Positions 1-64,000 of a stretch of DNA of 64,000 nt are shown one piece after another. This DNA is from Cystobacter fuscus. Its GTDB lineage: Bacteria > Myxococcota > Myxococcia > Myxococcales > Myxococcaceae. A model generated the notes under the pieces. It made no database searches. It saw only the letters and a list, made by a program, of their open reading frames with translations, and had not been told where the DNA came from. The DNA lies in the NCBI RefSeq assembly GCF_002305875.1, contig NZ_CP022098.1:11160001-11224000 (forward strand), written 5' to 3'. How positions within the stretch are numbered: position 1 is the stretch's first letter; each line of letters starts with the position of its first letter. The position numbers and the translations under genes were made by a program.

Positions 1-223
1 CTCCATTCACCCGAGGAGATGGCACGGTGGCTGGGGACTCTCACCGCCATGATGAACAACAGGCGGTGACGGCTCCCCGGCGGACTTCTTCGAAACTCGT
101 GCGCTCGTGTCGATTAAGCGGCGCTCCACCGGAGAGTGTCGGTTGTTCCCGACTTCCCGCAATGGCACATCATCGGGGTCTCCAACGAAGCGGCCGGGGC
201 CGGGGTCGCGGGGAAGGGATCCG

Positions 224-1681
224 ATGAAGAGTGACGGGACAGCTTTTCCAATCAAAAATATTCAACGACTCGTTCTAGGAGTCGCCGTGTTCCTGTCGGG
301 TGTGGCATTGGCCAAACCTCCCGCGGGAGGTGTGTTCTGCTCCACCTATCCCACGGCGCCCGCGTGCACCGGACAGCAACCATCTTGCAATTATTGTCAC
401 ATCGCACCACCGCAGCGAAATGTCTTCGGCGCTGGACTGGAGCCCCACCTGGCTCCCGGCGCGGCGCGCCCGTTGTCCGACACGGACTTCGCCTACGCGC
501 TCCCCACGGCGCTCAAGGCCGTCGAGACGGAGGACGCCGACAGTGACGGCGTGCCCAACCTCGTGGAGCTCCAACGCGGCACCTTCCCGGGCGATCCCAA
601 CAGCGTGCCCGTGGACACCGGCCGTTGCCAGGAGGGTGACAGCAATCCCCAGTACGACGTGTGCCGTCATGACGCGCGCTTCGCGTACAAGCGGCTCCTG
701 CTCGACTTCTGCGGCGTGCCGCCCACCTACACGCAGTTCGAGGAGTTCAGCGCACTGAGCGCCGACGCGCAGCGCGCCCGGATGGATGCCGAGCTGGACC
801 GCTGCACCCAGAGCGAGTTCTGGCGTGGCAAGAACGGGCAGTTGTGGAAGCTGGCGCACCCGAAGATCCGCCCGGTGGGCTCGCTCAAGGCGGGTGAGGA
901 GGACCCCGGTGTCATCGCCCTCGCCGACTACTACGACGACTACGCGCTCTACGCCTACGCGCAGATCGACGACCACGACGCGCGCGAGGTGATCACGGCG
1001 AAGTACTACGTGCGCCGGGAGACCCACCCCACCCGCTATACGGTGGTGCCGACGCTGCCGACACAAACCATGGATGAGCTGCACCGCGCGGGCAACATCA
1101 CCTCCCGGTGGAGCCTCCTCTATTTCGTGATGTTCAGCGCGCTGCCGCGCAACGCCGCGTCGCAAGCCTACCGGGCGTACCTGGGCCTCGACATCGCCAA
1201 ACAGGAGGGCCTCTTCAGCATCCCCGGCGAGCCCCGTGACTATGACCACGCGGGCGTGACCTCGCCTGGCTGCGCGGCCTGCCACGCGACGTTGGATCCG
1301 CTCAGCTACCCCTTCCGCAACTACGAGGGCCTGTCCTTCCCCATCAACCCCGATGCGCCCTGGGCGACCTACGTGCCCGACCGCATCGAGAAGCGCTTCG
1401 CCAACGTCACCCCGATCATCACCCAGATGCCGGAGACCGGGTACCTCTTCGGCCAGAAGGTGAACAACCTCGTGGAGTGGGCGGAGCTCGGTGCCAACAG
1501 CGATGCCTTCGCCATCGCCGCCGTCACCGACTACTGGAAGCTGCTCGTAGGCCATCCCCCCACCCCCGAGGAGAACGCTGAGTTCGTCTCCACCTGGAAG
1601 CGCTTCAAGGGCACGCACCAGTACCGCGTGCAGCGCATGCTTCATGACCTGATCCGCACGGAGTCCTACGGTGCGCCCTGA
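224..1681 (+). CDS. Secreted DUF1588-like protein with two CxxCH haem motifs
   Basis: A secreted protein of 485 residues. The start at 224 follows a GGGAAGGGA ribosome-binding site, and a signal peptide ends near the ALA-K junction at residues 28-31. Two c-type haem motifs are visible, CNYCH at residues 55-59 and CAACH at about 350-354. The second lies in a GCAACHATLDPLSYPF context resembling the DUF1588 family of large cytochrome-like proteins. Between them is an Asp-rich, calcium-binding-like stretch (DADSDGVPNLVEL). The stop overlaps the GTG start of the next gene, so the two are translationally coupled. A decayed DUF1501-like gene follows. Such genes often travel together in myxobacteria and planctomycetes, but the substrate is unknown. 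A periplasmic redox or structural role is inferred. Confidence 0.7.
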   Translation: MKSDGTAFPIKNIQRLVLGVAVFLSGVALAKPPAGGVFCSTYPTAPACTGQQPSCNYCHIAPPQRNVFGAGLEPHLAPGAARPLSDTDFAYALPTALKAVETEDADSDGVPNLVELQRGTFPGDPNSVPVDTGRCQEGDSNPQYDVCRHDARFAYKRLLLDFCGVPPTYTQFEEFSALSADAQRARMDAELDRCTQSEFWRGKNGQLWKLAHPKIRPVGSLKAGEEDPGVIALADYYDDYALYAYAQIDDHDAREVITAKYYVRRETHPTRYTVVPTLPTQTMDELHRAGNITSRWSLLYFVMFSALPRNAASQAYRAYLGLDIAKQEGLFSIPGEPRDYDHAGVTSPGCAACHATLDPLSYPFRNYEGLSFPINPDAPWATYVPDRIEKRFANVTPIITQMPETGYLFGQKVNNLVEWAELGANSDAFAIAAVTDYWKLLVGHPPTPEENAEFVSTWKRFKGTHQYRVQRMLHDLIRTESYGAP

Positions 1682-2345
1682 TTTCCTTCGCGTGTTGCTG
1701 TTGTCCTCCGCTTGTGTCCTCTCCGCGTGCCCGTCCCCCTCGCCCTCGGGGCCGGATGCCGGCACGCCGCCGCCCGCCGATGCCGGCACGGGTTCCTCCG
1801 GTGACGTGGCCCCCTCCTCGCGCAACAACCTGCGCATCATGAATCCGGAGCAGCTCACGGCCCACTTCGCCTCGGCGCTGTCCCTGCCGCCGGAGCAGGT
1901 ATGCAACGAGTTGGGCCAGTATTCCTGCGCGAGTCATGCGCACACCGTGGCCCTGGGCGGTGTCGAGCCCTTCGGCGTCGGTCTCTACGAGCCCCTGAAG
2001 ACCACGGGCGCGACGACGCCCAACGTCATCGACCGCATGGCCCTGGCGGCCTGCGCCCGGCGCGTCTCACTCGAACTCACGACCCCTGGGGAGGCACTCC
2101 TCTTCAAGGGCATCGAACTCGACGCGCGGGGGCGTCTGACCCACCGGGAAGGCGCGCCGGTCCGCGACGCCATCGCCTCGCTCTACCAGCGCGCCCTGTT
2201 GCGAAAACCCACGCGAACCGAGGTGGATACGTTGTCGCAACTGGCCACCCGGGTTGAGTCCATGGGCAGTCAGACACCGGGCCGCGACTGGATGACCCTG
2301 GCCTGCTTCACCGTCCTCTCCTCCGCCGAATCCGTCTTCTTCTAA
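1671..2345 (+). CDS. Putative lipoprotein of unknown function
   Basis: 224 residues, starting at a GTG that overlaps the end of the upstream haem protein by 11 bases. The N-terminus is a lipoprotein signal with the box VLSAC (Cys20), followed by a Pro/Ser/Ala linker, so the mature protein is probably anchored in a membrane. The body (roughly residues 45-224) contains LYQRALLRKPTRTEVD, which resembles the helical part of DUF1588/DUF1592-type proteins. I do not recognise a catalytic motif. The tight coupling to the haem protein suggests a shared complex or pathway. The next gene, 9 bases downstream, is a pseudogene, so the system may no longer be complete. Confidence 0.6.
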   Translation: MRPDFLRVLLLSSACVLSACPSPSPSGPDAGTPPPADAGTGSSGDVAPSSRNNLRIMNPEQLTAHFASALSLPPEQVCNELGQYSCASHAHTVALGGVEPFGVGLYEPLKTTGATTPNVIDRMALAACARRVSLELTTPGEALLFKGIELDARGRLTHREGAPVRDAIASLYQRALLRKPTRTEVDTLSQLATRVESMGSQTPGRDWMTLACFTVLSSAESVFF

Positions 2346-2354
2346 GGAAACGTC

Positions 2355-3167
2355 ATGTCACTGCGTAACAATGGACGGCTCTCGCGCCGGGAAGTCCTGA
2401 AGGCGTTGTCGATGTGCGCGGCGGGCTCCACGATGGGGCCCCTGTTGACGGGCTGCCGCGACGCGCTCACCACCCCGGCGGCACTCGAACCTTCGATGAC
2501 GCGGCGGCGCTCCGGCTCTGGAACGAGCAGCGCACCTCGGGGCAGGCCACGCTGGAGGTGCAGGACCTCATCAGCCGCCTCAACGTGATGCCCGACCAGC
2601 CGCCGAAGACGCCGCTCTCCGAGTACGGCCTGTCGAGTTCCCCGATGCGGAGCGACTGCGCGCGGTCTTCCCCCATTACATGTCGGATCCGGTGCAGGGG
2701 CAGGCGGCGCTGGCATTCCTGCTGCTCAAGCACCGGGTGTCGGTGTCGGTGACCCTGGGCCCATCGTTCAACATGGTGGTGACTCCCTCGTATGAGGTCA
2801 CCAATCCGCCGCTGGCCTACGACTTCAGCCACAATGATCACCGCTCCATCCAGGCCTTCATGTGGTCGCGCCTGATGGACACGATCGACAAGCTCATCGA
2901 GCTGCTCAAGTCGGAGCCCTTCGACTCGAGTGGTGAGAGCCTGTGGGATCGCTCGTTGATCTACATGGCGACCGAGTTCGGGCGCACGCGCTCGCGGCCG
3001 GAGGGTGCCACGGAGATGTTCGGCACGGGGCATGACCTCAACAACGGGTTCATGATCCTGTCACCGGGGGTCCGGGGCAACACGGTGCTGGGCGGCGTGG
3101 AGCCGAAGACCACGCCCGCGAAGGTGTCAAACGACTCGTGGGGCGGGACTTCGTGGTGCGCGAGTAG
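2355..3167 (+). pseudogene. Decayed DUF1501-like secreted protein (frameshifts and deletions)
   Basis: Remains of a secreted DUF1501/sulfatase-like protein. The beginning (2355 to about 2505) encodes SRREVLKAL and a lipobox-like LLTGC in one frame. About 2500-2640 continues in a second frame (LRLWNEQRTSGQATLEVQD). From about 2640 a third frame carries VFPHYMSDPVQGQAAL, YDFSHNDHRS and ATEFGRTRS, the last being the family's typical C-terminal motif. The ending RDFVVRE-stop at 3167 needs one further frame change. All three forward frames are used in order and the total (about 270 codons) is well below the usual 400-500. This is a pseudogene with several indels rather than a sequencing slip. It sits directly after two co-oriented secreted genes that would normally be its partners. 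Confidence 0.75.
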
Positions 3168-3176
3168 CCGGAAGGC

Positions 3177-4067
3177 TCAGTCCAGGTGGCGCCAGAAGGA
3201 ACCCCGCTCCGTGATGAGGTGCAGGGCCTCCCGCAGTTCCTCGTCATGCTCGGCGCGCGTGGCGAGGTTCGCCATCGAGACGATTCCCACGAACTGGCCG
3301 TCGCGTTCCACCACCGGCACGCGGCGCAGCCGATGGCGGCCCATGAGCATGATGACGGCGGGCAGGGTCTCGTGGGGTCGCACGGTCTCCACCTCGTCCG
3401 TCATCACATCCTGGGCATGGAGGCTTTCGGGCGCACGCCCCTCGGCCAGGACCCGGGCGATCAGGTCTCGCTCCGTGATGATCCCGCGCAGCCGTCCGTG
3501 CTCGTCCACCACCGGGACGGGGCCACGGTCCTCCTTCATCCGCCACGCCACCTCGCGCAGTCCGCTGCCGGGCTTCACGGTGCGCGTCTGGCGAGTCATC
3601 ACCTCACGCGCCGTCAACGGCTCTCGGGGCCAGCGGCGGCCTGTCAGAGAAGACAACTCCGAGGGGACGATCGGTGGCTCGCCAGCGCCATAGCGGTCCC
3701 ACGGGCGGTACTCGCGGGCCGGGTGCCAGAACCCCTGGGACGTGTCCCAATCCTGATCGCCCATGAGGGGTCCCTCCCCCAATCCGACGGCGTCACCCAG
3801 CGCGCGATCATCCCAGCCATAGGGCCCGTCAGGCACTCTCACGCTCGCATCCCTGGAGGGAAGCGCGTCGGTGCGAGGGTTGGCCATCCACATCTGGGCG
3901 GCGCGTTGGAAGCGGTCCTGGCGCAGCTCGGGGGGCTCGTCGCGCTCGACGCTCCAGCCGGTGACGTCCGACTCCGCGCGCTCGCTCGAGCCAGGAGGAG
4001 ACTCCGCGGCACGGCGATCCCGCTCCGCGGGGGAATGGGGTTCATTGGACTGGGGAAGCTGCGCCAT
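3177..4067 (-). CDS. CBS-domain pair protein
   Basis: 296 residues from the ATG at 4067, which has AGGAGGA about 6 bases upstream. The N-terminal half (1-150) is polar, charged and low in complexity, with no recognised domain. The C-terminal half holds two CBS motifs: roughly 150-205 (AREVMTRQTRTVKPGSG, PVPVVDEHGRLRGIITERDL) and 215-275 (AQDVMTDEVETVRP, RRVPVVERDGQFVGIVS). Paired CBS modules bind adenine nucleotides and usually act as energy or ligand sensors. No effector domain is attached, so the target is unknown. The gene is convergent with the preceding pseudogene, with only 9 bases between their ends. Confidence 0.8.
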   Translation of the reverse strand: MAQLPQSNEPHSPAERDRRAAESPPGSSERAESDVTGWSVERDEPPELRQDRFQRAAQMWMANPRTDALPSRDASVRVPDGPYGWDDRALGDAVGLGEGPLMGDQDWDTSQGFWHPAREYRPWDRYGAGEPPIVPSELSSLTGRRWPREPLTAREVMTRQTRTVKPGSGLREVAWRMKEDRGPVPVVDEHGRLRGIITERDLIARVLAEGRAPESLHAQDVMTDEVETVRPHETLPAVIMLMGRHRLRRVPVVERDGQFVGIVSMANLATRAEHDEELREALHLITERGSFWRHLD

Positions 4068-4244
4068 GAGGAGTCCTCCTGTCTGTGGCCAGACGAACCT
4101 CCTTGGTCCCCTCAACCCTGGAGCCTCCTGGCGCCATCGGCCACATAGAGGCGGGCGTGCGCATGCCCAGCCACCCCGGGCGCCAAGGAGGTGTTGGCGG
4201 CCTTGGATTGAAATGTGAGGATGACACCGTCAAAAGGAGTGGAC

Positions 4245-5096
4245 ATGAGCCAGGCCAGAGACTTCGCGCGACAGGGCTTCCTCGTACTCCCCGGGTTCGT
4301 CCCGGCGCACGCCTGCGAGGCCTTGAAGGCCCGGGCGGAAGCGCTCGTGGCGGACTTCCAGCCGGAGACCGTCTCCATCTTCACCACGCACGAGCAGAGC
4401 CGCACCTCGGACGAGTACTTCCTCTCCTCGGGGGACCAGATCCGGTTCTTCTTCGAGGAGAACGCCTTCCGCCCGGACGGCTCGCTGCGCCAGGACAAGA
4501 CGCTGTCCATCAACAAGATCGGCCACGCGATGCACGACCTGGACCCCGTCTTCGAGCGGTTCTCGCGCACACCGGAGCTGGCGACCCTGGCCTCGGAGCT
4601 GGGCCTGAAGCAGGCGCTGCTGCTCCAGTCGATGTACATCTTCAAGCAGCCCTTCATCGGCGGTGAGGTGAACAGCCACCAGGACTCGACGTTCCTGTAC
4701 ACGGAGCCCACCACCTGTCTGGGCTTCTGGTTCGCCCTGGAGGACGCCACGCTGGAGAATGGCTGTCTGTGGGCGCTGCCCGGCGGGCACGCGCTCGGAT
4801 TGAAGAAGCGCTTCGTGCGCGCCGAGGGAGGCGGCACGGCCTTCCAGGTGTTGGATCCCACCCCCCTGCCCGAGGAGGGCATGGTGCCCCTGGAGGTAGA
4901 GAAGGGCACGCTCGTGGTGCTCCACGGGCTGCTGCCACACAAGAGCGGCGCCAACACCTCGCCCAGGAGCCGCCACGCCTACTCGCTCCACCTCATCGAC
5001 GGCACCGCGCGCTACCCCGAGGACAACTGGCTGCACCGCGCGCCCACCCTGCCCCTCCGGGGCTTCGGCCCCCTCGCCACGACCTCGCCCGACTGA
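4245..5096 (+). CDS. Phytanoyl-CoA dioxygenase (PhyH) family protein
   Basis: 283 residues. The start at 4245 follows AAAAGGAGTGGAC; an upstream in-frame ATG at 4215 lacks a site. It matches the PhyH family of Fe(II)/2-oxoglutarate oxygenases. A His-x-Asp pair (HQD, residues 145-147) would bind iron, with a distal His in VLHGLLPHKSG (227 or 232). An Arg in the following SPRSRHAYS segment would bind 2-oxoglutarate. Length and order fit the family. Family members hydroxylate lipids, amino acids or natural products. No biosynthetic neighbours indicate the substrate here. It is divergent from the CBS gene. Confidence 0.8.
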   Translation: MSQARDFARQGFLVLPGFVPAHACEALKARAEALVADFQPETVSIFTTHEQSRTSDEYFLSSGDQIRFFFEENAFRPDGSLRQDKTLSINKIGHAMHDLDPVFERFSRTPELATLASELGLKQALLLQSMYIFKQPFIGGEVNSHQDSTFLYTEPTTCLGFWFALEDATLENGCLWALPGGHALGLKKRFVRAEGGGTAFQVLDPTPLPEEGMVPLEVEKGTLVVLHGLLPHKSGANTSPRSRHAYSLHLIDGTARYPEDNWLHRAPTLPLRGFGPLATTSPD

Positions 5097-5139
5097 AGGG
5101 CCGCGCCCCGGGAAGGAAGCCCCCGGGTGGATCCATCCC

Positions 5140-6741
5140 TCACGCCGCCGCCTTCAGCCCGTGCCGCACGGAGCCCGCGGACACGAGGTCGCGGGGACGA
5201 GCACCGCCGCGCTCGGAGTCATCCCCCACGCGGAAGAAGGACACCAGCCGCTGCAGCGCCTCCGCCTGCGCCGACAGCTCCTCCGCCGTGGACGCCAGTT
5301 CCTCGGAGGCCGACGCATTGCGCTGCATCACCTGGTCCACGAGCCCCATCGCCTTGTTGAGTTGCATCACCCCGTCGGCTTGCTCCACCGACGCCGCCAC
5401 CACCTCCTGCACCAGGTCCGCCGTCTTGCGGATGGAGGGCACCAGCTCATCCAGCAACCGCCCCGAGCGTGTCGCCACCTTCACGCTGCCCGAGGCCAGC
5501 CCCGAGACCTCCCGCGCCGCCGTCTGGCTGCGCTCGGCCAGCCTACGCACCTCCGTGGCCACCACCGCGAAGCCCTTGCCATGCACGCCCCCCCTCGCCG
5601 CTTCGATGGCCGCGTTGAGCGCCAGCAGGTTCGTCTGGTAGGCGATCTCCTCGATGATGGAGATCTTCTCCGCGATGGAGCCCATGGCCTCCACCGTCTC
5701 CTTCACCGCCTCGCCGCCCTCCCGCGCGTCCCGGGCGCCCTGCACGGCCATCCGCTCCATCTGCCGGCCGTGGTCGCGGTTCTGGGTGATGCTGGCCGTC
5801 ATCTGCTCCAGGCTGGAGGTGGCCTGCGCCACGCTGCTGGCCTGCTCGCTGGTGCCCTGCGACAGGCTCTGCGAGGAAAGCGACACCTGTGCCGATACCG
5901 AAGCCAATGAGTTGGCCCCCTCGCGCACCTCGCCGATGACCTGGGCCAGCTTGCGCACCATGCGCTCCAAGGCCACCAACAGCCGGCCCGTCTCGTCCCG
6001 CGCGTCCGAGGAGATGCGCACGGAGAAGTCCCCCTCGGCGAGACGATCAGCCACCGCCACCGCCTGTGCCAGTGGCTTGGAGATCGCCCGGGCGACGAAG
6101 AAGCAGAACAGCAGGCACACGGCGAGGCTGCCCCCCAGGACCCCGAGGATCCACCTGCGTGCCTCCTCGTGGGTGGCGTTCGAGTTCCCCACCGCCTTCT
6201 GGCTGGCCTTGTAGTTGATGTCCCTCAGCGCCCGCAGCTGGGTGTTCGCGGCGAAGAAGCTGTGGTGCGCTCGACCGGAGATGAGCTCCAGCGCCTCGGC
6301 GGACCGATTCGTGCTCGTGAGTCCGATGACCTCGTCGTGATCGACCACGTAGTTCTTCCAGAGGCTCTTGAACTCCTCGAGCGCGCGACGCTCCTCCTCG
6401 GAGGAGAGGTGTGACTCGAACCGCGAGAGGCCCTGCTCGAACTTCTCGAGGTCGCCACGCATCCGCTGCTCGTAATGGCGTTTGAGCTCTTCATCCCTCG
6501 CAAGGGCATGCAACAGCTCGACACGGCGGAAGCTCGACGCGCGATCGCTCGCGTCGGCGAGATAGATGATGCCCGGCAGCCGTTCCAAGGACACCTCATC
6601 GGATGCATCGCGCATGTCATCCATCCGCGCGATGGCGAAGAGGCCCTGGAAGGTGGAAAACCCCAGCAAGACGAGGAAGGCCACAAGGAGCTTCGAGGAG
6701 ATACTCAGATCACGGAACCAGCGCATGGGGGCATGCTCCAT
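5140..6741 (-). CDS. Methyl-accepting chemotaxis protein
   Basis: 533 residues with the classic receptor layout. A first membrane helix (about 15-33) is followed by a helical-bundle sensor region (about 35-190). A second membrane helix (about 193-215) leads to a HAMP domain and a long coiled-coil signalling domain. The signalling hairpin that contacts CheA/CheW is visible as [20 protein letters not shown]. The start may be Met1 (6741) or Met6 (6726). No other chemotaxis gene lies nearby, so this is an orphan receptor feeding one of the organism's chemosensory arrays. The ligand is unknown. Confidence 0.93.
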
Positions 6742-6825
6742 TATTCCAGACTGGGCGAGGACGAGCCCGGGGAGGAGTTCGAACCAACGCCTGCCCAGCC
6801 GGCGGGTTGGACCCTGTTCGAGCCC

Positions 6826-7485
6826 CTATGCCTTCACCAGCAGCCGAATCCCATACACCACCAGCACCAGCGCGAGCACCCGGCGGATGAGCGGCTCGCG
6901 CCGGGAGTAGGCCCGCCGGACGTGCCCGGTGGACAGGCCCCAGGCCAGCGTCCCGTACCACGCCATGCCGATCGTCACGACGCCCGCACCCGCCGCCACG
7001 CGCACCCAGGAGGGAATGCCCACCGCCACTGTGGGAGCGAGGAGGCTCAGGTAGAACGGCAGGGTGTTCGGATTGGACAGACTGGAGAACAGCCCGCTGC
7101 GAAAGGGCCGGGCCTCCTCCCCCGCCAGCGCCCGCTCCACCAGCGCCTTCTCCGGAGTCACGGCCGACTCCGCCGCGGAAGCGCGTGAGGCCGCCCGCGC
7201 GGCGAGCCATCCCCTCACGCCCATGTAGAGCAGGTACAGCCCACCCACGTAGCGCACGGCGCGCATCCCTCCCGGCAACCGCTGCAGGAGCACGGCGACG
7301 CCGCCCAGGGTGACGCACAGCCACGCCGCATTGCCCAGGGCAATCCCCAGCACGGCCTGGACCGCGTGCCGGCGCGAGGCGGACAGCGCCAGGCGCGTGA
7401 CGATGAACGTGTTCGGCCCGGGCGTGATGACCGCGAGCAGGTACAGGCCATAGATGGAAGCGAGCAGGGGGCCGGGAGGAGGCAT
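6826..7485 (-). CDS. LysE/RhtB-family amino-acid exporter
   Basis: 219 residues, polytopic with about six membrane helices. The N-terminal helix contains the family hallmark AVITPGPNTFIV, and GIALGNAAWL follows in the second or third helix. Family members export amino acids or small metabolites using the proton gradient. The specificity cannot be read from sequence. I take the ATG at 7485, preceded by GAGGTGGGGG; a GTG five codons upstream (7500) is the alternative. The gene is divergent from the large spermidine-synthase-like gene, leaving about 275 bases for both promoters. Confidence 0.87.
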   Translation of the reverse strand: MPPPGPLLASIYGLYLLAVITPGPNTFIVTRLALSASRRHAVQAVLGIALGNAAWLCVTLGGVAVLLQRLPGGMRAVRYVGGLYLLYMGVRGWLAARAASRASAAESAVTPEKALVERALAGEEARPFRSGLFSSLSNPNTLPFYLSLLAPTVAVGIPSWVRVAAGAGVVTIGMAWYGTLAWGLSTGHVRRAYSRREPLIRRVLALVLVVYGIRLLVKA

Positions 7486-7761
7486 GACGAGGACCCCCAC
7501 CTCATCACTCTTCCCGGGGAGGTGTCAGCCCCCCACCGCTCCAGCAACGCCTCGAAATGAGTTCGCCGTGTGGTCAACCCCGCGGGCAGAGCGGGGGAGC
7601 GAGCCCCGAACGAGGCGCTCGCCCGGCACCCGGTTCAGCGACTCCGAGGGCAAGGCGGCGACCACCCGCTCTGGCTCGTGACGAAGTCCTTTGTCAGGAC
7701 GCAACCCGGCTGATTCAATCGGACACGTCCGGGCCCACCCCGCCCCCTGAATCAGGATCCG

Positions 7762-10700
7762 ATGAACGCACGTGTCTGGAAGATTGCTCCCCTGCTGTTT
7801 GGCTCGGGATTTTGTGCCCTCGTGTACCAGACGGCATGGCAGCGGGAGTTGCGCCTCATCTTCGGAGCTTCCACGGCGGCGTCCGCCGCGGTGCTGGCCA
7901 TCTTCATGGGTGGCCTGGGCCTGGGAGGCGCCCTGCTCGGGGCGCGCGTGGACCGGCACAAGCGGCCACTGGCCTTCTACGCCGACCTGGAGCTGCTCAT
8001 CTCCCTGAGCGCGGCGGTGACGCCGTTGCTCGTGTGGCTGGCACGCACCCTCTACGTGGCCCTGGGCGGTACGGTGTCACTGGGCCTGGGCGTGGGCTCC
8101 GTGGTCCGGCTGCTGCTCTCGACGCTGGTGCTCGCGGTGCCCACGCTGCTCATGGGCGGCACCCTGCCCGCGGCCGCGCGCGCCGCGGAGACACCCGAGG
8201 ACGTGCGGCGCCGGGCACTCGCGGTGCTCTACGGCCTCAACACCCTGGGCGCCGTGGCGGGCGCCACCGCGTCCACCTTCCTGCTCTTCGAGGTGTTCGG
8301 CACCCGCACGACGCTGTGGCTGGCCACGCTGGTCAACGTGCTGGTCGCGCTCGTGGCGCGCTCGGTGGCGCGGAGTCTGCCCGAGTCCGAGCCGGACCAG
8401 GCGCGGGCCGCCCCCACCCCCGAGGACGCCAAGACACTCCCCCTGCCCCCGCGCGCCTTCGTCCTCACGGCGGCGGCCCTGGTGGGCTTCGCCTTCTTCC
8501 TCATGGAGATGGTGTGGTACCGGATGACGAGCCCCCTGCTGGGAGGCTCCACCTTCACCTTCGGCCTCATCCTGATGGTGGCGCTGGCGGGCATTGGCCT
8601 GGGAGGCGCGGCGTACGCGGCCTGGGGACAGACGCGTCCGGCCACCCTGCGAGGCTTCGCCCTGACGTGCATCCTGGAGGCACTGCTGCTCGCCGTGCCG
8701 CTGGCCCTGGGAGACAAGGTGGCGGTGCTCGCGACGCTGACGCGGCCCCTGTCCGTCTTCGGCTTCAGCGGCCTGGTGTTGAGCTGGACCCTGCTCGCCG
8801 CGCTGGTGGTGTTTCCCGCCGCCTTCGTCTCGGGCGTGCAGTTCCCCTTGTTGCTGGCGCTGCTGGGGCGGGGCGGCGAGCAGGTGGGCCGGCAGGTGGG
8901 CCTGGCCTACGCGTGGAACACCGTGGGCTCCATCGTGGGCTCGCTGGCCGGCGGCTTCGGTCTGCTGCCCCTGCTGACGGCCCCGGGCGTGTGGCGGACG
9001 GTGGGCGGGGTGCTGGTGGTGCTCGGCCTGGTGGCGGCGGGAATGTCCCTGCGCTGGGAGCAGGCGCCGCCCTCGCGGCTGCTCCCCTCGTTGTTCGCGG
9101 CCGCGCTCACCGTCGTCCTGCTCACGGCCGAGGGGCCCACCGCCGTCTGGCGGCACAGCGGCATCGGCGCCGGACGCAGTCGAGTGGAGACGGGCTCCAC
9201 CCAGGAGTTGCACGATTCCTCATCGCGGCTGCGCGGCTCCTTGCTGTGGGAAGCGGATGGCGTGGAGAGCAGCGTGGGCATCCTCGGCACGGACGGCCTG
9301 TCCTTCCACGTCAATGGCAAGTCGGATGGCAACAGCGTGGGCGATGCGAGCACCCAGGTGATGGGTGGACTCATCGGGGCCCTCGCCCATCCGAATCCAC
9401 GCCACGCCCTCGTCATCGGACTGGGCACCGGCAGCACCTCGGGCTGGCTGGGCTCGGTGCCGGGGATGGAGCGCGTGGACACGGTGGAGATCGAACCGGC
9501 CATCCTGGAGATGGCGCGCCAGTGCGCGGACGTCAACGAGCGCGTGCTGGACAACCCCAAGGTGAACATCATCTTCGACGATGCGCGCGAGGTGCTGCTC
9601 GCCTCCCACGAGTCCTACGACATCATCTTCTCCGAGCCCTCCAACCCCTACCGGGCCGGCATCGCCAGTCTCTTCTCCCGCGAGTTCTACCAGGCGGTGC
9701 GGCGGCGGCTGGCGCCCGGAGGCATCTTCCTGCAGTGGGTGCAGGCCTACGAGGTGGACGCACGCACGGTGCGCAGCATCTACGCCACCCTCACCTCCGA
9801 GTTCGGCGCCGTGGAGTCCTGGCAGACGCAGACCGGCGACCTCATCTTGATGGCCACCGCGGAGCCGTGGCGCCATGACCTGGAGCGCATGCGGGCCCGG
9901 GTGGCCCAGGAGCCCTACCGCCGGGCCCTGGCCACGACGTGGGAGACCACGGAGCTGGAGGGCGTCTTGTCCCACTTCATCGCGGGCCCGGCACTGGCCC
10001 TGCGCCTGTCCCAGGGACAGGAGGCGTTGATCAACACGGATGATCTGTCCTACGTGGAGTTCGCCTTCGCCCGCGGCGTGGGCCGCACGCACACGGGCTT
10101 CTCACCAGCGCTGTTGCGCCAGCTCGGCATCGACCTGGGCGCGGACCGGATGGAGGTGGAGCGAGGGACGGTGGACTGGCAGCGTGTGGAGGAGCTCCGG
10201 CTGCTCACCACGCAGTGGGACCCACCACGTCGGCCCGACCTGAACGCCAGCAAGCTCCAGGCCTACCGCGCCGTGTATGACGCCTATAACCGCCAGCAAC
10301 TGCCCGGGGCGTTGAAGCTGTGGCAGCAGACGCAGGCGCAGCCCCGGGACATCATGGAGTTGCGGCTGGTGGGCGAGCTCCTGGTCCAGCGAGGCGATGA
10401 AGCCGCCCTGCCCCTCCTGGAGCAGCTGGAAGTCTCGCTTCCCTTCGATGCCAGGTCCCTGCGCGCCCAGTGGTTGGTGGGCAAGGACCGCCATGCCGAG
10501 GCCACGCAGTCACTCGAGAGCGCCTTCGCCGTGCTTCACCAGGTGCCCTGGGGCAGCAACAACCTGCTCGAACGGGCCATGGCCCTGAGCGAGAGCATCG
10601 CCCGGAAGGACGCCGCCCTGGGAGAGCGGTTGTGGAACGCGCTGGCCCGGCCCTTCTCCAACCACCGGGGGGAGAGCAGCCGCAAGCAGACGCGCCTGGT

Positions 10701-10920
10701 CCTGGCCACGAGCCTGGGATTTTCCCAACGGTGCGCCGAGGCCTTCGCGCCCTACGAGCCCCACGTCCCCTGGAACAAGTCCTTCCTGGAGAAGCGCGCG
10801 AGCTGCTACGTGGAAACCCACCACGCCCTGGAGGACGAGGCACTCGCGGACATCGCACGCTTCATCTCCACGGAGCCCCCCCCCCTGCTGGAGGATGGCG
10901 CGAACGCCCCACCCCCTTGA
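7762..10920 (+). CDS. Fused polytopic membrane / spermidine-synthase-like protein
   Basis: 1052 residues. The first ~440 residues form many membrane helices with repeated short loops (GLGLGGALLGARVDR). Around 545-720 is a spermidine-synthase-type Rossmann methyltransferase fold. The SAM-binding loop VIGLGTGSTSG, the acidic VDTVEIEPAIL and SEPSNPYRAGIASLF are visible. In true spermidine synthases the last motif carries the catalytic Asp; here it reads SEPSNPY, as in other membrane-fused relatives. Residues 750-1052 are helical and TPR-like. Proteins of this architecture are common in myxobacteria, are often annotated as spermidine synthase, and have unproven substrates. I doubt cytosolic spermidine is the product. 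Confidence 0.75.
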   Translation: MNARVWKIAPLLFGSGFCALVYQTAWQRELRLIFGASTAASAAVLAIFMGGLGLGGALLGARVDRHKRPLAFYADLELLISLSAAVTPLLVWLARTLYVALGGTVSLGLGVGSVVRLLLSTLVLAVPTLLMGGTLPAAARAAETPEDVRRRALAVLYGLNTLGAVAGATASTFLLFEVFGTRTTLWLATLVNVLVALVARSVARSLPESEPDQARAAPTPEDAKTLPLPPRAFVLTAAALVGFAFFLMEMVWYRMTSPLLGGSTFTFGLILMVALAGIGLGGAAYAAWGQTRPATLRGFALTCILEALLLAVPLALGDKVAVLATLTRPLSVFGFSGLVLSWTLLAALVVFPAAFVSGVQFPLLLALLGRGGEQVGRQVGLAYAWNTVGSIVGSLAGGFGLLPLLTAPGVWRTVGGVLVVLGLVAAGMSLRWEQAPPSRLLPSLFAAALTVVLLTAEGPTAVWRHSGIGAGRSRVETGSTQELHDSSSRLRGSLLWEADGVESSVGILGTDGLSFHVNGKSDGNSVGDASTQVMGGLIGALAHPNPRHALVIGLGTGSTSGWLGSVPGMERVDTVEIEPAILEMARQCADVNERVLDNPKVNIIFDDAREVLLASHESYDIIFSEPSNPYRAGIASLFSREFYQAVRRRLAPGGIFLQWVQAYEVDARTVRSIYATLTSEFGAVESWQTQTGDLILMATAEPWRHDLERMRARVAQEPYRRALATTWETTELEGVLSHFIAGPALALRLSQGQEALINTDDLSYVEFAFARGVGRTHTGFSPALLRQLGIDLGADRMEVERGTVDWQRVEELRLLTTQWDPPRRPDLNASKLQAYRAVYDAYNRQQLPGALKLWQQTQAQPRDIMELRLVGELLVQRGDEAALPLLEQLEVSLPFDARSLRAQWLVGKDRHAEATQSLESAFAVLHQVPWGSNNLLERAMALSESIARKDAALGERLWNALARPFSNHRGESSRKQTRLVLATSLGFSQRCAEAFAPYEPHVPWNKSFLEKRASCYVETHHALEDEALADIARFISTEPPPLLEDGANAPPP

Positions 10921-11042
10921 GGAGGGCGCTGCTTGGATTTATTCAAGCAAATCAAAACAACCGAGACATCTGTGATTGCACGGTGATTCATGCCAGAGTG
11001 GCTTCTTCCTCGTCGTCTCGGTTCATGGAGGAGAAGTCACCC

Positions 11043-12227
11043 ATGGCGTTGAGCGAGAGCCTCCGGAGTCAGGGACAGCAGGAGGCGTCCCTGCTGGATG
11101 CGATTCGAACCGCCGACCGGGAGCTGACGCGTCACCCGGTGTTTGGCGACTCCAAGCGGATTCACGCGCTGGTGCTGGAGCGCTACAAGTTCGGTCTGGA
11201 GTTGTTCGCCGAGCGGCTGCCGGCGGTCGCCGCGCTGCTGCCCCCCCTCACGGAGGGAGGCGATGCACGAGCCCGGCGGCTGTACCGGGATCCGCTCGTG
11301 CGCAAGGTGATGGAGGCGGCCTTCAAGAAGCTCGAGCAGGGCGCGCTGGTGGCGCCCCAGGCGGAGCTGGAAGACATCCTCTCGCTGGCGGCCGAGGCCC
11401 TGAAGCGCACGGACATCGACGGGCCCTGCGAGGCGCGGATGAGCCGGCGCTTCCGGGTCGGACCGCGCCAGGACACCTGGGTGTGGAGCTTCGACCACGC
11501 CGAGGACCCCGTCCTGCGCGAGCTTCGAGAGGGATTCGACCGGGCCTTCTCCAGCCGGGGAAGCCGCCCCGGGCGCATCATCCAGCCGGAGCCGGAGCAG
11601 GTGGCGCGGCTCGATCGCGCCTGTGCCCTGCTGGCTCGGGTGCTGCCCGAGGTCGGTGCGAGCGTGCTCGGACACATCAGCTCCATCTGCCTCCTGGAGG
11701 TGGAGGTCGAGGGCGGGAAGATGATGTCCGCCTCGGGAGGAGACGGCATTCCCTCGACCGTCTTCATGTCGCCGGAGCAGTTGCGCAACCCCTGGGACGC
11801 CGCCGGACACCTCCTGCATGAGGGACTGCACCTCAAGCTCTTCGACGTCGTCCGCGCCCACACGCTCGTGGATCCCCACAGCGACCCGTTGGAGATTCCC
11901 TGGCGCGACATTCCCTGGCCAATGGTTCGCGCCATCTTCGCGTTCCACGTCTACGCGCACATCGAGCTGTACCGGGCCGCGGTCGACCAGGCGGACGCCG
12001 GGTTGCTCCGGGAGTTCGGCGAGCCGGGCAGCTACACGGACAACCGCCATGCCATGTCGGTGTCGCGCAACAACGAGAGCGTGCCGTATGGGCTCTCGGT
12101 GGATCGCACGCGCTTCCTCGGAAAGCACCTGCGCACCACCTGGGCCTCGCGGCTCACGCCCGAGGGTCTCCAGCTGACGCGCTGGCTGCAACAGTGCCTG
12201 GCTCCTTTCGTCGACTGGGACGCTTGA
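11043..12227 (+). CDS. HExxH-type (2-oxoglutarate) peptide beta-hydroxylase-like protein
   Basis: 394 residues. I choose the ATG at 11043 because GGAGGAGAA lies just upstream; an in-frame ATG at 11025 sits inside that region. The key motif is HEGLH at residues 259-263 in GHLLHEGLHLKLFDV, followed by a region with FHVYAHIELYR. This pattern matches the family now called aKG-HExxH-type peptide beta-hydroxylases, where HExxH binds iron rather than zinc and side chains of RiPP precursors are hydroxylated. Nine bases downstream is a PqqD-like protein, then a 46-residue peptide. This is the layout expected for maturase, leader recognition and substrate. A metalloprotease role cannot be excluded from the motif alone. 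Confidence 0.75.
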   Translation: MALSESLRSQGQQEASLLDAIRTADRELTRHPVFGDSKRIHALVLERYKFGLELFAERLPAVAALLPPLTEGGDARARRLYRDPLVRKVMEAAFKKLEQGALVAPQAELEDILSLAAEALKRTDIDGPCEARMSRRFRVGPRQDTWVWSFDHAEDPVLRELREGFDRAFSSRGSRPGRIIQPEPEQVARLDRACALLARVLPEVGASVLGHISSICLLEVEVEGGKMMSASGGDGIPSTVFMSPEQLRNPWDAAGHLLHEGLHLKLFDVVRAHTLVDPHSDPLEIPWRDIPWPMVRAIFAFHVYAHIELYRAAVDQADAGLLREFGEPGSYTDNRHAMSVSRNNESVPYGLSVDRTRFLGKHLRTTWASRLTPEGLQLTRWLQQCLAPFVDWDA

Positions 12228-12235
12228 GGTGACAC

Positions 12236-12538
12236 ATGTCCTCGCAATGGCGCTACACGAAGACGCCGGACCTCAGGCTCCGCCCGCTGAAGGAGCATGG
12301 CTATCTGCTGGTGTTCACGCCCTCGCGCCCCCGGCTGCACTGGCTCAACTTGAATGCGTGGCTCATCTTCGAGCTCTGTGACGGCAAGACCGAGGAGCAG
12401 CTCCGTCAGGCCTACGTGGCCGCCGTCTCGCGCAAGCTCTCTCCCGAGGAGGCCTGGAGCCAACTCCAGGCCGGACTCGCCCAGTTGGAGAGGATCGATG
12501 TCGTAAGGAAGTCCGAAGCCAAGGAGGTGTACATATGA
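12236..12538 (+). CDS. PqqD-like RiPP recognition element protein
   Basis: 100 residues, matching the size and look of PqqD-family leader-binding domains. Features are a beta-rich start (DLRLRPLKEHGYLLVF), then LHWLNLNAWLIFELCDGKTEEQL, typical of the winged-helix fold. PqqD-like proteins bind the leader of a ribosomal peptide and present it to the modifying enzyme. The gene begins 9 bases after the HExxH protein, and its TGA overlaps the ATG of the small peptide gene (ATGA at 12535-12538), so all three are probably made together. No radical SAM gene is adjacent, which supports the HExxH enzyme as its partner. Confidence 0.85.
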   Translation: MSSQWRYTKTPDLRLRPLKEHGYLLVFTPSRPRLHWLNLNAWLIFELCDGKTEEQLRQAYVAAVSRKLSPEEAWSQLQAGLAQLERIDVVRKSEAKEVYI

Positions 12539-12675
12539 ACGCCGAGAACCAGATCCAGACGCTCGAGTTCCTCCAGAAGCTGATGGAGCAGACCGAGATG
12601 CTCGAGGCCCCCGTCGTCACCCAGGGCTCCGCCCAGGAGCGCGACTGGCTGCCTCCTCACGCGCAGTTCGAGTAG
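12535..12675 (+). CDS. Candidate RiPP precursor peptide (46 residues)
   Basis: A very short gene whose ATG overlaps the stop of the PqqD-like gene. An AAGGAGGTG site lies 7 bases before the start, among the best in the window. The peptide has an amphipathic leader-like first half (IQTLEFLQKLMEQTEMLEA) and a second half rich in Gln, Asp, His, Pro and aromatic residues, ending RDWLPPHAQFE. There are no Cys residues, so lanthionine or sactionine chemistry is unlikely. Asp37, His42 and the Gln residues are plausible hydroxylation sites for the HExxH enzyme. The split between leader and core is my inference; no GG cleavage site is visible. It is followed by a strong hairpin. Confidence 0.75.
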   Translation: MNAENQIQTLEFLQKLMEQTEMLEAPVVTQGSAQERDWLPPHAQFE

Positions 12676-12684
12676 CTCACCGGA

Positions 12685-12716
12685 CGCCGCGGCCTTGAAG
12701 CTTCAGGGCCGCGGCG
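12685..12716 (+). terminator. Strong hairpin after the RiPP operon
   Basis: A perfect 10-bp inverted repeat (CGCCGCGGCC ... GGCCGCGGCG) surrounds a shorter TGAAGCTTCA palindrome, starting 10 bases after the precursor stop. It lacks a downstream T-run, which is common for hairpins in very high-GC genomes. It most likely ends the three-gene transcript or protects its 3' end. Confidence 0.6.
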
Positions 12717-12801
12717 ATGCCTGGGTGAGCGGAAGCTCCAGGGTGGATACGGCGCCCTTGCCCGGTCCCTCGCTCTCGAGGGTCAAGCGACCATCCAGGA
12801 G
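12703..12801 (-). pseudogene. Remnant of a histidine kinase C-terminus
   Basis: About 32 codons on the minus strand read DGRLTLESEGPGKGAVSTLELPL before a stop at 12703. This matches the last strand and G2-box region of HATPase domains (typically GRIxxxSEGxGKGATFxxxLPL). No upstream kinase frame remains intact in the following 300 bases, so this is a fossil. It overlaps the hairpin behind the RiPP operon. The rest of the gap up to 13107 shows no supportable gene. Confidence 0.45.
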
Positions 12802-13107
12802 CAGTGCCGCCAACGCAGAGGAGGGAGCGGCAGTGCACCTCCTCCAGGGTCGAGGCCAGGGAGAGCGCTGCACGATGCATTCCACACGCAAACGCCGGGG
12901 GTGACCTCAGCAGCTCCGACATCCAGCTCTGGCCCACCGTCTTCGGCCAGCAGGCCGCGGAAGCGCTCAGGCCAGGCGGCGGCACGCCCCGCGCCCAACC
13001 GGTGAAGGAATAGCCCCATGCGAAAGGCTTTAGGAGCGTGTACGGGCGGCTGCATCTGCCCCTGAGCCGCGTCCTCCAATAAGCTCGCCGCTCCGGAGGA
13101 ACACACC

Positions 13108-13938
13108 ATGGAACGAACGAACAAGAACGGGCCATCCCAGCGTGGCACCGTGACGCTGCCCGATGGACGTGCACTGGCCTGGTCCCAGCATGGCACCGGT
13201 GCGCCGACCCTCCTCCTCATCCATGGCTGGTGCTGTGACCAGCGGTTCTGGGATGCGCAGCTCGAGTCCCTGTCCCGCGACTTCACCGTCGTGACGGTGG
13301 ACCTGGCCGGCCACGGCCTGTCGAGCCGCCTCCCCGCGGGCTCCGCCCATCCCATCGACGCGATGGCTCGGGACGTCGTCACCGCCATCGAGCAGTTGGA
13401 GCTGCGCGAGCTCATCCTCGTCGGCCATTCGCTTGGTGGGCCGGTCGCGCTCGAGATAGCGCTCGCCAGACCGGACAGGTGCCGGAAGGTGATTGGCGTC
13501 GATACCTTCACCGATGCCGCCATGTACCGGCGCAGGCCACCCGCGGAGATCGCGGAGCGCTGCAACGCCTTCCGGGCGGACTTTCCGAAAGCGATGACGG
13601 CGCTCGTCCGCATGATCACGCTGCACGATGCGCTCGGTTACGGCGTGGCCGACTGGATCGCCGCCACCATGAGCGCACAAGAACCCGAGACCGCGGTGGC
13701 CGTGCTGGACGCGCTGCTGCGATGGGACATCGATGCGCGCTGGCCACTCCTCACCCGCCCCGTCGCGACGATCAACTCCGCGCCCCTCGTCCCGCTCATC
13801 CAGCCCATCGAAGGACTGGCGGGCCTGGAACTCGAGATGATGGAGCGCGTGGGCCACTTCCCGATGATGGAGGATCCTCGCGGCTTCGAGACCCGGCTGC
13901 GCCGGCTCATCGGCCGGGACTCCGCCGGGCCCACCTGA
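13108..13938 (+). CDS. Alpha/beta-hydrolase
   Basis: 276 residues. The alpha/beta-hydrolase fold is evident from LLLIHGWCCDQRFW (oxyanion-hole region, about residues 32-45), the nucleophile elbow GHSLGG at about 110-115, and a late His in ERVGHFPMME that would complete the triad. A CCGGAGGAA site precedes the ATG. Family members cleave esters, haloalkanes, epoxides or acyl groups, and the sequence does not indicate which. It stands alone: the next gene is convergent. Confidence 0.88.
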   Translation: MERTNKNGPSQRGTVTLPDGRALAWSQHGTGAPTLLLIHGWCCDQRFWDAQLESLSRDFTVVTVDLAGHGLSSRLPAGSAHPIDAMARDVVTAIEQLELRELILVGHSLGGPVALEIALARPDRCRKVIGVDTFTDAAMYRRRPPAEIAERCNAFRADFPKAMTALVRMITLHDALGYGVADWIAATMSAQEPETAVAVLDALLRWDIDARWPLLTRPVATINSAPLVPLIQPIEGLAGLELEMMERVGHFPMMEDPRGFETRLRRLIGRDSAGPT

Positions 13939-14017
13939 AGACCCGGCGGAACACCGTCCACCCGCTTACAACCTCACGAGCAGCGACCCGAGAGGAAGAG
14001 GGAAGCGTCGCGGCGCT

Positions 14018-15238
14018 TCAGAACCGGGTCCACTTCTGGGCGACCGTGCCGTTGCAGTCCCAGAGCTGCACCACGGTTCCCACGGCCGTGCCCGCGTTGG
14101 ACACATCCAGACAGAGATTGCTCCCCAGCGCGCTGCGCACCTCTCCGCCGCTGATCGTCCATTTCTGCGCGGCCGTCCCGTTGCACTCCCAGATCTGGAC
14201 CCGAGTGCCCGGCGTCGTGTTCGAGTTGGACACATCCAGGCAGCGGTTGGGAGCGAGGGCGCTGCGCAGTTCCCCACGGGAGGTCAGGAACCATTCCTGC
14301 GCGGCCGTGCCATTGCAGTTCCAGATCTGCATGGAAGTCCCCTGCGCCGAGTCGCCGTTGTAGACGTCCAGGCAGCGATCCACGGCCACCCCGCTGCTGA
14401 AGCGGGCGCGCGGGCTATAGAGCGACTCCGCGCCACGGGTGTCCCCATCGGACAGCCCATTGCGCTGCCCCAGACTCCCTCCCCCATCCTTGCGGACGAT
14501 GGTGGGCCAGCCATTGGAGGAGAAGGCGTAGGCGTCGTAGTGCATGATGGAGCCATAATCGTAGGGGCCCAGGTCCATGCCATCCATTCCCTGCTGCGCG
14601 TAGGTCTGGAAGTTGTGCTCCGTTCCGGGCTGGATGTTGTTCCAATTGATGGCGATGTAGTTGTCCCGGTCGGCACGGCTCTGCTCGTGCCAGAGGCCCA
14701 CGGCATGTCCGATCTCATGGATCGTGGCGCCCACGCCGCATCCATTGGCCAGGTTCACCCTCTGCTCGCCCCCCACCTTGCCGACGTACGAGCTACAGCC
14801 GGAGCCCGGCACGAACCGCACGTAGTCCGCTTCCGTCGTGCGCGGCTTGAAGCGCAAGGAGGTCTTGGATTGCCAGTGGCCGATGGCGGACGTCACCCGG
14901 CCGCTGTCGGGCAGGCTCGCATCGATGACGTAGGGGACGGTGCCCTCCGGCCAACGCGAGTAAGTGTTCGTCCGGCCCACGGACTGGCCGCTTCGGGTCG
15001 GCGCCTCCCGCAGGTCGAGCAGGATGTCTCCATCCAGTACGGCCATTCCGTCGATCTTCTCGTAGGTGACCGTCTGGAACCCGAGTCCCGGCAACGCCAC
15101 CCGGGCGGTCACCACTTCACCTGCCTGTCCGGGGAAGGCCTGCTCATTCTCAGTGGAGAGACCACAGCCGCCCAGCAGCAGGGCGCTCAGCGCGGAAGCA
15201 CTCATGGACAGACGGGCGAATCGATGATGACGGCTCAT
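14018..15238 (-). CDS. Astacin-like (M12A) metalloprotease with ricin-type lectin domain
   Basis: 406 residues from the ATG at 15238. The N-terminus is a lipoprotein-type signal with the box LLGGC. The protease domain (about 90-270) has the extended zinc motif HEIGHAVGLWHE and a Met-turn SIMHYDAYAF, both diagnostic of astacins. Residues about 275-406 form a beta-trefoil with three repeats carrying CLDVxN and QxW-type motifs (MQIWNCNGTAAQEW, VQIWECNGTAAQKW, VQLWDCNGTVAQKW). The lectin domain probably docks the enzyme on polysaccharide. A role in extracellular digestion of prey or matrix is inferred from family and lifestyle. The gene is divergent from the sensor kinase. Confidence 0.92.
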   Translation of the reverse strand: MSRHHRFARLSMSASALSALLLGGCGLSTENEQAFPGQAGEVVTARVALPGLGFQTVTYEKIDGMAVLDGDILLDLREAPTRSGQSVGRTNTYSRWPEGTVPYVIDASLPDSGRVTSAIGHWQSKTSLRFKPRTTEADYVRFVPGSGCSSYVGKVGGEQRVNLANGCGVGATIHEIGHAVGLWHEQSRADRDNYIAINWNNIQPGTEHNFQTYAQQGMDGMDLGPYDYGSIMHYDAYAFSSNGWPTIVRKDGGGSLGQRNGLSDGDTRGAESLYSPRARFSSGVAVDRCLDVYNGDSAQGTSMQIWNCNGTAAQEWFLTSRGELRSALAPNRCLDVSNSNTTPGTRVQIWECNGTAAQKWTISGGEVRSALGSNLCLDVSNAGTAVGTVVQLWDCNGTVAQKWTRF

Positions 15239-15723
15239 GTGGGTTGTACCTTTTCGTGGCGGCTCGGTTCGGGTCGAGCGTGAAAGAACCCTAGCGGGAG
15301 CCACGAAGAGGGGCTGTGATACGGGCCACACGATGGCCGTGGGCGCGATCACAGGATGAGCAAGGAGGCGGGACACGAGGAGCAGGCCCACGAACAGCGG
15401 GGCCGGACTGGGGTCCACATGGCCCGCCAGCATCCACCACCCGCACCTTCAGTGAGAGGCTGCCCACCACCAGGCCACTGAAGGACACCGGCCCCCCGTC
15501 GCCGCGGGGCAAGACCGTCCCGGCGGTGCACCAGCGTGGCGCACGGTCCCGAGGCTGCCCTCCTCGGCTCACGACAGAGCAACGCCCGTCAGGACGCCGG
15601 CTCGTGCCGATGCGGCGCGAGCCCGTCATACACACCAAGACAACCAAGATGCCGTCTCCCCCCTCTGGGAATCATGCTAAATTCTACTCGTTAGAGCAAC
15701 GGCTCGAGGAGGAGAGATTGGAG
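15239..15723. other. Divergent intergenic region
   Basis: About 485 bases separate the astacin gene from the sensor kinase. Open frames here look like extensions or shadows of the two genes. The region must hold both promoters, but I could not assign -35/-10 boxes or an operator. If the kinase starts at 15649 instead of 15724, the gap is shorter by 75 bases. Confidence 0.5.
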
Positions 15724-18039
15724 ATGCGCCACTTCTTCTCCATGACGACGGCCCTGGTGCTCATCATTCCCCTGGTGGCGGGAGCCGCGCTGCTACGGGT
15801 GTTCCAGATCTCCCAGGGGGAGCAGGCCGTCCTGCGTCGCTATGCACTCGTCACCGAGCAGACACTCCGCGCCGAGCGTCTGAACGCCGAAGGGGAGCGC
15901 CTGGCCCGGCTGAGCCGCTCGTACCTGCTCACACCCAACCCGGACATCATGAAGGAGGTGGACACCTCGCGCGCCCGGTTCGACGAGCTGGTACGACAGC
16001 TCGCCGCGGCCCACCTGGATGAGCAGGAGCGGGAGCTGATGGAGGAAATCTCCCGCGCCGACAAGCTCCTGCGGAGCATCGCCCGGGACCTGCACCTGCA
16101 GCGGGGCGCGGGCGTCCCCATCGATCAACTCCAGCCCCCCCTCACCGGAGAGTACCAGCTCCTGCGGGAGGCGTTGGATGAGACCCTGCAGGTGCTGCTG
16201 CGCCATGAGCGGGAGCGGATGAGCGCCCTGGAGTCCGAGGCCCATCAGGTGCTCGCCGAGTCGGGCGGGATGCGCCTGGTCGCGGTCGCCGTCGCCGTGC
16301 TCATGCTCGCGCTCCAGGCGGTGCTCGCGATGCGCGCACTGCACCGGCGGCGCCTGGCCCAGATCATGGCCGAGCGCAACGCGGCGGAGCGCGCCGCCTC
16401 GGAAGCGCGCTACTCCGGCATCGTCTCGCTCGCCGCGGACGCCATCATCACCGTGGACGAAGCCGGGCGCATCACCCTCTTCAACGCGGGAGCCGAGGCC
16501 ATCTTCGGCTACCGCGCCCCCGAGGTGCTCGGGCGTCCCCTCGACGTGCTGATGCCCGAGCGCTTCCGGGAGCGGCATCACCAGTTCATGCGGACGTTCC
16601 TCGACAAGGGCCTCCAGGCGCGGAGGATCGGCGAGCGCCAGCGCGTCCACGGCCTGCGCAAGAGTGGCGAGGAGTTCCCCATCGACGCGGCCATCTCCGG
16701 ACTCGAGGTGGAGGGCAGGCGGACACTCACCGTCATCCTCCGGGACATCTCCGAGCAGAAGCGGGTGGAGGAGGAGCAACGCTTCCTGGTGAGCGCCGGA
16801 GAGCTGCTCTCCTCCACGTTGCTGGACTCCGAGCGCACGCTCTCGCGCGTCGCCCAGCTCGCCGTGGAGAGGCTGGCCGACTGGTGCCTCGTCTACCTGT
16901 GGGACGAGGGCCGGGTGCGCCTGTCCGAGGTCGTCCACCGAGACCCCGCCCAGCGGCAGACGGCCTCGCTCCTGCGGAGCTTCCCACTGGACTCCCGCCG
17001 CGCCTTCCTCGCACGCGAGGTGCTGGTCCAGTGCAAGCCCCTGCTCCACTCCCACGTCTCCGCGGAGCAGCTCGCGGCCCAGGCCCAGAGCGACGATCAC
17101 CTGCGCCTGCTGCGGCGACTCAACGTGCGCTCCTTCATGGCCGTTCCCCTGGTGGTCAACGAGCGGCTGTTGGGAGCCCTCACGTTCATCTCCTCGGACT
17201 CCGGCCACGTCTACACCCCGAGGGATCTGGAGTTCGCCGAGCAGTTGGGCCGCTACTCCAGCCTGGCCCTGGAGAACGCCCGGCTCTACCAGTCCGCGCG
17301 GGACGCCACCCAGGCGAGGGACAGGATCCTGGGCGTCGTCGCCCATGATCTGCGCAGCCCGCTGCAATCCATCCTCCTCTCATTGCCGCTGCTGCAACGG
17401 CGGGCCGCGATCCCAGGCGGGGTGAACGACGAGCACCAGGGAAAGCTCCTGGAGAGGCTCTCCACCTCCGCCCATCGGATGAACCGGATGATCGAGGATC
17501 TGCTGGACGTGGCGCGCGTGGAGGCGGGGCAGCTCTCCATCCGCGCGAGCCCCCAGCCCACCGAGCCGCTCCTGCACGAGGCGCTCGACACGGTCCGGTC
17601 CCAGGCCCGGGAGGTGCAACTCGTGCTCGAGCCCCCTGGCAGCCTGCCGCCAGTGCTCGCCGATCGGGACCGGTTGCTGCAGGTGTTCTCCAACCTGCTG
17701 GGCAACGCGCTGAAGTTCACCCCCTCGGGGGGAGAGGTCCGGGTGGGGGCCCACACGGAAGACGGGCAGGTGGTGTTCTTCGTGAAGGATACCGGCCCCG
17801 GACTCACTCCCGAGGCCCGGCAGCACCTCTTCGAGCGCTTCTGGCAGGCGAACCACGGAGATCGCCGGGGAGCCGGACTCGGGCTGTCCATCGTCAAGGA
17901 CATCATCGAGGCCCACGGAGGGAGGATCCACGTGGAGAGCGAGCAGGGCCACGGCAGCTCCTTCTTCTTCTCCGTGCCCATCGCCCTCAACACGGCCCCC
18001 TCGCCCCCGGGCCCCGTGAACACCGTCGGCCCCTTCTGA
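15724..18039 (+). CDS. Membrane-bound PAS-GAF sensor histidine kinase
   Basis: 771 residues from the ATG at 15724, preceded by GAGGAGGAGAGA; an ATG at 15649 would add 25 residues. Domains in order: membrane helix (about 8-30), helical sensor region, second membrane helix (about 180-200), PAS domain (AADAIITVDEAGRITLFN, then GYRAPEVLGRPL), and a GAF-like domain around 370-520. Next come the HisKA phospho-acceptor box VVAHDLRSPLQS with its His, and an HATPase with N-box NLLGNALKF, DTGPGL and GAGLGLSIVKD. No response regulator is adjacent, so it is an orphan kinase. The signal is unknown. Confidence 0.93.
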   Translation: MRHFFSMTTALVLIIPLVAGAALLRVFQISQGEQAVLRRYALVTEQTLRAERLNAEGERLARLSRSYLLTPNPDIMKEVDTSRARFDELVRQLAAAHLDEQERELMEEISRADKLLRSIARDLHLQRGAGVPIDQLQPPLTGEYQLLREALDETLQVLLRHERERMSALESEAHQVLAESGGMRLVAVAVAVLMLALQAVLAMRALHRRRLAQIMAERNAAERAASEARYSGIVSLAADAIITVDEAGRITLFNAGAEAIFGYRAPEVLGRPLDVLMPERFRERHHQFMRTFLDKGLQARRIGERQRVHGLRKSGEEFPIDAAISGLEVEGRRTLTVILRDISEQKRVEEEQRFLVSAGELLSSTLLDSERTLSRVAQLAVERLADWCLVYLWDEGRVRLSEVVHRDPAQRQTASLLRSFPLDSRRAFLAREVLVQCKPLLHSHVSAEQLAAQAQSDDHLRLLRRLNVRSFMAVPLVVNERLLGALTFISSDSGHVYTPRDLEFAEQLGRYSSLALENARLYQSARDATQARDRILGVVAHDLRSPLQSILLSLPLLQRRAAIPGGVNDEHQGKLLERLSTSAHRMNRMIEDLLDVARVEAGQLSIRASPQPTEPLLHEALDTVRSQAREVQLVLEPPGSLPPVLADRDRLLQVFSNLLGNALKFTPSGGEVRVGAHTEDGQVVFFVKDTGPGLTPEARQHLFERFWQANHGDRRGAGLGLSIVKDIIEAHGGRIHVESEQGHGSSFFFSVPIALNTAPSPPGPVNTVGPF

Positions 18040-18052
18040 GCGGGCACTCGGC

Positions 18053-19651
18053 TCAAGGGGGCGTCGTGATGCGGCAGATGTCCGACACCTCCAGCCCTCG
18101 CGCCCGTGCCCAGTCGAGCAGCGCGGCGTCCGCACGGAACACGGGCTCCATCGCCCAGCCCGGCGGCACGTTGCCGGAGTAGCCATTGATGGTGGGAACG
18201 CCCCGCTCGAGGGCGGCCCACATCGCGTCGATCTGATACTTCCACGAGGGCGCGCGCTCCTCGGCCGGGCCGTAGAAGAAGCTCTGGCAGCCAGGCCCCA
18301 CCCGTGCCGCCAACCGTTGCACGTCCGCGCGCGCCGCCACCGGGTCGAAGGTGCTCCCATTCACGCCCTGCTCGAGCAGACACACCCCGCCCAGCACCAG
18401 CACCCCCCACGCCCTGCCCTCGCGCGACAGACGCGACAGGAAGAGGGCCAGCCCCACGGAGGCCGGCAGCAACAACCAGATGCCCATCCGACAGACGGCC
18501 CGGATCGCGCTGGCGCCCGGGACGCCGTGGAACACCAGCCACCAGGGCGTGAACCCCCCCCGGTAGCGCGTGGCGATCAGGACGGTGACGAGCACCCCCC
18601 CCAGCAGCAGCCTCACGGCCGCGCGCTCCCGGGCGCGCCACAGCCCCGCCCCCGCCAGCACCAGCGTCAGCACGCCCACTCCCACCCGGTGCTCCCCCTC
18701 CACGGGAAGGCGCGTGAAGGACTTCAGCCCGCCCATCCAGCCGTAGAGCCAGCTCGTGTCGCCCATGTGGAACCAGGTGGCGAAGCGCGGCACCATGCCT
18801 TCCGCCTCGCCGAAGGAGCGCGGCCCCACCTCCCGCATCGCCGCCAGGCTGTGCTGGACGATGGGCAGCAGGGCCACCAGCCCCACCACGCCCCACAGCA
18901 GGAGCACCGGCCCATGCACACGCAAGCCCCGCCACAGCCGGGCGCGGGTGTCGGAGAAGCCGAGCGCGACGAGCCCGGTCAAGGCGAGGAAGAAGCCCAG
19001 GAACCAGCCCCAGTAGAAGCCGGCATAGAGCTGCGCCACGCAGGAGGCCACCAGCAGCGCGCCCCATGCGGCTCCCGCCCGGCGCGACGTCTCGGGGCGA
19101 GTCAGGGCGAGCAGCGCCCCCACCGCGAGCACGCTGTAGAACTGCGGCAGCAACTGGGGGTGGTTGGTCTGATGGATGCGCGAGGCCCCCGCGGCGAAGA
19201 GCACCGCGCCCACCATCGCCGCGATCGCGGACGCTCCGAACCCCCGGCGCAGGAGCCACAGGGCCGCCAGGAAGTTGAGCGAGGTGACGGTGAACTCCCA
19301 GAACTGGAAGGCCGTGTCGGGCGGCAGGCCCACGGCACGCCAGAGCGCGTACAACGGCAGCACGCCCAGCAGCGGATCCGAGTAGGCGATGGTGTTGGTG
19401 GCCGGGTGGAAGAAGGGCGCGTCCCAGAAGCGCGCGTGCGCGGCGTCCCCACGCAGGTAGCGGAAGCCATGCTCGAGGACGTAGTGCACGAAGCGCGCGT
19501 CGCCCTCGTCCCCCTGGGTGAGCCGCAGGCCCGACAGCCACACCGCATGGTGCGCCAGCAGCAACGCCAACACCCAGCCCACGAGCCCCCAGAGCAGCGG
19601 GGAGTTCCAGCGGGAAGGAGCTTCAACGGGGCGCGGGACGGGAGTCGACAT
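18053..19651 (-). CDS. Polytopic membrane protein, possible GT-C-type glycosyltransferase
   Basis: 532 residues from the ATG at 19651. About ten to twelve hydrophobic segments fill most of the protein, with a short soluble tail (about 455-532). After the first membrane helix there is an acidic loop (LTQGDEGDARFVHYVLEHG), as in membrane glycosyltransferases of the GT-C type that use lipid-linked sugars. No PMT or ArnT signature can be confirmed by eye, so the function stays open. It is convergent with the histidine kinase, 14 bases apart. Confidence 0.7.
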   Translation of the reverse strand: MSTPVPRPVEAPSRWNSPLLWGLVGWVLALLLAHHAVWLSGLRLTQGDEGDARFVHYVLEHGFRYLRGDAAHARFWDAPFFHPATNTIAYSDPLLGVLPLYALWRAVGLPPDTAFQFWEFTVTSLNFLAALWLLRRGFGASAIAAMVGAVLFAAGASRIHQTNHPQLLPQFYSVLAVGALLALTRPETSRRAGAAWGALLVASCVAQLYAGFYWGWFLGFFLALTGLVALGFSDTRARLWRGLRVHGPVLLLWGVVGLVALLPIVQHSLAAMREVGPRSFGEAEGMVPRFATWFHMGDTSWLYGWMGGLKSFTRLPVEGEHRVGVGVLTLVLAGAGLWRARERAAVRLLLGGVLVTVLIATRYRGGFTPWWLVFHGVPGASAIRAVCRMGIWLLLPASVGLALFLSRLSREGRAWGVLVLGGVCLLEQGVNGSTFDPVAARADVQRLAARVGPGCQSFFYGPAEERAPSWKYQIDAMWAALERGVPTINGYSGNVPPGWAMEPVFRADAALLDWARARGLEVSDICRITTPP

Positions 19652-20064
19652 GGCGGGTGCGCACACCGTTAGCACCTTCGGGGGCCCTCGCGGGCTACTT
19701 CAGCGACAAATTCCGCATGACCCCAGCGCCTTCGTGACAGGGATTGGCGGCCAGTCCAGAACCGTCTGGGTTTACGAGGAAGCGGTAGTTTTCCCGCATC
19801 GGAACTGTCATTCCGGGGGTGCGCGTGAAATCAGCCGGGAGTGCCGTGATTCGTCACAGGGTCCGACGAAAAGAGGCACTCCGTCCCCCGACCTTCAGGA
19901 GGAAGTGAATGCTCCTCCGAGGAGGCTGGCTGCTCGCCTGCTCTGGCACGGCTCATGATGAAGAGGCCCGCCGGCACACGAAGTCCGACCCCCTGAAGAG
20001 ACGCGGTCGGTGACCGCGCGGGATTCGTGTCGCCGAAAGCACCTCCACACAGGAGTCATCAACG
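19652..20064. other. Intergenic region without supported gene
   Basis: About 410 bases between two divergent genes. No frame has convincing coding character. An ACAGGAGTC site for the RCC1 gene lies at its right end. No clear hairpin or operator was found. Confidence 0.5.
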
Positions 20065-21414
20065 ATGAGACAAGGATTGAGCCGATGGCAGCCCCTGCTG
20101 CTGTCCTGGCTGGGCATCATGGAATGGGCGGGGAGCGCGAAGGCGGAGGGCGGAGCAACCTCCCCCGCCGTCGTGGAGCAGAGAGCGAGGCATGGCAGGA
20201 TTTCGATGGGAAGCTCCCACGCGCTGGCGGTGACGGCGAATGGAACCGTGAAGACCTGGGGTATCAACTCTATCACCACCGATACGCTCGAGGTGGGAGC
20301 CAGCGCGAGTCAAATCTGGTCCGTGGCGGTGGATCGCCTCTCGGGCATCACCTCGGTCAGCGCGGGCCATGAGCACAGTCTGGCATTGCATCAGGATGGG
20401 ACGGTCTGGCTCTGGTACGGCAACAGCCCCGCCCAACCCCCGGCTGGCCCCTCCGGCCATCTGGCCCCCGTCCGCATCACCTCCCTGACGAACGCGACGG
20501 CGGTCGCGGCCGGAAATTCCTTCTCGGTGGTACTCCGCCAGGATGGAACCGTCTGGGCATGGGGGAGCAACTCCCACGGCCAGCTCGGCGATGGCACCAC
20601 CCTCGACCGGCACGCGCCGGTGCAGGTGCAGGGCCTCACGAACGTGGTGGCCATCTCGGCCAGCTCCGGTGAGCACAGTCTGGCCTTGCGCCAGGATGGG
20701 AGCGTCTGGGCCTGGGGCGCCAATGGGTCCGGCCAGGTGAAGGGAAGCAATCCGGCCACCGTGCTCACCACGCCGACGCAGGTCGAGGGACTCTCCGACG
20801 TGGTGGCCATCTCCGCGCGGGACGAACAGGTGCTGGCGCTGCGGCAGGATGGCTCGCTGTGGGGTTGGGGCAACAATGACCAGGGCACGTTGGCAACCGG
20901 CTCGGATGTGCGGCTGACGCCCGTGCTCCTGGGCGGACTGAGTCACGTGACCGCCCTGAGGGCCAGCAACTCGCACGTGCTGGCCCGACGCCAGGATGGG
21001 ACCGTGTGGTCCTGGGGCGACAACGCCCAGGGCCAGCTCGGAGATGCCACGGCCTACGTCCGTGAGACCCCCACCCAGGTGCCGGGTCTGACAGACGTAG
21101 CGGCCCTCGGAGCTGGCACCTACCACGCGATGGCGGTGTGCACGGATGGCTCCGTGTGGACCTGGGGATACAACCCCTATGGTCAACTCGGGGATGGAAC
21201 GCTGCTGAACCGGACCACGCCGGCGCCCGTGGCTGGCCTCCAGGGAGTGACGGCCGTATCGACCGGCAGTGACCTGGCCTTCGCCCTGCTCGCCAATGGG
21301 GAAGTCCATGGCTGGGGGGCGAACAGAAGCTCGCGGCTCGGGGATGGCTGGGCCTCCACGCACGCCATTCCTGGCAACGTGCTGCCGCCCGCCAGCATTC
21401 AAGTGACGCCGTAG
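20065..21414 (+). CDS. Secreted RCC1-repeat (beta-propeller) protein
   Basis: 449 residues with an N-terminal signal peptide (cleavage near AGSAKA, residue 27). The rest consists of about seven repeats of roughly 50 residues. Each carries the RCC1 pattern of HSLALRQDGxVWxWGxNxxGQLGDG, for example QDGTVWAWGSNSHGQLGDG and TDGSVWTWGYNPYGQLGDG. Such repeats fold into a seven-bladed propeller used as a binding surface. Bacterial secreted members are abundant in myxobacteria and their ligands are unknown. The gene stands alone, with AGGAG 10 bases before the start. Confidence 0.92.
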   Translation: MRQGLSRWQPLLLSWLGIMEWAGSAKAEGGATSPAVVEQRARHGRISMGSSHALAVTANGTVKTWGINSITTDTLEVGASASQIWSVAVDRLSGITSVSAGHEHSLALHQDGTVWLWYGNSPAQPPAGPSGHLAPVRITSLTNATAVAAGNSFSVVLRQDGTVWAWGSNSHGQLGDGTTLDRHAPVQVQGLTNVVAISASSGEHSLALRQDGSVWAWGANGSGQVKGSNPATVLTTPTQVEGLSDVVAISARDEQVLALRQDGSLWGWGNNDQGTLATGSDVRLTPVLLGGLSHVTALRASNSHVLARRQDGTVWSWGDNAQGQLGDATAYVRETPTQVPGLTDVAALGAGTYHAMAVCTDGSVWTWGYNPYGQLGDGTLLNRTTPAPVAGLQGVTAVSTGSDLAFALLANGEVHGWGANRSSRLGDGWASTHAIPGNVLPPASIQVTP

Positions 21415-21458
21415 TCAGGGCTGGACAATTTCCCGGGCTTGGGATGATGGGAGTCCGC

Positions 21459-22781
21459 ATGGAGACCCAGGATCCCGAGCCCATCTTCCCGCAGGAACTG
21501 CGAGACGCCTGGCCCGCGCTCTCCCGCGATGAGCGGGTGGAGAGCTTCAAGCTGGTGCCCCACGCCACCGCGGACGACTTCTTCCTGTCGCTCTCCGCGC
21601 AGGAGCAGGCGGACCTCATCCTCGCGCTCGGGCCGGGGGAGCGGCGCACCTGGCTGCGGCTGCTCGCCCCGGATGACGCCGTGGACGTCATCCAGGCCAC
21701 CCCGCCCGCTACCCGCGACGCCCTCCTGCGCGAGTTGGACGACACCACGCGCCGCGAGGTGCATGCCCTGCTCGCCTACGCCGAGGACAACGCGGGTGGA
21801 TTGATGAATCCCCGCTTCGCGCGCGTGCGGCCGGAGATGACCATCGACGAGGCCATCAGCTACCTGCGCCGGCAGACGCGCGAGAAGGTGGAGACCGTCT
21901 ATTACGCCTACGTGTTGGATCCCCAGCAGCACCTGCTCGGCGTGGTGTCCCTGCGCCAGCTCTTCCAGTCCGCCCCCGACAAGCGCGTGGAAGACGTGAT
22001 GAGCCGCGACCTCGTCACCGTCTCCGAGGACACGGATCAAGAGGCGGTGAGCCGCCTGTTCGCCTCGCAGTCGCTCATGGCCATCCCCGTGGTGGACGCC
22101 GAGCGGCGCATGAAGGGCATCGTCACCGTGGACGACATCGTCCAGGTGGTGCAGGAGGAGGCCACCGAGGACATCCAGAAGGTGGGCGGCATGGAGGCCC
22201 TGGACGCGCCCTACTTCGAGGTGAGCTTCCCCTCCATGCTCAAGAAGCGCGCCGGGTGGCTGCTCGTGCTGTTCCTCGGCGAGATGCTCACCGCCACCGC
22301 CATGGGCTACTTCGAGGAAGAAATCGCCCGCGCCGTGGTGCTCGCGCTCTTCGTGCCCCTCATCATCAGCTCCGGAGGCAACTCGGGCAGCCAGGCCACC
22401 ACGCTCATCATCCGCTCGCTCGCGCTCAACGAGGTGCGGCTGCGCGATGGGTGGCGCGTGGCCCGACGCGAGGTGCTCGCCGGCGTGGCCCTGGGCGCCA
22501 TCCTCGGCGGGGTTGGCATCGTGCGCATCCTCGTGTGGCAGCACTTCTTCGGCTCCTACGGAGAGCACGCCGTCCTGGTGGCCCTCACCGTGGGCCTGTC
22601 CCTCGTGGGGGTGGTGACGTGGGGAACCCTCTCCGGCTCCATGCTCCCCTTCGCCCTGCGCCGCCTGGGGTTCGACCCGGCAAGCGCCTCGGCCCCCTTC
22701 GTGGCCACCCTCGTGGACGTCTCCGGACTTGTCATCTACTTCACCGTGGCCAGTCTCCTGCTGCGAGGAACCCTGCTCTGA
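21459..22781 (+). CDS. mgtE: Magnesium transporter MgtE
   Basis: 440 residues. I take the ATG at 21459 because GGGAG lies 5 bases before it; the ATG at 21444 is an alternative. Layout matches MgtE: a helical N-domain (about 1-120, LSAQEQADLILALGPGERR), two CBS motifs (about 125-240, VEDVMSRDLVTVSED and IPVVDAERRMKGIVTVDD), then five membrane helices. The pore-region motif is SSGGNSGSQATTLIIRSLAL. MgtE is a Mg2+-gated channel whose cytosolic domains close the pore when Mg2+ is high. The next gene (P450) starts 39 bases later and may be cotranscribed. Confidence 0.93.
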   Translation: METQDPEPIFPQELRDAWPALSRDERVESFKLVPHATADDFFLSLSAQEQADLILALGPGERRTWLRLLAPDDAVDVIQATPPATRDALLRELDDTTRREVHALLAYAEDNAGGLMNPRFARVRPEMTIDEAISYLRRQTREKVETVYYAYVLDPQQHLLGVVSLRQLFQSAPDKRVEDVMSRDLVTVSEDTDQEAVSRLFASQSLMAIPVVDAERRMKGIVTVDDIVQVVQEEATEDIQKVGGMEALDAPYFEVSFPSMLKKRAGWLLVLFLGEMLTATAMGYFEEEIARAVVLALFVPLIISSGGNSGSQATTLIIRSLALNEVRLRDGWRVARREVLAGVALGAILGGVGIVRILVWQHFFGSYGEHAVLVALTVGLSLVGVVTWGTLSGSMLPFALRRLGFDPASASAPFVATLVDVSGLVIYFTVASLLLRGTLL

Positions 22782-22820
22782 CGCTATCCAGGGTGGTTCC
22801 TACCCCCGGAGGACACATCC

Positions 22821-24032
22821 ATGAGCACGAGCACCCTCACCAGTGAGCTGTGGGCCCCCCAGACCCGCACCAACCCCCTGCCCTTCTACGCACGCATCCG
22901 CCAAGAAGCCCCCGTCGTGCGGATGATCGATCCGTACTTCCAGACGCCCGTGTGGATCGTCACCCGCTACAAGGAGGCCGTGGAGCTGCTGAGGGACAAC
23001 CGCTTCACCAAGGATCAGGACAAGCTGCCCGAGAACTCGCCGTCACGGCGCATGCGCATCGACTCGCTGGCGGCCATCAACCAGCACATGCTCTCGGCGG
23101 ACCCGCCGGACCACACGCGCCTGCGCACCATCGTCTCCAAGGCCTTCACCCCACGCCGCGTGGAGGAGCTGCGCCCGCGCGTCACCGCCATCGCCCAGCG
23201 CCTGCTGGATGAAGCCTGGCCCCAGGGCAGCATGGATCTGCTCGACTCCTTCGCCTTCCCCCTGCCCGTGACGGTCATCGCCGAGATGCTCGGCGTGCCC
23301 GCGGAGGACCAGGACCAGTTCCGCGAGTGGACGAACATCATCATCAACCCGCCGGTCAACGGCGACGTGGGGCCCCTGCAGAAGGCCGGCATGCAGTTCC
23401 TCCAGTACTTCCAGCAGCTCATGGCCCGGCGCCGGGCCGAGCCGCGCGATGATCTGCTCACCGCGCTCATGACGGCGGAGGAGCAGGGAGACCGGCTGTC
23501 GCCTACGGAGCTCGTCAGCATGCTGTTCCTGCTGCTGGTGGCCGGCCACGAGACGACGGTGAACCTCATGGGCAACGGCGTCTGGGCGCTGCTCAAGCAC
23601 CCCGAGCAGCTCGAGCGGCTGCGCGCCAATCCCGCCCTCATCGATTCCGCGGTGGAGGAGATGCTGCGCTACCGCGGCCCGGTGGAGACCACCACCTACC
23701 GCTGGGCGCTCCAGGACACCGAGCTGTACGGCCAGGTGATTCCCGCGGGAGAGGCGGTGCTCGCCTCGCTGATGGCGGCCGATCATGATCCGGCGCAGTT
23801 CCCCGAGCCCGAGCGCTTCGACATCACCCGCGAGCCCAACCGGCACATCGCCTTCGGCTTCGGCATCCACTTCTGCCTGGGCGCGCCCCTGGCCCGGCTC
23901 GAGGCCACCGTCGCCCTCAACCTGCTGCTCGAGCGCATGCCGCGCCTGCGCCTGGCGGTGGACGAGCGCGAGCTGCGCTGGCGCGAGGGCATCCTCGTGA
24001 ACGGCCTGCAGCGCCTGCCCGTGGCCTTCTGA
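22821..24032 (+). CDS. Cytochrome P450
   Basis: 403 residues, typical for a soluble bacterial P450. The I-helix oxygen-activating motif is AGHETTVNLMGNG, the ExxR pair is in EEMLRYRGP, and the haem-ligand loop FGFGIHFCLGAPLAR places the Cys at residue 352. CCGGAGGAC precedes the start. Electrons should come from a ferredoxin and reductase, neither encoded nearby. The sequence resembles the CYP107-like group that hydroxylates natural products or xenobiotics, but substrate and subfamily cannot be set here. No biosynthetic cluster adjoins it. Confidence 0.95.
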   Translation: MSTSTLTSELWAPQTRTNPLPFYARIRQEAPVVRMIDPYFQTPVWIVTRYKEAVELLRDNRFTKDQDKLPENSPSRRMRIDSLAAINQHMLSADPPDHTRLRTIVSKAFTPRRVEELRPRVTAIAQRLLDEAWPQGSMDLLDSFAFPLPVTVIAEMLGVPAEDQDQFREWTNIIINPPVNGDVGPLQKAGMQFLQYFQQLMARRRAEPRDDLLTALMTAEEQGDRLSPTELVSMLFLLLVAGHETTVNLMGNGVWALLKHPEQLERLRANPALIDSAVEEMLRYRGPVETTTYRWALQDTELYGQVIPAGEAVLASLMAADHDPAQFPEPERFDITREPNRHIAFGFGIHFCLGAPLARLEATVALNLLLERMPRLRLAVDERELRWREGILVNGLQRLPVAF

Positions 24033-24073
24033 GCGCTCGGCCCCGCGCGTTCATGACAGGATGGACGACGCGT

Positions 24074-24976
24074 ATGTCCATCCCCTGTCCCTACTGCCAG
24101 CACCCCTTCCCGCCCGGCGCCCAGTCCTGTCCGGGCTGCGGCGCCTCCCTGCTGCTCGAAGCCGTCCCGGGCGGCACCCAGCCCGTGTGCGCCGTGCACC
24201 CCACGCTGCGCGGGCTCGGCACCTGCTCCCGCTGTGGCACGTTCGCCTGTGCCCGGTGTCTGCGGGCCGGTCCCCAGGGAGAAACGCTCTGCGTCCGCTG
24301 CCACCAGTTGGAGCCGGACGCGCCCCTGCCGTGGGACCAGCGCGAGGAGCTGGGCATGTGGCGCGCCTTCTGGAAGACGCTCGGCCAGGTGCTCCTCCAC
24401 CCGGGCTGCTTCTCCCAGGCCCGCGCCGAGGGCCGCACGAGCGACTCCCTGCTGTTCACACTGCTGTGCTCGCTGCCCGCCTGCTTCATGACGGGCCTCA
24501 CCTACATGCTCATCTTCACCGCCATGCCGTGGATGATGGAGGCCCTCCCGGACCCGAACCCGTCCACGGGCGATGGCTCCGGACTGGCGTTCATGCGCTG
24601 GATGGGGGTGGGCATGTTCGTGGCCACCACGCTGCTCGGGCCCCCGCTGTCCGTGCTCATGACCCTGATGGGCGCGGGCGTGGATCACCTCGTGCTGCGC
24701 GCGGGCGGCGTCACCCGGCCCTTCAACGTCACGCTGCGCGCCCACTCGCTCTCCGAGGCCGCCTGGGCGCTGGGGATCGTGCCCCTCATCGGCACGCAGG
24801 TGGCCCCCGTCTGGGCGCTGGTGTCGCGCTTCTTCGCCTACCGCGGACTGCACCGCACGACGACCGGCACGGCGCTCGCCGGGACACTGCTCGCGCCCCT
24901 GGCCACCTGCTGCCTGTGCGGCGGAGGCTATATGGCCCTGATGCTCGCCATCTTCGGCCTCGCCGCCCAGAAGTAG
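24074..24976 (+). CDS. Zinc-ribbon and Yip1-domain membrane protein
   Basis: 300 residues from the ATG at 24074 (AGGATGG upstream); 24053 is an alternative start. The first 80 residues bind metal in two ways. There is a zinc ribbon (CPYCQ ... CPGCG) and then a B-box-like set (CAVHP ... CSRCGTFACARC ... CVRCH). After a linker with HPGCFSQAR, four to five membrane helices (about 125-300) follow the Yip1 pattern. In bacteria this combination is common in myxobacteria but has no known role. The end is convergent with the unknown gene that follows, 21 bases away. Confidence 0.78.
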   Translation: MSIPCPYCQHPFPPGAQSCPGCGASLLLEAVPGGTQPVCAVHPTLRGLGTCSRCGTFACARCLRAGPQGETLCVRCHQLEPDAPLPWDQREELGMWRAFWKTLGQVLLHPGCFSQARAEGRTSDSLLFTLLCSLPACFMTGLTYMLIFTAMPWMMEALPDPNPSTGDGSGLAFMRWMGVGMFVATTLLGPPLSVLMTLMGAGVDHLVLRAGGVTRPFNVTLRAHSLSEAAWALGIVPLIGTQVAPVWALVSRFFAYRGLHRTTTGTALAGTLLAPLATCCLCGGGYMALMLAIFGLAAQK

Positions 24977-24997
24977 GTGACGCGGAGCGGGAGGGGC

Positions 24998-26839
24998 TCA
25001 GGGCACCGAGCCCGCCGCGGTGGCCTGGGAGGCCCCCGCCGAGAAGCCCAGCACCGGCAGGGGCAGGCCCACGCCGAAGAAGAGGTAGCCCCGGTCGCGG
25101 AACACGTTGTAGCCGTAGCCCACCTGCACGAAGTCCCGGAAGAGCGCGAGCGTCACGGCGGCGCCCAGCTCGGGCGTGCCATCCTTGTCGAAGTCCAGCG
25201 CGGACAGGTTGGCGCCAATCCCGGGCGTCAGCACGTTGTTCCAGAAGCCGCTCGTGCGCGAGGCGCTCTTGAAGAGCACGCTGTAGGCGGGAGCCACCTG
25301 GAAGCGGCTGGTGGAGGAGCCCCCCATGTCCCGGGGCTGCTGGGCGAAGATGAGGCCCACCACCGTCTCCAGGTGCACGAGCACCCGCTGCATCTGCAGG
25401 TGCCGCACCTCCAGCTCCTGGGCGGGGCGCTCGCCGCGCCGCAGGGCGAACTTGAGCACCACGGTGTCTCCCTCCGCGCGCCGTCCCGCGTCCGCCAGAT
25501 CCAGGGTGGTGCGCTCGGGGAGCTCCTCCAGGGCGAGCCGGAGCACCTGCGCGCCCAGCTCCAGCGCCGCGGTATGGGTGGACTGCGCGCCCGCGAGCGT
25601 CTGGAACACGGACGTCAGCGTCTGGAGCACGGAGCCCACGTCGGTGGTGAAGGTCTGACGGCACTCGGTGAGCTGCTTGAGCAGCCGCTTGCCCACCTCG
25701 TCCAGGCCCGCGGCCTGGGCGTTGAGCGCGGTGAGGAGCACGGAGAACTGCTCGACGCTCTGGCGGGTGCGCCGCGCCGCCTCGTCCAGGTCCTCGTTGG
25801 TGCCGATGAGGAAGTCCGCCGAGGAGGTCGTGCTGGGGGGCGCGCGGTACTTCGCCGCGAGCCCATCCATGAAGGCGCCGTAGGACTCGAGCTGGGCCCG
25901 GGTGGCCTCCGCCGTCGTCCGGAGCCGCTGGGTGGTGGGATCCGTTCCCCGCAGGAAGGCGTCCAACTGCTCGCGCAGCGCGACGACACACCCGCGCGTG
26001 CTGGAGAAGAGCTGGGCGAGCCGCTCCCGCGCCTCGGGCCCGAGCGCCCCGGAGAAGCGGCGCGACTGGATGTCGCGCGCGAGCTGATCGGCCTGGCGCA
26101 GCTGCGCCTTCTGCTCCTCGGTGAGGAGGATCTTGAAGCGCTCGATGTCCACGCGGCCCTGGGGCTCGTAGGTGTCGAAGTTGGGCAGGTGGATGGGACG
26201 GCTGCCCTCCCCCCGCGTCGTCACCCAGACGCCCATCTGCACCGAGACGCCCTCCTGACGCAGCACCTCCTCCAGCTCGCCGCGCAACCGCCGCGCCTCG
26301 TCCGTGCCCACCTGGGTGATGGTCGCGTAGAGCTGCTCGATGGAGGCCCCCGCGTTGCGCTCCAGGGCGACGTTGAGGGACTCGCGCAGCCGGGCACGCC
26401 GGGGGTCTCCGCCGGACAGGGAGCGATTGGCGTACTCCATGACCTGGAGCGAGGACCTTCCCCACTGGCGATAGGCCTCCTGCAGCTTCGCGTTCGCCGC
26501 GGGCGTCCCCCCCTCCCGGGCCCACTCCGACAGCGCGTCCTCCAGGGGCTTGAGGCCCGCCCCCGCCCCCTCGTTCAAGAAGGACTGGAGCTGGAGCAGA
26601 TCCTGGATGAGCTCCTGGCTGGAGGTGCCCGGCGCCGAGGCCCGGATGCGCTCGAGCAGCGCGGCGCGGTCCACCCCGATGTTCAACGTGCTGCTGATGT
26701 CGACGATGGCGACCCCCGGCCCCGCCACGTGGGAGGCCCCGTCGAGATCCCTCTCCTCGATGCGCAGCAGGGTCTGCGCCGGGGCCGACGCCGCGCCCAG
26801 GGACACCGTCAGGGCCCACGCCCGGAGCAGCGCCCTCAT
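24998..26839 (-). CDS. Exported helical protein of unknown function
   Basis: 613 residues. A signal peptide (residues 1-22, cleavage near SAPAQ) is followed by a long, mainly helical body rich in Leu, Ala, Arg and Glu with probable coiled coils. The last ~90 residues alternate hydrophobic and aromatic residues (FVQVGYGYNVFRDRGYLFFGVG), like strands of an outer-membrane barrel. No family is recognised. Its ATG overlaps the stop of the small upstream gene (ATGA). The pair lies just behind the VWA gene on the same strand and may belong to that operon. A role in the cell envelope is inferred from signal and context only. Confidence 0.7.
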   Translation of the reverse strand: MRALLRAWALTVSLGAASAPAQTLLRIEERDLDGASHVAGPGVAIVDISSTLNIGVDRAALLERIRASAPGTSSQELIQDLLQLQSFLNEGAGAGLKPLEDALSEWAREGGTPAANAKLQEAYRQWGRSSLQVMEYANRSLSGGDPRRARLRESLNVALERNAGASIEQLYATITQVGTDEARRLRGELEEVLRQEGVSVQMGVWVTTRGEGSRPIHLPNFDTYEPQGRVDIERFKILLTEEQKAQLRQADQLARDIQSRRFSGALGPEARERLAQLFSSTRGCVVALREQLDAFLRGTDPTTQRLRTTAEATRAQLESYGAFMDGLAAKYRAPPSTTSSADFLIGTNEDLDEAARRTRQSVEQFSVLLTALNAQAAGLDEVGKRLLKQLTECRQTFTTDVGSVLQTLTSVFQTLAGAQSTHTAALELGAQVLRLALEELPERTTLDLADAGRRAEGDTVVLKFALRRGERPAQELEVRHLQMQRVLVHLETVVGLIFAQQPRDMGGSSTSRFQVAPAYSVLFKSASRTSGFWNNVLTPGIGANLSALDFDKDGTPELGAAVTLALFRDFVQVGYGYNVFRDRGYLFFGVGLPLPVLGFSAGASQATAAGSVP

Positions 26840-27231
26840 GGCAGCACTTCCGCGCGCATGTAGGCCAGGTTCACCCGGAAGTTGTCCGCCGTCTCGCTCG
26901 AGGAGATGACGTCCTGGATGGCGTCCCCCAGCGACAGGACGAAGGCGCGCGCCTCCCCACCGAGCACCGCCTGCTTCAGCCCCGCCGTGCTCTCCTTGAG
27001 CTGGGCGATGTCGGCCTCGATGGCCGACAGGTCCCGCGCCCAGATGACCCAGCGCGGCTGGTGTTCCGTTCCCGCGAACATCCCCGCCTTGGACACCAGC
27101 GCCTCCCGATCGGGACCGCTCCCCAGCACGACGAAGAGGACATGGGGCCGATCATGCACCCACTGGCGGAAGAGATGGCTCGCCGCCTGCGCGTCGTCGA
27201 GCGGCAGGACGGTGGTCTTGCGGAACTCCAT
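26836..27231 (-). CDS. Small conserved-looking protein of unknown function
   Basis: 131 residues, soluble, without signal peptide. A hydrophobic strand HVLFVVLGSGPDREALV and a helix around 75-95 (LSAIEADIAQLKEST) suggest an alpha/beta domain. No motif was recognised. It overlaps the next gene by four bases (ATGA) and lies 89 bases behind the VWA gene. This spacing and orientation suggest it is cotranscribed with the exported protein and perhaps with the whole MoxR/VWA locus. Confidence 0.65.
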   Translation of the reverse strand: MEFRKTTVLPLDDAQAASHLFRQWVHDRPHVLFVVLGSGPDREALVSKAGMFAGTEHQPRWVIWARDLSAIEADIAQLKESTAGLKQAVLGGEARAFVLSLGDAIQDVISSSETADNFRVNLAYMRAEVLP

Positions 27232-27320
27232 GGCGTGTTCCCTTCGGTGAATGAACGGCCAGGGAAGACTCTACCGCCAGCCACCCCGACATTTCCCACC
27301 GGGCTCCCCCTTCCAGGGCC

Positions 27321-30056
27321 TCATTTCCGCAGCCGACGGCGGGCCCGCTCCCGGGCGGCCTCCAGCGCCGAGTCCATTCCGGACTCCTCCCGGGGACGCT
27401 CCGACTCGGGCGAGGCAGAGGGGGGCGGCGCTCGCGGAGCCGCGTCCGCCCTCGTCCGCTCCAGCGGCCCCCCAGGAGGGCTCGCCGTCGCCGCCACGGA
27501 AGGGGCCGTCCGAACGGGCCGGAGCCTCGGCGCCGACAGGAAGCGGCGCGCGGCCACCTCCGCCAACAGCGCCACCAGCGCCAGTCCCACCAGCCACGGC
27601 GCGAGCGCCACCCGGCCCTCGGACTCGGGCGCGCGGGCGAAGAGGCCCGTCAAAGACAGGCGCTCCTCCCCTCCACTCACGGAGGCCAACCCGCGCAGCA
27701 CCTCCAGCCCTCGTTGGGCGCTCCCGGGCTCGAACTCGGGCGCGTAGGGCAGCGTCACCGGGGGCGCGCGCAGCGCCCGCGTGCCCAGCTTCACCACCGG
27801 GTGCCACGTGCCGCTGCCCGGCAGCGTGTACTCGGCCACCACCCGGTCCTCGTCCTCCCACCGCATGGGCAATTCCACCGGAGCGCCTCGTCCGTCCCCC
27901 GGCAACAGCATCAGCGTGGGCAGCGCTCCCGGCAACGGCGCGTCCGGCGCGAAGTCCAGCGTCACCCGCAGCCGGTCTCCCCGCCGCTCCGAGCGCGCCA
28001 CCGCCTCGTCCGCCCCGCCCGCGCCCCCCATCGTCCAGCGCACCATGCCCTCGAGCGCCGCGCGCAGGCCGCTCCAGGTGCGCAGCTCGCCCGTGTACTC
28101 GCCGTCCACCTCCGTCAGGAAGGCCACCACCCGCCCCGCCCCTCGCGGCCACAGCGCCAGCACCGGCGCCGCGTTGTCGTCCAGCGTGCGCAGCGCCACG
28201 CTCGCGCGCGGCTTGAGGTAGGTGAGGTTGTAGCCCCCCACCTGGGGCAGCCCCAGCGCCGGCAGACGCCCGAGCAGCGGCAGGTCCGGCGCGGCCTCGA
28301 GCGAGACGGGCGTGTCCACGAAGGTGGCCCGCGCCACCGCGAGCGTCTCCTGGCTGAAGATGCGTGGCAGGCTCGTCGCGTCCTCCGCGAAGTAGACGCG
28401 GCCCCCGCCCCGGGCGGCGATCTCCTTGAGCAGCGGCGCGTCCGAGTCCTTCTCCGTGCCCAGGCCGATGACGGACACCGTCACCTTCTGGCGCCGCAGC
28501 TCGTCCAGCGTCCTCAGGTAGTCGTCCGGCTCCACCGAGTCCGCCGCGTCCGAGAAGAGCAGCACGTGCCGGGTGGGCTGGCGGCTGCTCAGCACCTGCT
28601 CCCGCCCCACGCGCAGCGCCTCGCCCACGTAGATGCCGCCGCCACCACTGAAGCCCCGCGCCACCTCGTCCAGCGGCAGTCCCTTGGACACGGGACTCAT
28701 CGGGAAGAGCTCGTGCGACTCGGTGTCCACCATGTGCACGGACACCTCGTCCTTCTCGTTGAGCAGCGTGAGCGCGCCCACCACGCCCTCGGCCGCCAGC
28801 TCCATCTTCGTGCGCCCGTCGGGCACCTGCGCGCCCATGGAGCAGCTACAGTCCATCAACACGCTCATGGCCACGGCCGAGCGGCGCTGCTCCTCGCGCA
28901 TCTCCAGCGACACCGGCAGCAGCGGCTCCACCGGCGAGCGGCGGTAGCCCCCTTCCGCGAAGCTCGAGCGGCCGCCCGTCATCACCAACCCCCCACCCGC
29001 CTGCTCCACGTAGGCGGCCAGGGCATGCAGTCCGGACTCGCCGAGCCGGTTCGCGTCCACGTTCTCCAGCACCAGCGCGCCCACGCCCTCCAGCGCGTCG
29101 AGCGAGAGGGCGAAGGGCGCGCGCACCTCCAGCGTCAGGCCCGCCGAGCGCAGCGCCTGGGCGAGCGTGCCCTGGGGCGCGTCCGTGAGCAGCATCACCC
29201 GGGGAGGCCCCTCCACCCGCAGCACCGCCTGGCCCACGTCGTTCTCCACCACCCCGTCCCCGGGCGCCTCCACCACCAGGCGGTAGGCCGCGAGGCCCGG
29301 CGCGTCCACCAGGTCGCGCAAGGGCAACAGGTTCGAGCCCGCCTGGAAGTCGAAGGGCCCCCGGAGCAGCACCCGGCCATCGCGCTCCAGGCGCACCGTG
29401 CCGGTGACGGGCGCCGTCGCCTGGACCACCCCCGTCATCTGGAAGGGCTCGCGCGCCGTCACCGAGGCCGGGGCCTCCAGCGCGACGACGGCCAGGTCGA
29501 GCGGTGCGTCCTCGCGCGCCACCTGGCGGAAGTCCACGGCGAGCCCCCGGGCCGCCAGCCTCCGCGCCGCGCCCCGCGCATCCTCCCCCGTGGCCCGCCC
29601 ATCGGACACCACCAACACCCGGCCCGTGCGCCCGGGTGGAATCAGCGCCCCCGCCGCGTCCAGCGCCGCCGCCACATCCGACGCCTCCGCGTCCACCGGT
29701 CGGGTGAAGCCGCCAAAGCGGCCCGTCTCCGCCAGCGGCTGCTCCACCCGCGCCTCGCGCCCGAAGGAGATGACGCCCACCCGATCCCCCGCTCCCCGCT
29801 GCTGCTCCAGCAATCCCACCCACTCCGAGGCCAGACGCCCCGCGTCCGCCGGCATGGAGCGCGAGCGGTCCACCACCACCACCACGTCGCTGCCCGCGTG
29901 GCGCAGCACCCACCCGGGGCCGGAGAGCGCCCCCAACACGAGCAGCAACAGTGCCCAGCGCAGCACCATGGGCGGCCCCGGACGCCGGCCCCGCTTCCAC
30001 AGGAAGAGGCCCAGCGGCACGAGGAGGATCCACACCTGGGGCAGGGAGAAGCTCAT
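27321..30056 (-). CDS. Large VWA-domain membrane protein
   Basis: 911 residues from the ATG at 30056, which overlaps the end of the upstream BatA-like gene (ATGA). Two short membrane helices open the protein. The first VWA-like segment has a MIDAS-type DRSRSM near residue 60. A second von Willebrand A domain (about 395-560) has DCSCSM and LFSDAADSVEPDD. Between them is a glutamine-amidotransferase-like fold (RVMLLTDAPQGTL ... GGGLVMTGGRSSF). A single membrane helix lies at about 830-850. Proteins like this work with MoxR ATPases and DUF58 proteins in envelope or complex-assembly systems. The MoxR partner is at 57.8-58.8 kb, across the accessory block. Confidence 0.85.
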   Translation of the reverse strand: MSFSLPQVWILLVPLGLFLWKRGRRPGPPMVLRWALLLLVLGALSGPGWVLRHAGSDVVVVVDRSRSMPADAGRLASEWVGLLEQQRGAGDRVGVISFGREARVEQPLAETGRFGGFTRPVDAEASDVAAALDAAGALIPPGRTGRVLVVSDGRATGEDARGAARRLAARGLAVDFRQVAREDAPLDLAVVALEAPASVTAREPFQMTGVVQATAPVTGTVRLERDGRVLLRGPFDFQAGSNLLPLRDLVDAPGLAAYRLVVEAPGDGVVENDVGQAVLRVEGPPRVMLLTDAPQGTLAQALRSAGLTLEVRAPFALSLDALEGVGALVLENVDANRLGESGLHALAAYVEQAGGGLVMTGGRSSFAEGGYRRSPVEPLLPVSLEMREEQRRSAVAMSVLMDCSCSMGAQVPDGRTKMELAAEGVVGALTLLNEKDEVSVHMVDTESHELFPMSPVSKGLPLDEVARGFSGGGGIYVGEALRVGREQVLSSRQPTRHVLLFSDAADSVEPDDYLRTLDELRRQKVTVSVIGLGTEKDSDAPLLKEIAARGGGRVYFAEDATSLPRIFSQETLAVARATFVDTPVSLEAAPDLPLLGRLPALGLPQVGGYNLTYLKPRASVALRTLDDNAAPVLALWPRGAGRVVAFLTEVDGEYTGELRTWSGLRAALEGMVRWTMGGAGGADEAVARSERRGDRLRVTLDFAPDAPLPGALPTLMLLPGDGRGAPVELPMRWEDEDRVVAEYTLPGSGTWHPVVKLGTRALRAPPVTLPYAPEFEPGSAQRGLEVLRGLASVSGGEERLSLTGLFARAPESEGRVALAPWLVGLALVALLAEVAARRFLSAPRLRPVRTAPSVAATASPPGGPLERTRADAAPRAPPPSASPESERPREESGMDSALEAARERARRRLRK

Positions 30057-31789
30057 GCCGCCTCCACGCGCCGCGTGAGGAAGAAGTCCGCCAGCAACGC
30101 CGCCAGCAGCACCCACAGCGGCCAGCGCTCACGGCCCTCGGAGGCCGCCTGCCCCGCATCATTATTATGTTCCTCGGAAGCGGGCCGATCTCCCGCACCG
30201 CGCCCCCGCAGGTCCGACTCGCGGGCGTCCAGCGGCAGCACCTCCACCGCGTCCACCGGCTCGCCCTCGCGCACGAGCGTGTAGCGGCCCGGAGACTCCG
30301 GAGCGGGCAGGCTCAAGGCCCCCGCGCCGAACAGGAGACGCTCCGACTCGGGGCCCTTCAGCGTGTAGCGCGCCCCCGCCCGCGTCACCACCGCGAGCGG
30401 CTCGCCGAGTGGAAACTGCCGCCGGGCGAAGCCCTCGCGCGCACGCCGCGCCTCGCGCACCACGTTGCCCAGCAACACCGGCCAGGCGGAGGTGCGCTGC
30501 ACGTTGGAGCGCGACAGGTCCACGTTGAGGTGCACCCGGCCCTCCTCCTCCGAGACGAGCACCGCCTCGCCCGCCGTCATCAGGGGCCGGCCCGGAGGTG
30601 CCTCCGCCCCGGCCGCCCAGCGCACGCCGCCCAGTTGCACGTCGTCCAGCAAGGGGTGGCCCTTCTCCGCGAAGAAGGGGCCCACGAAGGTACGCACCGC
30701 GCCGCCCGCCCCCACCGTCACCCCCGCGTCCGAGCCCCTCGGCCCCACGACGAGCGCCCCCTCGCCCGAGCCCACCTCCACCCCGGGCACCACGGAGAAG
30801 AAGCGCTCCAGCGCCGAGCGCACCGGCGCCTCCAACCCCTCGGCCCACGCCACGCGCAGCGGACGCTCCGCCGCGGGCGGCAGCCGCACCACCCCGTCCT
30901 CGGGCAGCGCGTCCGGCGGCAGGGACACCTCCACGTCTCCCGCGCCCTCGAAGGTGAAGCGCAACGTGGCCGCGCCCTCCTCGGGCAGCCGCACCCGCTC
31001 GCGCCGCTCCGTGCCCTCCACCGCGCCCGGCCCGGGCCTCGCCACCACGCGCACCTCCGTCTCCTCGGGGCCCGTGCCCCAGCGCGCCACCCGCAGCGTC
31101 ACCGTGGCCGTGGAGCCCTCGTCCCGGCGCCACGCGGACACCAGCCCCACGTTGTCCCGGGGCGCGCCCAGGGCCGTCCACCGCACCGAGTCCGGCACGG
31201 CCACTCCCGGGCCGGGCGGCGCATCCGTGAGGAAGTGCACGCGCTGGTCCGGGCCCGCCAGCTCCTGGGCCCAGCGCAGCGTGGGCGCCACGTCATGGTC
31301 CGCGCCGAGCGCCCGGAAGGACTCCAGCGCGGCCAGCGCCCGCGAGGGCTCCGCCTCCGGCCCCGCGAGCACCCGGGGGACTCCCCCACTCACCAGCACC
31401 GTCACCCGCGTGGCCCGCGCCTCCTCCACCCGCCGGGCCGCCTCCGCGCGCACCCGCTCCACCCCGGACACCCCGTCGGCGCCCCGCGCGGACAGGGACA
31501 GGCTCCCATCCACCACCAGCACCAGGTGCCGCGTCCGCTCGCGCTCGCCCCACCGCACGTCCGCGAGGAACAAGGCCGCGGCCACCACCGCCAGCACCTC
31601 CAGCATCAACGAGGCCTCGCGGGTGAAGCGCTCGAAGCGCGGGCCGGCCTCGGCGCGGGGACGGGGCGTGCGCCAGAGGAACAGGGCACTCACCACCACG
31701 GGCTTCTGCTTGCGCCGCAGGAAGTACGCCGCCACCAGCGGCACGAGCGCGCCCAGGGCCAGCAGTCCCCAGGGAGAACCGAGGCTCAT
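30053..31789 (-). CDS. BatA-like membrane protein
   Basis: 578 residues. The N-terminus is the BatA-type start with two membrane helices (GLLALGALVPLVAAYFLRRK) and the following charged loop. A VWA-like segment has DGSLSLS as a MIDAS-like motif. The long middle region is periplasmic and beta-rich, and one membrane helix ends the protein (WPLWVLLAALLADFFL). It overlaps its neighbours on both sides by four bases, so the genes are translationally coupled. Role: membrane partner of the DUF58/MoxR system, inferred from family and context. Confidence 0.83.
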   Translation of the reverse strand: MSLGSPWGLLALGALVPLVAAYFLRRKQKPVVVSALFLWRTPRPRAEAGPRFERFTREASLMLEVLAVVAAALFLADVRWGERERTRHLVLVVDGSLSLSARGADGVSGVERVRAEAARRVEEARATRVTVLVSGGVPRVLAGPEAEPSRALAALESFRALGADHDVAPTLRWAQELAGPDQRVHFLTDAPPGPGVAVPDSVRWTALGAPRDNVGLVSAWRRDEGSTATVTLRVARWGTGPEETEVRVVARPGPGAVEGTERRERVRLPEEGAATLRFTFEGAGDVEVSLPPDALPEDGVVRLPPAAERPLRVAWAEGLEAPVRSALERFFSVVPGVEVGSGEGALVVGPRGSDAGVTVGAGGAVRTFVGPFFAEKGHPLLDDVQLGGVRWAAGAEAPPGRPLMTAGEAVLVSEEEGRVHLNVDLSRSNVQRTSAWPVLLGNVVREARRAREGFARRQFPLGEPLAVVTRAGARYTLKGPESERLLFGAGALSLPAPESPGRYTLVREGEPVDAVEVLPLDARESDLRGRGAGDRPASEEHNNDAGQAASEGRERWPLWVLLAALLADFFLTRRVEAA

Positions 31790-32652
31790 GCGCCCCCCTC
31801 GGGGGGAAAGAGGGGCCGCAGCGCTCCGGCCACGAGCGCCTCCAGGGCCTGGTCCGCGCGCAGCACCAGGTGCGAGGCCTGGGCCCGCCGCGCCGCGGCC
31901 CCGAGCAGCTTCTGGTGCTCGGCGAAGCGCCGCGCGTAGGCGGCCAGCACGCTCCCGGTGAGCAGTTCCTCCAGCGCCTCGCCGCTCTCCGCGTCCACCA
32001 GCCGCGCGCCCTCGCCGCCCGAGGGCTCCAGGTCCTCCGCGTCCAGCACCTGCACCAGGAAGAGGGCCGCGGCCCCCCGCGCCAGCCGCGACACGAATTC
32101 CGCCAGGGGCGCCTCGAAGAGGAAGTCACTCACCACCACGCGCAGCCCACAGGGGCGCAACGGCGGCAGCCGGCCCAGGGCCGTGGACAGGTCCTCCCGC
32201 GCGTCGAAGGCGGCCGAGCGCAGCACGCCCCGGCACACCGCGCCCTGTACCCGCTCGGGCCGGGAGCCTCCCACCAGCAGCGTCGGCGCGAGCCCCTGCC
32301 GCGCACCCACCTCCGTGGCCAGCAGCGCCACCTCGCGCGCGCACCCGGCCTTGCGCGGCGACACCGCCATGCTGCGCGAGCCGTCCAGCAGCACCTCCAA
32401 CCGGGGCGACACCTCGTCCTGACGCACGCGCAGGATGAGCTCGCCGGTGCGCGCCACCGCGTTCCAGTCCATCTGCCGCAGGTCGTCTCCCGGCTGATAG
32501 GCGCGGAAGTCCTGCACGTCCAACGAGGAGCCCGCCGAGGCGGCACGCACCTCGCCCACCCGGCCGCGGTGGGGCGTGCGGGGCAGCGCCAGGGCAAGCC
32601 CCGGGGCCAGCCGCGCCACCTCCGCCTCGTCGAAGTCCACCGGAGCGCTCAT
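31786..32652 (-). CDS. DUF58 domain protein
   Basis: 288 residues from the ATG at 32652. The DUF58 signature is clear: YQPGDDLRQMDWNAVARTGELILRVRQDE, written here in two parts as YQPGDDLRQMDWNAVA and RTGELILR. It is followed by VLLDGSRSM, a VWA-like metal site. DUF58 proteins are regular partners of MoxR AAA+ ATPases in stress, surface-assembly and metal-insertion systems. It is fully embedded in an overlapping gene run (ATGA at both ends). No membrane helices were seen, so it is probably cytosolic. Confidence 0.9.
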   Translation of the reverse strand: MSAPVDFDEAEVARLAPGLALALPRTPHRGRVGEVRAASAGSSLDVQDFRAYQPGDDLRQMDWNAVARTGELILRVRQDEVSPRLEVLLDGSRSMAVSPRKAGCAREVALLATEVGARQGLAPTLLVGGSRPERVQGAVCRGVLRSAAFDAREDLSTALGRLPPLRPCGLRVVVSDFLFEAPLAEFVSRLARGAAALFLVQVLDAEDLEPSGGEGARLVDAESGEALEELLTGSVLAAYARRFAEHQKLLGAAARRAQASHLVLRADQALEALVAGALRPLFPPEGGA

Positions 32653-34124
32653 GCCGCGTGGACCTCTCGCTCCCGGGCGGCGAGCGAGCGATCCGCGAGG
32701 AAGACGGAGAGCGCGGCGAGCAGCGCCACGCACCCGAGCAGGGACCAGGCCAGCACCGGCTCATCCAGCGGAGAATCCCCCTCGGAGAAGAGCGTCACGC
32801 CGAGGAAGGGGTTGAGCAGCGAGAGGAGCGTGTTGCCCTCCTCGCGCCAGAGGACGAAGGACACCAGGGAAGGCACGAGGAGGCCGAGTCCACCGAGCAT
32901 GAAGAACAGCAGCCGCACCGTCGCCGGGGAGGAGAACACCGGCGAGCGCGGCAGGCGCGCCACCCACAGCGGAAGCGAGAGATAGAGGAGCGCGTACAGG
33001 GGCAGGGAGATCACCCCGGGCAGTTCCAAGGAGGCGAGATTGCGCGTGGAGAGGACGAAGAGCGCGCCACAGGCCGCCGACCAGAAGAGCAGCAGCAACA
33101 CGGCGAGCCGGAAGCCGCGCAAGGCACCCGGACGCAGGAGCGACCAGGGCCGCGTGGCGGCGCGCAGGGAGCGGGCCTGTCCGTCCAGATCCGTGGCCAG
33201 CACGAGGCCACAGAGCGTCAGCAACACGCACCCGAGGAGGCTCATCGCCCAGACCATCCGCTGGGAACTGGAGTCCCACCACGCGAGCAGGACGACGAGC
33301 GCGGAGAGCACGGTCTGCACGACGAGCGCGCGCCGGGGTGCCCTCGAGTAGTTCTCCGTGACCAGGGACAGCCGAGCGGCCGCGGTCTCGAAGAGGAGCC
33401 AGGCGCAGGTGAGCATGAGCCACAACGAGACCAGGGCGAAGACGAGCGCCCCGTCACTGGAGATGAGGGGGCGGAAGCCCTGCTCGCACAGGAACCAGGC
33501 GCACACCTGCCCGTAGAACAGCCCCAGCCCCAACACCCCCAGCAGCACCAGGTGCGCGAGGCCGCGGCCCATGCGCCCCTCGGCGAGGGTGGCCATGCAC
33601 ACCGCCACCACGGTGAGGAAGAGGAACCAGCAGGCCCCCAGCAACAGCACCAGCAGGAGCGTCGGCAGATCGATGCCGTTGAGGTAGTAGCTGAAGAGGA
33701 GGAAGGGCCCCACGGCCGAGGCGTACAGCCCGCCCTGCACCAGGGAGGAGGCCACCTTGCCCCGGAGGATGCGCCGGGGCCCCAGCCCGGTGAGCAGCAG
33801 CAGCACCCACGTCTCGTCCTCGCGCTCGCGCGCCAGGGAGCGGTAGGCGCCATAGGGCAGGAGGAAGAAGTGCACCATGCCCAGACAGAAGAAGAAGGCG
33901 AGGAAGAAGGTGCGCCCCTGGGGCTTCAGGCCCTCCTCGATCGTGGCGACATAGGCCGCCAGGGAGAGGATGAAGCAGGCCAGCAACATCAGCCCGAAGC
34001 TCAACCAGAAGACGCGCGAGCGCAGCCCCTGGCGCACCTCCTTCACCACGAGCGGGTTGAGCCGCTCGGCCCAACGCGCGAGCCACCAGGCGCGGGGCAC
34101 CTCCACCGAAGCCGTCGCGCTCAC
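32649..34124 (-). CDS. ABC-2-type permease
   Basis: 491 residues with a GTG start at 34124; no ATG lies in a sensible position. About ten to twelve membrane helices are visible. The N-terminal cytosolic helix LNPLVVKEVRQGLRSRVFW is typical for permeases of the ABC-2/NosY group. EREDETWVLLLLTGLGPRRILRGK is the usual coupling segment, quoted here in part as GLGPRRILRGK. The matching ATPase is not adjacent but lies at 55.0-56.0 kb, same strand, beyond the accessory block. I infer that the two were once neighbours. It overlaps the DUF58 gene. Confidence 0.85.
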   Translation of the reverse strand: MSATASVEVPRAWWLARWAERLNPLVVKEVRQGLRSRVFWLSFGLMLLACFILSLAAYVATIEEGLKPQGRTFFLAFFFCLGMVHFFLLPYGAYRSLAREREDETWVLLLLTGLGPRRILRGKVASSLVQGGLYASAVGPFLLFSYYLNGIDLPTLLLVLLLGACWFLFLTVVAVCMATLAEGRMGRGLAHLVLLGVLGLGLFYGQVCAWFLCEQGFRPLISSDGALVFALVSLWLMLTCAWLLFETAAARLSLVTENYSRAPRRALVVQTVLSALVVLLAWWDSSSQRMVWAMSLLGCVLLTLCGLVLATDLDGQARSLRAATRPWSLLRPGALRGFRLAVLLLLFWSAACGALFVLSTRNLASLELPGVISLPLYALLYLSLPLWVARLPRSPVFSSPATVRLLFFMLGGLGLLVPSLVSFVLWREEGNTLLSLLNPFLGVTLFSEGDSPLDEPVLAWSLLGCVALLAALSVFLADRSLAAREREVHAA

Positions 34125-34221
34125 GTCCCCGCCCCCTTGGTTACATCCATGAAACTCCTCCGGTGCCCCGAGGGCGGCCCCAGTATAGAAAGGAAGACAC
34201 CTTCCCAGGCACACTGACGCC

Positions 34222-34740
34222 ATGTCCTCCCGCCCATCATACGTCTGGTTCTCCTTCTCGCTGGCCCTGGCACCCGGGCTCGCGCAGGAGCGGGTCCAGG
34301 GCGACCTGCTTCCCGAGTTGCCCGAGGGAGAAGTGGCGGCGGCGCTCGACGTGGACCTCCTGTATGACGTGCCGGCACCGGAGTGGGGAGGCCACGTGCC
34401 GAGGCTGGTGGATGCACCTGGCCGGCGGGTGATGGGGCGCGTGCGCGTCATGCCCCTGGAGAGCTGGCCCCAGGTGGCGAAGTTGGAGGAGGACCTGTCG
34501 CTGGCCACCGGCGAGCGCCCGGTCCGGGTGCGCACGGCCACGGGCGCCATGCTCTCCGCGAGGGCCTTCACGCCGCTGCCGCCCGTGCCCTCGCCGGGAC
34601 TGGTGAGCGAGTCGTTCCTGGAGGCGCTCGCCCGGGCCGCCGAGCACGCGAAACTGCCCACGGACTACGTTTCGCGCCTCCAGGCCGAGGCCCGGCTCAT
34701 CCAGGCCGTACAGCGCGGCCACGCCAGGCGGGCGCGCTGA
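34222..34740 (+). CDS. Unknown protein, possibly gamma-glutamylcyclotransferase-like
   Basis: 172 residues. It begins YVWFSFSLALAPGLAQERV, similar in spacing to the YxAYGSN start of gamma-glutamylcyclotransferase-like proteins, but the usual GSN is absent. Later parts (VMPLESWPQVAKLEEDL; LARAAEHAKLPTDYVSRL) resemble the ends of that family. This is weak evidence, and it may be an inactive relative. It is divergent from the ABC permease and marks the left edge of the accessory region. High GC at third positions supports real coding. Confidence 0.5.
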   Translation: MSSRPSYVWFSFSLALAPGLAQERVQGDLLPELPEGEVAAALDVDLLYDVPAPEWGGHVPRLVDAPGRRVMGRVRVMPLESWPQVAKLEEDLSLATGERPVRVRTATGAMLSARAFTPLPPVPSPGLVSESFLEALARAAEHAKLPTDYVSRLQAEARLIQAVQRGHARRAR

Positions 34741-34815
34741 GCCGCGCCACCGTGGGTCCCGGGCCGAGATGAACACGCGAAGAAGGACTGGCCTGCGCTA
34801 CCCGCGAATCCAACG

Positions 34816-35110
34816 CCACCTGAGCAACGGGTTCCTGCTCCTCCGTGATGGCGTTGTCGTGACCTTCTTCATCCAGAAGTTGGTCATTCATCCAGGAGAA
34901 ACCGTGCAGCGAGACTGATGGCCCGTGGATCTCTGGGAGTCCAAAACCCAGGTGGGAGACTACCGCTTCGAGTACCGAGGCCGGGCACTCGGCACGGCCA
35001 GCCATCAATGGTCTCCCCAGGCGGTGTCCGCGGTGTCATTCTGGCTGCCCACGGAGTATCTGGAGGAGCAGGGCCCGGTCGGGTTCGCGCCCTGGCCTTG
35101 GCGCTGGCGC
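34816..35110 (+). pseudogene. Decayed DUF3396 (type VI immunity-like) gene
   Basis: Two blocks match the intact DUF3396 gene at 53232-54116. The first (NGFLLLRDGVVVTFFIQ) corresponds to GLHILRDGLVMNFFIQ. The second, starting at about 34925 in another frame (YRFEYRGRALGT, FWLPTEYLEEQGP), corresponds to YRFDYRGRMLGT and FWLPTEYLEEQGP. The roughly 130 codons in between and the C-terminal half are missing. It is therefore a deleted, frame-broken paralogue. It sits at the opposite end of the accessory block from the intact copy. Confidence 0.75.
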
Positions 35111-35461
35111 ATGAGTTGCCCCCCTGTCAACGCTGCACCCTCACGGATGTCGACGCATGACTCGGGGCCATCGTGGGTGGCTAGCCCTTCGATGTACGAC
35201 TCTTTCATTCGCTGCTCCATGCCGGTTTATCCCGGCGCACTAACCGTTCACCGCATCAGGCCACGCTCACCCGTGTTGGCAGAAGCGAAGGCGTGGGCTG
35301 GCGACGGCGATATGCAGCCAGGGCATCGGTCAGGAAGCCGAGCACGTCACGCCGCTGCAGCTTGAGCCAGTACGAGGGGACCCCCCGGGGAAGATCCCGG
35401 AGGCGTCTCTTGTCATCAGACGGCGAGTCCGCGCCATCTACTGCGCGAGGTGGGGAGCGGC
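35111..35461. other. No supported gene; possible gene-tail fragment on minus strand
   Basis: About 350 bases following the DUF3396 remnant. The minus strand holds an open stretch ending at 35256 (LPRGVPSYWLKLQRRDVLGFL) that reads like a protein C-terminus, but no start or family could be assigned. Nothing else is supported. Confidence 0.35.
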
Positions 35462-36088
35462 TCAATAGAGCTGGGAGCAGACGGCCTGCATCTGATCGAC
35501 GTAATCCCCCACCCGCACATTCAGTGAGGTAACCACGAAGGACTGCGGGCACCTGTCATTGAAGTCGTAGCCACTGCCGATCCCCATCGAATTCGAGTAG
35601 CCCTGCACCCTGCCTTCGGAAACCCAGGACGCGGGCGGCGCGCACTGAAGGTTGAGCGAATTGACGTAGTTGAGGCTGCGGACCAGGAAGCCCACGATGA
35701 CTTGCCCATCCGGGCACACGCGCTCGCAGTTGGCACCGCCGAATCCACCCTGAGCACCGGCGTAGTAGGTCGCGCCGAAGCTGCCATCCGCGTTCAGGTA
35801 GCGGCACAACAGGCCCAGCCGGTCGACGTGCGACCCCTCGCGGCCGTGGATGCCCACCGCCACGTACCCGCTGGGGCACTCGGTCAGGGTGGGAAAGCCC
35901 GTGGTGCCGCCGCGGGGATTCAACGCGTAGGTCAACCCGCCGATGGCGAGCGCATGGTTCGTCTGGACGAGGTTCTCGGCTTCCGGTCGGGTCATCCGCG
36001 ACTCCATCGTGCTCAGGTCCTCGCCGCCGCAAGCAGGCAGGAGAGAGAGGCCAGCAATCGCCACGGTCATCCAGGCAGTCGTCTTCAC
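35462..36088 (-). CDS. Putative lipoprotein with three Cys-bounded repeats
   Basis: 208 residues with a lipoprotein signal (LSLLPACGG, Cys20). The mature part holds three similar segments of about 45 residues. Each begins with CP-x-G/S and a VxxG or VxS strand and ends with V(D/N)-xxxxxC, for example CPSGYVAVGIHGREGSHVD and CPDGQVIVGFLVRSLNYVN. Such repeats occur in secreted myxobacterial proteins without known function. The gene stands alone. No binding residues are identified. Confidence 0.7.
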   Translation of the reverse strand: MKTTAWMTVAIAGLSLLPACGGEDLSTMESRMTRPEAENLVQTNHALAIGGLTYALNPRGGTTGFPTLTECPSGYVAVGIHGREGSHVDRLGLLCRYLNADGSFGATYYAGAQGGFGGANCERVCPDGQVIVGFLVRSLNYVNSLNLQCAPPASWVSEGRVQGYSNSMGIGSGYDFNDRCPQSFVVTSLNVRVGDYVDQMQAVCSQLY

Positions 36089-36366
36089 GAAAATACTCCA
36101 GTCTCAGTTGGGTTGCCGTGACGTTCATCGCCCCAGCACGGAGAACTGTGCCCTGGAGGCTGCGCGGGAGCAGTGATCCATCCCACTGCTTGCGTGTGCA
36201 CGCCGTCACACCCTGGGGGGAACCGGATCGCCAGACCACCCGAGTCGAGAAGCGACTGGAAGGCTGGATTGATCCACGTCACCGGCTCAATCCCAGCTCG
36301 CCAGTCTTGTCGTGATGGGCACCGTCGGGACAGCAGGCGTCCCGATGCGCGGAGCACATACACGGT

Positions 36367-36387
36367 TTCGATTCCCGCCGCCTCCAC
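36367..36387 (+). repeat. tRNA/tmRNA 3'-end-like direct repeat (att-like, copy 1)
   Basis: A 21-base sequence beginning TTCGATTCCCGCC and ending GCCTCCAC. It is repeated exactly at 48690-48710. It reads like the T-loop, T-stem and acceptor 3' half of a tRNA or tmRNA. The bases upstream do not complete the structure, so the parent RNA gene is not here. Nine bases downstream begins an intrinsic terminator, as expected behind a real RNA gene. I read it as one junction of an integrated element. The 278 bases to its left hold no supported gene. Confidence 0.6.
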
Positions 36388-36395
36388 ACTCAGAA

Positions 36396-36432
36396 GCTCA
36401 GCAATCCCGAGGGGTTGCTGGGCTTTTTCTTT
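36396..36432 (+). terminator. Intrinsic terminator after the att-like repeat
   Basis: A 12-bp stem (GCTCAGCAATCC with GGGTTGCTGGGC, two G-T pairs), a CGAG loop and then TTTTTCTTT. This is one of the few classical Rho-independent terminators in the window. Its position just behind a tRNA/tmRNA-like 3' end supports the idea that this segment came from the end of a stable RNA gene. Confidence 0.8.
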
Positions 36433-36453
36433 GCCCTCGTTTCCGCATGTGCC

Positions 36454-37707
36454 CTCAGTTCGAGTTTCGCACTTTCTGGCGAGGATCAAGCCGCCGCTTG
36501 GGAGGAGCCCGGGAGGAGTAGGAGCGGTTTTTGTTGACCCTGCTCATCGCGCGGGGTCGCAGAAAATGCCGAGCGCAAACAGGCGTAGCGCAAGGTGGTG
36601 AGCATGTCGGCGACGACGACTTTGAGCAGACGATTGGGAACGCTGTACCAATACACCAGCCCCTCGACGACACGCACCTTGTCTTGACGTCCATACAGTC
36701 GCAGCGTCAGGTGCCGCGCCTTCTGCTTCTCCAACATTTGTTCCGGGTTGGGCAAGCGAGGCCCACGCCGGCGAGGCCGACCCCGAGTCGTCGTCCGGCG
36801 CTCGGGGACAGGGGCGTGCAACCTGGCATCCAATGGCATTCGGCTGGTGAGGTCAAACCGGTCAGGGAGATGGGCCAGAACACTCTGTCCGCCGTAGGCC
36901 GAGTCGGCATACACGTGAAAGCGTCGCTCGGGCACTCCCTTGCTCAAGCACTTGAGCATTTCGACAGCCAGCTGGGGCCGCGTGCGATAAGTCAGGCGCC
37001 AGCGCGCTGCGGATTTGCGATTGAGATAAAGGCGGAAGAGGAGCGGCAGGCTGAAATAGCGGCCTGGAACACAAGGCAGTTGCACGCGCACGGCCAGCAC
37101 GACCCACGAGTGCCCCCAGCTGAGGACAGCGCACTGGCGACTGCTGGCCAACGGGTCATGGTGCATGCCCGTGCCAAACATCTTCACGCCCCGCTTGCGC
37201 GCCAGGGTATCGTCCAGAGTGAGGGGCACTGCGCCCGGTTCAAGCAAGGGCCTGGCCAGGGCGAAGAGCGCCAGGCCCAATGCATCCAGGCTCCAGCGTG
37301 CGGTGGCGAAAACCCGGTAATAGGCCGAGTGGTGCTTGTCGCCCACGGCTCCAGCGGCCACCAGGACCCCCGTCAGAGTGCGGCGTCCAGCGAACAGCCA
37401 GCCTTTGACCACCGTCACCCACGAGGCCCGCGTGGGCGCGTTCATGGTGGCGCCCAGCGCCAGGAGCCATTGGAGGAAGGAATCCGGCAAGAACATGGTG
37501 TCCCCTTGGCGAGAGGGGACAGCCAGCTCGACTCGACGCTCCCCACCTCCGCCATCAGCTTGCAGTGGATGACTTCTAACGTCCTGCGGCGCCTCTCGCC
37601 CCTCCTGCTCGCCCTCCTGCCGCCAGCTCGCATGAGGAGCAGCCCACTCTTCAGCCCCTTCTTCTCTTCCTCTCTCAGCGCATCAAAAGTGCGAAACTCG
37701 AACTGAG
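36454..37707 (-). mobile_element. Insertion sequence, IS701-like, perfect 22-bp inverted repeats
   Basis: The element is bounded by identical 22-base inverted repeats, CTCAGTTCGAGTTTCGCACT.. at 36454-36475 and its complement at 37686-37707, giving about 1254 bp. A possible short target duplication is TGC (36450-36452 and 37708-37710). One transposase gene fills the inside on the minus strand. The IS landed 20 bases behind the terminator and next to the att-like repeat. Confidence 0.9.
36486..37496 (-). CDS. IS701-like DDE transposase
   Basis: 336 residues. Two acidic catalytic positions are visible, in PLTLDDTLARKRG (first Asp) and FHVYADSAYGG (second Asp). The third motif, usually an Arg-Trp-x-x-Glu near the C-terminus, was not found, and the protein is shorter than the 400 or so residues common in the family. 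The coding region stops 11 bases from the inverted repeat. It may therefore be an internally shortened, inactive enzyme inside an intact-looking IS. The family assignment rests on general similarity. Confidence 0.7.
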   Translation of the reverse strand: MFLPDSFLQWLLALGATMNAPTRASWVTVVKGWLFAGRRTLTGVLVAAGAVGDKHHSAYYRVFATARWSLDALGLALFALARPLLEPGAVPLTLDDTLARKRGVKMFGTGMHHDPLASSRQCAVLSWGHSWVVLAVRVQLPCVPGRYFSLPLLFRLYLNRKSAARWRLTYRTRPQLAVEMLKCLSKGVPERRFHVYADSAYGGQSVLAHLPDRFDLTSRMPLDARLHAPVPERRTTTRGRPRRRGPRLPNPEQMLEKQKARHLTLRLYGRQDKVRVVEGLVYWYSVPNRLLKVVVADMLTTLRYACLRSAFSATPRDEQGQQKPLLLLPGSSQAAA

Positions 37708-37734
37708 TGCGGCCAGCGCGAGCCGTGCCGAGTC

Positions 37735-38490
37735 TCAAGGGGTAGCGCGCCCGCCAATCTCCGGGAAGCGCCCGTAGGCCCGTTTGAGCGCGTCCAGGTG
37801 GGCGGGGTTGTCGTAATCGAGAGGGGCATCGGTGAGCTGCACGACCCACCCGCCCGTCGCGGTACGCCGTGCGCGTGACAGCAACTCCGCGTCGCGTGCC
37901 GGGTTCGGAAACCCGATGGCCTGTGCGGCAGCGGAAGACCAGTAATTTAGCCACCCAAGGTATTGTGGAATTGCCGGTGAATGAGTGCGCTGTAATAAGT
38001 TGAGCATGGGAAGCCCACGGGGTGACCGCTCCGGCCCGTGATCCGAGCGGCGTATCTGCTCTGAAACTTCTGAACCATAGCCCTCTGGTGACGCATGACC
38101 CCAATACGCACGTGCGCCCTCGGCCACGGCCACCAGCACGTCCGCCGCCGCTGCGAGCCCTGTTGCATCAAGTGGCAACTCTGCATGCACCTCGAACAAG
38201 GGCTGGCCGCCAGGACTGAGGCTTGCCGGTTCTTGGAGACCAGAAATCATCACCGGATAACTCTCGTCCCCGTTGCAGAGGAAAGGAAGCTCTCCGTCCT
38301 TGGTTGCTTCTGTGAGCCATTCGTCGCGCTGTGGCAACGCGGCAAGCTGTCGTGCCTCAGTCACTCTCCACTCCAGGCGCAAACCAACAAGCGCCCGCTC
38401 CATGCCCCGGACAATAGCAAGTGCGCGACTGTCATTGTCCGCGAGCGCTGGCGCGTGAGCAATAAGAACAAGGTTCTTTCGGGCCGTCAT
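37735..38490 (-). CDS. DUF5953-like protein (putative immunity partner)
   Basis: 251 residues from the ATG at 38490, which overlaps the TGA of the DUF6310-like gene (ATGA). The N-terminus (NLVLIAHAPALADNDSRALAIV) and the C-terminal part (TGGWVVQLTDAPLDYDNPAHLDALKRAYGRFP, here only in part: WVVQLTDAPLDYDNP) fit what I recall of myxobacterial DUF5953 proteins. It has no signal peptide. Strict coupling to a secreted, nuclease-like partner suggests that it is a cytosolic immunity protein; this is inference. The IS701-like element ends only 27 bases behind its stop. Confidence 0.7.
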   Translation of the reverse strand: MTARKNLVLIAHAPALADNDSRALAIVRGMERALVGLRLEWRVTEARQLAALPQRDEWLTEATKDGELPFLCNGDESYPVMISGLQEPASLSPGGQPLFEVHAELPLDATGLAAAADVLVAVAEGARAYWGHASPEGYGSEVSEQIRRSDHGPERSPRGLPMLNLLQRTHSPAIPQYLGWLNYWSSAAAQAIGFPNPARDAELLSRARRTATGGWVVQLTDAPLDYDNPAHLDALKRAYGRFPEIGGRATP

Positions 38491-39491
38491 CGCGGGCACC
38501 CCGTAACGACGATATTGAGTTTGGGATCCCTATCGAGCAGTGCTTTCTTGTGCGCTTGGGTGCTCACCCCAATGACGAAGCCATATCCACATGCTGCGGC
38601 AGCTTCTCGTTCCTTTTTTATTTGCTTCATTTCCTTCTCAATCTCCTGTTTCCGGATGAAGTCAGGGTACGTGTCGAATTGATGGGTCTTGATCTCCCAC
38701 AGCACACGCACGCCGGCTTGCAGCGCATCGAAGCTCACGCCGTCCACGAGCACATCCATTCCGGGATAACGGTTGGGCGGAAACTGATCAGCGCACTTGT
38801 TATGTGCGTCATCCTTGCCCTCGTGCGGCACCGGGATGGGTTCGCACCTGCGGCGGCGCTCTCGCTCCAAAGCCTCGGGTGGCTCCAGCGGCGGGAAAAA
38901 ATCCGGCCCCTTGGGCTCCGGCTTGGGCCCTTTTTCCGGCGAGGTCTCCTGCGGGGCGGGCTTCGTTACAGGCACGGGCTTCACTTCAGGCACCGGCCGC
39001 GCTTCCGGCACAGGCCGCGTCTCAGGCACCGGCAGCGTAGGCGGCGGCAGCGTAGGCGGCGGCAGCGTAGGCGGCCGAACCTGGGGACGGCCCTTCTTCT
39101 CGTAAGCCTCCAGCGCCTCTGAGATCGCGAAGCCCACCACCACAATGCCCGCCACAACTACCGCCCCCACGATGATCTCAGGTGCGGCCAGCACACAGAC
39201 TCCGAGCCCCATTGCCGCAGCACCCGCAGAGGCAATCGCGCATCTTCCCGTGAGGTCGTGAAACTCGAGCCGGTCATGGTCGAGGGCCTGATAGCACCGC
39301 TCCGCCAGCACGGGCCAGGGCTCGGAAGCTTCGCGGACGGCGCACCGCCCCCCGTCCGTCCAGGGCAGCATCGCCGCTCGCTGGAGGTTGGCGAGTCTCG
39401 GGTCTCGGGCCGCTGGCTCCCTCGCGCTTGGAGCTGACGTAGCGCAGGCTGAGACGTAGAGCAGCAGGGCGATGCACGCTCGGAAACGCAT
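38487..39491 (-). CDS. DUF6310-like exported protein with possible PD-(D/E)xK nuclease fold
   Basis: 334 residues. A lipoprotein-like signal (LLLYVSACATS) is followed by a second hydrophobic stretch (about 88-125) and a proline-rich linker with repeated LPPPT and RPVPE units. The C-terminal domain (about 210-334) holds YPGMDVLVDGVSFDALQ and VLWEIKTHQFD. An Asp, then Glu-x-Lys on a strand, is the pattern of PD-(D/E)xK nucleases. This architecture (export signal, spacer, C-terminal enzyme) fits a polymorphic toxin. The next gene, translationally coupled, would be the antidote. The nuclease reading is inference. Confidence 0.7.
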   Translation of the reverse strand: MRFRACIALLLYVSACATSAPSAREPAARDPRLANLQRAAMLPWTDGGRCAVREASEPWPVLAERCYQALDHDRLEFHDLTGRCAIASAGAAAMGLGVCVLAAPEIIVGAVVVAGIVVVGFAISEALEAYEKKGRPQVRPPTLPPPTLPPPTLPVPETRPVPEARPVPEVKPVPVTKPAPQETSPEKGPKPEPKGPDFFPPLEPPEALERERRRRCEPIPVPHEGKDDAHNKCADQFPPNRYPGMDVLVDGVSFDALQAGVRVLWEIKTHQFDTYPDFIRKQEIEKEMKQIKKEREAAAACGYGFVIGVSTQAHKKALLDRDPKLNIVVTGCPR

Positions 39492-39944
39492 GGCTACATC
39501 CTCCGATCAAGTCAGGACCTGGTGAGTCCTGGTGGGGCTGTTCGGAGTATGACAGCTCGCCCCGACAGCAAGGGACGAGCCTGCGGGGGCGCGGCAGGGG
39601 GGGGCCGGGTGACGCAGCCGCATCACGGGTCGGGGCGAGCGCCAACGCGGCGGGCAGCTCGTTCTCGGGCGTGGTGCAGGCAACAGGGCGCTAGGTTGCA
39701 CGCCCCGTGCGTGGGCCGGTGGAACGGTGAGGCGCGCACCTGGACCGCGCTAGGGGGCTCCAGCGGCGCGGCGGCTTCGGCTCGGGGCGGGTTGACGGGG
39801 AAGGCACACGGCAGCCGCGTCTCGGGGCTGTAGAGGGCTCCAGGGCGGTAACGGTGCCAGCCGGGCGCGTTGGAGGGCTCTAGTTCTTGACCCCCCGCAC
39901 CAGCACAGATGGGCTACTCTGTTGGCATCATCGGAGGCTCGCAA
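39492..39944. other. Intergenic region without supported gene
   Basis: About 450 bases between divergent genes. Short open frames are high-GC shadows with odd composition. I see no RNA gene or clear hairpin. Promoters for both flanking genes should lie here. Confidence 0.45.
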
Positions 39945-40355
39945 ATGACCGTCTACCGAACCGAAATCGACCAAACCTTTGTTGATAAGAAGGACCCGAG
40001 AAAGCCCCGGCGTATTCGCATCAAGGGCACCATCACCCTCGACAAAGATGCCTACAACGCGACGGATCTCCAGGCTTTCGACGTAACTGACCCGAAGAAC
40101 CCTGTTCCGGCCAATGATTTGCTGGCCGGCGATAGGCTGTCGGAGACCATCGACATTGGCAGGAGATTGGCGATCGACGAGGAGCAGAGGCTCATCCAAG
40201 CTCAGAATGGCAATACCGTCGGCACCTGCTCTAAGGCACTGGAAAACAATAACTTGACCAACTTCATTCGGTGCGCCGCGGCTCCAAAAGGTAATTCCAG
40301 TCGCCATGGAAATCATCCTTTCGCAGCGCCAGTCGCTTCATTTCTGTCTTCGTGA
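39945..40355 (+). pseudogene. Small unknown gene truncated by the ISAzo13-like element
   Basis: Starts MTVYRTEIDQTF and is well formed up to about residue 95 (EEQRLIQAQNGNTVGTC). There the inverted repeat of the mobile element begins (40231), and the last ~40 codons are IS sequence. The native C-terminus is lost. The remaining part is soluble and beta-rich, with no recognised family. The segment on the far side of the element belongs to a different gene (a kinase), so sequence was also deleted or rearranged here. Confidence 0.55.
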
Positions 40356-41454
40356 TCTCGACGCCCGTCGGATATTGCTTTTTGTCCAACCGCGCCTTGA
40401 CGCGCAGACCTCTGGTAGTTCGCGTTCTTCCGATGAGATTGACGACTGTCTCAAAACTGGTCAGTGGCTTGCCCCTCCAGTTCTGGGTGATGTGGCAGAA
40501 GAGCCGATGTTCGATTTTGTTCCACTTGCTCGTTCCTGGCGGAAAGTGGCACACGTGGATGTTCAGCCCCGTGTCATCAGCCAACTCTTGCAGTTCTTTC
40601 TTCCAGGCACGTGTCCGGTACCCGTTGCTGCCGCCTGCATCTGCTGTGATGAGAAGTTCCGTCGCACTCGGATAGGCTGGCAAACCCATCGTTTTCCACC
40701 ATTGTCGAATTGATGCGACGGCAAAAGCCGGTGTGTCATGATCTCGCCCGACGCTCACCCATGCCTCGTTTCGAGTCATGTCGAAAACTCCGTAGGGGAT
40801 CGCCTTGCCCACCGCATCTTCGGGAAAGTCGTGGACGTTGACCTCCTCCGGCCGCCCCGTCGGTTGCCACTCACGGCCTACGTTCCTGAAGCTGCCGACG
40901 AGCTCCTTCTTCTTCGTATCGACGGAGATGACTGGCTGGTTTCGCGCCTGGAAGTCCTCCACCATCGCGCTGATGTGCTCGAATTGCGCGTTGCGGTCTG
41001 GATGAGACGTGCCCTCTTGGTTCTTGCGCAACGCGTGGAGGTTGTAGCCCAGCTCGTGCAGCTTCTTTCCGACGCTCATGTGGCTGACCACGAACCCCTC
41101 GTGCCGCAACTCCGCTGCCAGATTTCGCGTGCTCTTGCACGTCCATCGCAGTGGCGACATCGGATCCCCTCTCGTCGTCGGCGCAACCATACGCTCGAGT
41201 GCCTCGACCCATCCTCCCTGTACCAAGGCAAGCGCCTTGCGGCCACCGCCAGGCCGACGCTGACGTTCAGTGACCGCTTCGCCTTTCTTCAACTCCTCGC
41301 GGCCTGCTCGGATCGTCGCCCGCGCCAAACCAGTTGCGCTCGCAACCACCGCGTCGCCGCCGTAGCCTATCGTGAGCGACTCCGTCGCTGCCCACAATCG
41401 GCGTGCCCTCTCATTCAGGACTCCCTCAAGGGCGAGGTACTTGGCACGGATGGC

Positions 41455-42713
41455 CTGAGCCATCCCCTCATTTTAACAGGCGAGCAAGGGAGCGCCGCGT
41501 AGGCCGAGTAGTGCGAGAAGTAGGACCCGCATGCTTACTTCTGCGGTCATGCGTAAGCCTCGCCTTGATGACCAGCAGGTGCATACCTTTCTGGAGTCCC
41601 TCTTCGAAGAAGACCTGCACGCCAAGCGCGTGTTGTCCCTGGCCTACGCGGTCCTGGGTGTCATTCACGCTGCCAGCCTGGGGGTTCATCTCATTGGCAA
41701 AGCCCTGGCGTGGGCGCGAGGCACCAAGAGCAAGCATGGGGTGAAGCAGGTGGACCGGCTCTTGTCCAACCAAGGGATTGATGTCTGGGCGCTGTTCGCA
41801 CAGTGGGTGCCCTTTGCCTTGGGACAGAGAAGCGAGGCACTGGTGGCGCTGGACTGGACGGACTTCGATGCGGATGGGCAGACAACGCTGGTGGCGTCGT
41901 TGGTGGCGAGCCATGGACGCACGACGCCCCTGGTCTGGCTCACGGTGGAGAAGTCCGCCTTGGAGGGGATGCGCAATGACGTTGAGGATTTCGTACTCAA
42001 TCGACTGCGGCAGGTGGTGCCCGAGCGGGTGCGGCTCACACTACTGGCCGACCGGGGCTTTGGAGACCAGAAGTTCTATGCGCTGCTCGAGCAACTGAAG
42101 TTTGACTACGTGGTGCGCTTCCGTCAGTGCATTCAAGTGATGGATGAGACGGGAGAGAAGAAGAGCGCGGGCGAGTGGGTGCCCGAATCGGGCCGGGCGG
42201 TGCGCATGGTGGGAGCGCGAGTCACCCAGGACGAAGCGCCCGTGGGAGCTGTGGTGTGCGTGAAGCAGAAGGGAATGAAGGAGGCGTGGTGCCTGGCGAC
42301 GAGCTTGAAAGAAGCGACGGCGGCCTTCGTGGTGGGGCTGTATGGCAAGAGGTTTCGAACGGAGGAAACATTCCGCGACATGAAGGACTTGCGTTTTGGA
42401 ATGGGCCTGTCGTCGGTGAGGGTCCGCTCGACGGAGAGGCGGGACCGGCTGCTGTTGGTGAGCGCGCTGGCCTGCGCATTGCTGACGCTGCTGGGGGCGG
42501 CGGGGGAGAGCTTGGGGATGGAGCGCTACCTCAAAGCCAACACAGTGAAGACGCGCACCTACTCACTCTTCCGGCAGGGCTGTGAGTATTACCAAGCCAT
42601 CCCGATGATGCCGGAGGAGCAGCTCGTCCCGTTGATGAAGCGATTCGCTTCGCTGTTACGTGAACAGCCAGTTTTTCAGGAATTTCTCGGCCCAATATGA
42701 GGGGATGGGTCAG
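41455..42713 (+). mobile_element. IS4-family insertion sequence with 9-bp target duplication
   Basis: About 1259 bp, bounded by near-perfect 18-base inverted repeats (CTGAGCCATCCCCTCAT / complement of CTGACCCATCCCCTCAT). It is flanked by an exact 9-base target duplication ACGGATGGC at 41446-41454 and 42714-42722. It lies inside the ISAzo13 transposase gene, in opposite orientation. The intact duplication points to a fairly recent transposition. Confidence 0.95.
41531..42700 (+). CDS. IS4-family transposase
   Basis: 389 residues (or 383 from a second ATG at 41549). The DDE triad is visible: VALDWTDFD, LLADRGFGD and the IS4 signature Y-(2)-R-(3)-E-(6)-K in YGKRFRTEETFRDMKD. Length fits the family, no frameshift was seen, and the ends of the element are intact, so it may be active. 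The stop overlaps the right inverted repeat. Confidence 0.93.
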   Translation: MLTSAVMRKPRLDDQQVHTFLESLFEEDLHAKRVLSLAYAVLGVIHAASLGVHLIGKALAWARGTKSKHGVKQVDRLLSNQGIDVWALFAQWVPFALGQRSEALVALDWTDFDADGQTTLVASLVASHGRTTPLVWLTVEKSALEGMRNDVEDFVLNRLRQVVPERVRLTLLADRGFGDQKFYALLEQLKFDYVVRFRQCIQVMDETGEKKSAGEWVPESGRAVRMVGARVTQDEAPVGAVVCVKQKGMKEAWCLATSLKEATAAFVVGLYGKRFRTEETFRDMKDLRFGMGLSSVRVRSTERRDRLLLVSALACALLTLLGAAGESLGMERYLKANTVKTRTYSLFRQGCEYYQAIPMMPEEQLVPLMKRFASLLREQPVFQEFLGPI

Positions 42714-42808
42714 ACGGATGGCCGCTTCCAGTTTCGAGTCGTGCCTCATGAGGAGGCCAGATCACAAACCACAGAAGTTGGCAACTTTATTGTTTTCCAG
42801 CGCCTTAG

Positions 42809-43677
42809 CCTCGGCTTTGGTGGCGGTGCTCGTGGTAGTGGCGTTCGCAGTGGGCCCGTGGCGCTCGCCAGCACCTGTCCGGGACGCAACGTCCATTCTC
42901 CTAGCGACGCAGTCTACATCATCACTTGGCGCTGCTGACCAAGAAGGAGCGGCAGGACGCGCCGTCCCCCTCCACGAAGTGGCGCCGCCGGGCAACCCGG
43001 CCGAAGCTGACAGGAGTGCGGAGCCCGTGAGGGTCCAACCATCCGCGTCCACACCTACCGCCATGCTCCGCCAGGAGGACTCCCGCTTGAAGCCCGAAGA
43101 GAAGCTCACTGCACAGAAGAAGGGCAGAACGTCGCGTTGTACGCCTACCACTCAACGCGTCTGCACGGCGGCCGGTGTTTGCACCGTCGTGCTTATGGGT
43201 TGCACTGGCGCTCAGGTGCGCCCCGAAATCGCGTCGTTTGACTGTCCTACCGGCTGGAAAGAGTCACACACCACGTTTGAAATTCGTGGTGGTGGGCCAG
43301 ATGCAACGGCCATGCTGCAAGGGTACACGAGTGCAAGAGAAGATCCCGCCACAATGAAGGAGGGTCCTTTTGCCGTGTACGTTACTCAGGGTGTTTACGG
43401 CAGCTCGGCCTGGAGATTGCCCGAAGGCACGTTGCTAACTGGGACGCTGGTGGCAGGAGAAAACCGCTACTTCGGCCGCTTTACCCAAGCACAAACACCC
43501 AACAAGCAGACGTACCCGGTCTGCATTCAAGTTTACACGCCGCGCGCGTCTGCCATGCCCGGAGGAGGCCCGGATTGCCCCTCAGGCGTGGGCAAATGCC
43601 CTTTGCCCGGAAGCAAATCAGGCGTCATCAAGGTGTTCCCCCGCATGTACATACAGGGGACAAGCCGCTTCCAATAG
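42809..43677 (+). pseudogene. Ser/Thr protein kinase C-terminal part, cut by the IS
   Basis: An open frame runs out of the mobile element with no start of its own. It begins with a membrane helix (SALASALVAVLVVVAFAV), followed by a Ser/Ala/Pro linker and a Cys-containing domain (RVCTAAGVCTVVLMGC, FDCPTGWKESHTTFEI). This is the usual tail of myxobacterial Ser/Thr kinases that sit before DUF2381 genes. The N-terminal kinase domain is absent from the window: left of the IS there is an unrelated gene. The product is therefore probably lost or non-functional. Confidence 0.65.
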
Positions 43678-43778
43678 CGGCCCCGTGTTGACTCGGCGCG
43701 GCGCCGAGCCAAGCGTCATCCGCGCCACGTCCGAGCAGTTCGACGTGGCCCCGCTCACCTTCTGGAGGTTGGTTGCCC

Positions 43779-44684
43779 GTGCTTCCCCTGTCTCCTGGCG
43801 CGCTCCTGACGCTGGCTCTCCTCGCTGGCACAGCAGGGGCTGCCGACCCGCCCCGCGCCTCCGAGTGTTCGGCGGCCCCTCTCATTGATTTGATGGCCAA
43901 GCCCGCCGAACTGGTGCCCGGCGTATGCGTCAACCCGGGCGCACCGACAACCTTCGTATTTGGTGCGCCGCTGCCCTCAGGGGCAGTCGTGCTTTCCGAC
44001 AATCGCTCCGTAGACTTCGCACAAGGCGGGGCCTTCGTGACGGTCTACCCCAAGCGGAGCTTCCTGCCAGGGGAGAGGGTGAAGCTGACGGTGCGCTTCG
44101 GGGATGGGGCAGCCCCGGAAGAGGCCGCCTTCTGGCTGGTGGGGCACGCGGAGCAAGGGGTCCGGAGTGTGGAGGTGTTCCGCTCCGCGCGCTCGGCGGA
44201 CGAACTCAAGAGGGAGGCCGCTGAAGCACGGGCCGAAGCGAGCCAGTGCCAGAAGGAGAAGGCGCGGCTACTGGCCGAGCGCACGAAACTGGGAGGGCTC
44301 ATGGGCGCCGCTTGGCTGGAACGCACCGAGGAGATTCACTCGAAGGACCTTCTCGAGGGGTTGGTGCAACATCCGGGCAACGCGCTGACGGTAGAGGAGG
44401 CTACGAGTTACAGCAATAAGGGAAGCATAGCCGTGAGGTTGCTACTTCGTAATTTCGGCACCGAGACATGGACAGCAACAGAGGCCATGCTGACCAATTC
44501 CATGGGGGTGGATGTAGTGCTTTCATTATGGCGTGATGCAGCCATTTCTTCCGGCAGTAGTGGATTTGTCGTGGTCGGCGTCGAGAAGAGTTCAGAGCAA
44601 CTTGGTTGCCCCTGCTCACTCAAACTACGCGAGGAACAACAAGCACGCGCGGTCACAATGAAAGGCGTCACCTTTCCTTTTTGA
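43779..44684 (+). CDS. DUF2381-family secreted protein
   Basis: 301 residues from the GTG at 43779, with GGAGG 10 bases upstream; a TTG at 43773 is an alternative. A signal peptide ends near GTAGA. The DUF2381 pattern follows: a beta-rich N-terminal half (TTFVFGAPLPSGAVVLS, VYPKRSFLPGERVKLTVRFGDG), a charged helix (about 140-170) and a second beta domain. In myxobacteria these genes commonly follow a Ser/Thr kinase, as here, where the kinase is truncated. Base composition falls toward the 3' end, approaching that of the next low-GC genes. Confidence 0.8.
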   Translation: MLPLSPGALLTLALLAGTAGAADPPRASECSAAPLIDLMAKPAELVPGVCVNPGAPTTFVFGAPLPSGAVVLSDNRSVDFAQGGAFVTVYPKRSFLPGERVKLTVRFGDGAAPEEAAFWLVGHAEQGVRSVEVFRSARSADELKREAAEARAEASQCQKEKARLLAERTKLGGLMGAAWLERTEEIHSKDLLEGLVQHPGNALTVEEATSYSNKGSIAVRLLLRNFGTETWTATEAMLTNSMGVDVVLSLWRDAAISSGSSGFVVVGVEKSSEQLGCPCSLKLREEQQARAVTMKGVTFPF

Positions 44685-44712
44685 CTAGGGTCGCAATAGC
44701 TAGGAGTAATAA

Positions 44713-46836
44713 TTAATCGCTTGTCGTCGCAGCATTCAGAATGTCATCAGAAAACACAATCCGGTCGGGCCGACCAATCATAGTATAGAAGAGGGACTCT
44801 GGAAAATAGCTCCTTTCCTCGATGACAGGGCGAAGTTGGTGTGCGAATCCGCGCTCTGAAGCAATTTCGAGTAAAACCTCTTCTGTGTTTTTGTAAATAT
44901 GGCCACGTGTTAGGCGACCGGGTGAGCGCTGCATCATAAACTCGTCAAAAAAACTGTTTTTAAATCCACCATGGGAGCCTGCGCCCATTGCCGCATGGAG
45001 CCCCGTGGTCGTACTCATGATTTCATTGAATGCATTTGATGCGGCAACGAATGTCCAGACATCCTCGAAGGTGCGAAATGACGCTGTTCCTTCAATTGCC
45101 GCCTTGATGTTGGCAAACAGGCGAACCATGAGGGTCGCATTTCTCCTCACGTCTACAGGAATGAGTGTACCCAACACGGCGAGGGCGCCATGTCTGATCA
45201 ACATATCTCCGATATTTACTGCCGCCACACCGCGTGGCGATGAATGGCATGCACTCAAAATGACAAGTGGTGGCACACGCTTGAATTCAAGCCCAAGGCT
45301 CACTCCAGTCGAAAATCTAAGCCCTGCCACACTTCGGCCTGGGTCGTAATCCCCATGGGCACTAATAATTAGTATGTCATAATTTTTTTCGCTCAAATCA
45401 AAAGCGAGTGATTGTGGATCCTTGAACTCACCGATGGTGCACATTGCACCTGGAATAGTCTCAATGACTTCTTTCAATGCTTTCCAGCCACTGTCTGAGA
45501 GATTTCTGATTTTATCGTCAGGCTCAAGGCACTCCGCGATTAGAACCCGAAGCTGCTTCTTTAGAAACACAAATGGAAATTGACTCATTTCCATTTGCAA
45601 CGTGCGCGTCAGGGGAAGCACAGGCCTGATAGATACAGGTGACACACACAGAAGTGGCGAGGAGTGCTCTGGGAGCCTCATGAGCCCTACCGGAAAATTC
45701 GTAAAGGCGTGCACGCGATTTGCCCTGTACATCACCTTGAGGCTCTCTTCGCCAATGACTTTCTGTAGATGACGCGAAATACGATCCAGTTGACGCCAAA
45801 CCTCTTTCGAGTTGATTCTGGGGGAGGCTATGACAAGCTTTTCGATGCTGGCCAGGGCTTGAAATGCTTCATCAGGAACATCCTCCGCCATGATACCCAA
45901 TCCACTCGTCGCCACAGCTCGGTGCGCAACGCACTGCTGGATGATTCTTCTTTCCAGCTCAAGATTGGCACTCGACGGCTTGAATTTCTTTCCATACGCC
46001 ATTTGTTGATACTTGCGCGGAACTCCGGGTAGACCAATGGCGACTGGCAATTGAATTTCTGCCTTTATTTCGCTGATGATCTTCTCATACACCTCTCGCG
46101 TGGCCTCTTCTTTCGAGAGCTTGCGGCGCTCCATCTCTGCAATCGCGTAGATCATGCTTCGCACATGCAACCGGAAAAGCTGGGCGTTGCGCGTGTCGCC
46201 AAGCTCAGAGAAAGGAATGCCGTCAGTTCGTCTTAGTTGGTGTGCATCGAGAATTGATGGGAGAACGTTATGGCCTGCAAGTTCTTTCGGGAGTTTAGGG
46301 GGCGGGACCTCAATCCGACCGTAAGAGGAGCCATCAATCGCTGTTAAGGCTAAGGGTAGTTGAGTGAGCACTTTCCAATGATGGGCGCGCAGTTCATCGT
46401 TCAACTTATCGAAGACAGCCACCCCTAATGGAGGCATGGTTTTTTCAGCCAGTATTTGCGCCCGTGATTCAGACTCTGGTGAGCATATGATTAATGTGGG
46501 ATGACGCGCCGCGAGGCCATTAAGCAGCATCTCGTTGTCTAGAAGAGATACCGGAGCGATCATTATATTGTGCGAGAGATCCAGATTTCGGAACTTGTAC
46601 AACAACGTGGCACTCCAATCGATGGTGTCGCCCAGCGAACGGGGCAATTGGAGGCAGTAGTCAATCGCGGGAAGAATAGGCTCTAGAGCCAAATCGAAGC
46701 CGTGAGGAAGCGTTGTGTTGCCAGAAACGGCCTCCTCTGAACTCACGACGGGGACTTGTTCGTGTGTTCCAGACGGGTCATCGAATAGAATGAGATATAA
46801 GAGATCTAGTGGGTCCAGCTTCGCTGGTGCAAGCAT
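44713..46836 (-). CDS. CHAT-domain caspase-like protease
   Basis: 707 residues from the ATG at 46836, which has GAGGA about 9 bases upstream; a TTG at 46863 extends the frame but lacks a site. The C-terminal CHAT domain (about 440-640) has the caspase-type dyad: His494 in IISAHGDYDPG and Cys530 in VILSACHSSPRG. NIGDMLIRHGALAVLGTLIPVD follows, typical of CHAT (quoted in part as GALAVLGTLIPVD). The long N-terminal region (1-430) is helical and unrecognised, perhaps a sensor. GC is far below the surroundings. It lies 89 bases behind a DUF4238 gene on the same strand. CHAT proteases often act in defence systems that cleave a partner after infection. Confidence 0.85.
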   Translation of the reverse strand: MLAPAKLDPLDLLYLILFDDPSGTHEQVPVVSSEEAVSGNTTLPHGFDLALEPILPAIDYCLQLPRSLGDTIDWSATLLYKFRNLDLSHNIMIAPVSLLDNEMLLNGLAARHPTLIICSPESESRAQILAEKTMPPLGVAVFDKLNDELRAHHWKVLTQLPLALTAIDGSSYGRIEVPPPKLPKELAGHNVLPSILDAHQLRRTDGIPFSELGDTRNAQLFRLHVRSMIYAIAEMERRKLSKEEATREVYEKIISEIKAEIQLPVAIGLPGVPRKYQQMAYGKKFKPSSANLELERRIIQQCVAHRAVATSGLGIMAEDVPDEAFQALASIEKLVIASPRINSKEVWRQLDRISRHLQKVIGEESLKVMYRANRVHAFTNFPVGLMRLPEHSSPLLCVSPVSIRPVLPLTRTLQMEMSQFPFVFLKKQLRVLIAECLEPDDKIRNLSDSGWKALKEVIETIPGAMCTIGEFKDPQSLAFDLSEKNYDILIISAHGDYDPGRSVAGLRFSTGVSLGLEFKRVPPLVILSACHSSPRGVAAVNIGDMLIRHGALAVLGTLIPVDVRRNATLMVRLFANIKAAIEGTASFRTFEDVWTFVAASNAFNEIMSTTTGLHAAMGAGSHGGFKNSFFDEFMMQRSPGRLTRGHIYKNTEEVLLEIASERGFAHQLRPVIEERSYFPESLFYTMIGRPDRIVFSDDILNAATTSD

Positions 46837-46925
46837 AGTAGAGTCCTCAACGCTGACTGCCAAGGTGCAACAGAGTAGTTTACTTACATAAGCGGTTCAG
46901 CTCCGCTTGTTGCTTAGTCGTGAAC

Positions 46926-47891
46926 TCATGTACTCGGCTCTGGTCCTTGGCTCTCCTGTCCTGACGTATTAGGGCTTTGGATAGTCTCCTGGAAGGGGTC
47001 GTCGACGAAGAGATCGTTCTGAATTTCGCCGCGCGTGTGCCTTTGAGCGTAGCTCAACGCAAGTTCCTTCGTTACAGTGTAGACGCAACTCAGGCATGAC
47101 CTGAAAACGAGGTCGTTGTACTGCTGCACCCTGGCCTCGTCCCAACTACCAGTCTCCACCCAGATGTCTGCTGGATTTCTAGGCAGGCTTGTGTTGATGT
47201 AAAGCACATGCTGAGGAGAGACGCTTACGCCATACCCGCCTTTTCGAGCCTTGAGTTCTGCATCACTGAAAGATTGGCCGCGCGCGGCCATGAAGTCCTG
47301 CACCTGCGCAAGGTGGTTCTGGTTCTGCGGGTGGTTGTGAGCGTGAATGGGGTTGTCGCTCGTAATGAATGGCGTGGTCCCTGTCCTCCTGACAAGCACC
47401 CAAGTAGACTCCATTAGAAATGGCTCAAGAGTTATCCCGCTCACGAGCGTTCCCAGGAAGCCGCGCGCAATTCCTGCATTGCGCTGCAAGGTTTTCTCAT
47501 GAGAAAGCACCTGCTTGGCATCCTGACGTTTCACCTGCCGGTAATACTCCCTGGAGATGGGGGCTCGGTGCAGTTGAATAGCCACAAATCTTGCCAGGAG
47601 TTCCTTGTCTGAGAAGGTGATACTCTGGCGCTCCAAGCGATCCAGAGCCGCAGGCAAGTCCTTCTCGTAAAGAGACACGAAAGCCTCTTCAATGTCCTTC
47701 TCTCCTACATACTCAAGGACAGGCGTGTCCTGTGGCTTGCGCAGCACGTACCAGTCTTCGATTTGCGCCGTCGCCTTCGTCGATTGAGTCCTGGTGAGCT
47801 GATAATCCCGGTGGAGGTCGCAGCACTCAAGAAGGTTCTTCTCGTTGGTGAACCGGCGCAAATATCCCTGTGGGACGAAGTGGCATTTCAT
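46926..47891 (-). CDS. DUF4238 domain protein
   Basis: 321 residues from the ATG at 47891, with GGGAGG about 11 bases upstream. The family start HFVPQGYLRRFTNEKNLLEC is plain, followed by FITSDNPI in the middle (about 195), both typical of DUF4238. No signal peptide or membrane helix was seen, and the enzyme activity of the family is not established. It is the first gene of a low-GC two-gene unit with the CHAT protease. In such a pair DUF4238 could be the effector or the protease target; this is inference. Confidence 0.85.
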   Translation of the reverse strand: MKCHFVPQGYLRRFTNEKNLLECCDLHRDYQLTRTQSTKATAQIEDWYVLRKPQDTPVLEYVGEKDIEEAFVSLYEKDLPAALDRLERQSITFSDKELLARFVAIQLHRAPISREYYRQVKRQDAKQVLSHEKTLQRNAGIARGFLGTLVSGITLEPFLMESTWVLVRRTGTTPFITSDNPIHAHNHPQNQNHLAQVQDFMAARGQSFSDAELKARKGGYGVSVSPQHVLYINTSLPRNPADIWVETGSWDEARVQQYNDLVFRSCLSCVYTVTKELALSYAQRHTRGEIQNDLFVDDPFQETIQSPNTSGQESQGPEPST

Positions 47892-48689
47892 GGCTGAAAA
47901 GCCTCCCTGCAAGATCTTGCAGCACAAGACAAGCTCGGCCAGAAAGCAGAGGAGCACCCTTGCCCTCTTTTGGGTGCTGATGAAATGGTACGAACGTTGC
48001 CGCTCATCTCAACCAGTTTCGGGTTCATGCGTGTAGCGTGGTGCTCCTTACGCTGAAGTCGGCTACTACCGATGAATGATGTGCTACTGCGGCTCCCATT
48101 TTCACCCAAAAGGCAAGCTGACCTAAGCGCTCGCGCCCGGCCGCATTTCTCCACCACCCCGGTGACTTCAGGAACCTGTGGCAGTGCGGATCATCCCGGC
48201 GGCGCCAGCACGACACCACTGCCACGCTCAAGCGCGCGTCCCGGCCCTGCATGTGGTAACTGCACCAGTCCCGGGTTTTCCCCATGCTGTACCTCCTGAC
48301 AGAAGAAGTCCGCCACCTCCTTTCAACAACCTTCCCTCCCTCCTTTACTGCGCCTTCGTTTCGGCTGGCTGCTTGGTTAGCCAGTCCCTCAAGGCATTCA
48401 CATCGACACTCACCACGAAAAGCCCGTCAAACAGACGAGGGCTCGGCAGGATGTCCGCCGCAACGACGCAATATCGAAGTAGTAGTAGAACTGGGCAGCA
48501 GAGCCAGTAGGAGACCTTGGGGCAAGGTGCTCAGTTGCTTCGTCCCATTGAGGCGCATACGGGGACCAAAAAAGGACCAAGTTGAATGGACTCCCCTGCA
48601 CTCACCCGGACAGATGCGCGCCCCGTTCTCAGAGGGAAAACGGGGATGTGCCTCTGGTCCCGAGTGAAGGCGGCCTCGCCCTCGGCGGC

Positions 48690-48710
48690 TTCGATTCCCG
48701 CCGCCTCCAC
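48690..48710 (+). repeat. tRNA/tmRNA 3'-end-like direct repeat (att-like, copy 2)
   Basis: Exact copy of the 21 bases at 36367-36387, same orientation, 12.3 kb apart. Flanking bases differ on both sides. No tRNA is folded upstream and no terminator follows here, unlike copy 1. The pair could mark the ends of an element holding the IS copies, DUF5953/DUF6310, the DUF2381 gene and the DUF4238-CHAT unit. Confidence 0.6.
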
Positions 48711-49030
48711 TCCGGATCTCCCAGAAAGGATTCAGCTTTCCGGGAGACTGTAGCAAGAGATGTAGCAAGACCCCGGGCGCCATCAGGCGCTTCACAGGGC
48801 TTTCTTTTCGGCCGAAACTGCAAGGGGCAGCCGGACGAGATGGTCGCGCTCGTGGCGCTGGACCTTGAGCTTGGCGACCTCGGCGCAGAGGGCCTCCCAC
48901 GTGAATGAGAGCGGGGTAACGCCAGGGCTGCCCGAGCCGTGCTGCCGGTCGGTGGAGAGGCCACTGGGACACCGCACAATGCTTGAGGAGTCTTTCTACC
49001 GGCCGTTCGCACCACTCTGGCTGCACCCCG

Positions 49031-49086
49031 GCGTCCACGGGCTCCGGCAGTTGCGGGGACCACGCGCACACCCCGGAGTCCCCGTG
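49031..49086 (-). pseudogene. Fragment of the EGF-like protein gene
   Basis: 56 bases differ at only about six positions from 54136-54191, the 3' end of the intact EGF-like gene, same strand. The encoded piece reads GDSGVCAWSPQLPEPVDA against GDSGVCAWAPQLPEPVDA. The rest of the gene is absent. It is a leftover of a duplication or an earlier boundary of the inserted block. Confidence 0.75.
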
Positions 49087-49204
49087 AACAGCTTGCCGCA
49101 CCCCGTCTGGACGGAGCGCGGCAAGCTGTTTCGAGTCTGACACCTGCCCGGCTTTGCGTCTCCTCTCCGAGCCCTGGTGAATCATCCGGGCTAGTCTGCG
49201 GGCC

Positions 49205-49618
49205 ATGGCCATGCGTCTTCCCGCTCGCCTCGCCCATGTCCTGCTTTCCGTCCTGCTCGCCTGCGCGTGCTCTCCCGGGTCCGAGCCTGGCACCGCTCCC
49301 GATGCCGGAGGAGACACCGCGAGCGGGCTGGTGCGGCTCGAGGCGGGCTTCGAGGGGACGCTGCAACCGCGCGGCAACAGGCTCCGCATCCACGTGACGG
49401 ACACCGCCGGGACACCGGTGGAGGCCACGCGGGTTTCTGTCAGCCTGTGGATGCCCGGACACGGCCATGGTGCGCCCGCGCCCGCCGTCACCCGCGAGGC
49501 GCGCGGGGACTATCTGGCCACTGTGGACTTCACCATGCCGGGCACGTGGACCGTCACCATCCAGGTGGACACGGAGGGGCGCAGCGACACCCTCGAGTTA
49601 TCCGTGGAAGCCCCGTGA
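49205..49618 (+). CDS. FixH/YtkA-like lipoprotein
   Basis: 137 residues with a signal and Cys-rich lipobox region (LLACACSPG). The mature part is a single beta-sandwich like FixH/YtkA proteins: VRLEAGFEGTLQPRGNRL, SLWMPGHGHGAP and GDYLATVDFTMPGTWTVTI. The MPGHGH segment with several His is typical and could bind copper. It lies 81 bases before the Cys-rich bufferin-like protein and the MNIO gene, on the same strand. A link to copper handling is a fair inference for the whole set. Confidence 0.75.
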   Translation: MAMRLPARLAHVLLSVLLACACSPGSEPGTAPDAGGDTASGLVRLEAGFEGTLQPRGNRLRIHVTDTAGTPVEATRVSVSLWMPGHGHGAPAPAVTREARGDYLATVDFTMPGTWTVTIQVDTEGRSDTLELSVEAP

Positions 49619-49699
49619 GCGTGTGACGTTTTGTCGCGGAGCCACGCCCGAGCCGCTGACGTAGGGTGACTCTCCTTCCATATAGCTCAAGGAGAAGCC

Positions 49700-50428
49700 A
49701 TGACGCCGAATGACACCTCCTCCGCCCCGAACGCCAGCCCTGGGCAGCCATCCCGGAAGCTCCTGCTGGCCGCCGTGGCCGGCCTCATGGGGCTCGGCTC
49801 CGCTGGCTGCGGCCAGCCCGACGAGCCGCCTCCTTCCCAGGGCGTACCCGATCCGGAGCCGCAGGGGCCCCACGTCGTGAGCCGGAGTACCGTCGAGGGA
49901 GGGCTGACCTTCGAGCGCTTCTCCGCTGACTGCGAGCAGCGCGGCGGCTTCGTGCAGACGCATGCCGTGTGTTCTGGCAACAACTCCTGCAAAGGCGTCT
50001 CCTACAACCGCTTCGACTACTCGCTCACGGAACACACCTGCAAGGCGCTCAACTCCTGCGGTGGCATGAGCTGCATCGAGCTCCCCGCGGACTCGGGCAA
50101 GACGGGCGAGGAGGTCTACAAGAACTCGTGCGGCCCTGTGTGCCACAGTCATACCAACACCACGGCATTCGTGTACTACGTGGCACCGGGCACCGCTCCG
50201 GACACCGCCCGGCAGCAATTCCTCAGCCGTTCCCGGCTCTACCAGCAGTCCATCGTGGCCTTTGGCATCCACGGGATGAGCGCCGACGGGGTCCTGTCCG
50301 CCAACATGCCTGCGTTTCACGCGAAGTACTCGCGCAAGGAAATCGAGCGCGTCGTCGACTACGTGCGCCAGTTGGAGCTCGAGGTCGAGGCCTATGAGGT
50401 CATGGGGCCCGCCGCCCCGGTCCCATGA
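49700..50428 (+). CDS. Cys-rich exported protein, probable MNIO substrate, with CxxxCH motif
   Basis: 242 residues. A signal or lipobox (SAGC, Cys37) precedes a Pro-rich spacer. Then come Cys78, 91, 97, 114, 120 and 125, with CSGNNSCKG and HTCKALNSCGGMSC, similar to the repeated HxCKGxNSCxG motifs of bufferin-type precursors (BufA). The C-terminal part has NSCGPVCHSH: three residues between the Cys residues give CxxxCH (144-149), a rare haem-binding variant, in a cytochrome-like domain (about 130-230). The stop overlaps the MNIO gene by four bases. I read it as a fusion of a bufferin-like segment and a c-type cytochrome-like domain. Modification is inferred from context. Confidence 0.7.
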   Translation: MTPNDTSSAPNASPGQPSRKLLLAAVAGLMGLGSAGCGQPDEPPPSQGVPDPEPQGPHVVSRSTVEGGLTFERFSADCEQRGGFVQTHAVCSGNNSCKGVSYNRFDYSLTEHTCKALNSCGGMSCIELPADSGKTGEEVYKNSCGPVCHSHTNTTAFVYYVAPGTAPDTARQQFLSRSRLYQQSIVAFGIHGMSADGVLSANMPAFHAKYSRKEIERVVDYVRQLELEVEAYEVMGPAAPVP

Positions 50429-51255
50429 GCCGTCCGGTCCCCACGCCGAGGGCGGATGCCCTGGGGCTCGGGCTGCGCCTGCCCCACCTGGAAGCGCTCA
50501 AGCAGGCGTGGCCGGAATCGGTGGCCTACGTGGAAATCATCAGCGAGAACTACCTGGGGGCGGCGGCGCCCCCCCGGAGGCACCTCGCGTGGGTGCGCGA
50601 GCGCGTGCCCGTGGTGCTCCATGGCGTGGGCCTGAACCTGCTGGGCCATGAGCCGCTGGACGAGGCCTACCTCGACGAGGTGTGCCGGTTGGCGGACGCG
50701 ATGGACGCTCCCTTCGTGAGCGACCACCTGTGCTGGGTGCGCGCCGGAGGACTGTCGCACCATGACCTGCTTCCAACGCCCTTCCGGGCGGATCTGATCG
50801 ACTTCGCCGCCGAGCGGGCCGCGTGGGTGCAGCGCCGGCTGGGCAGGCCCTTCGGGCTGGAGAACCTCTCCTCGTACGTTTCCTTTCCCGAGTCGGACCT
50901 GACCGAGTGGGAGTTCTACGCCTCCGTCGTCCGGGAGGCGGGGTGCTACTTCATGCTCGACCTGAACAACATCTACGTTTCGGGGAGGAATCACGGCTTC
51001 GACCCCCGCGGCTACCTGGATGCCATCGACTTCGGCCGGGTCCTCCAGGTGCACCTCGCGGGGCACGAGCCCGAGCCGGACGGAACGCTCGTGGACACCC
51101 ACGGCCAGCCCGTGGATGGGGCGGTGTGGGAGCTCTACGCCCAGGCGTGGCGCCGGGGAGGGCCCTTCCCGACGCTGCTGGAGTGGGACACGAACGTGCC
51201 GCCTCTGGCTCGCGCGGTAGAGGAGCTGGAGCGCGCCGCCGGGGTTCGCGCGTGA
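50425..51255 (+). CDS. MNIO-family oxidase (DUF692, BufB/MbnB-like)
   Basis: 276 residues. The DUF692 TIM-barrel signature is clear: YVEIISENYLG, VLHGVGLNL with His66, SDHLCW with His101, LENLSSYVSF with Glu146, MLDLNNIYVSGRNHG with Asp179 and His190, and VHLAGH with His210/214. These residues hold the two or three iron atoms of multinuclear non-haem iron oxidases, which alter Cys residues in peptides (oxazolone/thioamide or thiooxazole products). It is coupled to the Cys-rich protein upstream (ATGA) and to the DUF2063 protein downstream (GTGA), giving the usual substrate-oxidase-partner order. Confidence 0.93.
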   Translation: MSRPVPTPRADALGLGLRLPHLEALKQAWPESVAYVEIISENYLGAAAPPRRHLAWVRERVPVVLHGVGLNLLGHEPLDEAYLDEVCRLADAMDAPFVSDHLCWVRAGGLSHHDLLPTPFRADLIDFAAERAAWVQRRLGRPFGLENLSSYVSFPESDLTEWEFYASVVREAGCYFMLDLNNIYVSGRNHGFDPRGYLDAIDFGRVLQVHLAGHEPEPDGTLVDTHGQPVDGAVWELYAQAWRRGGPFPTLLEWDTNVPPLARAVEELERAAGVRA

Positions 51256-52064
51256 GCCCCTCGCGTGCGCCCCCGGAGTGGCTCGCCGGTTTCCAGGAGC
51301 GGTTCGGTGCCACACTGCGGACGCCACTCGATGCCTCGTCGGGCACGCTGCGCCCGGTGGAGCAGGGCACGGGGCGGGGGCTCTACAACCGGCAATACTG
51401 GTTCCGGCTCTTCGAGGTGCTCCAGGGCGAGTACCCGCTCACGGCCCGACTCCTCGGGCTGTTCCCATTCAACCTGCTCGTCCAGCGCTTCGCGCGCGAG
51501 CATCCCCCCCGGGAGTGGGATCTGCGGCTGGCGGGCCGGGGCTTTGGAAGCTGGCTCCGGACGCAGGTGTCCTCGCTGCCCGCGGGGCTGCCCGCCGCGG
51601 CCCTCGCCGAGGCGACGGACATCGACACGGCCTGGAGCGAGGTGTGGATGGCGCCGGAGGTGCCCGCCTGGGCTCCCTCTCCAGAAGAGCTCGCGACGCT
51701 CGAGGAGCGGTTCCTGCGGGCATCCCCCGCGTGCCGCCTGCTGGAGGAGAGCTGGCCCCTGGTGGCGCTCCGGCGGACGCTGGGGCCGGACGCGGACGCG
51801 CGGCGCCAGCCCCTGCCGCCCCCCCTCCCCACGCGCCAGCACTGGATGTTGCTGCGCCACGGGGAGGCCCTGATCCAGGTGCCGCTGTCCCCGGTGAGGG
51901 CGCGCCTGCTATGGGCCCTGCGCACGAAGACGTTCGGCGCCGCGCTCGCGGAGGTGGAGGCGTCCCTGCCGCTCTCGGAGCAAGAGGCGCTCGTGGCGCA
52001 CATCGGCACATGGCTCGCCGAGGGACTGCGGTGGGGCTTCTGGGTGGGGACGGCCGACCGGTAG
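51252..52064 (+). CDS. DUF2063 (BufC/HvfC-like) partner protein
   Basis: 270 residues starting at a GTG that overlaps the stop of the MNIO gene. The N-terminal domain (about 10-100) has the DUF2063 pattern FQERFGATLRTPLD, GLYNRQYWFRLFEVL and EYPLTARLLG. The C-terminal half (about 110-270) is unrecognised but typical for partner proteins that bind the precursor leader and deliver it to the MNIO enzyme. The tight coupling makes the pair almost certainly one complex. Confidence 0.9.
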   Translation: MSPSRAPPEWLAGFQERFGATLRTPLDASSGTLRPVEQGTGRGLYNRQYWFRLFEVLQGEYPLTARLLGLFPFNLLVQRFAREHPPREWDLRLAGRGFGSWLRTQVSSLPAGLPAAALAEATDIDTAWSEVWMAPEVPAWAPSPEELATLEERFLRASPACRLLEESWPLVALRRTLGPDADARRQPLPPPLPTRQHWMLLRHGEALIQVPLSPVRARLLWALRTKTFGAALAEVEASLPLSEQEALVAHIGTWLAEGLRWGFWVGTADR

Positions 52065-52126
52065 GGCGGAGCAGGCGAGGGCCGCGTGCGACACCGTGCC
52101 GCATTCCGTGTACGCAGCCGCGTGCG

Positions 52127-52306
52127 GTGCTGAGCACCACGGCGCTCCACTGGCTGCCGGCCGAGCGGCTCGTGGCGCTCTACCACCAACCGGGACGACT
52201 GGTGCGTCCAGGGGGCATGTTCCTCAACGGCGACAACATTCCGTTCTCGCACCGGCCCAGCCCCTTCCAGCGGCTGGCGGAGCAGGCGCGCCGGGCGGCA
52301 GTGTAG
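52127..52306 (+). pseudogene. C-terminal remnant of a SAM methyltransferase
   Basis: 59 codons read STTALHWLPAERLVALY and GRLVRPGGMFLNGDN, then PSPFQRLAEQARRAAV before the stop. LxxGGxFLNGDH-type motifs are common near the end of class I methyltransferases. Upstream sequence is occupied by the DUF2063 gene, so the SAM-binding domain is missing. The stop joins directly to a duplicated piece of a DUF3396 gene. Confidence 0.6.
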
Positions 52307-52395
52307 CTTCCGCTATCCGGGACTCGATATCGTTGATGACAACGTGACCCATGAACCAGGCACGCGCCCCAAAGGCGCCCACTGGCTGAACTTCT
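52306..52395 (+). repeat. 90-bp duplicate of an internal DUF3396 segment
   Basis: Nearly identical to 53773-53862 inside the intact DUF3396 gene (GCTTCCGCTAYCCGGGACTC...), same orientation, 1.47 kb away. It encodes the same CFRYPGLDIVDDN segment but has no frame around it. It lies just before the lipoprotein gene and shows that the toxin/immunity-like pair was duplicated or recombined here. Confidence 0.9.
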
Positions 52396-52398
52396 TAC

Positions 52399-53232
52399 AT
52401 GAATGTGCTTGCTCGAATCGGACTGCTCGTGTGGCTCTCGTGGGGCATCGGAGGCTGCCTGCTGTCCGACGACGTGTGCACCCCTGCGGACACCACCTAT
52501 TCCTGCTGCGTCAAGCAGCACCTGGGCGATGCCTCCCAGTGCAACGCGCTCGAAGCCGAGGTGAGAGTCCTCGAGCCGACGGTTCACCCCAGTACGCCAC
52601 GCACGCATGGGACAGCCGTGGCGGTGGGCACCGTGGTCGCGGCGGCGACGCTCTCGTCCGATGGGGAGATCTTCTCCGAGAAACTGCGCGCGGCCGTGGA
52701 GAAGATCCTGCAAGAATGCGCCATCCAAGCACACGAGACGGTGAATCGCAGACGCATTGGCGGAGACCCGACCCGGGAGCAATGTGAAGAAATCTTGAAA
52801 TGGGACCCGAGTGGGCAGCCCATCACACGGGCCATGAAATTGGGCGAGGAGAAACACGCCGAGGCCATTGAATGCGCCAGGAATCGCCTGAGCCAACTTT
52901 TGCCAGGACGCTTCAGTCTGGAACAACGTTATCGTCATACTCCGACGACAGGTCAACTCGAGTTGGTGAGCCCGAAGCAACACCAGGAGTCCATGAGGAA
53001 GAACCAAGGGAGGGACATGAAAGGAACGCTCGTTCCTGACATCGTCATCCACGCCCAAGGAAATCCGTTGAAGACTCAATTCGTCTATGACTTCAAGTTC
53101 CCGTGCCTGTTCAGTAATCGCCCCAAGTGGACTGTCTACAAAGAAGGTCCCTACCGGGATCAAACCCAAGGGACAGTCTACGAGAAAGTCTTCGGCCCCG
53201 CGTTACGCGTCACACCGTGGGAGATCAATTGA
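52399..53232 (+). CDS. Putative exported toxin-like lipoprotein
   Basis: 277 residues. A lipoprotein signal (WGIGGCLLS, Cys20) precedes a Cys-containing spacer and a short hydrophobic stretch (about 70-90). The C-terminal domain (about 140-277) includes VPDIVIHAQG and FVYDFKFPC. A Pro-Asp, then Asp-x-Lys on a strand, is compatible with a PD-(D/E)xK nuclease core. The next gene starts within the stop (TGATG) and is of the DUF3396 immunity type. This is a layout like the DUF6310/DUF5953 pair at 38 kb but with unrelated sequence. Toxin function is inferred. Confidence 0.6.
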   Translation: MNVLARIGLLVWLSWGIGGCLLSDDVCTPADTTYSCCVKQHLGDASQCNALEAEVRVLEPTVHPSTPRTHGTAVAVGTVVAAATLSSDGEIFSEKLRAAVEKILQECAIQAHETVNRRRIGGDPTREQCEEILKWDPSGQPITRAMKLGEEKHAEAIECARNRLSQLLPGRFSLEQRYRHTPTTGQLELVSPKQHQESMRKNQGRDMKGTLVPDIVIHAQGNPLKTQFVYDFKFPCLFSNRPKWTVYKEGPYRDQTQGTVYEKVFGPALRVTPWEIN

Positions 53233-54116
53233 TGAACGGTCGCTATCCTCATTTTAAAGGCCATACACCAGCCGGGCTCCATATCTTGCGCGATGGGCTC
53301 GTCATGAACTTCTTCATCCAGCGCCCACACCGGCAGATTGGAGGCTCCATCGTCCGCGCGTTGGCAGTCTATCGTCAACATGTGGGTTTGGAGAAGCTGG
53401 GTTTCTACACGGGTTATGAGGGATACGACCTGCGGCTAGACGCCAAAGCGCTCAGCGACATCCATGAACAATTGATCAACGCGGACGGCTGCGTCATCCA
53501 ACTCTGGGAACATGATGACCAGTGGAGTGGATACCGGTTCGACTACAGGGGCCGGATGCTTGGCACGGACACCTACATACGTTCGCCCGACGCGGTCAGT
53601 TGTGCTTCGTTCTGGCTGCCCACCGAGTACCTGGAAGAGCAGGGCCCGGCACGAGTGAAGGAACTGGCGATGGCCCTGGCGCGAGAACTTCCACTCACCT
53701 CGGGTTACGCCAATCTCGCATTCAATGGCATGATGGACACCTTTCGGGTCGGTCCGCTGATTCATGACTTGTGCTTCCGCTACCCGGGACTCGATATCGT
53801 TGATGACAACGTGACCTATGACCTGGGCACGCGCCCCAAAGGGGCCTACTGGCTGAACTTCTACGGGCAGCCCCTCCTGGACAAGCTGGGCGGCGTGGCG
53901 GGACTGCGCGAGCGGCTGACCCTGCCCGGAATCTCCGTCGAGCAATTGCAGCCAGACAAGGTCCTGGTGCAGCTCGGCGAGTGGCCGGAAGCGGACGGCG
54001 AGCTGCGGCCATACCGCCAACTGGCGCGCGTGCTCGAGCCCCACCTCTACCAGGAGGCCCGCCCCGTCCTCCCCGCGGAGGTCATGCGCCGCTGGGAGCG
54101 CCGCTTCCTCGACTGA
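53232..54116 (+). CDS. DUF3396 (type VI immunity-like) protein
   Basis: 294 residues, no signal peptide. It has the DUF3396 pattern: ILRDGLVMNFFIQRPH, GYRFDYRGRMLGT, ASFWLPTEYLEEQGP, RYPGLDIVDDNV and PKGAYWLNFYGQPLLDKLGG. Family members are linked to immunity against type VI-secreted effectors and abound in myxobacteria. The ATG lies inside the stop of the toxin-like gene, so they are coupled. Fragments of similar genes lie at 34.8 kb and 52.3 kb. It ends 3 bases before the convergent EGF-like gene, at the right edge of the accessory block. Confidence 0.87.
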   Translation: MNGRYPHFKGHTPAGLHILRDGLVMNFFIQRPHRQIGGSIVRALAVYRQHVGLEKLGFYTGYEGYDLRLDAKALSDIHEQLINADGCVIQLWEHDDQWSGYRFDYRGRMLGTDTYIRSPDAVSCASFWLPTEYLEEQGPARVKELAMALARELPLTSGYANLAFNGMMDTFRVGPLIHDLCFRYPGLDIVDDNVTYDLGTRPKGAYWLNFYGQPLLDKLGGVAGLRERLTLPGISVEQLQPDKVLVQLGEWPEADGELRPYRQLARVLEPHLYQEARPVLPAEVMRRWERRFLD

Positions 54117-54119
54117 AGC

Positions 54120-55031
54120 TCACTTCCCGCGCGGAGCGTCCACGGGTTCCGGCAACTGCGGAGCCCACGCGCACACCCCGGAGTCGCCGTGCATGGGGAC
54201 GCAGATGTAGTCCGGGGCACACGGGTCTTCCTCTCCGAGGCTACAGATGTCGTGGCACGTCCCGAACAGGCATGCGCTGAATCCCGGGCACGGCGAGGCA
54301 AAGGAGCCCTCGCCCGTACACGGCGTGACACACTCCATCCACGCCTCTCCGGGCCGGACCGGACTCGTGTCCACCTTGCACGTCAGTCCTTCCGCGCAGG
54401 GCTCACGCTGGCAGTTCGGGCCATGCACCCGCGCGCATACCGACACGCCCGGCGTCGCCTCCCGCACGCACTGCTCCCCCTCCGGGCACACACGGCCCTC
54501 GCACGTGGGCAGGCACACCGGACCGTTGGGATCGTCCTCGGCGCAGAAATACCCTTCCGGACACGAGTTGAAGGGCCAGAGTCCACACCGCCGCGCGCAC
54601 CAGTCCGCGCACACGAGTCCCCGCTCACAGGCCCCCTCGTCGCGCCGGGGCAGGCGCAAACAGGACTCCCCCTCCTCGCGCACGCCCACGAAGGTGCAGG
54701 ACGCGATCGCCGTCTTCGTCCCATCCCCCACCGGGTTCCACCGGCACACCGATCCCAGAGCGCAATCCGCGTCGATGAGGCAATCACTGCCATTACATGT
54801 CTGGCGGTCGTAGCGCCGGTCCGAGAAACAGGCCAGGGGAGGATCGCACTCCGCGCTGCTCGCGCAGGCCTCGAGGAACGAGGGCCGCGCCAGGCGCTCG
54901 TCGGGGGAAATCATCGGCAACCGCCGCCACGTCCCCGCCCGCTGCGGCGAGACGCTCGTCCACAACAGCCCCACCAGGGGCAATGCCAGCAACACGCCCA
55001 CCGCCACCGCGCCCCAGACCCGCCCGTTCAT
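54120..55031 (-). CDS. Cys-rich EGF/Dickkopf-like exported protein
   Basis: 303 residues. One N-terminal hydrophobic segment (about 5-27) acts as signal or anchor. The rest has over 25 Cys residues in repeats such as CDPPLACF, CLIDADCALGSVC, CPEGYFCAEDDPNGPVC and CAEGLTCK, typical of myxobacterial Cys-rich extracellular modules. Function unknown; binding or structural. It starts 17 bases behind the ABC ATPase gene and probably shares its transcript. A fragment of its 3' end is repeated at 49.03 kb. Confidence 0.8.
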   Translation of the reverse strand: MNGRVWGAVAVGVLLALPLVGLLWTSVSPQRAGTWRRLPMISPDERLARPSFLEACASSAECDPPLACFSDRRYDRQTCNGSDCLIDADCALGSVCRWNPVGDGTKTAIASCTFVGVREEGESCLRLPRRDEGACERGLVCADWCARRCGLWPFNSCPEGYFCAEDDPNGPVCLPTCEGRVCPEGEQCVREATPGVSVCARVHGPNCQREPCAEGLTCKVDTSPVRPGEAWMECVTPCTGEGSFASPCPGFSACLFGTCHDICSLGEEDPCAPDYICVPMHGDSGVCAWAPQLPEPVDAPRGK

Positions 55032-55047
55032 CCGCCCACCTCCCGCC

Positions 55048-56025
55048 TCACGCCACCCGGCCCCGCGTCACCCGCATGAAGGCATCCTCCAGGTTGCGCT
55101 CGCGGTGGCCGAACGCGCACACCGGCACGCCCGCCTCCACGAGCACCCTCAACAGCCGCGCCGCCACCTCGTCTCCCCACTCCGCCGCCGCCCCCTCCTG
55201 CTCCAGACGCACGCGCAGCGCCTGGCCCTCGCGAGCGATCTCCTTCACGTGGGGCTGCTCCCACAACAACCGCTCGGCACGCGCCCACTCCGCCTCCCCC
55301 TCCGCTCCTGGAAACAGCCGCACCAGCAACTCCACCACCGCCGTGCCCGCCGCCTGCGCGAGCACGTCCGCCACCTTGCCCGTGGCCAAGAGCCGCCCCT
55401 GCTCGATGATGGCGCACGTGTCGCAGATCTCCGCCAGCTCGGTGAGGATGTGGCTGGAGATGAGCACCGCCTTGCCCTGATCCGCGAGCGCGCGCAGCAG
55501 CTCGCGCAGCTCGATGCGGGCACGCGGATCCAAACCGTCCGCCGGCTCGTCGAGGATGAGCAGCTTCGGGTCATGCAGGAGCGTGCGCCCGAGCGCCACG
55601 CGCTGCTTCATCCCCTTGGACAGCGAGTGGGTGAGCTTGTCCGCCAGGGGTCCCAGGCCGGTGAACTCCATCACCGACGCCAGCCGCCGCGCGCGCACCG
55701 GGCCCGTCAGGCCGTAGGCGCGCGCGAAGAAGTCGAGGAACTCGAACACGGTGACATCTTCATAGGTGCCATAGCGGTCCGGCATGTAGCCGATGAGCGG
55801 CCGCACCTTGTCCGGCGTGTCCACCAGCGAGTACCCATCCAGGAGCACCTCGCCCGCGGTGGGCGTGTCCAGGGTGGCGAGGATGCGCATCGTGGTGCTC
55901 TTGCCCGCGCCGTTGGGCCCGATGAAGCCGAGGACGGTGCCCGCCTCCAGCTCGAACGACACGTCGTCCACCGCGCGCAGGGCGCCGAAGTCGCGCCGCA
56001 GTCCCTTCACCTCGAGCAGGCTCAT
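55048..56025 (-). CDS. ABC transporter ATP-binding protein
   Basis: 325 residues. Walker A is GPNGAGKST, the signature is LSKGMKQRVALGR and Walker B is LLILDEPADGLDP, with IISSHIL-type switch His in VLISSHILTEL. The C-terminal ~110 residues are the extension found in NatA/CcmA-like ATPases. No permease is adjacent. The ABC-2 permease at 32.6-34.1 kb, same strand, is the best candidate partner. It is 25 bases behind the upstream membrane-protein gene. Confidence 0.95.
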   Translation of the reverse strand: MSLLEVKGLRRDFGALRAVDDVSFELEAGTVLGFIGPNGAGKSTTMRILATLDTPTAGEVLLDGYSLVDTPDKVRPLIGYMPDRYGTYEDVTVFEFLDFFARAYGLTGPVRARRLASVMEFTGLGPLADKLTHSLSKGMKQRVALGRTLLHDPKLLILDEPADGLDPRARIELRELLRALADQGKAVLISSHILTELAEICDTCAIIEQGRLLATGKVADVLAQAAGTAVVELLVRLFPGAEGEAEWARAERLLWEQPHVKEIAREGQALRVRLEQEGAAAEWGDEVAARLLRVLVEAGVPVCAFGHRERNLEDAFMRVTRGRVA

Positions 56026-56050
56026 CCCTCCACCTCGTCTCGCGTCCGCG

Positions 56051-57814
56051 TCATGGTCCGTCCACCCGTCCCCGCACCAGATGCGAGCCCTCGTGCAGGC
56101 TCACCGGAATCGCCGCCGAGAAGGTCCACCCCGGACCCTCCAGCCTCGCGAGGAACCCCCCCTCGGGCAGAGGCTCCTGGAACAGGCGCCCGAGCACCGG
56201 GGAGAGGCGCTGATCCACGTCCTTGGTGGGGCGCAGCTCCTCGGTGACGTCGTCCCGGGTGCTCGCGGGCAGCCGCGTGGCCAGGCCCTCCGCGCCCTCG
56301 GCGAGCGCGGGCAACTTCCACCACCCGCCCCCGGAGCGCACGTAGCCCTCCACGAGCGGCGCACCGAGCGCGTTGCGGATGCGCAACTGCCCTCCCTCGG
56401 CCGATACGCCGAGCCGGGCGCGCGAGGGCCCCACGGCCACCTCGCCCCATTCCTGGTAGGTGCGCGCGGAGAGGAAGCCACCCGTCACCACCATGCCCCG
56501 GGTCCAGTCCGCCTCGAGGGGCCGCGATTCCCAGTCCGAGTCCGAGGACAGCAGCGCGCCCAGCACGGGCACCTGGAAGGGCTCCGGCTCCAGGTTGGCG
56601 TAGTAGCCCCCGACGCCGACGGTGACGGTCCGGTCCCGCTCCCGGTCCAGCCAGGTGACGCTGTAGCGCGCGGCATGCAGCGAGAAGCCCTCCACGACCA
56701 CCGACCAGCCCACGAAGGCCAGGCACGTGACGAGCGCCACCGAGGGCACGGCGATGAGCAGCGCCACGGGCCCCTTGCGCCGGGCCAGCAGCAACCCGCC
56801 GGGCCCCACCGCCAGCACGAAGAGGGTGATGAGGCCCAGGAAGCGGCCCACCGGAGCCTGGACACCGGGCAACAGGGGCCACAGACCCGAGCCCAGGGCC
56901 TGCTGGTGTCCCCATCTGCTCGGAGGCGAAGCGGGATGCACGGGGCCCGGACGGGGTGCATTGCTGGACTCCAGCGCGGCCGCATCGGCGAGCAGTCCGG
57001 AGGCACAGCCCTCCGCCCCTTCACACAACCGGACCTGGCCGAAGCCATAGGGCTGGACGTCTCCCGGAGTGGGCCGGGTGAGCAGTGGCAGGCGCAGGTC
57101 CACGTCACGCGGCGGATGGAGCAGGGTCAACTGTCCCCCCGTGGCCGCGTAGGCCTCGAGCGCGCTCCACACATCCGCGGGCAGCGCGGTGACGTCCCCG
57201 GCCACCACGATGAAGGGATGGCCCACGTAGGCGGCGAGCTCGCGCGGCGCGTTCTCGGGAGACAGGAAGCGCACCGCCAGCTTTCCCTCTTCCACGCGCG
57301 GCAGGTGCGTGCCCTCCTCGAAGGCCTTCTGCGTGCCCAGCACCAGCACGGGCTGTCCCGAGCCATCCGTCGAGTAGAAGGAAAAGGCGCGGAACGTCAG
57401 GCCCGGGCTCTCCACCCGCACGATGCCACCCCGGGCAATCACGGGGACGATCATCCAGGCCGACAGCCGCTGGCGCGGGCCGACCTCCACCTGCCGCCTG
57501 GAGACCTCGACACGGCGTACCTCCGAGGCCGTGGCCGTGATGCCAATCTCCACGACGCGCGGCGTGGAGCCCGTGTTGTGGAGCTCCACCTCCAGGGGGT
57601 AGTAACCCCGAGGCGACCGAAGCAGGGTGGTGGCCACGGACACGCGCAGCTCCCCATCGGACGCGCTCTCCGGGGCGCCCGAGGTCTCCACGTAGCCGGG
57701 CAGGCGGGGGTCCTCCACGGCCGCGGCCGGGGCCGCTTCCTCGATCACCACCTCCGCCCGGACGACGCCCGCGCACAGCCCCAGGACGAGCAGCAGCGCC
57801 CTCCACTCACGCAC
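56051..57814 (-). CDS. Membrane protein of the MoxR/ABC locus, unknown function
   Basis: 587 residues with a GTG start at 57814 that overlaps the MoxR stop by eight bases. A signal peptide (LLLVLGLCAGVVRA) is followed by a large periplasmic beta-rich region, with a glutamine-amidotransferase-like segment (AYVGHPFIVVAGDVTALP ... YAATGGQLTLLHPP). Two membrane helices at about 330-390 flank a short loop with RRKGP, and a second periplasmic domain follows. Such proteins recur between MoxR and ABC genes in these loci. The role is not known. Confidence 0.75.
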   Translation of the reverse strand: MREWRALLLVLGLCAGVVRAEVVIEEAAPAAAVEDPRLPGYVETSGAPESASDGELRVSVATTLLRSPRGYYPLEVELHNTGSTPRVVEIGITATASEVRRVEVSRRQVEVGPRQRLSAWMIVPVIARGGIVRVESPGLTFRAFSFYSTDGSGQPVLVLGTQKAFEEGTHLPRVEEGKLAVRFLSPENAPRELAAYVGHPFIVVAGDVTALPADVWSALEAYAATGGQLTLLHPPRDVDLRLPLLTRPTPGDVQPYGFGQVRLCEGAEGCASGLLADAAALESSNAPRPGPVHPASPPSRWGHQQALGSGLWPLLPGVQAPVGRFLGLITLFVLAVGPGGLLLARRKGPVALLIAVPSVALVTCLAFVGWSVVVEGFSLHAARYSVTWLDRERDRTVTVGVGGYYANLEPEPFQVPVLGALLSSDSDWESRPLEADWTRGMVVTGGFLSARTYQEWGEVAVGPSRARLGVSAEGGQLRIRNALGAPLVEGYVRSGGGWWKLPALAEGAEGLATRLPASTRDDVTEELRPTKDVDQRLSPVLGRLFQEPLPEGGFLARLEGPGWTFSAAIPVSLHEGSHLVRGRVDGP

Positions 57815-58802
57815 GGGGCACCTCGGGAGTGGACTGGAGCAGGGAGCGCACCACCTCCCAGGGGCCCACCTTCTCCAGGGACGCCTCGTAGGCGAGCACC
57901 AGCCGGTGGTTGAGGACAGCGGGGGCACAGGCCGTCACCTCGTCGAAGCCCACGTTGGGCTTGCCCCGCATCAGCGCGAGCGCGCGGCCGGCGGCGGCCA
58001 GGGCGAGGGCGGCGCGAGGGCTGGCGCCGAAGCGGACGAAGCGGCGCACGGACTCGGGCGCTCCGGGGGCGCGCGGATCGCTCGCCTCCACCAGGCGGCC
58101 GATGAAGTCCGCCACCGGCACGGGCAGATGTACCCGGTCCACCGCGGCGAAGAGCGAGGCGAGCCCCTGCGCGTCCGTCACGGGCGGCTGCGCGGGGGGA
58201 GCGCCGCGCACGCGCGTGGTGAGCAGCGTGGTGAGGGTCTTCGCGCCCACGGGCGGCACCTGGACGCGGAAGAGGAAACGATCGAGCTGCGCCTCGGGCA
58301 GGGGGTAGGTGCCCTCCAGCTCGATGGGGTTCTGCGTGGCGAGCACGAAGAAGGGGTCCGGCAGTGGGCGCGTCTGGCCGAGCACCGTCACGCCCCGCTC
58401 CTGCATGGCCTCCAGCAGCGCGGCCTGCGTCTTGGGGCTGGAGCGGTTGATTTCATCCGCGAGCACCACGTGGGCGAAGAGGGGCCCCTCGCGGAAGGTG
58501 AAGTCGCGGCGACCCTCGCCCTCGAGGACGTAGGTGCCGGTGATGTCGCCGGGCAGCAAGTCCGGGGTGAACTGAATGCGCCGGAAGGGCAGCCCGAGCA
58601 GCCGCGCGAGCGCCTTGCACAGCTCCGTCTTGCCGAGACCCGGCAGACCCTCGAGCAGCACGTGGCCGCGCGCGAGCACCGCCGCCACCACCTGCTCCAC
58701 CACCTGCGTTTGATCGAGCAGGACCTGGTTCAACGCCTTCTGCAGCAGGGCCACCCGCTCCGCCGCGCCCTGCACCTCGGCGGGGCTCAACAAGTCCGAC
58801 AC
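57807..58802 (-). CDS. MoxR-family AAA+ ATPase
   Basis: 331 residues with a GTG start at 58802, preceded by AGGAGAGGAG. The MoxR pattern is complete: Walker A GLPGLGKTE, RIQFTPDLLPGDITG, Walker B VVLADEINRSSPKTQAALLEAM (in part: LADEINRSSPKTQ), sensor 1 VLATQNPIELEGTYPLPEAQ and sensor 2 near GASPRAALAL. MoxR ATPases work with DUF58 and VWA proteins. These partners are encoded at 27.3-32.7 kb, over 25 kb away but on the same strand. Confidence 0.95.
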   Translation of the reverse strand: MSDLLSPAEVQGAAERVALLQKALNQVLLDQTQVVEQVVAAVLARGHVLLEGLPGLGKTELCKALARLLGLPFRRIQFTPDLLPGDITGTYVLEGEGRRDFTFREGPLFAHVVLADEINRSSPKTQAALLEAMQERGVTVLGQTRPLPDPFFVLATQNPIELEGTYPLPEAQLDRFLFRVQVPPVGAKTLTTLLTTRVRGAPPAQPPVTDAQGLASLFAAVDRVHLPVPVADFIGRLVEASDPRAPGAPESVRRFVRFGASPRAALALAAAGRALALMRGKPNVGFDEVTACAPAVLNHRLVLAYEASLEKVGPWEVVRSLLQSTPEVPRA

Positions 58803-58816
58803 GGCCGACTCCTCTC

Positions 58817-60172
58817 CTAGGGCTGCTCCCCGAAATAACGCTTCACCAGCTCCCGATTGCGCGGCAGCAGCGGTCCCGTGGAATGCCCCGCCTCCGCGTC
58901 CCCCCGCGCGCCCTCTCCCCGCGCCCCGCCCCCCGGACCCGCCTCGCGCCGCTCCGGCTCCACGGCCTTCAGGCCCCACAAGCCCGCGGCCTCGCCGCCC
59001 TGTCCCTTGGGCAGGGGCTTGAAGGCGAGCCGCTCGGGATCCATCTCCGCCTTCTCGCCGAACACGAGCGGCTGGGTCTCCTCGCCCCCGCCCTTGCCCA
59101 CTCCCTTGCCCTTGCCCGCCCCACGGCTCGCGTGGCCTCGCGAACTGCCCTCGCCCTCGCCTTCGCCCTCCCCCTCGCCTTGTTCCCGGTCGGAGCGGGC
59201 TCCCTTGCGCCCCTCCCCCTGACCAAAGCGCCGCTCCAGCTCCCGCTGACGGCGCTCGAGCGTCGCGCGCAGGTCCGCCACCTCCGCGCGCGAGCGGGGC
59301 GTCTCCTGCCCCTGACTCCCCGCACTCCCCACCTCGCCGGTCCGGGGCGCCTCACCCGGCTCGCCCTCTCCAGGAGAGCCGACCTTCATCAGCGCGCTCT
59401 CGAGGGCCTCGCGCTCGCGCGTGGCGGCCTCGGCGCCCGAGGCGGCGTCCAGCGCGGACTCCAGCTCCCGCGCGGCCTCGGACGCGGAGGCCAGCTCGGA
59501 GGCGGCCCGCGCCGCCTGGGCATCGAGGGACTGCTCCAGACGATCGGCGGCCTCCCAATCGGCGGCGTCGAAGCGGCCCTCGGCGACCTCCTCGGCCAGC
59601 CGGCGCAGCTCCTCGTCCACGGCGGAGCCCGGGGATTCCTCGTGGGCGAGCGCCTCGGCCTTGGCGCGCACGGCGTCCACCTTCGCCGCGGCGGCCGCGT
59701 TGGCGGGACGCACCGCGCGAGCGGGCAGTGGCAGCAGCAGGCCCACGGCGAGGAAGACGAGCGCCGCGAGCAGGGCACCCACCGGACGCCGCCAGGCCAC
59801 CGCGGGCGGAGTCACCGCGCGGGCGTACTGGTTGGCGGCGAGCTCCCACTCGCCCACGGGACGCTCCAGGCGGGTGAGCAGCAAGCCTCCCGCGCCCGCC
59901 GAGCGATCCGCGAGCACCGCCGCGTGGGCGAGGGACACGCGCCGGGCGCGCGCCCGGAGAAACCACCAGACGCCCGAGGCGAGCAGCGGCACGGGCAGCG
60001 CCCAGACGAAGGCGTCACGCAGCAACAGGCGGCCGAGCACGCACGCGGTGGCGGCGGCCCACACGGGCACCACGCCCGCCTCGGCGAAGCGCGCGGTATG
60101 CAGACGCCGCTGGACGCGCCGCACGGGCGCGAGGACGAGGGCCTGCAGGCGGCGTTCTTCGCTGGCGGGCAT
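58817..60172 (-). CDS. Coiled-coil membrane protein, DUF4175-like
   Basis: 451 residues. Two to three membrane helices occupy residues about 35-70 and 130-155. The remaining part is an Ala/Glu/Arg-rich coiled coil (about 160-330) and then a low-complexity tail with GEGEGEGEGE and Gly/Lys repeats, ending in PRNRELVKRYFGEQP. The last motif (VxxYF) is typical of DUF4175-like proteins in MoxR loci. It probably scaffolds the complex at the membrane. It lies 14 bases before the MoxR gene and opens this half of the operon. Confidence 0.7.
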   Translation of the reverse strand: MPASEERRLQALVLAPVRRVQRRLHTARFAEAGVVPVWAAATACVLGRLLLRDAFVWALPVPLLASGVWWFLRARARRVSLAHAAVLADRSAGAGGLLLTRLERPVGEWELAANQYARAVTPPAVAWRRPVGALLAALVFLAVGLLLPLPARAVRPANAAAAAKVDAVRAKAEALAHEESPGSAVDEELRRLAEEVAEGRFDAADWEAADRLEQSLDAQAARAASELASASEAARELESALDAASGAEAATREREALESALMKVGSPGEGEPGEAPRTGEVGSAGSQGQETPRSRAEVADLRATLERRQRELERRFGQGEGRKGARSDREQGEGEGEGEGEGSSRGHASRGAGKGKGVGKGGGEETQPLVFGEKAEMDPERLAFKPLPKGQGGEAAGLWGLKAVEPERREAGPGGGARGEGARGDAEAGHSTGPLLPRNRELVKRYFGEQP

Positions 60173-60247
60173 TGCACCCGAGTCTCAGCCAGGAGGCCGT
60201 CCCATCACAAGCCGCCCGGCGGATGAAGCCCCTTCCCTCGGGGAGCG

Positions 60248-61519
60248 CTAACCGGCGCGGGGGGGAACGGGCCGTGCCTCGGGCAACGGGTAGGCTTCCC
60301 AGCCGGGGGGCCACACCACGCGCTCGGCGGTGAAGCGATGGGTGTCGTCCTCGGGCCAGGGCGCGCCAACGGGCTCCTCCACCAGCTCGAAGACGCCGTG
60401 ATCGAAGGGGCGCCCGGGGCCCGGCGTGGCGCGCACCACCCGCTCGCGCAGGCCCCGCCCGGCCAGCTCCAGCGAGCGGTAGTGGCAGTAGGGGTTGTTG
60501 CCGCGCTGGTTGAAGAGCGTATGCGCCATCTGGCTGCACCCGCCCCGGCACGCCTCGGCGTAGCGGCAGCCTCCGCAGTAGCCCCACATGTGCGAGACGC
60601 CCTCGGGGGCTCCCGCGCCCATGTTGAAGGTGAGCTCGCGCGTCTCCAGGATGTCGGACAGCGGCTGCTGGCGGATGTTGCCGCCGATGTACTCGGAGGG
60701 CAGCGTGGGGCAGCCCTTGACGCTGCCATCCGCGTGGATGCCGAGCACGGACAGTCCGGCCATGCAGCCCGACCAGCCCTTGCCGAGGCTCGCGAAGAGC
60801 CACTCGTCGTACGGGCCGTAATAGCCAATGTCGTTGGCGGGCGCGATGGCGAGCTTCTCTTCCTTGAGCGCGCGCACGGCGACGCGGGCGAGCGTGCGGT
60901 AGAGTTCGGGCAGCTCCGCGGGCTGCAACAACATCCACGCGTTGTCCGCGCCGTTGCCCATGGGCGAGGTGAGCTGCAACTGCCAGGCGCGGATGCCGGC
61001 GTCGCGCAGGCGCACGTACAGCTCGGGCAGCTCGGGGGCGGACAGGCGGTTGATCTGCGTGTTCGCGCTGAAGGGCAGTCCCACCTCGCGGAAGTGCCCC
61101 AGCGTCTCGAAACAGAAGCGGAACGAGCCGGGCTTGCCACGGATGCGATCATGCGTGGCCGCCAGCCCATCCACGGACACGGAGACGTGCGCGATGCCCA
61201 CCTCCTTCATCTTGCGCGCCGTCTCGCGCGAGAGGCCGTAGCCTCCCGTCACCATGGTGCAGCGCATGCCGTGGGCGGAGATGGCCCGCGCGATGTCGAG
61301 CCAGTCCGGGCGCAGGAACGCCTCGCCGCCCTCGATGGTCACCTCCTGGATGCCGGACTCGGCGAGCTGGCGCACCAGGTCCAGCGCCTCCTCGGCCGAC
61401 AGTTCATCATCGCGTTTGCTCCCCGCGCGCGAGCCGCAGTGGCCGCACGCGAGGTTGCATTTCAGGGTGAGCTCCCACACGGCGAGCGCCGTGCGGGGTT
61501 GGATGACCGGGGGCGGCAT
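60248..61519 (-). CDS. Radical SAM/SPASM peptide-modifying enzyme
   Basis: 423 residues. The radical SAM cluster motif CxxxCxxC is CNLACGHC (Cys21, 25, 28). GGEAFLRPDW and SVSVDGLAATHDRIRG follow the usual barrel order. The C-terminal SPASM domain has WSGCMAGL, GCPTLPSEY, WGYCGGCRYAEACRGGC and a last Cys in NPYCHY for auxiliary Fe-S clusters. SPASM enzymes modify ribosomal peptides or proteins. A 62-residue proline-rich peptide gene lies only 18 bases upstream on the same strand. No PqqD-like gene was seen here, and the N-terminus shows no fused recognition domain. Confidence 0.92.
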   Translation of the reverse strand: MPPPVIQPRTALAVWELTLKCNLACGHCGSRAGSKRDDELSAEEALDLVRQLAESGIQEVTIEGGEAFLRPDWLDIARAISAHGMRCTMVTGGYGLSRETARKMKEVGIAHVSVSVDGLAATHDRIRGKPGSFRFCFETLGHFREVGLPFSANTQINRLSAPELPELYVRLRDAGIRAWQLQLTSPMGNGADNAWMLLQPAELPELYRTLARVAVRALKEEKLAIAPANDIGYYGPYDEWLFASLGKGWSGCMAGLSVLGIHADGSVKGCPTLPSEYIGGNIRQQPLSDILETRELTFNMGAGAPEGVSHMWGYCGGCRYAEACRGGCSQMAHTLFNQRGNNPYCHYRSLELAGRGLRERVVRATPGPGRPFDHGVFELVEEPVGAPWPEDDTHRFTAERVVWPPGWEAYPLPEARPVPPRAG

Positions 61520-61537
61520 GAGGCGCGCGCGGGGGGA

Positions 61538-61726
61538 TTAGAGCTGATCCTTGATCACATCCGAGGGCGGAGGCGTCGGCGGAGGAGGAGGCAGCGCGTA
61601 GCGGGCGCTGCCGCCGCGCACGGTGTCCAACGAGCCCTCTTCGATCTCCAGCACCTCGCGGGTGCGCTCCTTCTGGCGCTCGATGACCTGGGTACGGGGC
61701 AGCTTCTTCTCGACCTTCGTCGTCAT
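61538..61726 (-). CDS. Candidate radical-SAM RiPP precursor (62 residues)
   Basis: Starts at 61726 with AAAGGG 8 bases upstream. The first ~40 residues are charged and helical (QKERTREVLEIEEGSL), as in leaders. The sequence LDTVRGG then marks a probable leader end, like the double-glycine sites of many peptide leaders. The remaining part is SARYALPPPPPTPPPSDV plus IKDQL: one Tyr, one Arg and nine prolines. There is no Cys, so a thioether is excluded. The enzyme may crosslink or epimerise near Arg-Tyr or the charged end. The precursor role is inferred from size and location. Confidence 0.75.
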   Translation of the reverse strand: MTTKVEKKLPRTQVIERQKERTREVLEIEEGSLDTVRGGSARYALPPPPPTPPPSDVIKDQL

Positions 61727-61909
61727 GGCAGACCCTTTCACTGATGGTGGAGACAAGGATTCTATGGAAAACCCAGCCCCCAGGTCAAATCGATCGGCCG
61801 CGTGAAACACGACGCCCCGGACCGTGGCCCAGCAGGCCAGGGATCCGGGGCGTCATCCTTCCAGCGGACGAGCGGCTCCCTCGGGGAGGAGGGAGCCGCC
61901 CGGACGGCG

Positions 61910-63688
61910 TCACTGCACCGCGAAGATCAGGTCGTCGCGGTCATCGTAGCCGCCGCTGCTGCAGGCGGACGCGCTGCCCTGGTAGCGGAAGTTGGCGCGG
62001 ATGGCCTGCACGCTGCCCGCGGGCAGGGTGTACGTGGCGGAGATGGTGGTGGTGCCGGTGGAGCTCGGGCTGTACGTGCCGATGAGCGTCCAGGTGGGGC
62101 TCGCGGCGTTGGCCGTGTAGTACAGGTCCAGCTTGTCCGAGGAGGTGGAGTAGGCATACACGGTGGCGTCGATCTTCACCGTCTTGCCCGCGGCCAGGTT
62201 CGTGCCGTCCGTGGTGCTCACCTTGAGGGCGTCGTTGGACTCATCCGAGTGGTAGGTGCCCGAGGCGCCGTCCGCGCAGCTGCCGTTGATGGTGTTGGGC
62301 GCGTTCGACTCGGGGCCCTTGCTACCACGGCCGTTGAGCAGCGTGCCCGAGTCGCAGCCGATGCCCGCCGCGGCGCAGCGCGGCGCCTTGTACGTCGCGT
62401 CGTAGGTCGCGGTCGGGACCGTCCCACCGTTGCCGCCATCGCCGCCCGTCGGAGGAGGCGTGACGCCCGTGGTGGCGCCCTTGGCCACCTCGGCCACGAA
62501 CGAGGCGCCCAGCTTGGCGAACTTCACCGAGTTGGCCGCCGTGCCGCCCATGTACGCCAGCGTGTCGCCCGTGGTGTGGATCTGCGGGTTGTCCGTGGTC
62601 ATCGTCGCCTCGAAGGGCATCGTGGCCGGGTAGCCCGCGCTGTTCCACGAGGCGTGATCCGAGCAGCCGTAGCCGCAGGAGATGTTGGTGTAGGTGAGCC
62701 CCGGCTGGTACTTGGTGATGAGGCTGGTGGTGAACGCGTTGAGCGTGGCGTTGGTGTTGTCCGTCACCATGCCGAAGTCGTAGCTGGAGCCCTTGTAGTT
62801 GGTCATGTCCAGCTGCAGCACGCCCACCACGTTCACGCCGCTGCTCTTGAACGAGTTGGCGATGGCCTTGGAGCCGTACAGGCCCACCTCCTCGCCCGCG
62901 TACGCCATGAACTTCACCGTGCGCGCCGGCTTGTAGCCATTGAGCACCGCCACGCGCAGCACCTCGGTCACCGAGGCCACGCCCGACGCGTCGTCATCCG
63001 CGCCCGGCGCCGTGCCCGTGGTGGGGTTGCTCTGGTTGATGGAGTCCAGGTGGCCACCAATCACCACCACCTCGTTGGGCAGCGTGGTGCCCGTGATGGT
63101 GGCGATGACGGAGGGCTGCTTCCAGGTGTGCGTGAACTGCTCCACCGTGATGTCCGAGCGCCCGGCGGCGATCGTCGTCCACTTGTTCTTGAGCCAGGTG
63201 GACGCGTCCGCGCCGTTCTGCACGTTGTAGTAGCGGTTGGTCCAGTTGGTGGACAGCGAGTTGATGGTGCCGCGGATCTCCGTCTCCGTGACCGAGCCCA
63301 AGAGCGCGCTCACCGTGTCCGGGTTGTTGATGTTGTAGCTGATGAGCGAGGCGGCCAGCGACTGGGGAGCGTTGGCGGCCTCCACCGCCGCGAGCGCCTC
63401 CGCCTGGGAGTCATGGGCGATGAAGCCCGCGCAGCGGTTGAGCTTGTCGTGAATCGCCAGCGCGAGCTGCTCCACCTGCGACTCGCTCACGCGCAGCACC
63501 GCCACGCCACCCTTCTGGAACGTGGGCGCGGCCAGCGTCAGCCCCTTGCCCTGGAAGACGCCCCGCACGGGCTCCAGCGCGTCCGTGCCGATGGTGATCC
63601 ACACCTGCTTCTCCCGCGGGGCCTCCGCCAACGCGGGCGTGGCACACGCGAGCCATACGGCGACAGAACCGAACTTGCTCATTCCCAT
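61910..63688 (-). CDS. Secreted M28 aminopeptidase
   Basis: 592 residues. I choose the ATG at 63688, six bases behind GAGGAG; an ATG at 63694 overlaps that site. A signal peptide (ACATPALA) precedes a pro-region (about 25-165). The M28 zinc peptidase domain (about 165-400) has GGHLDS, GADDDASG, AGEEVGLYGS, LQLDMTNY and NPQIHTTGDT, covering the metal ligands and the catalytic Glu. The C-terminal part (about 420-592) is a Gly/Thr linker and a beta-sandwich probably for substrate or surface binding. It is an exported leucyl-type aminopeptidase serving protein digestion. It stands alone. Confidence 0.93.
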   Translation of the reverse strand: MGMSKFGSVAVWLACATPALAEAPREKQVWITIGTDALEPVRGVFQGKGLTLAAPTFQKGGVAVLRVSESQVEQLALAIHDKLNRCAGFIAHDSQAEALAAVEAANAPQSLAASLISYNINNPDTVSALLGSVTETEIRGTINSLSTNWTNRYYNVQNGADASTWLKNKWTTIAAGRSDITVEQFTHTWKQPSVIATITGTTLPNEVVVIGGHLDSINQSNPTTGTAPGADDDASGVASVTEVLRVAVLNGYKPARTVKFMAYAGEEVGLYGSKAIANSFKSSGVNVVGVLQLDMTNYKGSSYDFGMVTDNTNATLNAFTTSLITKYQPGLTYTNISCGYGCSDHASWNSAGYPATMPFEATMTTDNPQIHTTGDTLAYMGGTAANSVKFAKLGASFVAEVAKGATTGVTPPPTGGDGGNGGTVPTATYDATYKAPRCAAAGIGCDSGTLLNGRGSKGPESNAPNTINGSCADGASGTYHSDESNDALKVSTTDGTNLAAGKTVKIDATVYAYSTSSDKLDLYYTANAASPTWTLIGTYSPSSTGTTTISATYTLPAGSVQAIRANFRYQGSASACSSGGYDDRDDLIFAVQ

Positions 63689-64000
63689 GGACATCTCCTC
63701 GGGTGCTTCATCAGGGGGGCGGTGGAAACCGGAGCAGTCCGGTTCTCACCAAAGGCGGACTTATCCACCAATACGCGAACTTATTGCACCGAGGGCACTT
63801 CAGGGAAGATTTCAAATTGTGAAATCTCCAACGGAGGCCGGAGGAAGTTGGAGAACAGAGCATCAAGCCCCCCGAAAGGGAGGGGGCGCGGAGGCGATGC
63901 TCGCGGGGGTGGCCGTTCGTGGTAGCAACACCGGGATGCAGCCAGGCGAGTCGCTCTTCGTTCATCCAGGATTGAAGGTCAGACCGTGTGAGTGGGGGTA
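63689..64000. other. Upstream region of the aminopeptidase; end of window
   Basis: About 310 bases with somewhat lower GC near 63740-63830, probably the promoter of the aminopeptidase gene. A CCCCCCGAAAGGGAGGGGG hairpin lies near 63868-63886. No coding frame can be supported before the window ends. Confidence 0.45.

Follow-up and report, generated by a model that had tools for sequence, protein, structure and literature searches.

Positions 11043–12716 of the window, the 64,000-nucleotide stretch of Cystobacter fuscus DNA analysed here, hold three tightly linked forward-strand genes followed by a hairpin, all within about 1.7 kb. The first gene (11043..12227) encodes a protein of 394 residues, a probable modifying enzyme of the α-ketoglutarate (aKG)-HExxH peptide oxygenase type, with an HEGLH motif at residues 259–263. 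It is followed by a gene for a stand-alone PqqD-like protein of 100 residues (12236..12538), a predicted RiPP recognition element (RRE), and by a small gene (12535..12675) for a putative precursor peptide of 46 residues, in which we predict a leader at about residues 1–27 and find a conserved segment at residues 28–41. The last two genes overlap as ATGA. A ribosome-binding site, AAGGAGGTG (12521..12529), is located within the 3'-terminal part of the PqqD-like gene, upstream of the peptide-gene ATG at 12535, and is identical in two congeners that carry the same operon (genomes G003 and G001). The original prediction, made from the DNA alone, had described this linkage, the overlap, the HEGLH motif and a near-ideal ribosome-binding site, and all four are borne out.

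The hairpin that closes the operon (12685..12716) had been noted as a perfect 10-bp stem; it contains these 10 G-C pairs plus four further pairs, one of them G-U, in a 14-bp stem with a 4-base loop (folding energy −30.5 kcal/mol, z −5.2). It is also present in both congeners, and the long blastn match between the window and their DNA stops there, at 12716–12717. Identification as a classical terminator was rejected, as the hairpin has no T-run and a terminator scan lists none at this place, and no known structured RNA was found in 10800–13200 at gathering scores. Upstream of the operon, a 122-bp intergenic stretch (10921..11042) with an AT-rich part at about 10935–10985 is a possible promoter region, and its assignment stays tentative because a sigma-70 consensus scan of 10850–12800 gave no match. 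The next gene after the operon is alpha/beta-hydrolase-like and lies outside the conserved block. Elsewhere in the window's own genome, the operon DNA has a second short match (76%, query 296–357, E 1.2e-4).

Conservation of the precursor peptide and its neighbours

Genome searches located the precursor in at least 18 of the 145 Myxococcales genomes and in at least seven of 395 Lysobacteraceae genomes, the latter a sample drawn from a larger group. These searches scored part of the first-look candidates and a separate contig scan relied on two strict peptide patterns, so that all absences are to be read as lower bounds. In all 25 resulting loci, which span two phyla, HExxH and PqqD coding sequence lies just upstream of the precursor gene. 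All 18 precursor-bearing genomes of the order contain the enzyme and, conversely, 11 of 11 loci found through the enzyme alone hold the peptide. The small gene is thus conserved beside homologous enzyme genes, and a chance reading frame was rejected given the presence of the peptide in 25 genomes.

Sixteen distinct precursor forms of 46–51 residues are represented in this set, 13 of them read from 16 of the 25 loci and three carried by the remaining nine. Thirteen alignment columns are invariant among the 16 forms, nine of which (V28, T29, G31, S32, E35, R36, W38, P40 and P41) fall within positions 28–41 and define the pattern V-T-x-G-S-x-x-E-R-x-W-x-P-P. The tails beyond P41 differ in length and sequence (HAQFE, YIVNDTSKKED, YNVSPAPPSN and HVVETKNEKKKK). 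The same alignment does not support the residues named as hydroxylation targets in the original prediction, the Asp, His or Gln of RDWLPPHAQFE: in relatives, position 37 holds Gln, Lys or Arg in place of Asp, Tyr usually replaces His42, and Gln44 falls in the variable tail. We therefore rejected them as family-wide targets, although they could still be modified in the window's genus. The predicted absence of Cys holds for the window peptide and is not general, being shared by five of the 16 forms (three from Cystobacter, two from Lysobacter); in Myxococcus, Corallococcus and Archangium, the TQGS of the window is TCGS. A second Trp, W39, is present in the 13 other distinct precursors and missing from the window's genus. 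Within this genus, the peptides of three species are 98% identical and all three reading frames are intact, with 0–1 synonymous and 1–2 amino-acid changes in the peptide gene, too few for inferring selection.

The neighbourhood differs between genera. In four genera besides Cystobacter (Myxococcus, Corallococcus, Archangium and Lysobacter), accounting for 22 of the 25 loci, the cluster also includes another HExxH-PqqD gene and a gene resembling FAD amine oxidases; among the seven Lysobacteraceae, six showed the distal enzyme and the seventh (G505) had flanks of 1.5 kb only. A re-check of 21 wide loci found a pair of HExxH genes plus the FAD gene in 18, and the remaining three are the window and its two congeners (this set includes repeats of one genome, L020 and L087, and L026 is the same as G124). 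All three operon-bearing genomes of the window's genus have one HExxH enzyme and no FAD oxidoreductase match, and a search of the window's whole genome gave no such match either. The relatives' FAD gene, located beside the precursor, resembles ThiO-type amine oxidases, scoring 134 bits with Pfam DAO and 108.6 bits with the NCBIfam ThiO model, the latter below its cut-off of 250.8. Its product shows 66–72% identity across the two phyla, a higher conservation than these comparisons give for either HExxH enzyme. The self-contained minimal pathway of the original prediction calls for qualification: the relatives add an HExxH-PqqD fusion and an FAD oxidoreductase. As had been noted, no clear protease or exporter gene adjoins the window operon; no protease, exporter or immunity gene was recognised among the genes common to related loci. 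These common genes were all otherwise assigned, and no MNIO enzyme was found among the proteins scanned, which cover part of the flanking genes.

Family and predicted folds of the two proteins

The HExxH enzyme scores 72.7 bits with TIGR04267, the curated model for aKG-HExxH peptide β-hydroxylases (cut-off 40), and the enzymes of three relatives score 63.4, 69.7 and 83.9 bits. Neither the window enzyme nor these three matched a radical SAM family, and the window enzyme has no peptidase family match in Pfam or NCBIfam. A sequence search of the PDB gave only a marginal match to ChlH. The predicted fold superimposes on ChlH (8s5f) across 305 residues (E 6e-8, Z 23.7, rmsd 3.5) and on SjiH (22ob), for which a literature search found nothing, with Z 23.5. 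The best zincin peptidase reaches Z 5.3, a weak match compatible with distant kinship; matches below Z 6, to LTA4 hydrolase and other zincins, were not taken as kinship. Curated model and predicted fold thus support the original assignment to the aKG-HExxH type rather than to the zinc peptidases, with which the enzyme did not group, and Fe(II)/aKG-dependent oxidation of the peptide is its probable activity. H259, E260 and H263 are invariant across an alignment of 25 family and two outgroup rows. Candidates for the third metal ligand are H302, which is not conserved in ChlH, and H306, which is absent from one distant homologue.

The window enzyme shares 89–97% identity with those of the two congeners and 44–48% with its precursor-proximal counterparts in Myxococcus, Corallococcus, Archangium and Lysobacter; no relatives were found in the viral contigs searched. 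In a tree of 27 HExxH domains, in which long branches were flagged, the window, precursor-proximal and distal clades form an unresolved fork, so the tree does not decide whether the one-enzyme form arose by loss or represents an older state.

The PqqD-like protein scores 17.9 bits with Pfam PqqD (PF05402), below the gathering score of 23.4. The model performs unevenly across the family: one fused relative passes (27.5), another fails (20.3), and neither a third HExxH-PqqD fusion nor one of the Lysobacter PqqD-like proteins is matched at E 0.1. Outside its genus, the window protein shares 35–43% identity with the PqqD domains in HExxH-PqqD fusions and with Lysobacter PqqD proteins. Its structural model (pLDDT 89.3) comprises four strands, three helices and a final strand, aligns with the lasso-peptide B1 protein TbiB1 at Z 11.0 over 87 residues, and has PqqD (5sxy) as its top Foldseek match (E 1.5e-3; Z 7.7). 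The winged-helix fold also occurs beyond RREs: methyltransferase domains reach Z 8.4–9.0 against the same model. Despite the sub-threshold sequence score, the protein is thus predicted to fold like RREs, in agreement with its earlier description as PqqD-like, and it probably binds the precursor. HExxH and PqqD are fused in relatives and separate in the window and for the Lysobacter proximal enzyme, which suggests that the split proteins act together.

Discussion

The sequence comparisons and structural models support a RiPP-type operon, as originally proposed, with an aKG-HExxH enzyme, a PqqD/RRE-fold partner and a precursor beside both in every locus examined; this is very probably a real RiPP operon. 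From the established gene order, conservation, family and predicted folds we infer a pathway extending to binding, Fe(II)/aKG chemistry, target residue, removal of leader and tail, and product. We are confident in its core, a pared-down operon in which the leader would be bound by the PqqD-like protein and segment 28–41 oxidised by the aKG-HExxH enzyme. The 46-residue peptide would be translated from the overlapping start, and its helix-like N-terminal part, ending in L23-x-x-P26, would be bound by the free-standing PqqD-like protein. The LxxP in this part fits the W/Y/LxxP/L/I recognition sequences described for RRE groups including PqqD (PMC12710340). The bound protein would then present V28-T-x-G-S-x-x-E-R-x-W-x-P-P41 to the enzyme, which would oxidise the segment using Fe(II), O2 and aKG, most likely by β-hydroxylation. 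Pro40 or Pro41 is our leading guess for the target, because these are the only invariant residues of types reported as aKG-HExxH targets: PesO hydroxylates Pro (PMC13060819), and PosC/PflC hydroxylate Gln as well as cleaving the backbone (PMC12636437). In the relatives, the second aKG-HExxH-PqqD fusion and the ThiO/DAO-like flavoprotein would carry out additional steps; neither occurs in the window's genus, where W39 is likewise missing.

The precedent of PosC and PflC also permits a different main reaction. Instead of, or in addition to, hydroxylation, the enzyme might cleave the backbone oxidatively, as these enzymes do at ARMD (PMC12636437), and free the segment from its tail without a protease. 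Such cleavage would suit the variability of the residues beyond P41 and the absence of a protease among the genes common to related loci. However, ChlB (PMC12636437) and PesO (PMC13060819), other aKG-HExxH enzymes, are reported as hydroxylases. An ARMD-like motif is not conserved after segment 28–41, and we regard cleavage as the main reaction as rather unlikely.

In the vast majority of known RiPPs, the RRE binds N-terminal of the core, a precedent that weighs against W38-x-P-P41 serving as a follower sequence recognised by the PqqD domain, with the chemistry taking place on T-x-G-S-x-x-E-R. The joint absence of W39, the second enzyme and the oxidase likewise hints at chemistry near W39. On the other hand, W38-x-x-P41 is invariant in all 16 distinct precursors, whereas L23-x-x-P26 is not kept throughout (LEES in Lysobacter, MQTP in Archangium), and PMC12710340 reports that RREs bind leader or follower regions and that the RRE StsC recognises WxxP. 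On balance we find recognition through W38-x-P-P41 doubtful and retain the N-terminal part as the likelier binding site.

More speculatively, the family might use a ribosomally made precursor to build a small molecule or cofactor for internal use, as for PQQ and mycofactocin, rather than a secreted antibiotic peptide. In this scheme, two aKG-HExxH-RRE enzymes would oxidise E-R-x-W-W-P-P of a throw-away precursor, the ThiO-like flavoprotein would oxidise a freed amine, and a methyltransferase would cap the product in Lysobacter, while the window's genus would make a simpler one-enzyme version. This idea, to which we give only limited credence, draws on the segment being nearly unchanged between Myxococcota and Lysobacter, on the lack of a recognised exporter or immunity gene among the common genes, on the oxidase being kept better than the HExxH enzymes across two phyla, and on peptide ends that vary on both sides.

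It seems quite improbable that the window operon is a decaying remnant, no longer able to make the family product after losing W39, the oxidase and the second enzyme. The single enzyme and missing FAD oxidoreductase match in all three Cystobacter genomes would fit such decay, but the intact reading frames in three species, the near-identical peptides with T-x-G-S-x-x-E-R-x-W-x-P-P fully retained, and the close similarity of the congeners' enzymes speak against it, and the tree favours neither loss nor an older one-enzyme state. Least probable is a zinc metallopeptidase accompanied by its inhibitor or pro-peptide: the HExxH motif is classically that of zincins, and PflC acts as a protease when no leader peptide is present (PMC12636437), yet the curated model, the lack of peptidase family matches, the fold comparison and the fusion of relatives' enzymes to a PqqD-like domain all oppose it.

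PqqD and lasso-peptide RREs work with a radical SAM enzyme or a leader peptidase, whereas the window's PqqD-like protein, which shares their fold at 13–23% identity (TbiB1 included), has an aKG-HExxH enzyme as its partner. The closest structural relative of this enzyme, ChlH of Chlorogloeopsis, likewise acts on a RiPP precursor but is only 16% identical, and ChlB carries a fused radical SAM domain where the relatives of the window enzyme are fused to PqqD. PflC and PosC, from the pfl and pos clusters of Pseudomonas, are also aKG-HExxH enzymes of RiPP clusters in which no protease gene was found nearby (PMC12636437). The pfl cluster described there differs from the window family in its MNIO-nitroreductase, acetyltransferase, transporters, nitrile-hydratase-type leader and C-terminal ARMD, a motif that the window-family precursors lack. 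PesO, from the nitrilobacillin cluster of Peribacillus simplex, targets Pro, the only reported target type that is invariant here; its cluster adds an MNIO enzyme, an asparagine-synthetase-like nitrile synthetase, M16 peptidases and a transporter (PMC13060819). In the literature examined, aKG-HExxH enzymes adjoin radical SAM or MNIO enzymes, the latter in pathways of the Pfl, Pes and Bpm types, and the present operon is very probably a variant of aKG-HExxH RiPPs in which neither was seen among the proteins scanned. Our literature search returned no description of this modified-peptide family, which is apparently new.

In the window's genus, one aKG-HExxH enzyme and a recognition partner appear to be the entire modifying machinery, offering a very small three-gene system for learning how aKG-HExxH enzymes choose their residue. 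The family also amounts to a natural experiment, in which some precursors have W39 and others lack it, and the second enzyme and FAD oxidase are likewise present in only some clusters. Within the genomes searched, the family is limited to myxobacteria and Lysobacter. Both are known predators of other microbes, and this restriction raises the question of what role the product plays in predators.

A three-gene operon closed by a hairpin

The operon occupies positions 11043-12716 of the window, in a host genome assembled as one contig of 12.35 Mb whose relatives are myxobacterial. Its three genes encode a 394-aa HExxH enzyme (11043-12227, + strand), a 100-aa PqqD-like protein (12236-12538, + strand) and a 46-residue precursor peptide, MNAENQIQTLEFLQKLMEQTEMLEAPVVTQGSAQERDWLPPHAQFE (12535-12675, + strand), the latter two being joined by an ATGA overlap. 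The sequence AAGGAGGTG (12521-12529) precedes the ATG of the peptide gene, and a hairpin with a 14-bp stem and without a T-run follows it (12685-12716). The stem comprises 10 G-C pairs and four others, of which one is G-U (folding energy -30.5 kcal/mol, z -5.2). Two congeners carrying the operon, G003 and G001, share with the window a single long DNA match that begins at 7540 or 7627 and stops at 12716-12717, and the conserved unit therefore ends at the hairpin. Directly past it, the window is a patchwork (12717-13070): 12720-12897, along with short stretches reaching as far as 13067, corresponds to sequence ca. 1-8 kb farther downstream in the same two congeners, which suggests insertions, deletions or rearrangement.

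The block common to the window and the two congeners also holds a fused MFS/spermidine-synthase-like gene (7762-10920, + strand; 1052 aa; 130 bits, cut-off 40), located 122 bp 5' of the HExxH gene on the same strand; a counterpart is absent from the compared operon neighbourhoods of other genera. Outside this block, downstream of the operon, lies an alpha/beta-hydrolase-like gene (13108-13938), for which all 25 families among the matches listed score under their own cut-offs, including a proline-iminopeptidase-type family (27.7 bits, cut-off 167.65).

Predicted folds of the two proteins

The HExxH enzyme scores 72.7 bits against the NCBIfam model for aKG-HExxH peptide beta-hydroxylases (cut-off 40), while no Pfam family matches it at E values up to 1. 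An AlphaFold2 model built from an alignment of 20 family sequences (mean pLDDT 87.6, pTM 0.89) gave five Foldseek matches at E <= 0.001, namely four chains of ChlH (8s5f) and SjiH (22ob). VIA-align returned Z scores of 23.7 for ChlH (305 residues, rmsd 3.5) and 23.5 for SjiH, with the top zincin peptidase reaching only 5.3. HExxH, K265, D268, W287, H302 and Y304 are identical across 25 family rows and two distant outgroup rows; a marginal sequence alignment to ChlH matches HExxH, K265, R271, P286-W287 and H306.

The PqqD-like protein falls below the Pfam PqqD cut-off (17.9 versus 23.4 bits), and its model (pLDDT 89.3) shows four strands, three helices and a final strand. Its nearest Foldseek neighbour is PqqD (5sxy, E 1.5e-3), no match being below 0.001, and its nearest VIA-align neighbour is the lasso-peptide RRE TbiB1 (Z 11.0, 87 residues), with PqqD 5sxy at 7.7; methyltransferase domains also appear in the latter list at Z 8.4-9.0, which counts against fold specificity. 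Sequence identity of the protein is 35-43%, both with the PqqD domain in HExxH-PqqD fusions and with Lysobacter PqqD-like proteins.

Conserved pairing of enzyme and peptide

A peptide profile matched 18 of 145 genomes of the order, the same 18 when the search covered the phylum (195 genomes), and 7 of 395 genomes of Lysobacteraceae. The enzyme-peptide pairing, originally proposed as a check, proved conserved: HExxH and PqqD coding sequence lies immediately 5' of the peptide in all 25 loci. At E <= 1e-10, the enzyme profile found 20 of the 145 genomes, i.e., the 18 with the peptide plus G117 and G097, which carry distant tandem enzymes and other peptides. Two strict patterns scanned over genomes of 84,980 species yielded 11 loci, from Myxococcus, Corallococcus, Archangium, a Myxococcaceae MAG, Lysobacter and one Comamonas-labelled record, all with the peptide. 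The Comamonas label (L026, BNCN01000001.1, Comamonas sp. KCTC 72670) looks wrong, because the peptide coordinates are identical to those in G124, a genome of genus g23 of the order.

The locus in G117 (L085, G117:C3:807000-821000) apparently represents another myxobacterial aKG-HExxH peptide system. It contains two tandem distant aKG-HExxH-like genes (5602-8871, minus strand). The small genes beside them encode peptides that combine a GG-type leader with repeated CGSTY cores (TCGSTYISCGSTYTAPEQP), and a further gene, of 739 aa, resembles an ABC transporter by eye. The tetrapeptide TCGS is common to the peptides of this locus and the Myxococcus precursors of the window's family. In G097 (L086, G097:C473:3000-12058), a 51-aa peptide (6060-6215) with a leader ending in VVGG followed by IGKGCETCYSSYTPDAQVD lies near distant HExxH matches and a 746-aa gene, again ABC transporter-like by eye.

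A fuller cluster in other genera

In genera other than the window's, the HExxH enzyme is doubled. In Myxococcus, Corallococcus and Archangium, the peptide is preceded by two tandem HExxH-PqqD fusions and followed by an FAD oxidoreductase (Pfam DAO, 134 bits; ThiO-like, 108.6 bits against a cut-off of 250.8). Lysobacter has the enzyme nearer to the precursor (proximal) and PqqD as separate genes, like the window, with a methyltransferase and the FAD gene downstream. FAD-gene sequence occurs within ~1.5 kb in 22 of 25 loci, the other three belonging to the window's genus, and the methyltransferase is confined to the seven Lysobacteraceae loci. Two HExxH genes together with the FAD gene are present in 18 of 21 wide loci; the remaining three, namely the window and its congeners, have one HExxH gene each and lack the FAD gene. 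Likewise, two full-length enzyme matches were found in 15/15 peptide-bearing genomes of the order outside the window's genus and in 0/3 within it, where the second match listed is the separate PqqD gene. The Myxococcus FAD protein found no match in the window's genome (G000), G001 or G003, and weak matches only (27-37% identity) in G002, which is without the operon.

Comparing Myxococcus or Archangium with Lysobacter over ~6 kb on each side, we found that the common genes are those for the peptide, PqqD, both HExxH enzymes and the FAD protein, the remaining rows being shadow frames of these genes. Identities were 66-72% for the FAD protein, 60-66% for the proximal enzyme and 46-49% for the distal one. 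The cluster flanks of L022 and L023 (~1-3000 and 11200-13000) are alike among the compared Lysobacter loci, with what we take to be genes for small proteins similar to the ribosomal proteins S6, S18 and L9 on one side and, presumably, a gene resembling alanine racemase on the other.

Candidate target residues and chemistry

Across 16 distinct precursors, M1, N5, L10, L16, V28, T29, G31, S32, E35, R36, W38, P40 and P41 are invariant. The proposed beta-hydroxylation of Asp37, His42 or Gln44 does not hold family-wide, because D37 changes to Q, K or R, H42 is mostly Y and Q44 sits in the variable tail; these residues could still be modified in the window's genus. PMC13060819 reports Pro as an aKG-HExxH target, the earlier targets on its list being His, Asp, Phe and Gln; P40 and P41 alone among the invariant residues are of these types. 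Position 39 is Leu in the three peptides of the window's genus and Trp in the 13 other distinct forms. This absence of W39 parallels that of the distal enzyme and FAD gene, although a single evolutionary contrast is no proof.

Beyond gene order, conservation, family, predicted folds and the natural fusions in relatives, which the comparisons show, family knowledge suggests that the PqqD-like protein would bind the precursor and that the enzyme would employ Fe(II), O2 and aKG as reactants; conservation points to residues 28-41 as where chemistry or recognition may fall. Oxidative backbone cleavage by the HExxH enzyme is a serious alternative to hydroxylation, since the tail beyond P41 varies and a protease gene was not found among the genes common to the compared loci; PMC12636437 describes such cleavage for PflC/PosC. 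The conserved segment may in part be a recognition handle rather than a target, as W38-x-x-P41 fits the WxxP recognition sequence that PMC12710340 reports for some RREs.

The operon's individual parts are of known kinds. In the literature found, the enzyme of aKG-HExxH RiPP systems occurs together with either a radical SAM domain or an MNIO, and our search returned no description of such an enzyme with a PqqD domain or of the precursors compared here. The main value of the operon thus lies in offering a very small test system and an unexplored peptide family.
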